Source: an uncultured Alphaproteobacteria bacterium
GTDB taxonomy: Bacteria; Pseudomonadota; Alphaproteobacteria; HIMB59; GCA-002718135
DNA length: 47,728 nucleotides
Assembly (NCBI GenBank): GCA_902635455.1
Contig: CACPNW010000009.1
Coordinates: forward strand, 1 to 47,728
Direction of reading: 5' to 3'
Positions 1 through 47,728 of the stretch are shown here, in pieces; position 1 is the stretch's first letter, and the number at the start of each line of letters is the position of its first letter. Position numbers and translations under genes: made by a program. The notes under the pieces are model-generated. The model did no database searches. It had not been told where the DNA came from and saw nothing but the letters and a program-made list of their open reading frames with translations.

Positions 1-82
1 AAATTTCTATTCTTAATAGGTTATTTTGTGTAAATACAGGCTGTACCTCAGGAGTCATTTAAACATATATATTTTTTTTAAC

Positions 83-1150
83 ATGAGTTTTAAAGCAATA
101 TTTAAACAAAAACCTGAAATTATTCAAAGTGCCAATGCTAGAGTAAATTTAATTGGTGAACACACTGACTATACAGGAGGTTTTGTTTTGCCCACATTAT
201 TAAAATTCAAGACAACAATTGAAGTGAATGAAAATGACGAAAAAAAATATCAAGTATATTCAGAATATTTTAAAGAAAAAAAAATCTTCAATGATTTTAT
301 TAAATCTAAAAATAATGATTGGGTTGATTATATCAAAGGTTGTTTATTTGTTTTTTTTGATGAAAGTAAAAGTATCTCTAATAAATATTTAAACATAAAT
401 ATTTCTTCAAATATTCCTATGGAAAGAGGAATATCTTCATCTTCAGCATTATGTGTAGGAATAATCAAATCTCTCAATAAATTTTTTAAATCACATATTT
501 CTGATAAACACATTGCAATTTTAGCGCAAAAAGTTGAAAGGGATTACATTGGTGTATCTGGCGGTATAATGGATCAAATGGTTTCATCTATAGGTATTCA
601 TCGTAAAGCATTTTTTTTAGATTGTCTTAATTTAAAATACGAACTTTTTGATATTCCTAAGAATTGGAAATTTTATTTAGTGGACTCAGATGTACAAAGA
701 AATTTAAGAAATAGTTCATATAATGAAAGATATTCTCAATTAAAGAAAGCTGAAAAAGCATTAAGTGTAGAATATTTGGGGTCAATAAAATTAGAAAATT
801 TTAATAAAGAAAAAATTTCTGATCCAATAATTCTTAAAAGGGCCAAACATGTTATTACAGAGAATGACAGAGTGTTAAAGTCAATAGAATATATGAAAAA
901 AAATAAAATTGAAGAATTTGGAAATTTAATGATTAAAAGCCATCTATCTTATTCAAATGATTTTGAAGCTTCAACAAGAGGTGTAGATCTAATTGTTAAA
1001 AATTCAATTAAGGCTGGAGCTTATGGATCAAGATTAACTGGTGGTGGTTTTGGAGGGTTTACTGTATCTTTAATAGATGAAAATAAATTGGATAAATGGT
1101 TAAAGCAAATGTCTAATATATATGATATAAATAATATTTTAGAAGTTTAA
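83..1150 (+). CDS. galK: galactokinase-like GHMP kinase
   Basis: Predicted to phosphorylate galactose (or a related sugar) at C1 with ATP in the cytoplasm. All three GHMP/galactokinase motifs are visible in the 355-residue product: the substrate signature ARVNLIGEHTDYTGG at residues 19-33, the phosphate-binding loop IPMERGISSSSAL at 111-123, and GSRLTGGGFGG near 315-325. Asp164 in GIMDQ sits where galactokinases have the catalytic base. The reading frame can be extended upstream to a TTG, but the ATG start used here leaves the family N-terminus intact; no clear ribosome binding site is visible for either. The stop overlaps the next start by one base (TAATG), so it is translationally coupled to an aldehyde dehydrogenase. 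No Leloir-pathway partner (galT, galE) is in the window, so a different sugar substrate is possible. Confidence 0.85.
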   Translation: MSFKAIFKQKPEIIQSANARVNLIGEHTDYTGGFVLPTLLKFKTTIEVNENDEKKYQVYSEYFKEKKIFNDFIKSKNNDWVDYIKGCLFVFFDESKSISNKYLNINISSNIPMERGISSSSALCVGIIKSLNKFFKSHISDKHIAILAQKVERDYIGVSGGIMDQMVSSIGIHRKAFFLDCLNLKYELFDIPKNWKFYLVDSDVQRNLRNSSYNERYSQLKKAEKALSVEYLGSIKLENFNKEKISDPIILKRAKHVITENDRVLKSIEYMKKNKIEEFGNLMIKSHLSYSNDFEASTRGVDLIVKNSIKAGAYGSRLTGGGFGGFTVSLIDENKLDKWLKQMSNIYDINNILEV

Positions 1151-2622
1151 TGGAAAAATATAAAAACTATATTAACGGTAAATTTATAGATTCTAAATCT
1201 GGAAAAACTTTTAAAACAATAAATCCTTCTACAGAGATCGAATTTGCTGAAGTGGCTGAAGCAGAAGAATATGAGGTTAATTTAGCAGTTGAATCTGCTG
1301 CGAAAGCTTTTAAAGGCGAATGGTCGAATTTGTTACCTAATGATAGAGCAAAATATTTACGAGCTATAGGTGATCAGCTTTTAGAAAATGCAGAAAAACT
1401 AGGAAAAATAGAAACAAGCGATACTGGAAAACTCTATAAGGAAACAAAATTTCAAGCAAATTATATTGCAGAGTATTATTACTACTATGCTGGTCTTGTA
1501 GATAAAATTGAAGGATCAACATTGCCTATTGATAAAAAAGATATGCATGTTTTTACAACACGTGTACCTGTAGGAGTAATTGCAGCTATCATTCCTTGGA
1601 ATTCTCAAATGTTTTTAACAGCAGTTAAACTTGCACCCGCTTTAGCTATGGGCAACACTATTATTATTAAAGCATCAGAAGTTGCACCAACTCCACTTCT
1701 AGAATTTGCCAAATTAATAGACAAAGTTAATCTTCCAAAAGGTGTTGTTAATATAATTTCAGGATTTGCTGAAAATTGTAGCAAAAAACTAACATCTCAT
1801 TCAAAAGTTGATAGAATTGCTTTCACTGGTGGTGTTCAAACAGCTAAGCAGATTGTAAAAAATTCTGCAGAAAATTTATCACAGGTAAGTTTAGAGCTAG
1901 GAGGTAAAAGCCCAGTAGTTATTTTTAAAGATGCTAGAAAAAACAATGCTATAAACGGAGTCGTAGCCAGTATTTTTGGAGCAAGTGGTCAAAGTTGTAT
2001 AGCTGGATCAAGATTATATTTGCAAGAAGAGATTTATGATGAATATTTAAGTAAAATAAAAGATAGAGCGCTTCAAATTTCGATAGGAGATCCTATGAAA
2101 CAAAGCACGCAAATAGGGCCTCTCGCTACTTTGCAGCAACTTACAAATATTGAAAACAAAATAAATCAAACTATTAAACAAGGCGGTAAATTAATAGTTG
2201 GAGGAAAAAAACCAAAACATATCAAATCAGGTTATTTTTTTGAACCTACAATAATTGAATGTAATAATCATAATCTGCCTGTTGCAGAAAATGAATTATT
2301 TGGGCCTGTTCTTTCTATAATGAAATTTTCTGACGAGGACCATGCGATTAAATTAATGAATGACAATAAGTTTGGATTAGCAGCTGGAATATTTACTGAA
2401 AATAATGGTATAGCAATGCGTGTTTCAAAAGCAGTTCGAGCAGGAATAGTTTTTGTAAATACTTATCGTCTAATTTCACCAGTTGCACCTTTTGGTGGTT
2501 TTAAAAATAGTGGTTTTGGAAGAGAATCAGGAATGGAGGTAATAAAAGATTATTCTAATATAAAAACTACTTGGATTAATACGTCGACAAAAGAAATTGA
2601 TGACCCTTTTATAATTAGATAA
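1150..2622 (+). CDS. NAD(P)-dependent aldehyde dehydrogenase
   Basis: Oxidises an aldehyde to the acid with NAD(P). Full length for the ALDH superfamily (490 residues). Key residues are in place: Asn151 in the PWN motif, Lys174 in IIIKASE, Glu249 in LELGGKSP, and the catalytic Cys283 in GQSC. The sequence looks like the betaine-aldehyde / aminoaldehyde branch rather than a semialdehyde dehydrogenase, but the substrate cannot be read from sequence. It starts on the last base of the kinase stop codon, so the two share a transcript, and it converges with a gamma-butyrobetaine-dioxygenase-like gene. 4-trimethylaminobutyraldehyde is therefore one conceivable substrate; this is inference from position only. 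Confidence 0.9.
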   Translation: MEKYKNYINGKFIDSKSGKTFKTINPSTEIEFAEVAEAEEYEVNLAVESAAKAFKGEWSNLLPNDRAKYLRAIGDQLLENAEKLGKIETSDTGKLYKETKFQANYIAEYYYYYAGLVDKIEGSTLPIDKKDMHVFTTRVPVGVIAAIIPWNSQMFLTAVKLAPALAMGNTIIIKASEVAPTPLLEFAKLIDKVNLPKGVVNIISGFAENCSKKLTSHSKVDRIAFTGGVQTAKQIVKNSAENLSQVSLELGGKSPVVIFKDARKNNAINGVVASIFGASGQSCIAGSRLYLQEEIYDEYLSKIKDRALQISIGDPMKQSTQIGPLATLQQLTNIENKINQTIKQGGKLIVGGKKPKHIKSGYFFEPTIIECNNHNLPVAENELFGPVLSIMKFSDEDHAIKLMNDNKFGLAAGIFTENNGIAMRVSKAVRAGIVFVNTYRLISPVAPFGGFKNSGFGRESGMEVIKDYSNIKTTWINTSTKEIDDPFIIR

Positions 2623-2637
2623 TTTAATTTTTTCCGA

Positions 2638-3741
2638 TTACTTATTAGCTTCAATAGATTTTAATAATCTAAGCTTGCCTTCAGTAGAGTCGTGGTCAAT
2701 ATAACATCCCTGTAAATGCCTAAAGCCAGTATTTGGGTCATACTCAGTTCGTCCATGCAATATTCTTAAATTGTCAAACATCATAAGCATTCCACTCTCT
2801 AGCCTAAAATTAATTTCAAATTCTTTTGAAGCATATAAGTTAAATATTTTTCTTCTTGCTGAGTAAAATTTTTCTAATTTTTTTGGCTCTAAATATGTTA
2901 CAAAATCTAATCTTCCACTAAATCTACTTTGCATATAATTTCCAAAATCATCTAACTCAATTAATTTACCATAATTTTCTAAAAGTATATCTTTGTCAGT
3001 AAATTTAAACAAAACATCTGTTTGAGTTAATATTTCAAAAGCCTCTTTATCAGTTTCTCTTAAATGCTCTGCTATTGCAAATCCATCAACAAGACAGGAG
3101 TCTCCTCCTTCTGCTTCATTAGCAATACAATGCAAAATTTGAATTCCTGGAATTGGCTTTCTATATGGGTTATCAGTGTGGGCTGTAAGACCAAGGCTCG
3201 TGTATGCTAAATCATTAGGATTTGGCTTTGAAACAACGTCAAAATGCTTACCAAAATTGGTTGTTCTTACTGGACCCAAACTTTCAGCAAAATTTATTAC
3301 AGTGCCCTCTTCTTTTGATATATTTGATATAATAACAAAACCTAATTGCTGAAAATTTTCTAACATTTGCATTAAATTTTTTTGGTTACTTAATTTTTCA
3401 TGATCATAGATAGGCAAATTAGTAAAGTTATTTTTCCAAGGTGTTTTTAATGGGATAATATCAGTCTTGTTAATTTCAGATAACAAATTTTGTAATAATA
3501 AGGTACCATTTGCCCCATCAGAAAAAGAAATATGTAAACTATTTCCATCCAAAGAATATTTTATTATTTTTAAATTTTCATTTAATAATGATGGCTCATA
3601 GAGTCTTTGTTTATTATTTGAATCAATATAATCTGATTCTGACAATCTTTCCCGAAGCCATTGAGTATGTAAGGAAAACTTTGAAACATTATCAATTTGA
3701 ATTAACAAGCAGTTATTATTATCTAAAGAAACTGAACTCAT
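2638..3741 (-). CDS. gamma-butyrobetaine dioxygenase-like 2-oxoglutarate oxygenase (TauD/TfdA family)
   Basis: Fe(II)/2-oxoglutarate-dependent oxygenase. Residues 20-95 resemble the N-terminal GBBH-like domain (WLRERL ... QRLYEP) and residues 110-350 are the TauD/TfdA fold. The iron triad is visible as His188 and Asp190 (TAHTDNP) and His329 (ILHGRTEY), with Arg341 likely binding 2-oxoglutarate. The cysteines that bind zinc in the N-terminal domain of animal gamma-butyrobetaine hydroxylase are absent. Length (367) suits gamma-butyrobetaine or trimethyllysine dioxygenase, which act in carnitine synthesis, but related bacterial enzymes oxidise other quaternary amines. It begins 17 bases after the reconstructed end of the upstream ureohydrolase gene, so the two form an operon. 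Confidence 0.8.
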   Translation of the reverse strand: MSSVSLDNNNCLLIQIDNVSKFSLHTQWLRERLSESDYIDSNNKQRLYEPSLLNENLKIIKYSLDGNSLHISFSDGANGTLLLQNLLSEINKTDIIPLKTPWKNNFTNLPIYDHEKLSNQKNLMQMLENFQQLGFVIISNISKEEGTVINFAESLGPVRTTNFGKHFDVVSKPNPNDLAYTSLGLTAHTDNPYRKPIPGIQILHCIANEAEGGDSCLVDGFAIAEHLRETDKEAFEILTQTDVLFKFTDKDILLENYGKLIELDDFGNYMQSRFSGRLDFVTYLEPKKLEKFYSARRKIFNLYASKEFEINFRLESGMLMMFDNLRILHGRTEYDPNTGFRHLQGCYIDHDSTEGKLRLLKSIEANK

Positions 3742-3758
3742 TTTTAATTTATTTTAAA

Positions 3759-3854
3759 TTATAAATTTTTATAATACAAAATTCTACCGATAGCATTCAT
3801 TAACAATTGTGCTGCAAGAGTAGATGTGGAAAAAGATAAGTCATAATCTGGGGG
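3759..3854 (-). pseudogene. out-of-frame C-terminal remnant of the ureohydrolase
   Basis: Read one base out of frame from the upstream ureohydrolase, this stretch encodes a well-preserved agmatinase tail including the segment STLAAQLLMNAIGRI and a TAA stop. It has no start of its own and only makes sense as the end of the preceding gene. Confidence 0.75.
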
Positions 3855-4719
3855 CTACTTCCACTAAATCCATACCAATAACATCACCTCTTTGAATGAT
3901 TGCATCAAGTAATTCTAGGACCTCATAATAATAAAATCCCCCATGACTAGGTGTTCCTGTACCTGCAGCTATTGAAGGATCAAAAGCATCTATGTCTACA
4001 GTTATATAATATCTTTTATTTTTAGGAATAACTTCTAATATTTTGCTTAAACCAAGATTACGGTATTGCCTAACTGAAAAAATATTTGAACCTCGGGATC
4101 TTGCATCTTCATATCCATCTTTAGCTGTTGAAGAAACATTTCTAATACCAATTTGCGTCATTCCTTTTACATTTTTTTTCTCTGAAGCTCTTCGCATCGG
4201 ATTACCATGTCCGTAACGAACTCCATGTCTCTCATCAACAAAATCTAGATGAGCATCTATTTGTATAAGATGAAATTCTTTCTCATTTTCAAATGCATCT
4301 ATACAAGGTATATTAATCGAATGATCTCCACCGAGCACTATCGGTATGGCTTTTGCGTTTAATATTTTTTTTACTCCATACTTAATATTTTCATGACTCT
4401 TTAATGTATCAGTATGAACTATATCAGCATCACCAATATCAACAATTTTGGTTGTTTCGGAAGGAAGATAGGTAATATCATCTTCATGATCGTATGCTCC
4501 AGCATGACCAAATGAAAACAAAGTTGATGCTTCCCTTATACTTCTAGGTCCCATCCTTGATCCTGTACGATATTGGCTTCCACTATCAAATGGTGCCCCC
4601 ATTACTGCTAAATCAGCTTCTATACCATCCCAATTCTCTACATAAGGATATTTGCCAAATGTGCATATACCGACAAAAGGTAAGTTCAATCTTCCTTGAT
4701 CATATTGATTATTTGACAT
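3841..4719 (-). CDS. agmatinase-family ureohydrolase, 3' end frameshifted
   Basis: Manganese enzyme of the arginase/agmatinase family, expected to split urea from a guanidino compound. Metal ligands are all visible: His133 (GGDHS), Asp155, His157 and Asp159 (IDAHLDF), Asp242 and Asp244 (VDIDAFDP). Within the family, agmatinase, guanidinobutyrase and other guanidino-acid hydrolases cannot be told apart by eye. The frame stops right after GMDLVEVAP-RL, about 30 residues short of the usual end. Removing one base from the five-G run at 3850-3854 restores a typical tail (APDYDLSFSTSTLAAQLLMN ...) that ends at 3759, just before the dioxygenase start. The break is therefore recent or a sequencing error. 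Divergent from the Rieske gene with only 30 bases between starts. Confidence 0.85.
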   Translation of the reverse strand: MSNNQYDQGRLNLPFVGICTFGKYPYVENWDGIEADLAVMGAPFDSGSQYRTGSRMGPRSIREASTLFSFGHAGAYDHEDDITYLPSETTKIVDIGDADIVHTDTLKSHENIKYGVKKILNAKAIPIVLGGDHSINIPCIDAFENEKEFHLIQIDAHLDFVDERHGVRYGHGNPMRRASEKKNVKGMTQIGIRNVSSTAKDGYEDARSRGSNIFSVRQYRNLGLSKILEVIPKNKRYYITVDIDAFDPSIAAGTGTPSHGGFYYYEVLELLDAIIQRGDVIGMDLVEVAPRL

Positions 4720-4749
4720 AATTAGATTGTTATAACTTTAAGAGATATA

Positions 4750-5811
4750 ATGGCAAACAAAATTTTTAATGGACTTCCTTCAAAAGCATATACTGAAAAA
4801 AAATATTGGGAAAAAGAATGTAAATCTGTATTTGTAAATAATTGGGTTTTTGTTGGTTTCGCTCATGAATTAAAAAACATTGGGGATGTAATACCAATTA
4901 CTGTTGCTGAACAACCAATTCTTATAGTGAAAAATTCTAAGGGAGATATTGTTGCATACCACAACGTATGTAGTCATCGTTGTTTGATATTAGTAGACAA
5001 ACCAAAAAATGTTAAAAAAATAATTAGCTGTCCTTATCATGCTTGGTCTTATGATCTTGATGGAAATCTCCTAGCTTCTCCACATTTTGGTGGCACTAAC
5101 AAACATACTCCAAATGGTTTTAATAAAAAAAATAATGGATTAAGAACAGTTAGAATTAAAATTTGGCATGATTGGATTTTTATTAACATTAATAATAATG
5201 CTTTGCCATTTGAAAGATATGCGGCTAAGCTAATCAAACAACTTCAAGATACTAGCTTAAAAAATATAAAACCTGTAGCAACGCTTGATTTTGGACATAT
5301 TAATACTAATTGGAAATTTCTTATTGAAAATTTCATAGAGCCTTATCACGTCCAATTTGTTCATAAAAAAACTACAAGTCAACCTTTAAAAGATCATTAC
5401 ACAATAGTAGATGGAAATTGTTATGGTAGTGGAGTTGATTTAAAGGAAGAAGATTCTTCTAGCAACTCCCTTTCAGTTAGTTCCAAATATTTATCTTTGT
5501 TTCCTAATTTTATAATAGGCACTTATCATCCTGGTCAACTGGGAGTTTACTTAAATAATCCGATTGAACCTGGAATTACATCCCAAAAAAGAATTATATA
5601 TACTACTGAAGGGCATAATCTTAATAAAACAGAAATTAATAATCAAAAAAATTTATGGAGCAAGGTGCATAAGGAGGATCACGAAATTTGTGAAAAATTA
5701 CAGTTAGGCAGATCATCTCCAGTATCACAAAATGGTGGATTATTATCTCCATATTGGGAAAATAGTGTTCGCGCATTCCATCAAACTATGATTAAATCTA
5801 TGAAAAAATAG
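4750..5811 (+). CDS. Rieske non-heme iron oxygenase, alpha subunit
   Basis: Catalytic subunit of a two-component Rieske oxygenase. The [2Fe-2S] site is Cys74-x-His76 ... Cys94-x2-His97 (CSHR ... CPYH); the mononuclear iron ligands are His200, His205 (EPYHVQFVH) and probably Asp310. Glu197 stands where carnitine monooxygenase CntA/YeaW has its bridging Glu. At 353 residues it is close in size to CntA-type enzymes and shorter than glycine-betaine demethylase GbcA. Such enzymes hydroxylate or demethylate quaternary amines or oxidise aromatic amines. No ferredoxin reductase partner is present in the window, so electrons must come from elsewhere. First gene of a five-gene operon with glyoxalase I, a cupin, a GS-like ligase and an alpha/beta hydrolase. 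Substrate unknown. Confidence 0.88.
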   Translation: MANKIFNGLPSKAYTEKKYWEKECKSVFVNNWVFVGFAHELKNIGDVIPITVAEQPILIVKNSKGDIVAYHNVCSHRCLILVDKPKNVKKIISCPYHAWSYDLDGNLLASPHFGGTNKHTPNGFNKKNNGLRTVRIKIWHDWIFININNNALPFERYAAKLIKQLQDTSLKNIKPVATLDFGHINTNWKFLIENFIEPYHVQFVHKKTTSQPLKDHYTIVDGNCYGSGVDLKEEDSSSNSLSVSSKYLSLFPNFIIGTYHPGQLGVYLNNPIEPGITSQKRIIYTTEGHNLNKTEINNQKNLWSKVHKEDHEICEKLQLGRSSPVSQNGGLLSPYWENSVRAFHQTMIKSMKK

Positions 5812-5820
5812 GAATTAAAT

Positions 5821-6243
5821 ATGAGTGAAAAGGAATTATTTGAAGGATTTAGATTGGCTCATACTATGCTTCGAGTTTTGGATCTTGAAGCATCATTAAA
5901 ATTTTATTGTGATATATTAGGTATGAAAATTCTTCGTCGAACCGATTATCCTGATGGAAGATTTACTAATACATTTATTGGATATGGCCCTGAAAATACT
6001 TATCCAACTTTAGAGCTAACACATAATTGGGATCAAAAAGAATCGTATGAAAAAGGTAATGGTTGGGGTCATCTTTGCATTGAAACTCCTGATGTCTATA
6101 AGGCGTGTGAAAATCTTAGTGATGCTGGAATTAAAATTACTAGAGCTCCAGGACCTATGAAGCATGGAACAAGAGTAATAGCTTTTTGTGAAGATCCAGA
6201 TGGTTACAAAGTAGAATTAAACGAAAAAATACAAACTTCTTAA
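5821..6243 (+). CDS. gloA: lactoylglutathione lyase (glyoxalase I)
   Basis: Converts the hemithioacetal of methylglyoxal and glutathione to S-lactoylglutathione. The 140-residue VOC-fold protein has the four metal ligands His14, Glu65 (TLELTHNW), His84 (GHLCIE) and Glu132 (YKVELNE), with almost the same spacing as the ligands of E. coli GloA. It starts 9 bases after the Rieske oxygenase stop, with a GGAA sequence in front. Its place inside a catabolic operon suggests that the pathway produces methylglyoxal or another 2-oxoaldehyde, or that the protein has been recruited for a related reaction. Confidence 0.88.
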   Translation: MSEKELFEGFRLAHTMLRVLDLEASLKFYCDILGMKILRRTDYPDGRFTNTFIGYGPENTYPTLELTHNWDQKESYEKGNGWGHLCIETPDVYKACENLSDAGIKITRAPGPMKHGTRVIAFCEDPDGYKVELNEKIQTS

Positions 6244-6259
6244 AGAAAGGAAAGGTCTT

Positions 6260-6658
6260 ATGGGCAACAAACCACAACTATTCAAATTTTCAGAAATTGA
6301 ACATAGATTACATACCTTAGAACCAGGACAAACATATATAAAGCCTTTTGTGACTTCTAAGGTCAGCGATACTATGTGTGGGGGATTAAATTTTCTAAAT
6401 AATATTTCTGTACCTTGGGATTTAACATGTGATGAAATTATATATTGCATGAAAGGAACTTTTAGACTTACTTGTAATGGGGATTCTTATATTTGTAATC
6501 CTGGAGATGTTTTATATATTCCTCGAGATAATCACATAGCTTATGAGTGTGATGAGAAGTGTATTATTTTTTATGCAGCTTACCCTCATGACTGGAAGAA
6601 AAAAGCAGGATTAACTCATGTTCCAGGAATTGATCCTGAAGACATGGGTTTGGAATAA
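6260..6658 (+). CDS. cupin-domain protein (EutQ-like)
   Basis: Small single-domain cupin of 132 residues. The barrel motifs are seen as DEIIYCMKGTFRL around residues 55-67 and the second motif CNPGDVLYIPRDNHIAYEC around 78-96. It resembles the cupin of ethanolamine-utilisation protein EutQ, a family with no firmly assigned chemistry in this setting. The usual two-His/Glu metal set is only partly present: there is a Glu in the first motif and a His in the second. Preceded by a good ribosome binding site (AAAGGAAAGG) and sandwiched between gloA and a GS-like gene, so it belongs to the same pathway. Function unknown. Confidence 0.75.
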   Translation: MGNKPQLFKFSEIEHRLHTLEPGQTYIKPFVTSKVSDTMCGGLNFLNNISVPWDLTCDEIIYCMKGTFRLTCNGDSYICNPGDVLYIPRDNHIAYECDEKCIIFYAAYPHDWKKKAGLTHVPGIDPEDMGLE

Positions 6659-6679
6659 AAATATTTTAGGAGGTTTCAA

Positions 6680-8095
6680 ATGAAAAAAATTTATTACGAA
6701 GATTTAAATGAAGCAATAGAAAGAAATAGATCTAATATTTCTTCTACAAAGAAAAAACTTGAAGACGCAGGGGTTAAATATGTTTTATCTTGTTGGATTG
6801 ACATGCATGGTGTTCCAAAAACTAAGCCAGTACCAATGAGTGACTTTGAACCATTATGTCTAGGCAAAGGACCTCAGTTTGCAGTTCATTCAATTTCATT
6901 TGTTCCTGAATTAACTCCTGCAGACCCAGATCAAATTCCACTTCCAGATTTAAATGCAGTATATGTTTGTCCCTGGGATAAAACTTTAGCAATAATATTT
7001 GCAGACTTGTACTGGGAAGGAGCTCCTTATAATGTTTGTCCTAGACAAGCTTTAAAAAGAATCATTCAGGAAAAACAAAATGATGGATATCAGGGTTTTG
7101 CAGGTGTTGAGCCTGAATTTATTGTTATGAGATACAACGAAAAAGGTCAGCCAGTTAAAGCTATTGAAAATGATCCTCCAGAAAGTATTAAACCTAGAAG
7201 GCAAGCTTTTGGCTACGATGTTGAGTACTCATTAGACTCAATGCATTTTTTAAAAGAGCTTATGGACATATTAGGCGAGTTAGGATGGGATCTTCATGAC
7301 GTTGTAGCTGAAGGAGCTTATTCTCAATTTGAATTAGATTTCCACTATACAGATTTACTTCAAATGGCAGATAGATTAGTGTTTTTAAAAATACTATTAA
7401 AAGAAATTGCAAAAAAACATAATATGTTTGTCACCTTTATGCCTAAACCAACTATAGGTGATTGGAGATCTGGTGGTCATATAAACTTTTCTTTAAATGA
7501 ACTCAAAAATAACACAAATATTTTCAAAGATGGTGATAAATGGTCTGAAGAATCAATGCATGCTGTAGGCGGGTTGCTCTCTAATTCAGAAGCAATTACA
7601 GCAATTACTTGTCCAACTGTAAATTCATATAATGGACTGGTACCAACTGTTGGAGGCTTTGAAGGTGGGGTGCATACTTGGGCTCCAGTAAATATTACAT
7701 ATGGTCATAATAATCGCTCAGCACAATTTAGATTACCTCAAAATAGATTTTGTATTGAAAATCGTGCAGCCGATCTAACTATGAATATTTATCTTGCTCT
7801 TGGAATGACAATATCAGCAGCAATTGAAGGGATTGAAAACAAAACTGATCCTGGCAAACCTTCTGACTTTGATCTTTATGCTTTAAAAGATGATGATATG
7901 AAAAATCTTGGCATAAGACGGCTCCCTCGAAATTTACTTCAAGCAACAGAGGCTTTGAAAAATAATAAGCTTGCAGAAAAAGTAATGGGCAAAGTTATGT
8001 TAAATTCTTATGTTAATTATAAAAATGATGAATGGGAAAGATATCATCAAGCAGTAACAGATTGGGAAATTAAAGAGTACTTAAGATTATATTAA
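6680..8095 (+). CDS. glutamine synthetase-like gamma-glutamyl ligase
   Basis: ATP-dependent ligase of the GlnA family, 471 residues. The fold is recognised from the N-terminal beta-grasp part (VLSCWIDMHGVPKTKPVP, residues about 35-52), the active-site Glu segment GVEPEFIV, the GHINFSL segment and the NSYNGLVP segment of the catalytic domain. It is one of three GS-like proteins here and differs clearly from the GmaS and GlnT copies. GS-like enzymes in catabolic operons (PuuA, IpuC, the aniline enzyme TdnQ) attach glutamate to an amine before oxidation; the Rieske oxygenase in the same operon makes such a role plausible, but the amine is unknown. Strong AGGAGG ribosome binding site. Confidence 0.83.
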   Translation: MKKIYYEDLNEAIERNRSNISSTKKKLEDAGVKYVLSCWIDMHGVPKTKPVPMSDFEPLCLGKGPQFAVHSISFVPELTPADPDQIPLPDLNAVYVCPWDKTLAIIFADLYWEGAPYNVCPRQALKRIIQEKQNDGYQGFAGVEPEFIVMRYNEKGQPVKAIENDPPESIKPRRQAFGYDVEYSLDSMHFLKELMDILGELGWDLHDVVAEGAYSQFELDFHYTDLLQMADRLVFLKILLKEIAKKHNMFVTFMPKPTIGDWRSGGHINFSLNELKNNTNIFKDGDKWSEESMHAVGGLLSNSEAITAITCPTVNSYNGLVPTVGGFEGGVHTWAPVNITYGHNNRSAQFRLPQNRFCIENRAADLTMNIYLALGMTISAAIEGIENKTDPGKPSDFDLYALKDDDMKNLGIRRLPRNLLQATEALKNNKLAEKVMGKVMLNSYVNYKNDEWERYHQAVTDWEIKEYLRLY

Positions 8096-8126
8096 ATAAA
8101 TATGCTTTAGTTTATAAATTATTATA

Positions 8127-9143
8127 ATGAATAATATTGATTACGATATTTATGAGCTTGGAGATATAAATCTTATATCAGGTGAAACTTTATTATCCGC
8201 TAAACTTGCATACAAAACATATGGAAGATTAAACTCAGAAAAGAATAATGTTATAGTTTTGCCAACTTTTTACACTGGCACTCATCAGAGAAATGAAGGA
8301 TTTTTTGGTACAAATAGAGCCATTAATCCTGATAAACATTTTATTATATCTATAAATTTATTTGGCAATGGACTATCTTCATCTCCAAGTAATGCTCAAA
8401 CCAAACAAAGAGGTTCTAAATTCCCAACAATAAATTTATTTGATAACGTTGCTTGCCAGCACAAACTGATAACTGAAAACTTTGGTATAAAAAAAATTGC
8501 TTTAATAGCCGGATGGTCTATGGCAGGGTGCCAAGCTTATCAATGGGCAGCTCAATATCCTGATATGGTTCAGGCTATACTTCCTTTCTGTGCTTCTGCA
8601 AAAACTTCTGAACATAATTTTGTATTTTTAGAAGGCGTTAAGGCAGCTTTATGCGCTGATCCAGAATGGAATAGTGGGAATTATGTATCGCAGCCTATTA
8701 GAGGATTAAAAGCTTTTGGACGTGTTTATGCTGGTTGGGCCTTTTCACAAGAATTCTTCAGAAAAAAAACTTATAAAAATTTAGGTTATAATAATCTTGA
8801 AGAATTATTAGTTGATTGGGAAAATGATCATGCAAATAATTGGGATGCAAATAATCTGCTTTCAAAATTGTTAACATGGCAAAAAGGAGATATTTCTATT
8901 GGTAATAAATATAAAAATAATTTTATTAAAGCCTTGGAAAGCATTAGTGCAAAAACTATCATTATGCCTTGTAGTAATGATCTTTATTTTCCTCCCGAGG
9001 ATAATGAATATGAAGCTAAATATATAAAAAACTGTGAATTAAGAATTTACTACTCTGAGTATGGCCATTGTGTAGCCAATCCTGGAAATGATAAAAATTT
9101 TGAAATTGCTTTAGATCAAGCAATTAATGATCTACTTAAATAG
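8127..9143 (+). CDS. MetX-like alpha/beta hydrolase
   Basis: Belongs to the homoserine O-acetyltransferase-like branch of alpha/beta hydrolases (338 residues). The nucleophile is Ser131 in GWSMAG, a late Asp lies in CSNDLYFPPEDN and the catalytic His is His314 in YGHCVANPG. The early QRNEGFF and LFGNGLSSSPSN segments are typical of the MetX group. There is no methionine-pathway neighbour, so a hydrolase or acyltransferase role in the Rieske/GS-like operon is more likely than methionine synthesis. One possibility is hydrolysis of a gamma-glutamyl or thioester intermediate; this is inference. Last large gene of the operon, 31 bases after the ligase. Confidence 0.78.
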   Translation: MNNIDYDIYELGDINLISGETLLSAKLAYKTYGRLNSEKNNVIVLPTFYTGTHQRNEGFFGTNRAINPDKHFIISINLFGNGLSSSPSNAQTKQRGSKFPTINLFDNVACQHKLITENFGIKKIALIAGWSMAGCQAYQWAAQYPDMVQAILPFCASAKTSEHNFVFLEGVKAALCADPEWNSGNYVSQPIRGLKAFGRVYAGWAFSQEFFRKKTYKNLGYNNLEELLVDWENDHANNWDANNLLSKLLTWQKGDISIGNKYKNNFIKALESISAKTIIMPCSNDLYFPPEDNEYEAKYIKNCELRIYYSEYGHCVANPGNDKNFEIALDQAINDLLK

Positions 9144-9184
9144 TTATTTATGCTTATTATGAAATATATAATATATAAACAATA

Positions 9185-9433
9185 ATGAACATTAAACTAA
9201 TACAAGAAAAATGGATTAAATTTTATAAAAGAGGTTTTATAACTGGTTTGTTTGTTCTTTGTTTTATTTGTTTTATTGATCAAATTCTACAAACACCTTT
9301 TTTTTTTAATAAATTAAATAGTAGCAACTTAATTTTAACCCTTTCATTTATATTTTTTGGTGCTGTATTTTGTGGATTGATAAATTTTATTATTTTAATC
9401 TTTATATCAATAATAACTGTTTCTAAAAAATAA
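9185..9433 (+). CDS. small hypothetical membrane protein, two TM segments
   Basis: Not recognised. The 82-residue product has a short polar start (MNIKLIQEKWIKFYKRG), one hydrophobic helix about residues 19-37, a polar loop with FFNKLNSSN, and a longer helix about 50-78. Cytoplasmic positive residues at both ends fit an inner-membrane hairpin with both ends inside. It follows the MetX-like gene by 41 bases with no terminator between them, and ends tail to tail with a tiny gene on the other strand. No strong ribosome binding site is visible. Confidence 0.5.
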   Translation: MNIKLIQEKWIKFYKRGFITGLFVLCFICFIDQILQTPFFFNKLNSSNLILTLSFIFFGAVFCGLINFIILIFISIITVSKK

Positions 9434-9436
9434 TTA

Positions 9437-9604
9437 TTATTTTTTTTTAAAAAAATCTTTTAAATAAAACTCATTATCCCTTTTAGATAATTTTCTTAAC
9501 AAAATAAACATAACGACAATCCATATAATTAAAACTATTATTTTATTATCGAATGCAAATTGATATAAATTCGCTATGATATTTTCTACAACTTTATAAT
9601 TCAT
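9437..9604 (-). CDS. possible 55-residue single-pass membrane protein
   Basis: Reading frame of 55 codons starting with ATG. The product begins MNYKVVENIIANLYQFAF, has one strong membrane helix (IIVLIIWIVVMFILL, about residues 22-36), then a basic patch RKLSKRD and ends KDFFKKK. The charge layout is that of a real small membrane protein rather than random AT-rich sequence. Against it: no Shine-Dalgarno sequence is visible, and it lies beyond the terminator of the amt transcript, so it would need its own promoter in about 30 bases. Function unknown. Confidence 0.35.
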   Translation of the reverse strand: MNYKVVENIIANLYQFAFDNKIIVLIIWIVVMFILLRKLSKRDNEFYLKDFFKKK

Positions 9605-9634
9605 ATTTAAGAAGTGTTTTACATTGTAAATAAA

Positions 9635-9663
9635 AAAAGGGCAGTAATAAATACTGCCCTTTT
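9635..9663 (-). terminator. Rho-independent terminator of the amt transcript
   Basis: Perfect 12-bp stem (AAAAGGGCAGTA against TACTGCCCTTTT) with a five-base loop. On the minus strand it is followed by a run of seven T, so it ends the leftward amt transcript just after the small downstream gene. The T-run on the plus side is shorter, so weak two-way action is possible. Confidence 0.88.
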
Positions 9664-9678
9664 AATTATTAAATTTAA

Positions 9679-9852
9679 TTATTTGGTATTATCTGAAATT
9701 TCTGACTCATGTCTTGCTGCAGCAATTATTACCGCTAGGCAAATTGCAGCTGTAACCAAAGTAAGAAAAACTAGCATACCTGATGAGTTTGCCCATGTAA
9801 AATAAGCATCCACACCTTCCCAACTCGCTGATTCTCCAGGAAATGTATTCAT
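9679..9852 (-). CDS. 57-residue membrane protein linked to amt
   Basis: Small protein too short for ordinary gene finding but well supported: ATG start, an AAAGGAAC ribosome binding site 7 bases upstream, and a position between the amt stop and the amt terminator. The product begins MNTFPGESASWEGVDAYFTW, has one membrane helix about residues 26-46 (MLVFLTLVTAAICLAVIIAAA) and a short acidic tail (HESEISDNTK). It begins 20 bases after the Amt stop codon and must be co-transcribed with it. A role as an accessory or regulatory peptide of the ammonium channel is a reasonable inference; there is no recognised domain. Confidence 0.72.
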   Translation of the reverse strand: MNTFPGESASWEGVDAYFTWANSSGMLVFLTLVTAAICLAVIIAAARHESEISDNTK

Positions 9853-9872
9853 AAAATGTTCCTTTCTCTTTG

Positions 9873-11153
9873 TTACTGGTTATAAGCTTGTAATCCAAGC
9901 TCAGATTTATCAATACCTGCTTTTTGAACATGATCTGGTACTCGTAACCAGCCAGCCATTTTCATAATTAAAGAAATAACATAGCCAGGTATAAATCCAG
10001 TTAATGCCATTGTAATGATACCAACAATTTGACCCATTAAGTTTGAAGGTGGAATATCTCCTGCAGCTGGAAAACCAGAAGCAAAAAGACCTACACACAA
10101 CATACCTAAAATACCACATACACCATGAATTGATACTGCGCCTACACAGTCATCAATCTTAAATGTATTATGAAGCCAATTATTAGCTGGAATAATTACA
10201 ATACCCGCAATAGTTCCAAGGATAAAAGCAAATCCTGGGTACCAAATATCAAGACCACCTGCACATATAAATATACCTGCAAGACCGCCTGACATCATCC
10301 AAAAAGGATTTCCTTTACTATACCAGAAAGCTCCTATCATACCGCCTGCAAGACCCATTAAGGTATTGAAAGCAAAAGAAGATAATGTAGCTGGTGCACC
10401 ATAAATGTTTACCCAACCACCAAAATCAGATCCTGCCCAAATTAAACAAGCGCCTAAGAATCCAAAGAATCCTACAATCAGAGTTAATAAGCCTACAAAA
10501 GATAATACTAAGCTATGACCTTCTAAATCATTTGCCGAGCCATCATCATTATATTTACCAACTCTTGGTCCAAGATTTAACAACACACCAAATGCAAACA
10601 GTCCAGCAACAGTGTGAACACAGCCCGCAGCTGCCACATCATGAAAACCAAAGCCAGTTACTAGCCATCCATCAGGATGCCATCCCCAAGAAGCTGCTAA
10701 AATCCAAACCACAGAACCTAATATAACTGCTAAAAATACAAAAGCACTAATTCTAATTCTTTCAATTACTGCTCCAGAAAAAATCGATGCTGTTGTACAT
10801 GCAAATAATGTAAATGCTGCCCAGAATACGCCTGTTGCTTGGTCACTTAACATAGGTCCCATTGAAACATTCCATGGAGCTCCGTATCCTTCTAAATCAA
10901 TAGGAACAAATCCTCCTGGAAATGCTAAATAGATCCACCATCCAAATAACCAGAAAGTTGGTATCATAAATGCAAATGCTAATAAATTTTTAACACCTGA
11001 AGATACAGCGTTTTTCATTCTTGTAGCGCCCACTTCATACATTAAGAAACCAACGTGAATAATAATCATTAGTCCTGTACACCACCAATAGTAAGCTTCC
11101 ATGCCCACATTTGCTTGCGTAGTGACAAAAACATTTAATTCTTCCAACGTCAT
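9873..11153 (-). CDS. amt: ammonium transporter Amt
   Basis: Amt/Rh-family channel of the inner membrane for ammonium uptake, 426 residues with about eleven membrane helices. The paired pore histidines are recognisable in GCVHTVAGLF and in SIHGVCGILG, and the family segment WILAASWGWHPDGWL is present. No cleaved signal peptide is evident at the start (MTLEELNVFVTTQANVGMEA). The start is fixed by an excellent Shine-Dalgarno sequence (TAAGGAGG) five bases upstream. No glnK/PII gene lies next to it; instead a 57-residue membrane protein follows in the same transcript and a glutamine-riboswitch-like leader precedes it, so control by cellular glutamine is the likely regulation. Confidence 0.96.
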   Translation of the reverse strand: MTLEELNVFVTTQANVGMEAYYWWCTGLMIIIHVGFLMYEVGATRMKNAVSSGVKNLLAFAFMIPTFWLFGWWIYLAFPGGFVPIDLEGYGAPWNVSMGPMLSDQATGVFWAAFTLFACTTASIFSGAVIERIRISAFVFLAVILGSVVWILAASWGWHPDGWLVTGFGFHDVAAAGCVHTVAGLFAFGVLLNLGPRVGKYNDDGSANDLEGHSLVLSFVGLLTLIVGFFGFLGACLIWAGSDFGGWVNIYGAPATLSSFAFNTLMGLAGGMIGAFWYSKGNPFWMMSGGLAGIFICAGGLDIWYPGFAFILGTIAGIVIIPANNWLHNTFKIDDCVGAVSIHGVCGILGMLCVGLFASGFPAAGDIPPSNLMGQIVGIITMALTGFIPGYVISLIMKMAGWLRVPDHVQKAGIDKSELGLQAYNQ

Positions 11154-11187
11154 TTTGCCTCCTTACGAGTTCAATTTATAATAATAA

Positions 11188-11288
11188 TTCATCTCATAGA
11201 GGTTGAAAGAGTTTATTGGGAAAACAGACAAACCGCGTTCCTTCAGCATTTAAACCTACTTCCGTCTCACCCATAAATGAGATGAACG
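11188..11288 (-). promoter_or_regulatory. glutamine riboswitch-like (glnA RNA) leader of amt
   Basis: On the minus strand the leader contains, in order, CGTTC, a hairpin TCTCA ... TGAGA, the block GACGGAAGTAGG, then GCTGAAGGAACGCG. CGTTC pairs with GAACG (P1) and TCTCA with TGAGA (P2). This order and the GGAAGTAGG / GAAGGAACGC blocks are what I recall of the glnA-type glutamine aptamer; P3 between the blocks is weak. A downstream arm ATGAGATGAA (11188-11197) is perfectly complementary to TTCATCTCAT inside P1/P2 (11277-11286), and TTTATGGG (11270-11277) can also pair with CCCAATAAA (11212-11220). The aptamer and this long stem exclude one another, as expected for an expression platform. The Amt ribosome binding site lies 20 bases further on, suggesting translational control. 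Confidence 0.72.
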
Positions 11289-11419
11289 ATCATATTTAAT
11301 AGGACTTATGATGTGTTTTTTACTTAGTTTCAACTGTTAAATCTGGAATCTTATCCTGATGTGGATATGTTTTTTGGCAGATTTCTTGTATTTTTTAGAT
11401 TCATCAAGCTCAAAAAAGC

Positions 11420-12289
11420 TCAAGATTTTTTTCTTAACTCAGAAAATGTATATGTCATAATTATTAATATAATTAATATTCCACCAATGATTGTTTTTAA
11501 AGAAGGAGACTCTGCTATTACAAGCCAAACCCACAGAGGTCCTAATATTGTTTCTAATACAAAAAAAATCTCAACTTCATAAGCGGGAATATATCTTGGA
11601 GCTAATGTCATAAAAGAAAGTGCTATACATAAGCAAGCACCCATTGCTATTATCAAATAAAGCTCTTTAGAATTAATATCTAATATATCATTAAATGAAT
11701 GAATGAATGCAAAAGGTATCATAAGTGTAAACAGTTTAGATATTAAAAGTGAAGGAAGAAAATTAACTAATTTTGCATATCGTATTACAACGGCACCGCC
11801 ACCAACCAAAATGGCAGTAAGCAAACCAAAAATGTCACCAAATATTCTATTGCCTTGATAGGAATCATAAAATATAAAAAAAACACAAAGAAAACAAGCT
11901 ATTATTGTTGCCCACATTTTTTTACTTGGATGTTCATTTAAAAATAATGAACTAAGAATTGCAGTAGCAAAGGGTGTTAATGCTATCATAATTAGAGTAT
12001 TCGCAACATTTGTATTTTGTATAGATATTACAAAAGTGGTGTTACCTAAGGCAATTAAAACTGCATAAAACAAGCCAGCCATTCCATTAATAAAAAAAGC
12101 CTGAAAGAAATTTTTTTTATAATAAAAAATTAATGCTATAAATAAAAAAATTAATGGAACCAAACCTCTATAAAAAAGCAACTCCCACGACTGTAAATTA
12201 ATTAATCGTATAAATAATGAATCAGGCGTGATAACTAATACCCCAATCAAAGATAGAGTGATGCCTTTTTGTTTATCCGATAAATTCAT
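11420..12289 (-). CDS. EamA/DMT-family transporter
   Basis: Inner-membrane protein of 289 residues with ten hydrophobic segments arranged as two EamA repeats, typical of the drug/metabolite transporter superfamily. The start MNLSDKQKGITLSLIGVLVITPDSLF and the mid-protein segment ALGNTTFVISIQNTNVANTL are family-like. Substrate is unknown; members export or import amino acids, nucleosides or other small metabolites. It follows a second DMT gene by 11 bases in the same direction, so the two are one operon and may form a heterodimer. The operon is divergent from gmaS. Confidence 0.85.
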   Translation of the reverse strand: MNLSDKQKGITLSLIGVLVITPDSLFIRLINLQSWELLFYRGLVPLIFLFIALIFYYKKNFFQAFFINGMAGLFYAVLIALGNTTFVISIQNTNVANTLIMIALTPFATAILSSLFLNEHPSKKMWATIIACFLCVFFIFYDSYQGNRIFGDIFGLLTAILVGGGAVVIRYAKLVNFLPSLLISKLFTLMIPFAFIHSFNDILDINSKELYLIIAMGACLCIALSFMTLAPRYIPAYEVEIFFVLETILGPLWVWLVIAESPSLKTIIGGILIILIIMTYTFSELRKKS

Positions 12290-12300
12290 AAGTCCTTATT

Positions 12301-13143
12301 TTAGTTTATTTTATTTTCTCTAATTGAGATATAAATACCACTTGAAATAATAAAAAATAAACCTAACCATAACCACTTATTTGGGAAATCACCAAAGAAA
12401 TAGTAGCCAATCAATATATTATTGACTATTTCAAAATAAGCTAATGGTGAAAGTTTAGATGCTTCAGCATAATTCAATGATAAGATTAAACAAAAATGTC
12501 CGAATGTGCCAACCATTGCCAACACTATCATTAAAAGCCATTGATTAAAATTTGGATTAATCCAATAATAGGGAACGATTAAAGAAATTATAATCGCACC
12601 AAACAATCCAGTAAAAATCAAAGTTAACAAAGGATTATCAATTGATGAAAGTTTTCTAGTAGAAATAATATAAAAAGCATAAGCTATCCCTGTTCCTAGA
12701 GCCGCTAAAGTAGCTAAGTTAATTTTTATAAATCCTGGCTGAATTATTATTAATGCTCCAATAAAACCAACTATAACAGCGGTCCAACGATGGAAACCCA
12801 CCTTTTCCTTGAGTAAAAATGAAGATAACAAAGTAACAATAAGTGGAGAAACAAAAGCTAATGCTAGAGCTTTAGCCATTGAAGTTATTGAAATTGCATA
12901 AAAAAATAAAACTGTTGATAAAAATAAAAAAATACTCCTTATAAATTGAATAGATATGTTTTTAGGTTTGACCAAATATTTTTTAAAAAAAAAATAAGTT
13001 AAAGGAAGGCTAATAAGAATCATAAAGAAATACCTTCCCCATACAACTTGTAAAAAATGTAAATCAGAACTTAAGTATTTTGCCATCCCATCCATAATAG
13101 GAAGTACTGCCCAAGCAGTTAAATTTAATACAATGGCTTTCAT
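12301..13143 (-). CDS. EamA/DMT-family transporter
   Basis: Second DMT-superfamily membrane protein (280 residues, about ten membrane helices, two EamA repeats). Recognisable segments are the amino end MKAIVLNLTAWAVLPIMDGM, SITSMAKALALAFVSPLIV and LNYAEASKLSPLAYFEIV, which match the common EamA pattern. First gene of the two-gene operon. It is divergent from gmaS, about 120 bases apart, so it may export or import a metabolite of methylamine assimilation; that link rests on position only. Confidence 0.85.
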   Translation of the reverse strand: MKAIVLNLTAWAVLPIMDGMAKYLSSDLHFLQVVWGRYFFMILISLPLTYFFFKKYLVKPKNISIQFIRSIFLFLSTVLFFYAISITSMAKALALAFVSPLIVTLLSSFLLKEKVGFHRWTAVIVGFIGALIIIQPGFIKINLATLAALGTGIAYAFYIISTRKLSSIDNPLLTLIFTGLFGAIIISLIVPYYWINPNFNQWLLMIVLAMVGTFGHFCLILSLNYAEASKLSPLAYFEIVNNILIGYYFFGDFPNKWLWLGLFFIISSGIYISIRENKIN

Positions 13144-13212
13144 TCAATTAATTAAGTTCGTTAATCATCATTTTTGAAAAAAACAACAAAATTATGTTTT
13201 TAATAATTGATT

Positions 13213-13240
13213 TTGTTCATTAAATGGTTTCTTATACAAT
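13213..13240 (+). promoter_or_regulatory. possible sigma-70-type promoter of gmaS
   Basis: TTGTTC and TACAAT separated by 16 bases, lying 26 bases upstream of the gmaS start codon and ahead of an AGGAGG ribosome binding site. In such AT-rich DNA chance matches are common, so this is only a likely candidate. Confidence 0.35.
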
Positions 13241-13266
13241 TATATTTATTATAATAGGAGGATGTA

Positions 13267-14622
13267 ATGGCGATTAATTTAGCAGAGATTGCAAAAAAGA
13301 AAAAAATAAAATATTTTTTAATTAGCTATGTTGATTTTTTTGGTGTTCTTCGATCAAAGCTAGTTCCTTCTCAATCAATAAAAGAAATGCAAAAAGAAGG
13401 TGCTGGATTTGCTGGCTTTTCTACTTATTTAGATATGTCTCCATCTGATCCTGATATGGCTGCCATTCCTGATCCTAATAGTTTTATTCAACTGCCTTGG
13501 CAAATGGATGTTGCTTGGTTAGCAGCCGATTTATGGATGGAAGGCAAGCCAGTTGCTGCTTCACCTAGAGTGATGCTACGTAATGAAATTGATAAACTTG
13601 CAAAAAAAAATATGTATTTAAAAAGTGGAGTGGAGTGTGAGTATTTTTTAATTACACCCGCTGGTGACTCAATTGCAGACAAAAACGATATTGCTGATAA
13701 GCCTTGTTATGATCAGTCAGCTTTAATGCGCCAATATGAATTAATTCGTGCAATTTGTGACTCAATGATTCATCTTGGATGGGGGCCCTATCAAAATGAT
13801 CATGAAGATGCAAATGGTCAGTTTGAAATGAACTGGGACTTTGCTGATTGTTTGCAAACTGCTGATCGTCATGTTTTTTTTAAATTCATGGTAAGGACTC
13901 TAGCTGAAAAAGCTGGCTTAAGAGCAACTTTTATGCCCAAGCCATTTATTAATAAAACAGGAAATGGTTGTCATGCTCACCTATCAATTTGGAATAAAAA
14001 AGGCAAAAATTTATTTTTAGATAAAAAAGATAAATTAGGCTTATCCAAAACTGCATACAATTTCATGGGTGGAATAATGAATTCAGCTGAAGCTTTAACA
14101 GCTTGGTTTAATCCAACAATAAATAGTTATAAAAGAATTAATGCTCCAGTAACAGCTTCTGGTGCCACTTGGTCGCCTAACACGATAACATATTCTGGAA
14201 ATAATAGAACGCATATGATTAGGGTTCCAGGTCCAGGAAGATTTGAACTTAGATTAATGGATGGTGCAACCAATCCTTATTTATTACAAGCTGGAATACT
14301 TGCAGCAGGTATTGATGGTATAAACAAGAAAAGAAAACCAGGTAAGCCAATTAATTTAAATATGTATGAAGAAGCACATAAATTAAAAGGAGCAAAAAAA
14401 TTACCATTAAACCTTAATCAAGCTCTAAATCATCTTGATAAAAGTAAGGTGCTTAAAGGTGCTTTTGGTAAAGATGTAATTAACTCATATATAACTTTAA
14501 AAAATAGAGAAATTAAAAAATATAACTCTTCAAAAGATAATAAGATTGGCTTTAAAAAATCAAAATCAAATAAATCTAATATAATAACTCAATGGGAAAG
14601 AGATAATACTTTAGATTGTTAA
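13267..14622 (+). CDS. gmaS: gamma-glutamylmethylamide synthetase
   Basis: Joins methylamine to glutamate with ATP, the first step of the N-methylglutamate pathway. The protein (451 residues) is GlnA-like and carries the segments I know from GmaS: YFLISYVDFFGVLRSKLVP near the start, GWGPYQNDHEDANGQFEMNW in the catalytic core, GNGCHAHLSIW, SGATWSPNTITYSGNNRTHM, and the C-terminal WERDNTLDC. An unusual Lys/Ser-rich stretch (about residues 415-438, GFKKSKSNKSN) sits between the last helix and that C-terminal end, where other GmaS proteins I recall are shorter. Good AGGAGG ribosome binding site. Followed by an uncharacterised gene and then by a convergent GlxBCD-like module that fits the next step. 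Confidence 0.88.
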   Translation: MAINLAEIAKKKKIKYFLISYVDFFGVLRSKLVPSQSIKEMQKEGAGFAGFSTYLDMSPSDPDMAAIPDPNSFIQLPWQMDVAWLAADLWMEGKPVAASPRVMLRNEIDKLAKKNMYLKSGVECEYFLITPAGDSIADKNDIADKPCYDQSALMRQYELIRAICDSMIHLGWGPYQNDHEDANGQFEMNWDFADCLQTADRHVFFKFMVRTLAEKAGLRATFMPKPFINKTGNGCHAHLSIWNKKGKNLFLDKKDKLGLSKTAYNFMGGIMNSAEALTAWFNPTINSYKRINAPVTASGATWSPNTITYSGNNRTHMIRVPGPGRFELRLMDGATNPYLLQAGILAAGIDGINKKRKPGKPINLNMYEEAHKLKGAKKLPLNLNQALNHLDKSKVLKGAFGKDVINSYITLKNREIKKYNSSKDNKIGFKKSKSNKSNIITQWERDNTLDC

Positions 14623-14637
14623 ATTTATAAATTTAAA

Positions 14638-15183
14638 ATGACAAAGATTGGTTGGAGTAATTTTGTTGTTTGGCAATGCAGTATTCGACAACGTAATTTC
14701 AGAATGTTTAGTGGAAAACCATCTGAAGGAACAGTAGCTAATTTATTAGAAATTAAATCAAATAAAGAGTTATGCAGTATAAGATCAGTACTACTTGAAA
14801 AAAATTGTATTAATACAGCTAAAATGTTTGAATTTATGATTAAACAAACAAATGAACCTGAAATTAGATTTGATAAAATTGTAAAACTTCTTTCTTCAGA
14901 ATATTATAACACTCCTAGTAACTTCGACGGTTCTTTTGCTGCTACATTTGATAATAATTCAGAATTATATAAAAAAATAATTAAGAAAAAAAAATTAATT
15001 ACACAATTCTTTGAAAGAGATACTGGTTTTAATTTCCCTGTTAATATTACTAAATTAAAAAGAAATGATGCAAAATGGAAATATACCTTTTTTCATAACT
15101 TTTTCTTTAATCCTAATTTAAATGAAAACATTGAAATACTTCACTTTAGCCCAATAAAAGCTGCAATAAAAAAAATTACATAA
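14638..15183 (+). CDS. uncharacterised protein downstream of gmaS
   Basis: Not assigned. The 181-residue soluble protein is basic and has the N-terminal pattern WSNFVVWQCSIRQRNFRMFSG, with no membrane segment, signal peptide or known catalytic motif that I can see. It starts 16 bases after gmaS in the same direction, so it is very likely co-transcribed and connected to methylamine assimilation. I have the impression that short proteins with a WQC-x-IRQ start occur beside gmaS in other alphaproteobacteria, but cannot verify this here. Confidence 0.65.
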   Translation: MTKIGWSNFVVWQCSIRQRNFRMFSGKPSEGTVANLLEIKSNKELCSIRSVLLEKNCINTAKMFEFMIKQTNEPEIRFDKIVKLLSSEYYNTPSNFDGSFAATFDNNSELYKKIIKKKKLITQFFERDTGFNFPVNITKLKRNDAKWKYTFFHNFFFNPNLNENIEILHFSPIKAAIKKIT

Positions 15184-15208
15184 ACTTAAATAATAAACAA
15201 TTATAAGA

Positions 15209-16540
15209 TTATTTATCTAAGCCAGGTATCCAATTCGTTCCAGCTAAAGGGACTCTGGCCATAGCAGCAGATTCAACAGTTAAAGCACAAAGATCCTCAG
15301 GTTCTAAATTATGCAAATTATTTTTACCGCAAGCCCTTGCTATTGTTTGCGCTTCTAAAGTCATCACTTTTAAATAATTAGACAATTTTTTACCTGCTTT
15401 AACAGGATCTAATCTTCTCATTAATTTTTTATCTTGAGTAGATATGCCTGCTGGATCATTTCCTTCATGCCAATCATCATATGCTCCAGATACTGTTCCA
15501 AGTTTTTTATATTCTTTTTCCCATTTAGGATCATTATCGCCAATTGCAATCATTGCTGCTGAACCAATGGATACCGCATCAGCACCTAAAGCAAGCGCTT
15601 TTGATACATCCGCTCCATTTCTAATACCTCCAGAAATAATTAGTTGCACTTTGCGATGCATATTTAGATCTTGAAGAGCATCTACTGCAGGACGTATGCA
15701 AGCTAATGTCGGTTGTCCAACATTTTCAATAAAAACTTCTTGTGTTGCTGCTGTTCCTCCCTGCATGCCATCAAGTACTACTACATCAGCCCCTGCTTTT
15801 ATAGCCAAAGCTGTGTCATAGTAAGGTCTGGCTCCTGCAATTTTAACAAAAATTGGAACTTTCCATTGTGTTATTTCTCTTAATTCAGTTATTTTTATAG
15901 CTAGATCATCAGGTCCAGTCCAATCAGGATGCCTACATGCTGATCTTTGATCAATGCCTTTAGGAAGATCTCTCATTTCTGCTACACGATCACTAATTTT
16001 TTGACCTAATAACATACCTCCTCCACCAGGTTTTGCTCCTTGACCAATAACAACTTCAATAGCATCAGCTTTTCTTAAATCATCAGGATTCATTCCATAT
16101 CTAGAAGGAAGAAGTTGATACACAAGAGTTTTTGATTGACCTCTCTCTTCTTTAGTCATTCCACCATCTCCAGTTGTAGTTGAGGTTCCAGCTATAGATG
16201 CCCCCCTACCTAAAGCTTCTTTAGCTGAGCCAGATAAAGCTCCGAAACTCATACCTGCAATTGTTATTGGAATATCAAGTTCTAAAGGTTTTTTTGCAAA
16301 ACGTGTTCCTAACACAACATTGGTTAAACATTTTTCCCTGTATCCTTCTAGTGGATATCGAGACATAGAAGCTCCTAAAAAAAGAAGATCATCAAAATGA
16401 GGTAGTTTTCTTTTTGAGCCACCACCACGAATATCATAAATACCAGTTGCAGCTGCTCTTCTTATTTCTGAATTTGTATAATCATCAAAAGTCCAAGATT
16501 TACGAGGAGTTGTAAATAGATTTTTTTTCTTTTTTGCCAT
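15209..16540 (-). CDS. glxD: glutamate synthase-like FMN subunit (GlxD/MgsC type), lacks Fe-S cysteines
   Basis: Homologue of the FMN/2-oxoglutarate domain of glutamate synthase; with GlxB and GlxC it would form a three-subunit N-methylglutamate-synthase-like enzyme. Core segments are intact: SFGALSGSAKEALGRGA (about 99-114), SRYGMNPDDLRKADAIEVVIGQGAKPG (146-172), and the FMN-phosphate region IISGGIRNGADVSKALALGADAV (301-323). Where the paralogue at 18638-19987 has Cys356, Cys359 and Cys364, this protein has Tyr354, Trp357 and Asp362, so the iron-sulphur cluster site is gone. The N-terminus is Lys-rich (MAKKKKN). It begins one base after the GlxC stop, the last gene of its module, and converges with the gmaS operon. 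Confidence 0.85.
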   Translation of the reverse strand: MAKKKKNLFTTPRKSWTFDDYTNSEIRRAAATGIYDIRGGGSKRKLPHFDDLLFLGASMSRYPLEGYREKCLTNVVLGTRFAKKPLELDIPITIAGMSFGALSGSAKEALGRGASIAGTSTTTGDGGMTKEERGQSKTLVYQLLPSRYGMNPDDLRKADAIEVVIGQGAKPGGGGMLLGQKISDRVAEMRDLPKGIDQRSACRHPDWTGPDDLAIKITELREITQWKVPIFVKIAGARPYYDTALAIKAGADVVVLDGMQGGTAATQEVFIENVGQPTLACIRPAVDALQDLNMHRKVQLIISGGIRNGADVSKALALGADAVSIGSAAMIAIGDNDPKWEKEYKKLGTVSGAYDDWHEGNDPAGISTQDKKLMRRLDPVKAGKKLSNYLKVMTLEAQTIARACGKNNLHNLEPEDLCALTVESAAMARVPLAGTNWIPGLDK

Positions 16541-16541
16541 A

Positions 16542-17237
16542 TTAGTAATCAGAAATATTATCTATATTAAAATTATATAGTTTTCTCTCTGATCCAAATT
16601 TTTTAAAATGTTTTACTTTAAGATTTTTTATCTTTCCAGTTTTTAATAAATCTTCAATTTTTTTTATATCTTTTTTATGCATTTTTTTTTCAACACAATC
16701 AACTCCTAAACTTTTGGGCTTACCTGCTAGATAAATAATAGTTTCATAAATGCTATCGCCAAGTGCTTCTCCAGCATCACCACAAATAAGCATGGTTCCT
16801 GATTGAGCCATGAAACCAGACATATGACCTACAGACCCTTTAACGATTATATCGATACCTTTCATTGAAATACCACAACGAGAGCTAGCATCACCATCTA
16901 TAATAATTGTTCCCCCATGTGCAGTAGCGCCAGCAGACTGTGAAGCATTACCTTTAACATGGATTAAGCCAGACATCATATTTTCACCTAAACCAGTTCC
17001 AGCATTACCGTTAACAGTAATATGTGCTTTTTGATTCATACCTCCACAATAATATCCTACATGTCCATTTATTTTTACGGATATGTTTTCAGTTAATCCA
17101 GCGCATATAGCATGATGACCACTTGGATTTTTTACAGTCAAATCTCTTTTGTTATTTTTATAACTAATGTTTTGAAGGTAATTATTTATTTTTCTTAAAG
17201 TGTTTTTTTTAAAATCTAAATTTTCTATTTTCCCCAT
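16542..17237 (-). CDS. glxC: glutamate synthase-like GXGXG subunit (GlxC/MgsB type)
   Basis: Corresponds to the right-handed beta-helix (GXGXG) domain of glutamate synthase. The repeating glycine-rich turns are easy to see from about residue 55 to 190 (CGGMNQKAHITVNGNAG, AGATAHGGTIIIDGDASS, MSGFMAQSGTMLICGDAG). It is shorter (231 residues) than the paralogue in the other module, mainly at the N-terminus. Its start lies inside the end of glxB, with a 13-base overlap, and glxD follows after one base, so translation is tightly coupled. Role: structural link between the amidotransferase and FMN subunits. Confidence 0.85.
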   Translation of the reverse strand: MGKIENLDFKKNTLRKINNYLQNISYKNNKRDLTVKNPSGHHAICAGLTENISVKINGHVGYYCGGMNQKAHITVNGNAGTGLGENMMSGLIHVKGNASQSAGATAHGGTIIIDGDASSRCGISMKGIDIIVKGSVGHMSGFMAQSGTMLICGDAGEALGDSIYETIIYLAGKPKSLGVDCVEKKMHKKDIKKIEDLLKTGKIKNLKVKHFKKFGSERKLYNFNIDNISDY

Positions 17238-18112
17238 GTGTATACAACTCCAGGTTTTGGTTCGTAAATATTAGATTTATTTACATATGGAAGATGCGCC
17301 ATAGCTTGAAATTCAGAAGCCACAGCAACATAATCATTATTTTCTGCAATAACAGCCGGCTTGCAAGCTATCTCATCTCTTAAAACAGCAAATCCTTTAT
17401 TAGTACCTGCAATAAAAGTGTAAAAACCATCTAAATCTGAAAGACATTCTGTTAAAGTTTTTTTCATGGATTTATTTTCTGATAATTTTTGGCTTATATA
17501 ACCTGCTGCTACTTCAGTATCATTTAAAGAATCAAAATTTTTACCCTGTTTGATTAATTGTCTTCGTAGATTATTGTGATTAGATAAAGACCCATTATGA
17601 ACTAAACATTCATCTTCTCCGGTCGAATAAGGATGCGATCCATCAACTGTTATTGCGCTTTCAGTTGCCATTCTAGTATGACCAATTGCATGTGAGCCTG
17701 CAAATTTTTCTAACTTAAATTTTTTTACAATTTCTTTTGGGTTTCCGACTTGTTTAAAAATCTCAATTGACCTTCCATAACCTACTAATGAAATTTCGCT
17801 AAAATTTCTTTGAATATATGAAATAAATTTTTTAGGTGTAGCTGAAGTATAAACAACTACATGATCTGAAATACTTTTTATTATAATATCTTTAAAATTT
17901 TTTTTAATATCTTTTTCAAATCCACTTGATAATGCTTTATTTAAGCAAAGAGAATATTTGTAATATTTTTTTATCTCTTTGTTATTGTATATTGCAAAGC
18001 CTGCAGAGTCTGGTCCTCTTGATGACATATTATCAAGCATACCGCTAAGATAAAACCCTAGTTTATTATACAGTTTTTTCTTTTTTAAATATAAACCTAC
18101 TATTCCACACAT
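17225..18112 (-). CDS. glxB: class II glutamine amidotransferase subunit (GlxB/MgsA type)
   Basis: N-terminal-nucleophile amidotransferase subunit expected to release ammonia or methylamine from the glutamine-like donor (gamma-glutamylmethylamide in the N-methylglutamate pathway). Cys2 after the initiator Met is the nucleophile (MCGIVGLY); other conserved parts are MSSRGPDSAGFAIY, GHTRMATESAITVDGSHPYS and LVHNGSLSNHNNLRR. Length 295. First gene of the three-gene module nearest gmaS; the roughly 100 very AT-rich bases upstream presumably hold its promoter. Sequence is clearly diverged from the second GlxB copy, so this is an old duplication or two separate acquisitions. Confidence 0.88.
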   Translation of the reverse strand: MCGIVGLYLKKKKLYNKLGFYLSGMLDNMSSRGPDSAGFAIYNNKEIKKYYKYSLCLNKALSSGFEKDIKKNFKDIIIKSISDHVVVYTSATPKKFISYIQRNFSEISLVGYGRSIEIFKQVGNPKEIVKKFKLEKFAGSHAIGHTRMATESAITVDGSHPYSTGEDECLVHNGSLSNHNNLRRQLIKQGKNFDSLNDTEVAAGYISQKLSENKSMKKTLTECLSDLDGFYTFIAGTNKGFAVLRDEIACKPAVIAENNDYVAVASEFQAMAHLPYVNKSNIYEPKPGVVYTWGK

Positions 18113-18211
18113 AAAATTATAAATTTTAATAATTCAATACATAAATATATATAATATTACAAAAGCAAGAGCTAAATTTAAAAATTTTTATTATTAAATT
18201 ATACAAAAAAA

Positions 18212-18628
18212 TTAATTAAATTTTTTATATGCTTTCTTTAATACTACAAGAGGATGCTTTGAGGACATTTGAAATTTAATTAATAATTCTCTTGCTATCA
18301 TATCTCGATCCTGCTGATCCTTAGGTAGTTTTAATTTTGGTGGAGTTGTAACCCATCCATTAATATTTCTATCAAATACTGCTGGCTTACCATTTTCATA
18401 GCCCATATGAACGTCTTCAAGCCAATTCAAATCATCCCAACCCATGTGCTCAATATATTTTTTTAAAAAAGGAGTTAATCGATTATAATCAGGTAATAAG
18501 TTAACATCATAGCGATAGCCAATATGTTGACCTATCATTTTTTCTCTAGCAGTTTTAATACCATGATCTTTTTTATTAGAAGATTTTGCTTTCTTTTTTA
18601 TACTTTTTTTATTTTTTTTCTTAACCAT
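18212..18628 (-). CDS. uncharacterised Lys-rich protein in the second Glx operon
   Basis: Not recognised. The first 25 of 138 residues are very rich in lysine (MVKKKNKKSIKKKAKSSNKK), followed by a compact, aromatic-rich soluble domain with IGQHIGYRYDVNLLPDYNRL and HMGWDDLNWLEDVHMGYENG. It starts 9 bases after the glxD stop in the same direction, so it is the last gene of the GlnT-GlxBCD operon. The Lys-rich start resembles those of both GlxD proteins (MAKKKKN, MAKKNKKN), possibly reflecting a shared interaction or targeting role. No catalytic motif is visible. Confidence 0.7.
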   Translation of the reverse strand: MVKKKNKKSIKKKAKSSNKKDHGIKTAREKMIGQHIGYRYDVNLLPDYNRLTPFLKKYIEHMGWDDLNWLEDVHMGYENGKPAVFDRNINGWVTTPPKLKLPKDQQDRDMIARELLIKFQMSSKHPLVVLKKAYKKFN

Positions 18629-18637
18629 ATTTATTTC

Positions 18638-19987
18638 CTAAATTGAATGAAAGTTATCAACGCCTACAGTATGATCAGTACCAGCAAGTGGTACTTTAGC
18701 AAGTGCTGAAGCCTCCATAGTCAATGCAGCCAAATCTTCTGGCTCTAATGAATGTATATTTGTTTTACCACATGCTCTAGCTAAGAGTTGAGCTTCTAGA
18801 GTCATAGCATGTAAATAATTATAAACTCTTAATGCTGCATCATCAGGATTTAATCTTTTTCTTAATTCAGGATCTTGTGTTGCAACACCGACAGGGCATC
18901 TTCCTGTATGACAATGATAACAATAACCAGCCTCAACACCTAATTCTTTTTCAAAATCAGCCTCAGGTATATCTTTATTACAATTAAGTGCCACTAATGC
19001 ACCTGTACCTACAGAAATACAATCAGCGCCTAGTGCTAAAGCTTTCGCCATATCCGCTCCATCTCTAAGGCCACCTGCAAATATTAAAGTAACGTCTCCT
19101 GATTTTCCGACATCATCCAATGCTCTTCTTGCTTCTCTTACTGCTGCTATACCAGGAATACCTGTATTAGCTGCAGCAATATGAGGACCTGCACCAGTTG
19201 AACCCTCCATACAATCTAAGTAAATTGAATCTGGATCACATTTAGCTGCCATTCTAACATCATCATAAACTTTAGCAGCACCAAGTTTTAATTGGATTGG
19301 TACTTGGTTATCAGTTAATTCTCTAAGTTCCTGAACTTTTAATGCTAGATCATCCGGCCCTAACCAGTCAGGATGTCTGGCAGGTGATCTCTGATCAATA
19401 CCTGCGGGCAAAGATCTCATTTCAGCAACTTGGTCGGTAACTTTTTGTCCCATCAAGTGTCCGCCCATTCCAACTTTCTGACCTTGTCCTATAAATACTT
19501 CTATACCATCGGCTAATTGAGCATGATGTGGATTAAAACCATATCGAGATTGAATACATTGATAATACCACTTATGAGAATATCGTCTTTCATCAGGAAT
19601 CATGCCTCCTTCACCTGAGCATGTTGCACTTCCAGCCATGGTTGCTCCTCTTGCAAGTGCAGTTTTTGCTTCATAAGATAAAGCGCCGAAGCTCATTGAA
19701 GTTATGTAAACTGGAATATCTAACTCTATTGGGTTCTTACATCTTGGGCCAATTATAGTCTTTGTTTCACATTTCTCTCTATATCCTTCAATTACAAATC
19801 TAGTAAGAGTGCCGGGTAAGAATGTTAAATCATCCCAGTGAGGTATTTTTTTCATAAGAGCCATACCACGCATGCGGTATCTGCCTAATTGCGACTTAAT
19901 ATGAATATCGTTTATAACATCAGGAGTAAAAATTGAATTACGACCTAATAAACTTTTATCTGTATTTTTTTTATTTTTTTTAGCCAT
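18638..19987 (-). CDS. glxD: glutamate synthase-like FMN/Fe-S subunit (GlxD/MgsC type)
   Basis: FMN-binding subunit of the second glutamate-synthase-like module. The core motifs are SFGALSYEAKTALARGATMAG (about 99-119), RYGFNPHHAQLADGIEVFIG (148-167) and LIFAGGLRDGADMAKALALGADC (301-323). Unlike the copy at 15209-16540 it keeps three cysteines, Cys356, Cys359 and Cys364 (CYHCHTGRCPVGVATQ), in the place where glutamate synthases bind a 3Fe-4S cluster, though with C-x2-C-x4-C rather than the C-x5-C-x4-C spacing I recall for the family. Starts 13 bases after glxC. Likely catalyses the final reductive transfer onto 2-oxoglutarate, forming glutamate or an N-substituted glutamate. Confidence 0.88.
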   Translation of the reverse strand: MAKKNKKNTDKSLLGRNSIFTPDVINDIHIKSQLGRYRMRGMALMKKIPHWDDLTFLPGTLTRFVIEGYREKCETKTIIGPRCKNPIELDIPVYITSMSFGALSYEAKTALARGATMAGSATCSGEGGMIPDERRYSHKWYYQCIQSRYGFNPHHAQLADGIEVFIGQGQKVGMGGHLMGQKVTDQVAEMRSLPAGIDQRSPARHPDWLGPDDLALKVQELRELTDNQVPIQLKLGAAKVYDDVRMAAKCDPDSIYLDCMEGSTGAGPHIAAANTGIPGIAAVREARRALDDVGKSGDVTLIFAGGLRDGADMAKALALGADCISVGTGALVALNCNKDIPEADFEKELGVEAGYCYHCHTGRCPVGVATQDPELRKRLNPDDAALRVYNYLHAMTLEAQLLARACGKTNIHSLEPEDLAALTMEASALAKVPLAGTDHTVGVDNFHSI

Positions 19988-20000
19988 TATTCAATCCTTT

Positions 20001-20843
20001 CTAAATTGCACCTTTTCTCTCAGTTGGTTCTAAATTATCGTAATTCCATAATTTTTTTCCTGAAACAATTTTTGTAATTTTTTTATAATCAATTTTTTTA
20101 TCTATTTCGGAAACTTTTATTTTTCTTTTTAACCAAGCTATATCTAAATCAGTTAACTCCGCCTCAACGGCATCAGCACCCAATGATTTAATTGAACCTC
20201 CAACAAAAATAGTGCCATCATAAAGTGAGTCGCCTAAGTTAGGACCAACATCTCCCAAAATAACTATTCTTCCTCGTTGCATCATAAACCCTGTAAAAGC
20301 TCCAGCATCTCCACCGACTATAATAGTACCACCTTTCATATCAATACCTGATCTAGCACCAACACTTCCTTTACAAATTAAATCTCCACCTCTAATTGCC
20401 GCTCCGAAACAAGATCCTGCATTTTTTTCTACAACAACTTTACCAGCCATCATATTTTCAGCACAGGACCAACCAACTCTTCCAGATATTCTTACAACAG
20501 GCCCATCAACTGAACCTATTCCAAAATATCCAAGACTACCTTCTATAATTAAGTTAAGTTTGTTTAAAATCCCAACACCTATACTATGTTTTGAACCAGG
20601 ATTTTTTATGACAATTGTTCCATAACCTTTAGCCATTAGTTCATTTATTTTTCTATTGATATCAATACATTCTAAATTATTTGCATCAATTTCTGTTCTT
20701 TTATTAAAGTCAACTTTATGAGCATCGTGATAAAAGAAATTTTCACCCTCTTCTGGATTAAAAAAAACTTGTTGCGTACGACCTGTTAAAACCTCATCAT
20801 GTAAGCCCATTTCAGTAGATTTATGTTTTTTTATGCTTGCCAT
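20001..20843 (-). CDS. glxC: glutamate synthase-like GXGXG subunit (GlxC/MgsB type)
   Basis: GXGXG beta-helix subunit, 280 residues. Glycine turns run from about residue 105 to 230 (GYFGIGSVDGPVVRISGRVG, CFGAAIRGGDLICKGSVGAR, GGTIIVGGDAGAFTGF). It has a longer N-terminal extension than the paralogue (including VLTGRTQQVFFNPEEGENFF). Its ATG lies in the end of glxB with a 13-base overlap, exactly as in the other module, and glxD follows after 13 bases. Confidence 0.87.
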   Translation of the reverse strand: MASIKKHKSTEMGLHDEVLTGRTQQVFFNPEEGENFFYHDAHKVDFNKRTEIDANNLECIDINRKINELMAKGYGTIVIKNPGSKHSIGVGILNKLNLIIEGSLGYFGIGSVDGPVVRISGRVGWSCAENMMAGKVVVEKNAGSCFGAAIRGGDLICKGSVGARSGIDMKGGTIIVGGDAGAFTGFMMQRGRIVILGDVGPNLGDSLYDGTIFVGGSIKSLGADAVEAELTDLDIAWLKRKIKVSEIDKKIDYKKITKIVSGKKLWNYDNLEPTERKGAI

Positions 20844-21772
20844 ACTTTTACCTCTCCTTCATAAGGATCATAAGTATCAATCTCTTCAGGAAGAACTGTT
20901 CTTATCGCAACTTCCTCTGAAGCAAGTGCAACCAAATCATCACTTTCATACAATACCATTGGTTTAGCAGCCATATGATCTTTAGCCATGCCTAATTTAT
21001 CTTTCGTTGCTACTAAATATGTAAACACACCATCTAAGTCATCTAAAGATCCTCTCATAGCTTCTTCTAGGTCTATTCCATTACGTATTTTATCAGCAAG
21101 ATAAACTGCAATTAGTTCGGAATCGCATGTAGACATAAAACGCATACCTTTTTTTTCAAGAGCTCTACGATTATTCCAATAATTTGTTAATTGACCATTA
21201 TGCACAACAGAAACATCACTAAATGGATATGCCCAATAAGGATGGGCAGAACGAATATCAACACCAGACTCTGTTGCCATTCTAGTGTGCCCAATACCAT
21301 GAGTCCCAGCGAAATCACCAAGTTCATATTGGTCAGCAACAACTGAAGCATCACCTATATCTTTTATTAATTCAAGTGACTTGCCTAAAGATAAAATTTC
21401 AGTCATCTCAACAGATTCAATTTGTTTTGCTAAATCAAGCAAATCTCCATCATAAGAAATAACATATCTATAAGAATAAGGGGTAATTTGCTCTTCTTTA
21501 TGAAGTTCAGCACCTGAAATAGATATTTTTTCATTTACCTGACCCACTCTATCTTTATAGATACTCTCGTCTTCCATCACAGCAGAGCTACCTTCTTTTA
21601 CATTTTCACCAACCTTAAATCTTAAAATATAGTTATTAGATTCCCCTTCGCCATATAAAGCATAACCAGTTGAATCAGGTCCTCGATGTTTAAGAGATTG
21701 CAACATTTTTTGCATTTCTCCACCTACATTTGTAGACTTACCCTTGTGAATTATTCCAGCGATTCCGCACAT
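20831..21772 (-). CDS. glxB: class II glutamine amidotransferase subunit (GlxB/MgsA type)
   Basis: Glutaminase-type subunit of the second module, 313 residues. The Cys2 nucleophile (MCGIAGII), LKHRGPDSTGYALYG, GHGIGHTRMATESGVDIRSA and VVHNGQLTNYWNNRR are all present. It follows the GlnT-type ligase by 20 bases, with a clear AAAGGA ribosome binding site, so ligase and synthase are produced together. The natural donor is probably a gamma-glutamyl-amine made by that ligase; gamma-glutamylmethylamide, glutamine or another amide are all possible. Confidence 0.88.
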   Translation of the reverse strand: MCGIAGIIHKGKSTNVGGEMQKMLQSLKHRGPDSTGYALYGEGESNNYILRFKVGENVKEGSSAVMEDESIYKDRVGQVNEKISISGAELHKEEQITPYSYRYVISYDGDLLDLAKQIESVEMTEILSLGKSLELIKDIGDASVVADQYELGDFAGTHGIGHTRMATESGVDIRSAHPYWAYPFSDVSVVHNGQLTNYWNNRRALEKKGMRFMSTCDSELIAVYLADKIRNGIDLEEAMRGSLDDLDGVFTYLVATKDKLGMAKDHMAAKPMVLYESDDLVALASEEVAIRTVLPEEIDTYDPYEGEVKVWQA

Positions 21773-21792
21773 ATTAATTATCCTTTCTTAGA

Positions 21793-23265
21793 TTATGGCA
21801 ATACGTCCAAGTAAGTATCAACATCCCATTGCGTAACTGCAGAAAGGAATTTTTCCCACTCATCTTTCTTATAATGCATAAACACTCTAAGCATGTCTTC
21901 AGGTAATGCTGATTTAACAACTTTATCACTATCTAAACGATCAATAGCTTCTCCTAAAGTTAAAGGTAGTTTATCAACTGATTTTCCTTCTTTCATTGCA
22001 TCATAAATATTTTTTTTCTCTGGTTCCCCAGGATCCATTTTGTTATCTAATCCATCTTCAAAAGCTTTTAAAATACCTGCTCCCATTAGATATGGATTAT
22101 GAGAAGAATCTACTGATCTATATTCTACACGACCAGGAGCAGAAACACGAACACTACATGTTCTGTTTTGATATCCCCAATCCGCATATACTGGTGCCCA
22201 GAAACCTGTATCCCAAAGTCTTCTATAAGAATTGACTGTTGGAGAACCTAAGCAAGTTAATGCAGGTAGATGTTTTAATAAACCAGCAATACTATTTAAT
22301 CCAACTGGTCCAGGTTTTACTGGATCTAATTTTGGATCAGGCATAAACATATTTTCTCCCCCAGATATGTGAGTGAAAACTTGATCCATGCCTGGTAATG
22401 GATTGTTTCCTATAGGTGTAGATTTTAATTCTCCACCTTTCCAAAGTGAAACATTGGTATGGCATCCATTAGCTGAAACACCCATAAAAGGTTTGCTCAT
22501 AAAGCAGGCAATTAAATTAAATTCTCTTGCAACTTGTGCACAGATTTGTCGATAGGTTGTAAGTCTATCAGCATTTCTTAAAACATCATCATACATAAAA
22601 TTTAATTCTAGTTGACCCGGAGCATCTTCATGATCTCCTTGGATAACATCTAGTCCCATAGCACGACAATATTCAATTACTTTCATATATACAGGTCTTA
22701 GGGATTCAAATTGGTCAATATGATAACAATAAGGTCTTGAAAATCCATCTCCTGTTGGTTCTCCATTATCTTTCTTAGTCAACCACATCATTTCTGGCTC
22801 AGTACCAGCACGCATATTCATTCCAAATTTTTCTTGAAATTGATCTTGGAAAATTTTTAAATTACCTCGACAATCAGATGTTAAATGTCCACCAGGATTT
22901 TCATCTTCTTCTCTGTTTCTAAAACAAGTACACCAAACACGTGCAACTCTTTTATCCCAAGGCAGCTGAACAAAAGTATCTGGCTCTGGAATCCCAACAA
23001 GCTCAGATGATTCAGGTCCATATCCTATATATTCACCATGTCTATCAACAAACAAATTTGCAGTAGCTCCATAAACTAATTGAAACCCTTTTTCGGCTAA
23101 TGTTTCCCAGTGATCTGCTGGAACGCCTTTTCCAACAATTCTTCCTGTAACAGATACAAATTGATAATAGATATAAGTTATACCTAATTCTTCAATTTTT
23201 TTTCTTACATCTTTAACTAATTTATCCCTACCAGATTGATTTACAAAATTTTCTAAATCACTCAT
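21793..23265 (-). CDS. glnT: glutamine synthetase-like ligase, GlnT type
   Basis: GS-family ATP-dependent gamma-glutamyl ligase of 490 residues. The beta-grasp segment YYQFVSVTGRIVGKGVPADHW, the pocket segments GTEPEMMW and GDHEDAPGQLELNF, NGCHTNVSLW, and the late GRVEYRSVDSSHNPYLMGAG are recognisable. It is longer than GmaS and has its own insertions (an ISGGENMF... loop near residues 295-315). GlnT-GlxBCD operons are known in rhizobia and marine alphaproteobacteria; which amine this enzyme uses is unsettled. Second gene after the FAD oxidase in the same operon, 40 bases apart. Confidence 0.85.
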   Translation of the reverse strand: MSDLENFVNQSGRDKLVKDVRKKIEELGITYIYYQFVSVTGRIVGKGVPADHWETLAEKGFQLVYGATANLFVDRHGEYIGYGPESSELVGIPEPDTFVQLPWDKRVARVWCTCFRNREEDENPGGHLTSDCRGNLKIFQDQFQEKFGMNMRAGTEPEMMWLTKKDNGEPTGDGFSRPYCYHIDQFESLRPVYMKVIEYCRAMGLDVIQGDHEDAPGQLELNFMYDDVLRNADRLTTYRQICAQVAREFNLIACFMSKPFMGVSANGCHTNVSLWKGGELKSTPIGNNPLPGMDQVFTHISGGENMFMPDPKLDPVKPGPVGLNSIAGLLKHLPALTCLGSPTVNSYRRLWDTGFWAPVYADWGYQNRTCSVRVSAPGRVEYRSVDSSHNPYLMGAGILKAFEDGLDNKMDPGEPEKKNIYDAMKEGKSVDKLPLTLGEAIDRLDSDKVVKSALPEDMLRVFMHYKKDEWEKFLSAVTQWDVDTYLDVLP

Positions 23266-23305
23266 AACATCCCCCTATTTAATTATATTAACATTCAACA
23301 TCATA

Positions 23306-24652
23306 TTAACTCCATGGAAAAGGACTATTTGACGTTGGATGTAATTTTCCTTGTTCATACCTTGAAAAGCGGAAAGGTTCTAAAAGAGAAGATTTATCAC
23401 CTAAAACCTCTTCAGCAACTAATTTTCCTACCCCTAACATTTTATAACCATGATTGGAGTCAGCAATAATGTAAACATTTTCATTAAATTTATCAAAAAT
23501 TGGAAAAGAATCAGGAGTAAAGCAGCCTAAACCACCAGTAGCACCTTTTTTAAATAAATCAGATTTACCTTCAAAGCGTTTATGGCAAAAAGCTAATGCT
23601 GATGTCCACATGTGTGCGAATTCATCATCAATTATAAATTCATTTGATTTTGGACCATAAGGATCTACAGAAACTCCTTCACCTCCGGGTTCGCCAACTT
23701 TATAAGGCGAAGAGCCGCCTTGAATGCCATTGAAATGAAAGTCAGGTTTATAGTAAATTCCCCAAAGTTTATCAGTTATTAATGAATTATCTACATCAGA
23801 ATACAAAGGAGCATCAGTATCTACATGGACTACTGGTGGCATATTTCCTTCCTCAGTCTTTAAGAAATCTGGCTCAACTTTTAAAACTCCTTCAGTCAGA
23901 AACCAATAGTGCCACATAGGATAATCACTATGCATGTCTCCATTTTCGCCTTTAATGGCAATTTTGTTTGGTAATTCTAACATATCCCAAAAAGTTTTAA
24001 CCCATGGTCCAGCCCCAACAATAACTTGTTCACATTTAATTGTACCCTTATCCGTTTCAACACCTGTAACAGAATTAGAATTTGAGCCAAATTCAAAACC
24101 AGTAACAGTTGTGCCAGTTAAAATTCTAACACCCAAAGCTTCAGCCTTATCGGCTAAAGCATATATTGAAGAAGTATTATTTGCATAACCTCCTCTTTTT
24201 TCATGTAAAACGCTTGTAATTCCTTTTGCTTGCCAGTCACCAAACATTTTTTTCATATAATTTTCTGAATCTTTTTTTCCCTGAATAAAAACTGATTCAT
24301 ATCCAATATTTTTTTGCTGTTCATAAATTTCAGCAATGTCATTTTCCATGCATGCAGGACTAATTTGCATATATCCAACATCATGATAATGAAATTTTTT
24401 AGCATCACTTTCCCAAACCTCAACACACATTGCCATTAGCTCTCTCATTGCTGGCTGATAATAATTATTTCTAACAACTCCACATGCTATGCCACTTGCT
24501 CCTGCAGCAATTGCTTCTTTATCAATAACTACTATCTTAGATCCGTCACCTTTGCCTTTAGCTTTTAATCTTTCTGCTAAGTGCCAAGCAGTACTAAGTC
24601 CATGAATACCAGCTCCAATTATTACGTAGTCAACTTTTTCAGGAAAAGCCAT
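23306..24652 (-). CDS. FAD-dependent amine oxidoreductase (DAO/sarcosine-oxidase-beta-like)
   Basis: Flavoprotein of the D-amino-acid-oxidase fold, 448 residues. The FAD dinucleotide motif GAGIHG is at residues 13-18; GIACGVVRNNYY and the late DSFPIFD and ADSNHGYKMLGVGK segments match single-chain sarcosine/dimethylglycine-type dehydrogenases. It heads the GlnT-GlxBCD operon directly behind an operator-like palindrome. In methylamine pathways the equivalent step is oxidation of N-methylglutamate by the four-subunit MgdABCD; only this beta-like chain is present here, so it may act alone or oxidise a different N-methyl amino acid. No partner alpha, gamma or delta subunit is encoded in the window. 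Confidence 0.83.
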   Translation of the reverse strand: MAFPEKVDYVIIGAGIHGLSTAWHLAERLKAKGKGDGSKIVVIDKEAIAAGASGIACGVVRNNYYQPAMRELMAMCVEVWESDAKKFHYHDVGYMQISPACMENDIAEIYEQQKNIGYESVFIQGKKDSENYMKKMFGDWQAKGITSVLHEKRGGYANNTSSIYALADKAEALGVRILTGTTVTGFEFGSNSNSVTGVETDKGTIKCEQVIVGAGPWVKTFWDMLELPNKIAIKGENGDMHSDYPMWHYWFLTEGVLKVEPDFLKTEEGNMPPVVHVDTDAPLYSDVDNSLITDKLWGIYYKPDFHFNGIQGGSSPYKVGEPGGEGVSVDPYGPKSNEFIIDDEFAHMWTSALAFCHKRFEGKSDLFKKGATGGLGCFTPDSFPIFDKFNENVYIIADSNHGYKMLGVGKLVAEEVLGDKSSLLEPFRFSRYEQGKLHPTSNSPFPWS

Positions 24653-24707
24653 TAGTTTACCCTTTATTTAGATTTATTATAAAAACAAAAAACATTTATT
24701 TTAAACT

Positions 24708-24746
24708 ATTATAGACTTAAAGGAATTGTTTCAACAGTTGAAACAA
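24708..24746 (-). promoter_or_regulatory. promoter of the oxidase-GlnT-Glx operon with overlapping palindromic operator
   Basis: A perfect inverted repeat with 10-base arms (TTGTTTCAAC and GTTGAAACAA) around one central A fills 24726-24746. On the minus strand its end supplies a TTGAAA -35-like hexamer followed after 15 bases by TATAAT, 56 bases before the oxidase start. The overlap with the -35 region suggests a repressor site. Its core, TTTCA-N5-TGAAA, is found again between tmm and tmoX. The neighbouring IclR gene, which ends two bases from the repeat, is the obvious candidate regulator. Confidence 0.65.
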
Positions 24747-24747
24747 C

Positions 24748-25509
24748 TTAATTACTCTGAAGCTTTAAAGATATTAAAGTAGCAGTATTAGTGACTTTTT
24801 TTGCTAAATTATTTGTAGTTTTTACATTGATGCTACCCTTAGTTCCTGAAATTGCTATTGCAGCTATTGCCCTATTTTTAGAATCCATAATAGGAGCCCC
24901 TATTCCATAAACATAGTTAAAAGTTTCTGCCTCATTAACACTAAATCCATTTTTTTTAACCCTATCTAAATTCAAAAATAATTTATCTAATGATGTAATA
25001 GTGTTTGAAGTATGCTTGTGAAGAGAATAGCTTTTATAAATTTCTTTTAATTCATCTCTAGTTTTATAAGCAAGAATTGCTTTTCCTAAAGCGCAACTAT
25101 GAGCATCCAATCTCATACGAAATGCCCTAGGCGCACTTTCACCAGTTGGATCTACTTTATCACAATAAACTATATGGGGACCTTCCAACACAGCCAAGTA
25201 AGTTATATGACCAGTTTCGAAAGATAGATTTTTAATATAACCAAAACACAATTTAGTTAATGATTGTAAAAAATCTGATTTATCACCAAATTCAAATATT
25301 TTATGACCTAAAGAATATAAATTATTTTTTGTATCTTTAAAAATATAACCAAGACTTGTTAGATAAGTTAATATTTTAAAAGTAGTTGCCCTATCTAAAT
25401 TCGTTATTGAAGATACTTGACTTGCTTTAAGAGGTTTTGGCGACTTTCCTATACATTCAATAATTTCTAATCCTTTTTTTATTGACCCACTTAGATAATT
25501 TCTAACCAT
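24748..25509 (-). CDS. IclR-family transcriptional regulator
   Basis: 253-residue DNA-binding regulator. The N-terminal winged helix-turn-helix is visible at about residues 8-65 (LKASQVSSITNLDRATTFKI), followed by the IclR effector domain (about 80-250) with ALGKAILAYKTRDEL, GFSVNEAETFNYVYGIGAPI and AIAAIAISGTKGSI. IclR proteins bind small acids or amines and act as repressors or activators on short palindromes. It lies between tdm (divergent, 52 bases) and the oxidase-Glx operon, ending next to a perfect palindrome, so it is very likely the local regulator of TMAO/methylamine genes. The ligand is unknown. Confidence 0.92.
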   Translation of the reverse strand: MVRNYLSGSIKKGLEIIECIGKSPKPLKASQVSSITNLDRATTFKILTYLTSLGYIFKDTKNNLYSLGHKIFEFGDKSDFLQSLTKLCFGYIKNLSFETGHITYLAVLEGPHIVYCDKVDPTGESAPRAFRMRLDAHSCALGKAILAYKTRDELKEIYKSYSLHKHTSNTITSLDKLFLNLDRVKKNGFSVNEAETFNYVYGIGAPIMDSKNRAIAAIAISGTKGSINVKTTNNLAKKVTNTATLISLKLQSN

Positions 25510-25561
25510 AAGAAATTAAGATTTAAATCGTCACTCTAATAAAAACAAGGTATAAATAAAT

Positions 25562-27919
25562 ATGGAATTAGATTTAAGCAATTTTAATGTAAGAAAAACC
25601 AAGCCTATTATTTTAGGAAATCCAGGATTGCCGGAAAATGTAGAAAGATACGTTGTAAAAGGCCAAGGCCTAATTGGAGTTGATATTTTTAAAGAAGATA
25701 AAATTACCATTATAAATATAGAAGGCAATCAAATTTGTGAGGCAGTTGTATTTGATAAATCAGGAAAAAATAAACAATCTATCATTGGTCTGCAAAGCAG
25801 TGGGAATGCGGATTTCATTAAATTTGTTTTAACTAAAAACTCAGATAAAAAAACTTTATTAAATAGCTTAAAAAGAAAAAATATTAATATTTCTAATTCA
25901 AAGTCATCTATTTTTTTTAATATTGATTCTAAAGCAAATGAAAAAATTAGTCTCTCAGTAGAAGAGGATGCTTTTATTTTAATTTCTGCTCCGGGTGAAG
26001 ATATGAAAGTAGATTCACATAATCCCCCAACAGACTTAGAAGTTTTTATTGAAAGGAGTAATAAAAAAAATAATAAACAAGAAAGTTTTTTGCCTGAACC
26101 TCTAGCAGATGTATCTAAAGAGTATTTAATTAAAGACAGTACAGCGATATCTTATGAAATTAAAAAAGGTGACTATATTCAAATTATAGATTTGTATGGT
26201 CGTCAGTGCTCCGATTTTATGGCCTTTGATAGTAAGGCTCTTCAAAAAGGTAAGGAATATTCAATAGATACAACTGTTAGTCGAGCTATTCATGCTGGCT
26301 CATACCCAATGCCTGGGTTACACTCTAAATATTTTGATAAAAATTTTGACACTCTTATAGAAGTTGTTCAAGATACAATTGGAAGACACGATACTTTTGG
26401 TACAGCTTGCACACAGAAACTATATGACGATCTTGGATATTTTGGTCATGTAAATTGCTCTGATAACTTTAACTATGCGTTAGATAAATTTGGTGTAGAA
26501 AAAAGAGGAGGTTGGGCAGCAATTAATTTATTTTTTAATACATCTATTGATGCCAATAATGTAATTTTTTCAGATATACCCTGGTCACGTCCAGGCGACT
26601 ACGTACTATTCCAGGCACAAAAAGACTTAGTATGTGTTTCATCATCTTGTCCTGATGATATAGATAGTGCAAATGACTGGAATCCCACTGATATTTACGT
26701 TAGGGTTTATTCAGAAAAAAACAGATTTTCTAAGTCTGTTGGTTATAGAAAAAATGCAGATAGTGATTTTATGCTAACAAAAGAAACAGGTTTTCATCCT
26801 CGAACTTCTGAACTTACAAAAGATATGATGGACTCATCAGGCTTTTGGATTCCAAATAAATACAACAATTATGGCACTCTCGCTGAATATCAGGCTTGTC
26901 GAAACAACGTAATAGTTATGGATCTATCTTCATTAAGAAAGTTTGAGATTTTAGGACCTGATGCTGAAGAGCTTATGAATACTGCTCTTACAAGAAACAT
27001 AAAAAAATTATCTATAGGCGAAGTTGTCTATTCTGCCTTATGCTATCAAAATGGAACAATGATAGATGATGGTACATTGTATAGATTAGGTGAGCACAAC
27101 TTTAGATGGATATGTGGTAGTGATTATTCTGGAGAATGGCTTAGAGATCTTGCTGATAAACTAGATCTTAAGGTTAATATTAAAACTTCTACAGATCAAT
27201 TACATAATATTTCTGTTCAAGGTCCTAATAGCAGAAAATTGCTTTCAAAAGTAATTTGGACCCCTCCTGCTCACCCTGATGTAAATAATTTACAATGGTT
27301 TCATTTTTCTATTAGTCGTATTCACGATCACTTAGGACTGCCTGTAATGTTATCACGTACAGGATATACAGGAGAACTTGGCTATGAAATATATTGTCAT
27401 CCTAAAGATGCAGTTAAATTGTGGGACACAATTTGGGAAGCAGGTAGGGAATTCAATTTAGTTCCAATGGGTTTTGAAGCATTAGACATGTTAAGAATTG
27501 AAGCAGGTTTAATTTTAGGAGGAAACGAATTTAGTGACCAAACTGATCCTTTTGAAGCTGGTATAGGCTTTACTGTTCCTTTGAAAACCAAAGATGCTAA
27601 TTTTATAGGCAAAACTGCCTTAATAAATAGAAAGGCTAATCCACAAAAAAAATTAGTTGGTCTAGAAATAGAAGGCAATGAAAAAGTTAATCATGGGGAC
27701 TGCGTTCATATTGATAGAGGGCAAATAGGTATAATTACAAGTGGTATGATTTCGCCTACTCTAAATAAAAATATTGCACTTTGTCGAATTGATATAAATG
27801 ATTCTAATTTAGATACTGAAGTAGAAGTTGGAAAATTAGATGGTCATCAAAAACGATTAAAAGCGAAAGTTATTGCTTTTCCTTTTTATGATCCAACAAA
27901 AAGTAAAGTTAAATCCTAA
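25562..27919 (+). CDS. tdm: trimethylamine N-oxide demethylase
   Basis: Converts TMAO to dimethylamine and formaldehyde. The 785-residue chain has the two-part layout described for Tdm: an N-terminal DUF1989 region (to about residue 375, with DTIGRHDTFGTACTQKLYDD and HVNCSDNF) and a C-terminal GcvT-like tetrahydrofolate domain (about 395-775, with GYTGELGYEIYC and GFEALDMLRIEAGLILGGNE). Three DUF1989 cysteines, Cys283, Cys299 and Cys363, keep the 16- and 64-residue spacing I recall for the zinc ligands of the characterised Methylocella enzyme. The folate domain can capture the formaldehyde. Divergent from iclR and convergent with tmm, which supplies its substrate. Preceded by an AAGG ribosome binding site. 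Confidence 0.9.
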   Translation: MELDLSNFNVRKTKPIILGNPGLPENVERYVVKGQGLIGVDIFKEDKITIINIEGNQICEAVVFDKSGKNKQSIIGLQSSGNADFIKFVLTKNSDKKTLLNSLKRKNINISNSKSSIFFNIDSKANEKISLSVEEDAFILISAPGEDMKVDSHNPPTDLEVFIERSNKKNNKQESFLPEPLADVSKEYLIKDSTAISYEIKKGDYIQIIDLYGRQCSDFMAFDSKALQKGKEYSIDTTVSRAIHAGSYPMPGLHSKYFDKNFDTLIEVVQDTIGRHDTFGTACTQKLYDDLGYFGHVNCSDNFNYALDKFGVEKRGGWAAINLFFNTSIDANNVIFSDIPWSRPGDYVLFQAQKDLVCVSSSCPDDIDSANDWNPTDIYVRVYSEKNRFSKSVGYRKNADSDFMLTKETGFHPRTSELTKDMMDSSGFWIPNKYNNYGTLAEYQACRNNVIVMDLSSLRKFEILGPDAEELMNTALTRNIKKLSIGEVVYSALCYQNGTMIDDGTLYRLGEHNFRWICGSDYSGEWLRDLADKLDLKVNIKTSTDQLHNISVQGPNSRKLLSKVIWTPPAHPDVNNLQWFHFSISRIHDHLGLPVMLSRTGYTGELGYEIYCHPKDAVKLWDTIWEAGREFNLVPMGFEALDMLRIEAGLILGGNEFSDQTDPFEAGIGFTVPLKTKDANFIGKTALINRKANPQKKLVGLEIEGNEKVNHGDCVHIDRGQIGIITSGMISPTLNKNIALCRIDINDSNLDTEVEVGKLDGHQKRLKAKVIAFPFYDPTKSKVKS

Positions 27920-27927
27920 TTCTAAAA

Positions 27928-29262
27928 TTATTTAGTTTTCATGAATGTTTCCATAGAATCATCCATTGCGTCACTCCAAGGCGTATGGTGTAAAGGTGCA
28001 ATTGTCCCAGTTACAGCAGAAGAAAATGATTTATTTCTATAAGTCATAATATCTTCTTCTTTATGATGCTCCCAATCCTTAAAATGCTTTCGAATTAACT
28101 CAAAGTCAATTTCTGGGTAATCAGATGCTGCATAAAGATCTTTTGTGTATTCAGTTTGAAAATCTATCATTTGAATTGGATCTTCTAACTTTTCCTCAAG
28201 TGTAACCCATTTGTTGATATCATTTTCAATTTCAGAATTACTAGGCATTTTGATTTTTCCCATAATAACATCTCTTGCAAACCATGCCTGGCAATCAAAC
28301 ATATTGAATGTATGAAACTGGTCTTGCATACCAAGATAAGTTAATTTGTGATTATCCTGCCATATAACGCCCTTATAAAGTTTAGGAGGATATAATCTAT
28401 TACTAGTTTTAAGCTTTAACTTATCTTCTAAAAATGGAAAATAATGCAGATAGCCGCTACATAAAATTAATGCATCTATATTTTGAGTATGGCCATCTTT
28501 AAATATTGCTTTACTGCCTTCTAATCTATCTAAATAATGAACTTCTTTCATTCCTTCTGGCCATTTAAACCCCATTGGATTATTCCGATAGCCAATTGTC
28601 ACAGAATTAGCTCCATATTTATAACATTGTAGGGCAATATCTTCTGCAGAATAACTACTACCTAATACAACCACGTTTTTGTTTCTAAATTCTTCTGCAT
28701 CTCTAAAATCATGTCCATGTAAAATTCTTCCAGGAAAGGTATTCATTCCTTTATATTCAGGAATATACGGAACAGAAAAGTGACCTGTAGCAACTACTAA
28801 ATAATCAAAGAAATCTTTTGATACTGTATTTTCTTTTTTGTTTACATATGTTATTTCAAATTGATTTTCATTAAATGTAACATTGTTTACTTGAGTGTTA
28901 AACTTTATGAATTTTTTAACATCTGCTTTTTTTGCTCTGCCTAAGATGTATTCATATAAAACTTCTCTAGGTGGAAAAGAAGGTATGGGTTGACTAAAAT
29001 GTTCATCAAAAGAATAGTCTGCAAATTCTAAACATTCTTTTGGACCATTTGACCAAAGATAGCGATACATGCTATTAGGCACTGGGTCACCATATTGATC
29101 TGAACCCGTTCTCCAACTATAATTCCACAAACCTCCCCAATCTTGCTGTTTTTCAAAACAAATTATTTCTGGGATTTTTTCTCCTTTTTCTTCTAATTGC
29201 TGAAAAGCGCGTAACATAGACAATCCGCAAGGTCCTGAGCCAATAATTGCAACTTTAGTCAT
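27928..29262 (-). CDS. tmm: trimethylamine monooxygenase (flavin-containing)
   Basis: NADPH- and oxygen-dependent flavoprotein that oxidises TMA to TMAO. The FAD motif GSGPCG is at residues 8-13, the NADPH motif GSSYSAEDIA near 200, and the sequence closely follows known bacterial Tmm proteins (FEKQQDWGGLWNYSWRTG, MYRYLWSNGPKE, GHFSVPYIPEY, LGMQDQFHTFNMFD, FKDWEHHKEEDIMTYRN). The frame is open 33 bases further upstream, but the start used here, MTKVAIIG, has a GGAG ribosome binding site and gives the usual 444 residues. Convergent with tdm and divergent from tmoX; the shared upstream region carries an operator-like repeat. Can also oxidise other small methylated amines and sulphides. Confidence 0.93.
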   Translation of the reverse strand: MTKVAIIGSGPCGLSMLRAFQQLEEKGEKIPEIICFEKQQDWGGLWNYSWRTGSDQYGDPVPNSMYRYLWSNGPKECLEFADYSFDEHFSQPIPSFPPREVLYEYILGRAKKADVKKFIKFNTQVNNVTFNENQFEITYVNKKENTVSKDFFDYLVVATGHFSVPYIPEYKGMNTFPGRILHGHDFRDAEEFRNKNVVVLGSSYSAEDIALQCYKYGANSVTIGYRNNPMGFKWPEGMKEVHYLDRLEGSKAIFKDGHTQNIDALILCSGYLHYFPFLEDKLKLKTSNRLYPPKLYKGVIWQDNHKLTYLGMQDQFHTFNMFDCQAWFARDVIMGKIKMPSNSEIENDINKWVTLEEKLEDPIQMIDFQTEYTKDLYAASDYPEIDFELIRKHFKDWEHHKEEDIMTYRNKSFSSAVTGTIAPLHHTPWSDAMDDSMETFMKTK

Positions 29263-29323
29263 TTTATTTCTCCAAAAATATCTATTTATCATCAAAATAC
29301 AGTAAATATAAAGTTAAAAGTTG

Positions 29324-29338
29324 TTTCAAATACTGAAA
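29324..29338. promoter_or_regulatory. operator-like inverted repeat between tmm and tmoX
   Basis: TTTCA-AATAC-TGAAA, the same TTTCA-N5-TGAAA pattern (with the same flanking TTG on the left) as the core of the palindrome before the oxidase-Glx operon. It lies 61 bases upstream of the tmm start and 75 bases upstream of tmoX. A weak promoter match for tmoX (TTGCAT, 17 bases, TAATTA at 29342-29370) begins four bases to its right. Probably bound by the nearby IclR protein. Confidence 0.5.
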
Positions 29339-29413
29339 TTATTGCATTGATTTATCGCTCTTATTAATTAGTCTAATTATATATTTAATTTTTAACACCG
29401 TACGGGAGGACTT

Positions 29414-30355
29414 ATGTTAAAAAATTTACTAAAAGCTGCTGCTATTTTATCTGTGCTTATTTTTAGCACAACTTCAAAAGCTGCAGACACAATAAGAATA
29501 CCAGTTTTAAACTGGTCAAGTCAAATAGTTATGGCAAATGTTATGGCTCAAGTATTTGAAGAAATGGGTCATAGTGTAGAACTTGTACCTGCTGAATCAG
29601 CTTCTAGATATGAAGCAGTTAGAATTGGAGATCTTCATGTAGCACATGAAACATGGGAATCAACAATGGCACTTCCATTTTATGAAGCAATGGATAAAGG
29701 CGGCTTGATTGATGCAGGAAGTCATAACCTAATTACTTTTGAGGAAATGGGTGTTCCGAATTGGGTAATCGATGAAGGCTTATGTCCAGGTCTACCTAAC
29801 TGGGAAGCCCTTAAATCACCAGAATGTGCTGCGAATTTTGCTACAGCTGATTCAGATGGTAAAGGACGTTGGTTAGAAGGACCTTACGAATGGCATACTG
29901 AAGTTATGCCTAACAGACTAAAAGGTTTAGGAATAGATGACTTATGGACTGTTAAATTTGCTGGTAGTGCTGATGCATTATGGGCAGAATTAAAAGCTGC
30001 TAAAGCAGAAGGAAGAGGTACTGTAATATTTAACTGGTCACCTAACTTTACTGATGCAGCAGGATTCACATTCATTGATTTTCCACCATACTTTGAAGGA
30101 TGCAGATTGGAAAATGGAGGAACTCTTGAAACTACAGGTTGTGGATCTCCAAAAGGATGGCTTAAAAAAGCTGCGCATATTAAATTTCCAATAACTCATC
30201 CAGATGCATATAAATTTTATACAAAAATGTCATTTACAGCTCCACAAATTGGCTTAATGGCAGATTTAGTTGACAGTCAAGGCATGGACCATGCTGCAGC
30301 TGCTTCAGAATTTATTGCTCAACATAGAGATCTAATTGATCTTTGGAAAAATTAA
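29414..30355 (+). CDS. tmoX: TMAO ABC transporter, periplasmic binding protein
   Basis: Binding component of a TMAO importer of the glycine-betaine (OpuAC/ProX) family. A signal peptide is clear: MLKNLLKAAAILSVLIFSTTSKA with cleavage about residue 23. The mature part has the aromatic-rich patches used for cation-pi binding of quaternary amines (VLNWSSQIVMANVMAQ, HVAHETWESTMALPFY, FNWSPNFTDAAG, WLEGPYEW). Four cysteines, in CPGLPNWEALKSPEC and CRLENGGTLETTGC, may form disulphides. Strong GGGAGGA ribosome binding site. A terminator follows before the ATPase gene, so the binding protein can be made in excess. Assignment to TMAO rather than glycine betaine rests on similarity and on the adjacent tmm and tdm. 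Confidence 0.88.
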   Translation: MLKNLLKAAAILSVLIFSTTSKAADTIRIPVLNWSSQIVMANVMAQVFEEMGHSVELVPAESASRYEAVRIGDLHVAHETWESTMALPFYEAMDKGGLIDAGSHNLITFEEMGVPNWVIDEGLCPGLPNWEALKSPECAANFATADSDGKGRWLEGPYEWHTEVMPNRLKGLGIDDLWTVKFAGSADALWAELKAAKAEGRGTVIFNWSPNFTDAAGFTFIDFPPYFEGCRLENGGTLETTGCGSPKGWLKKAAHIKFPITHPDAYKFYTKMSFTAPQIGLMADLVDSQGMDHAAAASEFIAQHRDLIDLWKN

Positions 30356-30371
30356 AAAAAGATAAATATTT

Positions 30372-30402
30372 AAAAATCCTCCCACAAAATGGGGGGATTT
30401 TT
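30372..30402 (+). terminator. terminator/attenuator between tmoX and tmoW
   Basis: Hairpin AAAAATCCTCCC / GGGGGGATTTTT with a seven-base loop (one U-G-type pair in the stem) followed by T-rich DNA. It sits inside the transporter operon, where partial read-through would give more binding protein than ATPase and permease. Confidence 0.85.
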
Positions 30403-30442
30403 TTATTTTAATTGTCTTTAAAATATAATATTGTTTAAAACT

Positions 30443-31489
30443 ATGTCTCAATCATCTCATAAAGAAAACAATACACCGGTTATTAAATGTGAATCTGTTT
30501 ATAAAATTTTTGGAAATAACGCTTTAAATCTTTTAGAAAATTCTAAAGGCCAAGTCGATGCAAAAAAATTTCAAGAAGCTGGTTGTATTGTCGGTGTAAA
30601 TAATGCTAGTTTTGGAGTAGCAAAAGGTGAAATGATGGTTGTTATGGGTTTATCTGGCTCAGGTAAATCTACTTTACTTAGATGCATATCAAGACTTACT
30701 GATGCAACAGCAGGGAAAATTTATATTGATGGAGAAGATTTGCTGGCAATGAACAGTAAACAATTAATTGAATTAAGAAGGAATAAGATGGGAATGGTTT
30801 TCCAAAGTTTTGCTCTCCTGCCTCATAAAACCGTTATTGAAAATATAGCGTTTCCTCTTCAAGTTAAGGGAACTAGTACTAAAGAAAGCATGTCCAGAGC
30901 TCTTGAAATGGTAGAGTTAGTTGGATTGAAAGGAAGAGAGAATTATTTCCCTAGAGAACTATCAGGTGGTCAACAACAACGTGTTGGTATTGCAAGGTCG
31001 CTTGCAGTTGAGCCTGATATTTGGTTTTTAGACGAACCTTTTTCTGCTTTAGATCCACTTATACGTAAAGAAATGCAAGATGAATTCTTAAGATTACAAG
31101 GCGTTTTAAAGAAAACAATTATGTTTGTTACACATGATTTTGATGAAGCTTTACGTTTAGCTGATCGAATTGCTATTATGAAAGATGGAATAATAGAGCA
31201 ACTTGATACTCCTGATAATATAGTTTTAAATCCAGCTACAGAATATGTAAAAAAATTCACTGAAGATGTTCCAAGAGAAAAAGTGCTCAAAATTGAATCC
31301 ATTATGGATCCTTATGATTCAAATAATTCTAGCTCTAATGAAGTTTCTAAAGATGCTATTATTGAAACTTTAGCTGAATCAATACTTAACAGTAAAAAAA
31401 TCTTAACTGTAATTGATAAAAACGATAATAATAAAAAAGTAGGATCTTTAGATCCTTCAAAAGTAATAAAAGTAATATTTGGTAGATGA
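30443..31489 (+). CDS. tmoW: TMAO ABC transporter, ATP-binding protein
   Basis: ATPase of the ProV/OpuAA type, 348 residues. Walker A GLSGSGKST is at 69-77, the Q-loop at Gln121, signature LSGGQ at 173-177 and Walker B IWFLDEP at 193-199, followed by the H-loop THDFDEAL. The C-terminal part after residue 270 is short and has no pair of CBS domains. The frame opens upstream with a TTG, but the ATG used here matches related proteins better; neither has a clear ribosome binding site, in line with a start placed just after an attenuator. It is the only ATPase for both transporter sets in this region. Confidence 0.9.
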   Translation: MSQSSHKENNTPVIKCESVYKIFGNNALNLLENSKGQVDAKKFQEAGCIVGVNNASFGVAKGEMMVVMGLSGSGKSTLLRCISRLTDATAGKIYIDGEDLLAMNSKQLIELRRNKMGMVFQSFALLPHKTVIENIAFPLQVKGTSTKESMSRALEMVELVGLKGRENYFPRELSGGQQQRVGIARSLAVEPDIWFLDEPFSALDPLIRKEMQDEFLRLQGVLKKTIMFVTHDFDEALRLADRIAIMKDGIIEQLDTPDNIVLNPATEYVKKFTEDVPREKVLKIESIMDPYDSNNSSSNEVSKDAIIETLAESILNSKKILTVIDKNDNNKKVGSLDPSKVIKVIFGR

Positions 31490-31501
31490 TAATATACAAG
31501 G

Positions 31502-33559
31502 ATGTTAGAAAGAATTAAAAATTCAAGAGCTAATCAATTTAGTTTATTATTTTTTGTTTTCTTAATCTTATATTTTTTTGTTCCAGAGGATGAAAACAGT
31601 TTATTGTGGAGATTGCCCCCTCTTTTACAGGGCATTCCATTAATGATTAATAATTTTCTTGATAATCTTATGTTTAATTGGTTCACAATTCCAATTTGGG
31701 ATCCAGATTGGCAAATGTATGAAGACAAACCATTATTTAGACTAATAACAAGATCAATTTCAAACTTTTTATTATTTCTAATTATATTTATAAGAGAAAT
31801 TTTTCTTGGTGGCCTTCAAACAATTGGCTCATTAACTGGAGATTCATTAAAATCAATTAAATGGTTATATTTACCTGCTCTTCCATGGACAGCTGTTGTA
31901 ATTGGTCTTTTTATTTTAGGCTATAAATTAAAAGGATTAGGCTTAGCTTTAATTGCAAGTATAGGATTTTTTTATGTTTCAATTTTTGGTCAATGGGAAC
32001 CAACTATGGAGACATTATCCTTGGTACTTGTTACTGCACCAATTTGTTTCATTTTGGGTTTATCTTTTGGAATTTTAGGTTACTTAAATAAAAAAATTGA
32101 AGCAACAATGCAACCTATATTAAATGTTGCTCAAACTATGCCTCACTTCTCTTACCTTGTGCCAATTTTAGTATTATTTGGTATTGGAGATCATGCAGGA
32201 GCAGTAGCTACAATTATTTTTGCAACACCACCGATGATTCGCTTAACTATTCTTGGTTTAAAAAAAATATCTCCAGAAGTCGTTGAATCAGGTTTGATGA
32301 GTGGATGTAATAAATTACAATTATTGTTTAGAGTTTTAATACCAACAGCACGAAGAGATATTTTAATAGGAGTCAATCAGGTAATAATGCAATGCCTTGC
32401 CATGACTACAATAGCTGCATTTATTGGAGCCAAAGGTTTAGGGTTTAATTTAAAAGTAGCCTTAAATGGACTTAAAATTGGTAAAGCTGCTGAAATAGGC
32501 ATTTGTGTTGTTATCATTGCAGTAGTATTAGACAAGTTATCCTTGGCTTGGGCTAATAAGCAAAAAGATTATTTTGCAAATTTAAACTTTTACGAAAGAA
32601 ATAAAGCTTTAATATATTTTTTATGCTCAACTATATTATTTGGAATTATAGCTTACTTTAGTGCATTTTATTTTGATAAAGGATTTAATTATTTATATTT
32701 AATACCTTTCAATAAGGGATTAACTATTGCTCCAATTCTAGATTCTGGAATAGATTGGATTTGGGAAACGTTTTTCTACTATTTAAATACTTTTAATAAA
32801 TTTTTAATAACTTACGTTCTATTTGTAATGCGAGATGCATACCTTGGAATGCCAGTGATATCTACTTTTGTTTTGGTAATGGGTGCAGGTTATATAATAG
32901 GAGGTATAAGGTCGTGTTTAATTGTAGGTGGATTAATACTTTTCATTGCTTTATCTGAATATTGGAACAGAGCCTTAATTACTGCATACATGGCTACTTT
33001 CGCTGTAGGCATATCTGCAATATTAGGAATTGTTGTTGGTTCAATTTGTGCTCGAAATGAATTTTCAACTAAATTTATTCTTGGGGTTTGTGATTTCTTT
33101 CAAACTTTTCCATCATTTATTTATTTAATTCCAGTTATTCTTCTTTTCGGAATTACTGATACATCAGTTATGATTGCTGCAATAGCCTATGCTACAGTTC
33201 CAGCAACAAGATACACTGTTGAAGGCCTTAGAAGCGTTCCTTCAGCTTTGCATGATTCAGCTTCAATGTCAGGTGTTTCAAATTTGCAAAGATTAATATC
33301 AATTGAGCTACCCCTAGCCTTCCCTCATATAATGCTTGGAATAAATCAAACAGTTATCTTTGCTTTGTTTATGGTAATTTTAGGTGCGCTTATTGGAACT
33401 GAAGATTTAGGCCAAATCATTATGGGATGTTTGTCACGACCAAACGGAGCTGGCATTGGTTTGACCCTAGGTATATTTGTATCGTTTATTTGCTTGGCAG
33501 TTGATAACTTAATAAGGACATGGGCTGATGAAAGAAAAAAATTATTGGGTTTAGATTAA
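31502..33559 (+). CDS. tmoV: TMAO ABC transporter, fused double permease
   Basis: Inner-membrane subunit of 685 residues holding two binding-protein-dependent permease domains in one chain. Each half has an EAA-like coupling loop: SPEVVESGLMSGCNKLQLLF near residue 265 and VPSALHDSASMSGVSNLQRL near 585. The region before the first domain (about 1-140) and the middle linker contain further membrane helices. Glycine-betaine permeases are usually one domain that dimerises, so a single fused chain replaces the dimer. Starts 12 bases after tmoW, and an SDR gene follows after 13 bases. Confidence 0.88.
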   Translation: MLERIKNSRANQFSLLFFVFLILYFFVPEDENSLLWRLPPLLQGIPLMINNFLDNLMFNWFTIPIWDPDWQMYEDKPLFRLITRSISNFLLFLIIFIREIFLGGLQTIGSLTGDSLKSIKWLYLPALPWTAVVIGLFILGYKLKGLGLALIASIGFFYVSIFGQWEPTMETLSLVLVTAPICFILGLSFGILGYLNKKIEATMQPILNVAQTMPHFSYLVPILVLFGIGDHAGAVATIIFATPPMIRLTILGLKKISPEVVESGLMSGCNKLQLLFRVLIPTARRDILIGVNQVIMQCLAMTTIAAFIGAKGLGFNLKVALNGLKIGKAAEIGICVVIIAVVLDKLSLAWANKQKDYFANLNFYERNKALIYFLCSTILFGIIAYFSAFYFDKGFNYLYLIPFNKGLTIAPILDSGIDWIWETFFYYLNTFNKFLITYVLFVMRDAYLGMPVISTFVLVMGAGYIIGGIRSCLIVGGLILFIALSEYWNRALITAYMATFAVGISAILGIVVGSICARNEFSTKFILGVCDFFQTFPSFIYLIPVILLFGITDTSVMIAAIAYATVPATRYTVEGLRSVPSALHDSASMSGVSNLQRLISIELPLAFPHIMLGINQTVIFALFMVILGALIGTEDLGQIIMGCLSRPNGAGIGLTLGIFVSFICLAVDNLIRTWADERKKLLGLD

Positions 33560-33572
33560 AGAAAAAAACTTT

Positions 33573-34337
33573 ATGAAACTTAAAGATAAAATAGCAATAG
33601 TAACTGGAGGTGCATCAGGTATTGGTAAGTCAACTGCTGAACTATTTGCAAGAGAAGGAGCAAAAGTTGCTATACTTGATATAAATGAGAAAGAAGGAAA
33701 AAAAACAATTAAATTAATCAAGAAAAATGGTGGGAAAGGTATTTTTTTAAAAACAAATGTTTCTAAATCAAATCAAGTTATAAAATCAATAAATCATATA
33801 ATAAAAATATTTGGAGAAATTAATATTCTATTTAACCACGCAGGTACCATAATTGTTAAACCTTTTCATAAAACAACTGAAAAAGACTATGACTATTTAA
33901 TGGATATTAATGTTAAGTCTGCATTTTTAGTTTGCAATAAAGTTTTACCACATATGAAAAAAAATGGAGGAGGTTCTATAATTATTACTTCTTCTATTGG
34001 AGGGGAAAAAGGATTTGCGTATGAAGCTGTATATTGCATGTCTAAAGGAGCAGTACTTCAATTAGCAAGATCTATAGCAATTGAATATAGAGACGATAAA
34101 ATAAGATGTAATGCTATTTGCCCAGGGTTTGTGAAAACAAACCATGGATTAAGTGAAATAGTTCAGTTGGATAAACTTGGTCAAAATTGGAATGAAGAGG
34201 ATTTAAGAACTGTTCAAGGGAGATTATGCGATCCTTTTGAAGTAGCAAATGCTGTTTTATATCTTGCATCTGATCAATCCAGTTTTGTTAATGGAAATGC
34301 TTTTTACATTGATAATGGCTGGTATTCTAAGGGATAA
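33573..34337 (+). CDS. short-chain dehydrogenase/reductase
   Basis: Classical SDR of 254 residues. The coenzyme motif TGGASGIG is at 11-18, FNHAG at 87-91 replaces the usual NNAG, and the catalytic set is Ser140/141, Tyr154 and Lys158 (YCMSK). The acidic residue after beta-strand 2 (Asp36) suggests NAD(H). It follows tmoV by 13 bases, so it is probably co-transcribed with the TMAO transporter, although no SDR step is known in TMA/TMAO catabolism. The substrate is unknown; an alcohol or hydroxy-acid derived from another imported quaternary amine, such as choline or carnitine, is conceivable. Confidence 0.85.
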   Translation: MKLKDKIAIVTGGASGIGKSTAELFAREGAKVAILDINEKEGKKTIKLIKKNGGKGIFLKTNVSKSNQVIKSINHIIKIFGEINILFNHAGTIIVKPFHKTTEKDYDYLMDINVKSAFLVCNKVLPHMKKNGGGSIIITSSIGGEKGFAYEAVYCMSKGAVLQLARSIAIEYRDDKIRCNAICPGFVKTNHGLSEIVQLDKLGQNWNEEDLRTVQGRLCDPFEVANAVLYLASDQSSFVNGNAFYIDNGWYSKG

Positions 34338-34431
34338 AAACCCATAAATACTGCTTTTTCCCTAAATTAATCTATTGAACAGATAGCTCAATTTAGTTAG
34401 TTTAATTTCTATTATAAAATAGGAGGTTTTT

Positions 34432-35379
34432 ATGACTATTATTAGGAGATATTTTGTCTTTCTAATCAGTATTGTTTTTTTTGGTTTATCAACAAGCTCG
34501 ATAGCTGTTGAATCTAAAGATCCAATAAAATTAACTCTTCATGATTGGACTGGGCAATTAATAACTACAAATATAATGGCAGAAGTTTTAAAAAAAGCAG
34601 GCTATAACATTGAGCTAGTACCAGCAGATTACATTGCACAATTTGCAGGTCTACAAACTGGTGATCTTCATGTAGCTATGGAAATGTGGGAAACAACAGG
34701 AAGAGATGCAATTGATGAATATACAGCTGATGGAAGAGTTGTAAATGTCGGCTCTACTGGAATGGATGCTATTGAGGAATGGTGGTATCCAACCTACATG
34801 AAAGAAAAATGTCCTGGTTTACCAAATTGGGAAGCTTTAAATGATTGTGCAGAAGCATTTTCAATTCCAGAAACTGCTCCAAAAGGAAGATATTTAGGAG
34901 GACCTGTTACCTGGGGTGGCTTTGATGATGAAAGAGTGGAAGCTTTGGAACTTGACTGGGAAGTAATACATGCAGGTACAGATGCTGCTCTATTCGGAGA
35001 ATTAGAATCCGCTTATCAAAGAAAAGCTCCAATAATGTTATGGGTTTATGCTCCGCACTGGGCTCCATCAAAATTTGATGGGGAATTTGTGGATTTTCCT
35101 CCATACACAGCAGAATGTTACAATGATCCTTCATGGGGTGTAAATCCTAATCTAGCATATGATTGTGGAAAGCCAAGAGGCCCAATATGGAAAGTTGCAT
35201 CAAGTATGCTTAAAGATAAGTGGCCAGGTGCATACGATGCAGTAGAAGCATTTACTCTTGATAGCAATGAAATGGGTAACCTTGTTGCAGCAGTTGACTT
35301 AGATGGCAATACTGTTGAAGCAGTAGTTGCTGATTGGATGACTAACAATGAAGATAGATGGAGCTCTTGGATAAAATAA
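34432..35379 (+). CDS. second quaternary-amine ABC binding protein (TmoX paralogue)
   Basis: Periplasmic binding protein of the OpuAC/ProX family, 315 residues, with a signal peptide of about 24 residues (MTIIRRYFVFLISIVFFGLS ...). It is clearly related to TmoX (LTLHDWTGQLITTNIMAEVL, HVAMEMWETTGRDA, CPGLPNWEALNDC) but diverged, with its own aromatic patches (EEWWYPTYM, WVYAPHWAP). The ligand is probably a different quaternary or tertiary amine, for example glycine betaine, choline or carnitine. AGGAGG ribosome binding site. A strong hairpin separates it from its permease, the same arrangement as in tmoX-tmoW. Confidence 0.86.
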   Translation: MTIIRRYFVFLISIVFFGLSTSSIAVESKDPIKLTLHDWTGQLITTNIMAEVLKKAGYNIELVPADYIAQFAGLQTGDLHVAMEMWETTGRDAIDEYTADGRVVNVGSTGMDAIEEWWYPTYMKEKCPGLPNWEALNDCAEAFSIPETAPKGRYLGGPVTWGGFDDERVEALELDWEVIHAGTDAALFGELESAYQRKAPIMLWVYAPHWAPSKFDGEFVDFPPYTAECYNDPSWGVNPNLAYDCGKPRGPIWKVASSMLKDKWPGAYDAVEAFTLDSNEMGNLVAAVDLDGNTVEAVVADWMTNNEDRWSSWIK

Positions 35380-35403
35380 GTTCCAAGAACAAAATAATTT
35401 TTT

Positions 35404-35436
35404 TTATGGGGGAGATCAATTCCCCCATAATTTTTT
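35404..35436 (+). terminator. terminator/attenuator between second binding protein and permease
   Basis: Ten-base stem TTATGGGGGA / TCCCCCATAA with a seven-base loop followed by six T. It ends only four bases before the GTG start of the permease, so expression of the permease depends on read-through or on a transcript processed here. Confidence 0.88.
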
Positions 35437-35440
35437 AGTT

Positions 35441-37429
35441 GTGACTAATCTAATTAAAAATAATAAAATATATTTTTTTATTTTCTTTTTTTTAACTTTT
35501 TTTTTATTTCTATATGGAAAAGATATAGCAGGCCTTTTAGATGCAAAATGGATAATAAAATATCCAAAACATTTAGTATTTCCTTTAGCTAAATATTTAA
35601 GTGGATTTGTAAAATGGTTAATGGATGACGCAAATTTTATAATCTTTTCTTTCAGAGATTTTACGCGCTTCATTGCATGGATAATAGAGATTCCTTATAA
35701 TTTGATCTTAGCATTAATATCAAAGGGTTTTTTAAGTGGACAAGGTCAAGATGCAAAAGAAATACTCGCTCCTTTAAGTTGGATGTCAGTCATAGCAATA
35801 ATTATGTTTATGGCACTATACACAAAAGATAAATTATTAGTTTTTCTTGTTTTCTTCGCATTTCTTTATCTTGCAATATTTGGACAATGGAAAAGTTCAA
35901 TGGTTACATTATCTTCAATAGTTATAGCAGTACCTGTTGGAGTAGTCATTGGATTATTTTTAGGAATATTATCTTATAAATCAGAAATTTTAGAAAAAAT
36001 TATATCACCCGTTCTTGACTTGATGCAAACTATACCTGTTTTTGCTTATCTAGTTCCTATTCTAGTAATGTTTGGTTTTGGGCCAGTTGCTGCTTTAATA
36101 GCTACTATTATTTATGCTATGCCACCTATGGTTAGAACAACTTTATTAGCTTTAAAAAATATCGATCCACAAATTAAAGAAAGTGGATTGATGTCTGGTT
36201 GTACCAAAAGACAATTAATGTGGCGAGTTTTAATCCCTACTTCAAAACCAACTTTAATGATTGGTGTCAATCAAGTCATAATGTTATCTCTAAATATGGT
36301 GATAATAGCTTCGATGATTGGTGCTGGAGGGTTAGGTTATGATGTTCTAGCTTCTCTAAGAAGATTAAATATTGGTGCAGGAATAGAGACTGGTGTAGCA
36401 ATTGTAGTTTTAGCCATTGCTTTAGATAGATTAAGTCAGGCTTTTGTAAACATTAAGACTGAAAGAAAAAAAATTAACATTTCTTTTTTAAAAAGATATT
36501 CAAGAATTATATTTTTATTTTTATTTATAATAATAATATATTTTCTTAGCACTTATTTGCCTTTTCTTAAAAGTTTTCCTGAACATTTAGTTATAAATAC
36601 TTCAGCTTTTTGGGAGTCGTTAATTAAATATATAAACATAAACTACTTTGATACTCTTGAATCAATTAAGGTAACCTTATTAACTTATTTCATGCTTCCT
36701 ATTAAAAGATTTTTACTAGGAGTGCCATGGCCGTGGTTTGTTTTAATTATAAGTTTAATTGGATGGCATTATGGTCGTTTAAAACTAGCAATGCTCTGTT
36801 TTTTACTTTCTTTATTTATTGTTTTCACAGGCCTTTGGGAAAAAGCAATGGTTACAATTTATTTGTGTGGTTCAAGCGTAATTATTGCAAGCATCATTGG
36901 AATACCATTAGGAATTTGGGCTGGAATAAGCTCTAAAGCAAATAGAGTTTTGACGGTTATAATTGATACTCTTCAAACTCTTCCAAGCTTTGTATATTTG
37001 ATACCAGTAGTTATGCTTTTTAGGGTTGGCGATTTTACAGCCATGCTGGCTGTTATATTATATTCATTAGCACCGGCTGTTCGTTATACTGCTCATGGCA
37101 TTAAAAATATAAATAAAGAGATAGTAGATGCAGGATTAATTTGTGGATGTTCTCAACGACAAATATTATTAAAAATAAAGCTACCTCTAGCTATTCCTGA
37201 AATCCTCTTAGGAATTAATCAAACTATAATGCTGGCTCTCTCAATGTTAGTAATTACAGCATTAGTTGGTACTAGAGAGTTAGGTCAAGAAGTTTATATT
37301 GCTTTAACTAAAGCAGATATAGGCAGAGGTCTAGTTGCTGGTTTATGTGTTGCTTTTATATCTATTATAGCTGATAGAATTATTAAGTCTGGAAGTGATA
37401 GATTGAAAATCAAATATGGAATGAAATAG
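35441..37429 (+). CDS. second fused double permease of a quaternary-amine ABC transporter
   Basis: Membrane protein of 662 residues with two permease domains, built like TmoV. Coupling loops are IDPQIKESGLMSGCTKRQLM near residue 245 and INKEIVDAGLICGCSQRQIL near 560. The start is a GTG four bases after a terminator T-run with no ribosome binding site; the next in-frame ATG is about 60 residues in and would remove membrane segments, so GTG is the best choice. No ATPase gene accompanies this pair, so it probably uses TmoW. Converges with an SDR gene. Confidence 0.85.
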   Translation: MTNLIKNNKIYFFIFFFLTFFLFLYGKDIAGLLDAKWIIKYPKHLVFPLAKYLSGFVKWLMDDANFIIFSFRDFTRFIAWIIEIPYNLILALISKGFLSGQGQDAKEILAPLSWMSVIAIIMFMALYTKDKLLVFLVFFAFLYLAIFGQWKSSMVTLSSIVIAVPVGVVIGLFLGILSYKSEILEKIISPVLDLMQTIPVFAYLVPILVMFGFGPVAALIATIIYAMPPMVRTTLLALKNIDPQIKESGLMSGCTKRQLMWRVLIPTSKPTLMIGVNQVIMLSLNMVIIASMIGAGGLGYDVLASLRRLNIGAGIETGVAIVVLAIALDRLSQAFVNIKTERKKINISFLKRYSRIIFLFLFIIIIYFLSTYLPFLKSFPEHLVINTSAFWESLIKYININYFDTLESIKVTLLTYFMLPIKRFLLGVPWPWFVLIISLIGWHYGRLKLAMLCFLLSLFIVFTGLWEKAMVTIYLCGSSVIIASIIGIPLGIWAGISSKANRVLTVIIDTLQTLPSFVYLIPVVMLFRVGDFTAMLAVILYSLAPAVRYTAHGIKNINKEIVDAGLICGCSQRQILLKIKLPLAIPEILLGINQTIMLALSMLVITALVGTRELGQEVYIALTKADIGRGLVAGLCVAFISIIADRIIKSGSDRLKIKYGMK

Positions 37430-37437
37430 TAATTAAA

Positions 37438-38292
37438 TTATTCTCCTAAAATACTATCGTCTAAAATTTTAGTCTCATATGCTGAATAAGAATGCCATCC
37501 CACAACTGTTTGATCAAAATCAACTAAACTACCTGTCATTAAACCTGATTCATCTGAGCATAAAAAAGCCAGTATTCTTGCTACATCTAATGGTTTATTT
37601 AATCTTTTAAAAGGAACTTTTTCTTCTGCTTTTTTTAACCAATTGTTATCTGCATCATGAAATTTTTTTTGTATCATGTCCTCAGCTGGAGTATCAGTCC
37701 AACCTAAATTAAGGCCATTTACTCTGATTTGATGTCCTGATACTGAATTAGCTACATTTTTAATCATTATACCAAGAGCTGCTTTAGAAGAACTATAAGC
37801 TGTTAAAAATGGCATACCACTGTAAGCGGCTACGGACAAAACATGAGCTATCGTTCCTTTAACCTTGTCCCTAATCATTATTTTTATTGTATCTTGCATT
37901 AAAAAAAATGGAGCCCTTGTGTTTATATTAAACATTTTTTCAAAATTTTCAGGAGTTGTGCTTAAGATTGTTCCTCTTTCAGTAAAAGCGGCTGAATTAA
38001 TTAAGGTATTTATCGTTCCAAATTTTTTATCTGTTTCTGATACAATTTTTCTACAATCTTCCAAGCTTTCTAAATTTGCCTTAACATAGATACATTGAGA
38101 CCCAATCTCTTCAATTTCTTTTTTAATTTTATTACCATTTTCCTCATTCCTACCGCAAATAGTTATGCCTTTTGCACCACGACTAGCCAATAATTTTGCT
38201 GTTTCAGCACCACTTCCCTGAGTGCTTCCTGTAACAATAATAATTTTATCTTTGAATTGACTTGATTCATCTTGTGTATATTTGTTTTTCAT
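37438..38292 (-). CDS. short-chain dehydrogenase/reductase
   Basis: Classical SDR of 284 residues, with an N-terminal extension of about 15 residues before the coenzyme motif TGSTQGSG (21-28). Arg48 after GITICG suggests NADP(H). Catalytic residues Ser153, Tyr166 and Lys170 (AYSSSKAAL) are present. It is the last gene of a four-gene leftward operon with two Gfo/Idh/MocA dehydrogenases and another SDR, which suggests polyol or sugar oxidation. The exact substrate cannot be read from the sequence. Confidence 0.83.
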   Translation of the reverse strand: MKNKYTQDESSQFKDKIIIVTGSTQGSGAETAKLLASRGAKGITICGRNEENGNKIKKEIEEIGSQCIYVKANLESLEDCRKIVSETDKKFGTINTLINSAAFTERGTILSTTPENFEKMFNINTRAPFFLMQDTIKIMIRDKVKGTIAHVLSVAAYSGMPFLTAYSSSKAALGIMIKNVANSVSGHQIRVNGLNLGWTDTPAEDMIQKKFHDADNNWLKKAEEKVPFKRLNKPLDVARILAFLCSDESGLMTGSLVDFDQTVVGWHSYSAYETKILDDSILGE

Positions 38293-38331
38293 AACAATTT
38301 TGATAAAATCATATTAATTAAAAACAATCAA

Positions 38332-39336
38332 CTAATCAAAGTTTATATTTATTACTTTGCTAGTTTCATAAGACTCATACGCTGCATTAGCAATAATTAG
38401 AGCATTTCTTCCATCTTCAAATGAAACCAATGGTTTTGAATTATTTTTAACAGTATTAACAAAAGAGTCAAATTGATCTTTATAAGCTTGCGAATATCTT
38501 TCAATAAAAAAATAATGAATTGTATCTTTAGAACTCGTATTTTCAGCAGAAAAAAACTCAGTAGAGGTAGGAGTTTGGTTGTTTGAAATAATCATTCCCT
38601 TACTTCCAAATACTTCTACTCTCTGATCGTAGCCGTATACTGCTCTTCTTGAATTATTAATGTGAATTAAAACTCCAGCTTTTGATTTTAAAACAAACAT
38701 TGCTGTATCAAAATCTTTTGCCTTTTTTGCATTTTCATCAAATAGATTTTCTCCAAATGCAGAAACTTGGACAATAGGGTCTTCTCCAAGAATGAATCTT
38801 GAAAGATCAAAGTCATGAATAGTAGTATCTCTAAAAAAACCACCAGCAGCGTTAAGGTAATCTAAACCTGGGGGTTCTGGATCTCTACTTGTAATTATAA
38901 TCATCTCTAATTCGCCAATAGTTTTTTTAACTCTTGCCTGTTGCGCCTTAGTATGACTATTATCAAATCTTCTGTTAAAACCAATTTGTAAAGGCACATT
39001 CGAGCCTTCTATATCTTGCATACATTGATTTACTTTATCAATATTTAGATCTATTGGTTTTTCACAAAAAATAGCCTTTCCTGCTTTGACGCCCATAGTA
39101 ATAAATTTTGTATGAGTTGGAGTTGCCGAAGCGATTAATATAGCATTAATTTCATTTGAGTTAATTGCTTCTTCAGGTGAATTTACAGCTTTTGCATTGA
39201 ATTTTTCTGCAACTTGATTAGCAAAGTTCTTATTAATATCATACACATATTTTAATGCAGTTTCTGAATGATTATTAATAATTTCAGCATGCATTTTTCC
39301 TATACGTCCAGCACCTAATAAAGCAAAATTAAGCAT
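38332..39336 (-). CDS. Gfo/Idh/MocA oxidoreductase, inositol 2-dehydrogenase-like
   Basis: NAD(P)-dependent sugar/polyol dehydrogenase of 334 residues. The Rossmann motif GAGRIGKMHA begins at residue 8, followed by the family Lys motif CEKPIDLN and the catalytic DTTIHDFDLSRF segment. The overall pattern (GRIGKMHAE, GFNRRFD, DTTIHDFDL, VYGYDQRVEVFGSKG) is that of myo-inositol 2-dehydrogenase (IolG), but no other inositol-pathway gene (iolB, C, D, E) is in the window, so another cyclitol or sugar is possible. In an operon with three other dehydrogenases. Confidence 0.85.
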   Translation of the reverse strand: MLNFALLGAGRIGKMHAEIINNHSETALKYVYDINKNFANQVAEKFNAKAVNSPEEAINSNEINAILIASATPTHTKFITMGVKAGKAIFCEKPIDLNIDKVNQCMQDIEGSNVPLQIGFNRRFDNSHTKAQQARVKKTIGELEMIIITSRDPEPPGLDYLNAAGGFFRDTTIHDFDLSRFILGEDPIVQVSAFGENLFDENAKKAKDFDTAMFVLKSKAGVLIHINNSRRAVYGYDQRVEVFGSKGMIISNNQTPTSTEFFSAENTSSKDTIHYFFIERYSQAYKDQFDSFVNTVKNNSKPLVSFEDGRNALIIANAAYESYETSKVININFD

Positions 39337-39380
39337 AATTAACTAGATCAGAATTAAAAAATAAAATCAAGAAAGAATAA

Positions 39381-40580
39381 TTAAATTTTTATCCACTTTG
39401 AGTTTTGTTTGGATGATTTCTTAGCAGCAAAAATAAATTTGATTCCTTTGACTCCATCTTCAATACTAGGGTGAGTATATTTAAATTTCTTATTTTTATT
39501 ATAATCGTATATTGAGTTTGCAAATTCTGTATAAATATTAGCAAAAGCTTCAAAAAAACCTTCTGGGTGGCCTGCCACTAGACGTGAAGATTTCATAGAT
39601 AAATCAGAAACAAAATTACTTGCTCTAGTAATAATTTTTGTCGGTTTATTCAATTCAACAAATTTTAAATTATTAGGATCATCTTGGAACCATTCAACCG
39701 ACCCTTTATTACCATAAACTCTAATTTTTAATCCATTTTCTCCACCCGTTGCTGCTGAGGAGACCCATATTGATCCTCTTGCGTTATTCTTCATTCTTAA
39801 CACCATGAAAGCATTGTCATCTACTGACAATTCTGGTGAAAGAGAATTAACCTCAGCAGAAATTTCTTTTACTTCTAAGTTAGTGACATATCTTAAAAGA
39901 TGGTAAGCATGCGTTCCTATTTCAGCTAATATCATCGATGGTCCGCACAATTTTTTATCTAATCTCCACTTTAAAATTGTAGATTCATTTTTTTTACTAA
40001 TTCCAACCGTATAACCTTGGGGATATTCTACATTAAAAAGCATAACCTTGCCTATCATACCGTTTTCAATAATGCTCTTAGCTTCACGTAACATAGGATA
40101 AGCAGAATAATTATGAGTAAGAGCAAAAACAACTTTATGTTTTTTAATTAACTTTTCTAATTTAATTGCATCTTCTAAAGTAGCAGTAAGTGGTTTATCA
40201 CTTATTATATGAATTTTTTTTTCAATAAAAGGTTTGGCAATCTTATAATGATCTCCTGAAGGTGTCATGATGCCTAATGCCTGAATACCATCTTTTCTCT
40301 TAAATTCTTTTTTTGCCATCACATTGTAATTATTATAACAACGTGAAGGGTCTAAGCCTAAGGATATACCAAATTTAATAGATTTTTTAATATCACGAGA
40401 AAAAACTCCTGCTACAAAACTAAATCTATTATCAAATCTTGATGCTAGTCTATGAGAATAGCCAATAAATGAATTAGGGCCTCCTCCAACAAAACCTATT
40501 CTAATTTTAGGTTTTCCGTCAAGCAAATCATTGCGCATCAAATTTAATTTTCCAAATGCGATTTTTTCTTTTTTTGACAT
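39381..40580 (-). CDS. Gfo/Idh/MocA family oxidoreductase
   Basis: 399-residue member of the Gfo/Idh/MocA family: Rossmann start RIGFVGGGPNSFIGYSHR, Lys motif SDKPLTATLEDA, and the C-terminal segments GPSMILAEIGTHAYHLLRYV and VAGHPEGFFEAFANIYTEFA. It belongs to the longer subgroup often found next to an SDR and an inositol-type dehydrogenase in sugar-utilisation loci. Three bases separate it from the upstream SDR, so the two are translationally coupled. Substrate unknown, probably a sugar or 3-keto-sugar. Confidence 0.82.
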   Translation of the reverse strand: MSKKEKIAFGKLNLMRNDLLDGKPKIRIGFVGGGPNSFIGYSHRLASRFDNRFSFVAGVFSRDIKKSIKFGISLGLDPSRCYNNYNVMAKKEFKRKDGIQALGIMTPSGDHYKIAKPFIEKKIHIISDKPLTATLEDAIKLEKLIKKHKVVFALTHNYSAYPMLREAKSIIENGMIGKVMLFNVEYPQGYTVGISKKNESTILKWRLDKKLCGPSMILAEIGTHAYHLLRYVTNLEVKEISAEVNSLSPELSVDDNAFMVLRMKNNARGSIWVSSAATGGENGLKIRVYGNKGSVEWFQDDPNNLKFVELNKPTKIITRASNFVSDLSMKSSRLVAGHPEGFFEAFANIYTEFANSIYDYNKNKKFKYTHPSIEDGVKGIKFIFAAKKSSKQNSKWIKI

Positions 40581-40583
40581 TTA

Positions 40584-41348
40584 TTATGCTATTCCGCCAT
40601 CAACTATGTAGTTTTGTGCTGTTATACCGGAGCTTTGATTTGATGCAAAAAAGAGAACAACCTTAGAAATATCTTCAGGTTCAAGCAATTTTTTAATACA
40701 TTGTCTGTTCAGGGTTTCCTTTTCTATTTCTGGTGTTAACCATAACTTTCTCTGTCTTTCTGTAATAATCCAACCAGGCACAACACAATTGACCCTAATA
40801 TTATAAATACCAAGATCTCTTGCTAAAGTTCTGGTTAAACCCATAATTGCTGATTTAGCTGTAGTATATCCAGGCATTCCTCCTTGAGCCAAAATCCATG
40901 AATAGCTTCCTATATTTATAATTGAACCCTCGCCTAAATTTTTCATGTCTTTATATACTGACTGAACAGTAAAAAAATAATGTCGTAAATTAGTATTCAT
41001 CCTATTATCCCAAAATTCAGGAGTAACATCATCAATACTGTGCCTTTCATCATTTGCTGCATTATTAACTAAAATTGAAATAGGTCCAATGTCCTTTTGA
41101 ATTTCTTTAATTATATTTTGCATATCTGTAATATTCAATAAGTCACATTCTCTAAAAATTGATTTGTGATAGAAACCATCAAATTTTTCTACTAAACTTT
41201 TTCCTAATTCTACTTCTTTGTCTAGAAAAACAACTTTTGAACCTTGTTGAAGAAATTTTTCAACAATTGAAGATCCAATACCTGATGCTCCACCTGTAAT
41301 TAGAACAATCTTTTCTTTTAATGAGGGATAATTAGGTATTTCTTGCAT
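40584..41348 (-). CDS. short-chain dehydrogenase/reductase
   Basis: Classical SDR, 254 residues. Coenzyme motif TGGASGIG at 18-25, Asp43 after VVFLD favouring NAD, NNAAN at 95-99, catalytic Ser148, Tyr161 and Lys165. It resembles sugar dehydrogenases (L-fucose, L-arabinose or galactose 1-dehydrogenase type) more than fatty-acid reductases, but this is only an impression. First gene of the leftward operon and divergent from the UxaA-family dehydratase, which fits an aldose to aldonate to keto-deoxy-acid route. Confidence 0.83.
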   Translation of the reverse strand: MQEIPNYPSLKEKIVLITGGASGIGSSIVEKFLQQGSKVVFLDKEVELGKSLVEKFDGFYHKSIFRECDLLNITDMQNIIKEIQKDIGPISILVNNAANDERHSIDDVTPEFWDNRMNTNLRHYFFTVQSVYKDMKNLGEGSIINIGSYSWILAQGGMPGYTTAKSAIMGLTRTLARDLGIYNIRVNCVVPGWIITERQRKLWLTPEIEKETLNRQCIKKLLEPEDISKVVLFFASNQSSGITAQNYIVDGGIA

Positions 41349-41405
41349 AAATTAATAAAATTTATTTATTTCTATTTTTATGTTATTTATTAATTGTTTA
41401 ACATA

Positions 41406-42905
41406 ATGTTTAATATAATCAAATTAAATGAAAAAGATAATGTTGGAATTGCTCCGATGCCAATTCCAAAAACGAGTAAAGTTAATAAAAACCTAATAGC
41501 AAAAGATAATATACCTTTTGGTCATAAACTAAGCTTAGTAAATATAAATAAAGGGGATTATATTTATAAATATGGACAGATTATAGGCATTGCTTCAAAT
41601 AACATACTTATTGGAGAACATGTACATTCCCATAATCTTGTTTTCAAAGATTTTAAAAGAAATTATGAAATTAAAGCAAAACATAAAATAAATACAATAA
41701 AATCTGATTTGTTTTTTAAAGGATACAAAAGAAAAAATGGTAAGGGGGGTACGAGGAACTATATTGGTCTTATTAGCACTGTAAATTGTTCAGCTACTGT
41801 TGTTAAAAGAATTGCAGAGAATATTAACAATCATTTATCTAAAAATAATTTTCAAAATATTGATGGTGCAGTTTGTCTTAAACACTCTTCTGGATGTGGA
41901 ATGAACACCTCAGGTTATGGTATGGAAATTTTTAACAGAACTATAGAGGGTTTTAAAAATCATGTAAATTTTGGTAAAGTTTTTGTAATAGGTTTAGGTT
42001 GTGAGTGTGCTCAAATTTCTCTTTATGAAGATAATAATGAGGAAAATAAAATTGAATATATGAATATCCAAGACGAAGGTGGAACAAAAGAAATAATAAA
42101 AAAAGTAACTGAAAATATAATTGATAATTTAGATGAAATTAATTCAATTGAGAGAACTAATATTCCTATTTCAGAATTAACAGTAGCCCTACAGTGTGGT
42201 GGATCTGACTCATATTCAGGTATTACTGCTAATCCAGCTTTAGGTTTTGCTTCAGATTTAATTGTAACCCATGGTGGTAGTACAATTTTATCCGAAACCC
42301 CAGAAATTTATGGGGCTGAGCACTTGCTTATAGCAAGGGCCCAAAATAGTGATTTAATTAAAAAAATAAATAATCAGATTAAGTGGTGGAAAGATTACAC
42401 TTCTATAAATGGAGGAAGTTTGGATAACAATCCATCACCAGGAAATAAAAAGGGTGGATTAACAACAATTTTAGAGAAATCTCTTGGTGCAGTTGCTAAA
42501 AGTGGCTCATCAGATATGATTAATGTTCTTGATTATAGTGAGCCTATCTCATTGAAGGGTTTTAATTTCATGAATTCTCCTGGTTATGATCCAGTTTCAG
42601 TGACTGGACAAGTTGCTTCTGGTGCAAATATAATATGTTTCACAACTGGGAGAGGATCATGTTTTGGTTTTAAGCCATCTCCAAGTATTAAAATTGCAAC
42701 TAATACTAACATGTATAACAAACTAATAGAGGATATGGATATAAATGCTGGCTCAATCATGGATGGAGAATCTAATATAGAAAAAGTTGGTAATGAAATT
42801 TTTGAAAAAATAATTTCTGTCGCATCTGGCAACAAACCCAAAAGTGAAATAAATGGCTACGGTGATGACGAGTTTAATCCCTGGGTAATTGGCGCTACAA
42901 TGTAA
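41406..42905 (+). CDS. UxaA-family sugar-acid dehydratase
   Basis: 499-residue member of the altronate/galactarate dehydratase family. The N-terminal SAF-like domain (to about residue 95, NVGIAPMPI ... GEHVHSHNL) is joined to the large catalytic domain, with RKNGKGGTRNYIGLISTVNC, HSSGCGMN and LGCECAQ early and FTTGRGSCFGFKPSPSIKIATN late. The frame opens four codons earlier with TTG; the ATG is preferred, with no clear ribosome binding site. Likely dehydrates a sugar acid to a 2-keto-3-deoxy acid. Its end abuts the convergent IlvD-type gene with no spacer. Confidence 0.88.
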   Translation: MFNIIKLNEKDNVGIAPMPIPKTSKVNKNLIAKDNIPFGHKLSLVNINKGDYIYKYGQIIGIASNNILIGEHVHSHNLVFKDFKRNYEIKAKHKINTIKSDLFFKGYKRKNGKGGTRNYIGLISTVNCSATVVKRIAENINNHLSKNNFQNIDGAVCLKHSSGCGMNTSGYGMEIFNRTIEGFKNHVNFGKVFVIGLGCECAQISLYEDNNEENKIEYMNIQDEGGTKEIIKKVTENIIDNLDEINSIERTNIPISELTVALQCGGSDSYSGITANPALGFASDLIVTHGGSTILSETPEIYGAEHLLIARAQNSDLIKKINNQIKWWKDYTSINGGSLDNNPSPGNKKGGLTTILEKSLGAVAKSGSSDMINVLDYSEPISLKGFNFMNSPGYDPVSVTGQVASGANIICFTTGRGSCFGFKPSPSIKIATNTNMYNKLIEDMDINAGSIMDGESNIEKVGNEIFEKIISVASGNKPKSEINGYGDDEFNPWVIGATM

Positions 42906-43868
42906 TTAATGATTGTCTCTGGGTATGCCCTTGCTTTGAGCAACACTGAAGTATCCTTCTTTTAAATCCAAACAAGCTCCGTCTTCGAGTTGACCTGTAT
43001 ATTTTCTTGAAATTTCCTGCCAAGGAGTTTGATTTTCTGGATAATTAAATTTTATTTCTTTGAATCGTTTTTTAATTTCTTTATCATCTATTAATAAATC
43101 TACTCTTTTTTTATTTAAATTAACTTTTACTAAATCATAGTTTTTAATAATTGATAAACCTCCACCAACAGCGGCTTCTGGTGAAACATTTAAAATTGAA
43201 GGGCTTTCTGAAGTACCACTTTGTCTCCCATCACCAAGGCAAGGTAAAGATGTAACTCCTTTTTTTAATAAATGATCAGGAGGCTGCATATTTACTACTT
43301 CTGCCGCACCTGGATAACCTATTGGTCCACAACCTCTAATTATTAACATGCAATTTTCATCAATTTTTAATTTGGGATTATTAATTTCTTCATGATAATG
43401 CTCAGGACCATCAAAAACAATGGCTTTTAATGTAAATTCCATTGGATGTTTTTTATCTGATAAATATCTTTCTTTAAACTCATTACTAACTACTGACATT
43501 TTCATAATAGCTGTATCAAAAAAATTACTTCGCAAAATTAAAAATCCAGCTTTTTCTTTCATTGGTTTATTAAAAGAGTAAATTACTTTTCTATCGCTAC
43601 AAACTATTTTTTCTAAATTTTCTCCAACATTTTTTCCACTCACTGTTAGACAATCACTATTTAACTTATCGTTATCTAATAATTCTTTCATTACAGCAGG
43701 CACACCTCCTGCTTTAAAGTAACCCTCTCCTAAGTATTCTCCTGCTGGTTGTAAATTTACCAATAAAGGAATACTTTCACCCCAATTTTCCCAATGTTGC
43801 AACTTAAGATCTAAATTTAATTGTTTGGCAATTGCAATAATATGGGGGGGGAGCATTCGATGAGGCAC
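42906..43868 (-). CDS. IlvD/EDD-family dehydratase, C-terminal part (frameshifted)
   Basis: C-terminal half of a dihydroxy-acid/sugar-acid dehydratase. It begins, after a few out-of-frame residues, with the family segment [20 protein letters not shown] and contains [36 protein letters not shown] and [17 protein letters not shown], the swivelling domain that completes the active site. It has no start of its own that matches the family; it is the continuation of the upstream fragment after a one-base shift in a run of eight G (C on the coding strand) at 43844-43851. Reads as a single gene of about 590 residues if one base is removed. Confidence 0.82.
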
Positions 43869-44682
43869 CTATTGCAGAAGCAGTAACTATAGCATTTTTA
43901 AAAGCTTTTATCGTCATAATATCTGAAGGTTTAATATCTTCTAAAACCAGTCCAACACTTCTATATCCTGTATCATAAGCCATTTGCGATCTCTCTCTAT
44001 AAGGAGCTGGTATAGCAGCACAACCAGGTAAGGACATGCCAAGAGCTTCTGCAAGAGAGTTCATTGATGAAGCTGTACCCATAGTATTACAATGTCCAAT
44101 GCTGGGCGCAGAAGCTGATACTAAATCCATAAATTCTTCATAATTAATTTCACCTCGTGCATGCATTCTTCTTGCTTCCCAAACAATTGTTCCTGAACCT
44201 ACTTTTTTTCCATTGTAATTCCCATCTAACATAGGTCCACCTGATAAAACAATTGAAGGCAAATTAACAGTTGCAGCAGCCATTAAACTCGCTGGAGTTG
44301 TTTTATCACAGCCTGTCGTCAATACTACTCCATCAAGTGGGTATCCAAATAGAACCTCTACTAATGATAAATAAGCAAGATTTCTATCTAATGCTGCAGT
44401 GGGCCTCTTTCCAGTTTCTTGTATAGGATGAGTAGGAAACTCAAAGGGAATGCCTCCAGCATCTCTAATACCTGCTTTTATTCTATTTGATAAATCCAAA
44501 AAATGTCTATTACATGGAGACAAATCACTTCCACTTTGAGCTATTCCAATTATAGGCTTCCCAGATTGTAACTCGTTTCTTGTTAACCCAAAATTTAAAT
44601 ATCTTTCTAAATAAAGAGCAGTCATGCTTGGGTTATCAGGATTATTAAACCATTTTTGACTTCTAAGATTCTTTGTTTTCAT
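43846..44682 (-). CDS. IlvD/EDD-family dehydratase, N-terminal part (frameshifted)
   Basis: N-terminal part of an iron-sulphur dehydratase of the IlvD/EDD family, most like the aldonic-acid dehydratases (arabonate, xylonate or fuconate type). Cluster cysteines are Cys57 (SPCNRH), Cys125 ([11 protein letters not shown]) and Cys198 ([10 protein letters not shown]). The normal sequence runs to [10 protein letters not shown] and is then shifted at the C8 run and ends within about 15 residues. The open frame actually continues past the run to a stop at 43804. It follows the aldo/keto reductase gene by three bases, which together would turn an aldose into a 2-keto-3-deoxy acid. Confidence 0.85.
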
Positions 44683-44685
44683 ATT

Positions 44686-45744
44686 TTAAAATTCAATCAT
44701 GGGTGAGCGTTGATCAATTAAATCATTATCTTTTAAATACGTCCAAAAACTTGAGGGTAATTTATTTTCAAAATCATCTACATTCTCATCAACTTGTGAT
44801 GGTGATGACATTCCTAAAACACAAGAAGTTATTATAGAATTTCCATATGGAAATTGTATTGCAGCCTTTTTTAATGAGGTATTAAATTTTTCACTTGCTT
44901 TTTTTAGAGCATAAGCTTTGTCTAACCAGTACTTAGATGACTCATATTCTTTCGGGTTTCTTACAAGACTTTCTTTTAAATTTTTAGTCCAATTTTCATC
45001 TAATCTTATATAATCAAAATATGATTTTGGACTTGGATCAATCAAAATTCCACTATTAAAAACACCTCCTAAAATTAGCGAAATATTGTTTTTTTCACAA
45101 GTTGGGATTAATATATCTAAACTAGTTTGGTCAATCAGACTATATCTACCAGCCAATAAAAAACAATCGAAACAGCCCTCTTTTGCAAATTCCACTAACA
45201 TTTCATTTTGATTCATCCCACATCCTAAAACCCCTACTGATTTACCTTCTTTTAATTTTATCATTGCTTTAATTGCACCTTTTCTAGCTTGATTAAAATG
45301 ATCAGGATGATTATCTGGATCATGCAAATGCAAAACATCGACATAGTCCATATTTAATCGATTCAAACTGTCTTCAAAAGATCTCATTACACCGTCATAA
45401 CTAAAATCAAATTGGGAGTCTTTATCTTCAGGTGAGCCTATGAACTTTTCAGCAGCTTTTGATGAATGTGTGTTTACTATTACTCTACCTACTTTTGTTG
45501 CTATAGCAAAATCATTTCTTGATTTATCTTTTAAAAAAATACCTAATCGTTGTTCAGCCATTCCAGATCCATAAAGTGGCGCAGTATCAAAATATCTAAT
45601 ACCCCTATCCCATGCCCTACCTAATGTATTGAGAGCTTGATCTTCTGTGACTTCAATTGGCCAACCACCAATAGGAGCTGTGCCTATTCCCAGTTCTGAA
45701 ATTTCCAAATCAGTATTACCAATTTTTCTATTTTTAATTTTCAT
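44686..45744 (-). CDS. aldo/keto reductase (aldose 1-dehydrogenase-like)
   Basis: NAD(P)-dependent AKR of 352 residues. Catalytic residues Asp53, Tyr58 (FDTAPLYGSG), Lys84 (IATKVGRV) and the His in DYVDVLHLHDPD are visible. The pattern GTAPIGGWPIEVTEDQA and the long C-terminal part resemble D-threo-aldose/L-fucose 1-dehydrogenases, which oxidise free sugars to lactones. Tight operon: 15 bases after the iron alcohol dehydrogenase, three bases before the dehydratase. Fits the first step of a non-phosphorylating sugar pathway. Confidence 0.86.
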   Translation of the reverse strand: MKIKNRKIGNTDLEISELGIGTAPIGGWPIEVTEDQALNTLGRAWDRGIRYFDTAPLYGSGMAEQRLGIFLKDKSRNDFAIATKVGRVIVNTHSSKAAEKFIGSPEDKDSQFDFSYDGVMRSFEDSLNRLNMDYVDVLHLHDPDNHPDHFNQARKGAIKAMIKLKEGKSVGVLGCGMNQNEMLVEFAKEGCFDCFLLAGRYSLIDQTSLDILIPTCEKNNISLILGGVFNSGILIDPSPKSYFDYIRLDENWTKNLKESLVRNPKEYESSKYWLDKAYALKKASEKFNTSLKKAAIQFPYGNSIITSCVLGMSSPSQVDENVDDFENKLPSSFWTYLKDNDLIDQRSPMIEF

Positions 45745-45759
45745 ATATATAAATATTTT

Positions 45760-46908
45760 TCAGAGATTGCCTTCATAACTATCTTGATAAAGAGCTAAAA
45801 AATCTGATTCATCTAACTTTACAGGATTTCCTCCAGTAGATGGATCTTGCAAAGCCATTTTACTCATTTTTACTAGTTTTGATTTATCATTAATAAGCTC
45901 TTTTAAAGTATGGGGAATGTTAAGCTCCTTTCTTAGATTTAAAATCCAATTCACAAAACCATCAAATGTAGCAAACTCTAAATCCAAATATTTTGCAACA
46001 CCAATAATTTTATCTTCTATAACTTCTCTATTTTTTTTTAAAACATAGGGCATAAAAACTGCATTAGTAAGACCATGATGTGAATTGTAAATTGCCCCAA
46101 CAGGATGACTTAATGAATGTATTGCTCCTAATCCTTTTTGAAAAGCTGTAGAGCCCATTGAAGATCCTACAAGCATGTTGCCACGAGCTTCAATATCATT
46201 TCCATCTTTATAAGCACGAACTAAATATTTTTTAACAATTGCTATGCCCTCAAGGGCAATACCTTGTGATAAAGGATGAAAAAAAGGAGAAGAATATGCC
46301 TCCAGACAATGTGCTAACACATCCATCCCTGTGAAAGCAGTTAATGAAGGAGGCAAATCTATTGTTAAATCTGGGTCTAGAATTACTATTGCAGGTAACA
46401 TTTTTGGATGAAAAATTATTTTTTTTTCATGAGTATCTTCTTTTGTGAAAACACCTGCTCTACCTGTCTCTGATCCTGTTCCCGCAGTGGTAGGAATAGC
46501 AATAACTGGATAAATTTTATCAGAATTAGCTCTCATCCAATAATCGCCAATATCTTCAAAGTCCCATATTGATCTAGTTTGACCAGCCATAAAAGCAATC
46601 CCCTTGCCAACATCCATACCAGAACCTCCTCCAACAGCAATAACTCCATCATGTTTTCCATTATTAAATACTTCGACCCCATGCATAACATTTGATCCAG
46701 TTGGATTTCCTTGAACATCACTGTAAATAGAAGCTTCTTTAGCAATTGAATTGTTAACCTTTGAAATAATATTAGTTTTTAAAATACCAGGATCTGTTAC
46801 AATTAAAGGATTATTTATATTTAAATTTTCACAAGCTTTTTGAATTTCATTAACCCTATTCAATCCAAACCATATTGGAGTTGGATAGTTCCAGTTCATA
46901 TTATCCAT
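45760..46908 (-). CDS. iron-containing alcohol dehydrogenase
   Basis: Group III metal-dependent alcohol dehydrogenase, 382 residues. The NAD-binding loop GGGSGMD is at 93-99 and PTTAGTGSE at 139-147; metal ligands are Asp196, His200 (DVLAHCLEAY), His264 (HSLSHPVG) and His278 (NSHHG), nearly the numbering known for lactaldehyde reductase FucO. May reduce or oxidise a short aldehyde, for example lactaldehyde or glycolaldehyde, released by the sugar-acid route. Ten bases after the aldehyde dehydrogenase in the same operon. Confidence 0.88.
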   Translation of the reverse strand: MDNMNWNYPTPIWFGLNRVNEIQKACENLNINNPLIVTDPGILKTNIISKVNNSIAKEASIYSDVQGNPTGSNVMHGVEVFNNGKHDGVIAVGGGSGMDVGKGIAFMAGQTRSIWDFEDIGDYWMRANSDKIYPVIAIPTTAGTGSETGRAGVFTKEDTHEKKIIFHPKMLPAIVILDPDLTIDLPPSLTAFTGMDVLAHCLEAYSSPFFHPLSQGIALEGIAIVKKYLVRAYKDGNDIEARGNMLVGSSMGSTAFQKGLGAIHSLSHPVGAIYNSHHGLTNAVFMPYVLKKNREVIEDKIIGVAKYLDLEFATFDGFVNWILNLRKELNIPHTLKELINDKSKLVKMSKMALQDPSTGGNPVKLDESDFLALYQDSYEGNL

Positions 46909-46918
46909 AAATACCTCT

Positions 46919-47728
46919 TTATAGTGTTCTATAGTGATAACTCTTTGCTCGAGTCACATGATCAAATCCCAAGACTGATAAAGTTACACCTATTCCAGTA
47001 TTTTTAACGCCCGTCCATGCTAAGCCAGGATCCAAGTAATCGCACCTATTCATAAAAAAAGTACCTGTATTTATTCTAGGTCCAAATTTTTCTGCAAATT
47101 CTTTATCAGAAGTCCATATACATGCAGTTAAACCGTAAGGACTATCATTCATTAAATCTGCAGCTTGATCTTCATTTTTTACTTTCATTATTCCAACAGT
47201 AGGGCCGAATGTTTCTTCCATCATAAAACTCATTGTGTGATCAACATTAATTAAAACTGAAGGACTCACATAACAATTTGATTCATCTGAAATTTTAAAA
47301 TTTTCTTTTCCAACTATATCTTTAGCTCCATTTGAAATAGCTTCTTTCACCTGTAATCGTATAGATTGAGCTGCAGAAAGTTTTACAACTGGACCTAGGT
47401 TTGTTTGAGATTTTAATGGATCATCTAAAATATATTTTTCTGTGAAATTTTTTATACCACCAATAAAATCATCATATATCTCACCATCAACATAAATCCT
47501 TTCAATTCCACAGCATGATTGTCCCGAATTGTAAAATGAACCATCAGCTAAATTTTCTATAGCATGCTGAAGATTGCAATCTTTTCTTACATAAGCAGGA
47601 TCTTTACCACCAAGTTCTAGACCTGCATTTATAAATCTTTCACCAATTGCTTTTTTCACTTGTTTTCCGCCACTTACTGATCCTGTAAAAAGTACGTGAT
47701 CAATTCTTTCATCTGAAATAATCTTTGA
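46919..47728 (-). CDS. aldehyde dehydrogenase, 5' end outside the window
   Basis: C-terminal 269 residues of an ALDH; the frame is open through the right edge, so the true start lies beyond it. Visible are the coenzyme segment HVLFTGSVSGGKQV, the Glu motif LELGGKDPAYV and the catalytic Cys in NSGQSCCGIERIYVDG, then EETFGPTVGIMKV. The apparent internal ATG at 47659 is not the start because the ALDH motif upstream of it is in frame. A substrate such as lactaldehyde, glycolaldehyde or 2-oxoglutarate semialdehyde would suit the operon with Fe-ADH, AKR and dehydratase. Confidence 0.9.
   Translation of the reverse strand, partial: SKIISDERIDHVLFTGSVSGGKQVKKAIGERFINAGLELGGKDPAYVRKDCNLQHAIENLADGSFYNSGQSCCGIERIYVDGEIYDDFIGGIKNFTEKYILDDPLKSQTNLGPVVKLSAAQSIRLQVKEAISNGAKDIVGKENFKISDESNCYVSPSVLINVDHTMSFMMEETFGPTVGIMKVKNEDQAADLMNDSPYGLTACIWTSDKEFAEKFGPRINTGTFFMNRCDYLDPGLAWTGVKNTGIGVTLSVLGFDHVTRAKSYHYRTL

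Follow-up and report, generated by a model that had tools for sequence, protein, structure and literature searches.

The window analysed here, a stretch of 47,728 nucleotides from an uncultured marine alphaproteobacterium, carries on its minus strand a gene for an ammonium transporter, amt (9873..11153; 426 aa), which was assigned from its match to PF00909 (E 6.1e-60) and which scores below the cut-off of all three NCBIfam Amt models that it matched. A Shine-Dalgarno sequence, AAGGAGG, lies at 11158..11164, and farther upstream the leader contains a glutamine riboswitch aptamer (11232..11290, minus strand). A cmscan search aligned 11290-11232 with the entire RF01739 model (the Rfam glutamine riboswitch; model positions 1-53 of 53) at 59.7 bits, where the gathering score is 35; the E-value, 8.9e-11, refers to a search of the complete window with 4227 families. 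Zero non-standard pairs were marked in the Rfam alignment, and the aptamer was recovered again in a whole-genome search of its own genome (E 5.0e-13). A preliminary description of this DNA had recognised a glnA-type element in front of an ammonium transporter, and both the identity and the position are borne out by these matches. It had also named the Downstream-peptide model as a second Rfam check; that model (Glutamine-II, RF01704), which is alike in its related ligand and its sequence blocks, reached only 15.4 bits in the window against a gathering score of 33.

The Rfam alignment places in the window aptamer a three-stem junction with the conserved blocks CGGAAGUA and GAAGGAACGC. P1 is formed by CGUUC (11284..11288) and GAACG (11236..11240) and lies about 80 bases from the amt start codon; the C directly after its 3' strand (11235) occupies, by our own mapping, the position of C60 in the "linchpin" G23-C60 pair, which is glutamine-induced (PMC11477058, sections available). 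P2 is a hairpin, UCUCA...UGAGA (11265..11282; strands 11278-11282 and 11265-11269). P3 (11245..11256; GGU/GCU) is weak, as had been claimed, with standard pairs, one G-C and two G-U. The CGUUC/GAACG stem, the UCUCA/UGAGA hairpin, and the GACGGAAGUAGG and GAAGGAACGCG blocks picked out earlier were all found on the minus strand, and the range then assigned, 11188-11288, overlaps the aptamer, whose proper extent is 11232-11290, and also takes in 11188-11197, a candidate anti-aptamer element downstream. There is one copy of RF01739 in the window, and the arrangement is that of a single aptamer rather than a tandem, in which a leader holds at least two. Since the whole leader is not unusually stable compared with shuffles (z -0.86; 32 of 200 shuffles equally good), fold energy alone is insufficient to find the aptamer; the evidence for it is the covariance model together with conservation among relatives.

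The genome to which the window belongs (1.14 Mb in 43 contigs, 68% complete) represents a genus that we infer to lie probably in AEGEAN-169, near HIMB59. The AEGEAN-169/HIMB59 group was formerly SAR11 subclade V (PMC10308909), and the main text of that paper on the AEGEAN-169 clade contains the words riboswitch, glutamine, and PII zero times each. The owner is an alphaproteobacterium, in agreement with the non-cyanobacterial host proposed at the outset; the term "SAR11-like" used for it is fair in the old sense, the order being apparently HIMB59/AEGEAN-169, but does not hold for SAR11 proper.

An amt of the window's type (identity at least 88%) was found in seven of the 46 own-genus genomes searched. 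The leader contains an intact aptamer in four of them (G000, which is the window's own genome, G001, G033, and G011), a decayed copy with a broken P1 in one (G035), and none in two (G020 and G034); the blocks on which the preliminary reading depended therefore recur in related amt leaders. Every strongly conserved position of the aptamer is intact in the window and in three relatives, and the flanks have diverged. Before the same amt in the sister family, no aptamer was found in any of 21 leaders. The neighbourhood of the gene differs with the presence of the aptamer: in the sister family, G020, and G034, amt has a type III glutamine synthetase-like gene as its neighbour, and in the five genomes that have the aptamer, intact or decayed, the neighbours are EamA transporter genes, so the aptamer arrived with, or after, relocation of the gene.

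Elsewhere in the window (13267-24652), glutamine synthetase-like genes at 13267 and 21793 flank two glutamate-synthase-type gene sets, which consist of glutamate-synthase-domain, GXGXG-type, and glutamine-amidotransferase genes; an FAD-dependent oxidoreductase gene is found at 23306, and the gene at 13267 scores above cut-off against TIGR03105, the type III model. This gene set resembles that of the N-methylglutamate (methylamine) pathway, and the window's amt may therefore carry methylammonium.

On the whole, we think it likely that the window contains a type 1 (glnA-type) aptamer that works in the amt leader as an OFF switch on translation, in an organism in which RNA has taken over from PII/GlnD. 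The established part of this reading consists of family membership, position, conservation in relatives, and genus-wide copies on nitrogen-assimilation genes. The OFF direction, which we hold with moderate confidence, suits the need for amt when glutamine is short. A possible means of switching lies in the putative anti-aptamer element AUGAGAUGAA (11188..11197, minus strand), a perfect 10-base complement of the aptamer 5' strand UUCAUCUCAU (11277-11286), to which sequence, minimum-energy fold, leader conservation, and a shuffle test all point. Its AUGAG is conserved in the other four genus leaders, and pairing between the aptamer 5' strand and the downstream leader goes beyond that of shuffles in three of the four intact leaders (18, 0, and 5 of 300 as strong), the fourth, that of G001, being matched by 55 of 300. 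Next to this element, within a pyrimidine-rich stretch, is a putative anti-Shine-Dalgarno sequence, CCUC (11199..11202); its pairing in the window leader is predicted when the aptamer is locked and is no better than in shuffles. Locking the aptamer lowers the predicted accessibility of the Shine-Dalgarno sequence in all four leaders (0.46 to 0.34, 0.20 to 0.14, 0.56 to 0.06, and 0.56 to 0.14), clearly beyond shuffles in two of them only (6 and 19 of 300) and not in the window leader (72 of 300 as good) or that of G001 (102 of 300). No terminator-like site was found in 11100-11450, and translational control is favoured for that reason; no promoter-like site was found on the minus strand either, which counts against the reading. 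At low glutamine, AUGAGAUGAA would pair with the aptamer 5' strand, so that the aptamer would be open and the Shine-Dalgarno sequence would tend to be free. At high glutamine, the ligand is predicted to hold P1 shut and release the downstream strand, and in that state the pyrimidine stretch could pair with the Shine-Dalgarno sequence, such that less transporter would be made.

The same RNA might work in the opposite direction, with glutamine freeing the ribosome-binding site, as in the ON switch of gifB in Synechocystis, which belongs to the same aptamer family, also serves nitrogen control, and is the one riboswitch of this type for which we found published control described. Both published types are described as activating in the available sections of a review (PMC6316151), and the start AUG is predicted to be more accessible with the aptamer locked in three of the four leaders. 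However, gifB encodes an inhibitor of glutamine synthetase (PMC6316151, same sections), so that its activation by glutamine fits a state of excess, whereas amt is an uptake gene that, like glnA, is wanted at glutamine scarcity, and the accessibility of the Shine-Dalgarno sequence goes down on locking in all four leaders. An ON switch before amt is on these grounds rather unlikely.

It is also conceivable that this copy of amt acquired a riboswitch that is now decaying and that regulation has been lost. The broken P1 of G035, the absence of the aptamer from two relatives, the restriction of this amt to seven of 46 genomes, and a score for the window copy of 59.7 bits, compared with up to 68 for the best in the genus, would all suit such a relic. 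That the strongly conserved aptamer positions are nonetheless intact in the window and three relatives, despite diverged flanks, argues against decay, and we regard loss of function as quite unlikely.

Glutamine riboswitches are a property of the genus as a whole: RF01739 was detected in 60 of 61 of its genomes versus 0 of 40 in the sister family. The window's own genome has three aptamers, namely the single one described above and a doublet before another amt on contig C12. This second contig weighs against the window being a contaminant or a mis-binned contig of cyanobacterial or phage DNA, an idea to which the abundance of the family in cyanobacteria and the state of the assembly (68% complete, 43 contigs) lend something, as does the occurrence of the aptamer pattern in at least 120 viral-contig stretches (L210-L329), phage copies of the glutamine riboswitch being on record (PMC9004378, available part). 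The amt, moreover, is 96% identical to genes with the same leader elsewhere in the genus, one of the genomes concerned (G011) matching a single-cell record, and contamination is accordingly very improbable. A chance match, for which nothing speaks except the weak P3, is negligible in view of the E-value of 8.9e-11 over the window and conservation in relatives.

The reach of the putative regulon is best seen in G260 (96% complete), whose eight aptamers form four doublets, located before two adjacent amt genes, between glnB and glnA, and before an operon encoding a circularly permuted ATP-grasp protein, with alpha-E and then transglutaminase genes downstream. Each own-genus doublet examined has a gap of 17-18 bases, measured from where one P1 ends to the following P1. 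At loci with the window-type amt there is always one aptamer, and two apparent singles elsewhere (L021 and L123) are doublets cut at the sequence edge. Downstream lies a conserved strand (AUARCUA..GCAUG) with which the doublet spacer (CAUGC..AGUUAU) pairs. All 38 distinct doublets of this spacing have the strand motif, and in 31 of these at most 3 of 300 shuffles pair equally well. This helix was tested by duplex energy because the full alignment misplaces the spacer of glnA leaders, and double-sided covariation in it is rare. The first C of the spacer adjoins P1 of the first aptamer and was equated, again by our own mapping, with C60 of the linchpin pair; glutamine binding could therefore compete with the spacer helix. 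The downstream partner of the spacer has a further option in the amt and glnA doublet leaders, pairing at the ribosome site, but the case for it is not convincing in every class; we rejected this pairing as a general rule, given that at most 15 of 300 shuffles did as well in 2/2 leaders of amt2, 4/12 of glnA, 2/6 of amt3, 0/4 of amt2b, and 0/20 of the ATP-grasp class. In folding predictions, locking both aptamers of the doublets produced no consistent change in the accessibility of the Shine-Dalgarno sequence (amt2, 0.11 to 0.10; glnA, 0.62 to 0.75; amt2b, 0.43 to 0.41; amt3, 0.24 to 0.26).

The gene for the circularly permuted ATP-grasp protein is a recurrent riboswitch target across unrelated groups (L052:3179-6374, L056:3987-6358, L184, L199, L368, and L391), and in L052 it is likewise followed by alpha-E and transglutaminase genes. 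Its link to the riboswitch suggests a nitrogen-related metabolite.

The usual proteobacterial glutamine sensor is GlnD, and the PII/GlnD cascade reports glutamine to glnA and amt. None of the 61 genus genomes gave a match to GlnD (TIGR01693), versus 35 of 40 in the sister family; neither this absence nor the genus-wide regulon had been foreseen in the preliminary description. A PII gene, always as a single copy, is present in 37 of 49 genus genomes; the sister family has PII in 31 of 32, usually as two copies; none was found in the incomplete genome of the window. The T-loop sequence TELYRGAEY is kept in all eight sister-family genes inspected, and the T-loop is altered in all 24 loci that belong to the genus or its look-alikes (L054:7940-8281 and relatives), with at least one genome counted twice: there it is one residue longer, reads (T/S)GG..., and is without ELYRGAEY, the tyrosine being retained. 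Neither sigma-54 nor the ntrC equivalog model scored above cut-off in any of the 101 genomes of the two families. Glutamine sensing in the genus may thus have shifted from the PII/GlnD protein cascade to RNA; the riboswitch would do an equal job to that cascade, which differs in being made of proteins and whose GlnD was not found in the genus.

To call the riboswitch mainly cyanobacterial, as had been done, understates its range. Of 19 selected records that were non-cyanobacterial or odd, 16 proved to contain RF01739, among them SAR86, SAR116, Porticoccaceae, and further proteobacterial records; the pattern matches in the other three, from Clostridia, Desulfovibrio, and Pseudohongiella, are not RF01739. 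Among 203 genomes of a SAR86-type order, RF01739 was above cut-off in 81 and GlnD in 113. Where the riboswitch precedes glnA, GlnD is present in 0 of 26 genomes; where it precedes gltB, in 0 of 7 (G510-512 and G514-517); and where it precedes the ATP-grasp gene, in 9 of 9; because the genomes are related and incomplete, the counts lack independence, and Fisher values calculated for the order do not amount to probabilities. Target names were assigned by eye, on the basis of how each protein begins, with Pfam confirming 5 of 26 glnA, 7 of 9 ATP-grasp, and 1 of 7 gltB assignments, and the counts leave out short or distant frames and contexts with an outer-membrane-type protein or a TonB receptor. 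Elsewhere, an alphaproteobacterial family (f10) has the riboswitch before the ATP-grasp gene and GlnD in 3 of 4 genomes, and a SAR116 record in which amt is the riboswitch target has no GlnD. The relation between GlnD and the riboswitch depends on the target gene.

Two simpler rules were considered and abandoned. A general exclusion of GlnD by the riboswitch is ruled out by the three genomes of family f10 and by the SAR86-type order overall, in which GlnD, fragments counted, coexists with the riboswitch in 37 of 80 genomes. That a riboswitch before gltB goes with retention of GlnD is true for L115 (and, with gltD, for L119) and is contradicted by the seven GlnD-less genomes. GlnD gave no match in 108 of the 385 genomes of the class sample, and nearly all of those are also without the riboswitch.

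Other arrangements were seen along the way. Two SAR86-type leaders (L136 and L165) contain three glutamine aptamers each, before an outer-membrane-type protein, and in L389:194-355, L126, and L399, also SAR86-type, doublets are followed about 20 bases on by very short basic frames (MTISKLHNLDK..., MTSYEEARSINRAVKKSLKKK...), the one tested having no Pfam match. In a Porticoccaceae record, a doublet (L163:7563-7742) stands ahead of a frame of 60 residues with weak similarity to DUF4278 (22.8 bits; cut-off 25.3), a domain of cyanobacterial riboswitch targets according to the part of PMC6316151 that is available.

Much of this has precedent. The glnA motif was linked to genes for amt, glutamine synthetase, glutamate synthase, and PII, with tandem copies, and was seen in marine metagenomes (PMC2864571, available sections). 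The window copy agrees with it in its full-length match, its P1, P2, and P3, and its conserved junction blocks, and differs in being single and in belonging to an alphaproteobacterial genus rather than a cyanobacterium. It differs from the gifB riboswitch in the proposed direction, OFF for an uptake gene as opposed to ON by glutamine. Tandem glutamine riboswitches number 157 doublets and 4 triplets in PMC9481103; the other copies of our genus are likewise doublets, unlike that of the window, and in the available text of that paper we found no description of a constant 17-18-base spacing or of pairing between spacer and downstream strand. The accessible portion of a review (PMC6316151) treats glutamine riboswitches as restricted to cyanobacteria and ascribes the links to amt, glutamine synthetase, and PII to unidentified environmental sequences. 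In a literature search outside which most subscription papers lay, no report was found of glutamine riboswitches in SAR86, of one joining the glutamine riboswitch, an ammonium transporter, and alphaproteobacteria, or of one tying these riboswitches to loss of GlnD. The family, the amt link, and tandem copies are thus already known, and the owner and context are new: the RNA itself adds a member to a known family, and its interest comes from its owner, its regulon, and the target-dependent absence of GlnD.

Whether an RNA sensor replaced GlnD in streamlined marine proteobacteria, in at least one alphaproteobacterial genus and at least one SAR86-type group, we judge to be about evenly balanced. 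On this reading, riboswitches stand directly on glnA and amt there, GlnD is gone, and the PII of the alphaproteobacterial genus has lost the usual T-loop sequence and so probably the old signalling role. The environmental riboswitches linked to amt, glutamine synthetase, and PII gain owners among uncultured heterotrophic proteobacteria, including an AEGEAN-169-like genus, SAR86, SAR116, and others. They also suggest, in a form open to testing, how ocean bacteria with small genomes that lack GlnD and sigma-54 perceive their nitrogen status, and they provide an example of a riboswitch that may have supplanted a protein signalling cascade.
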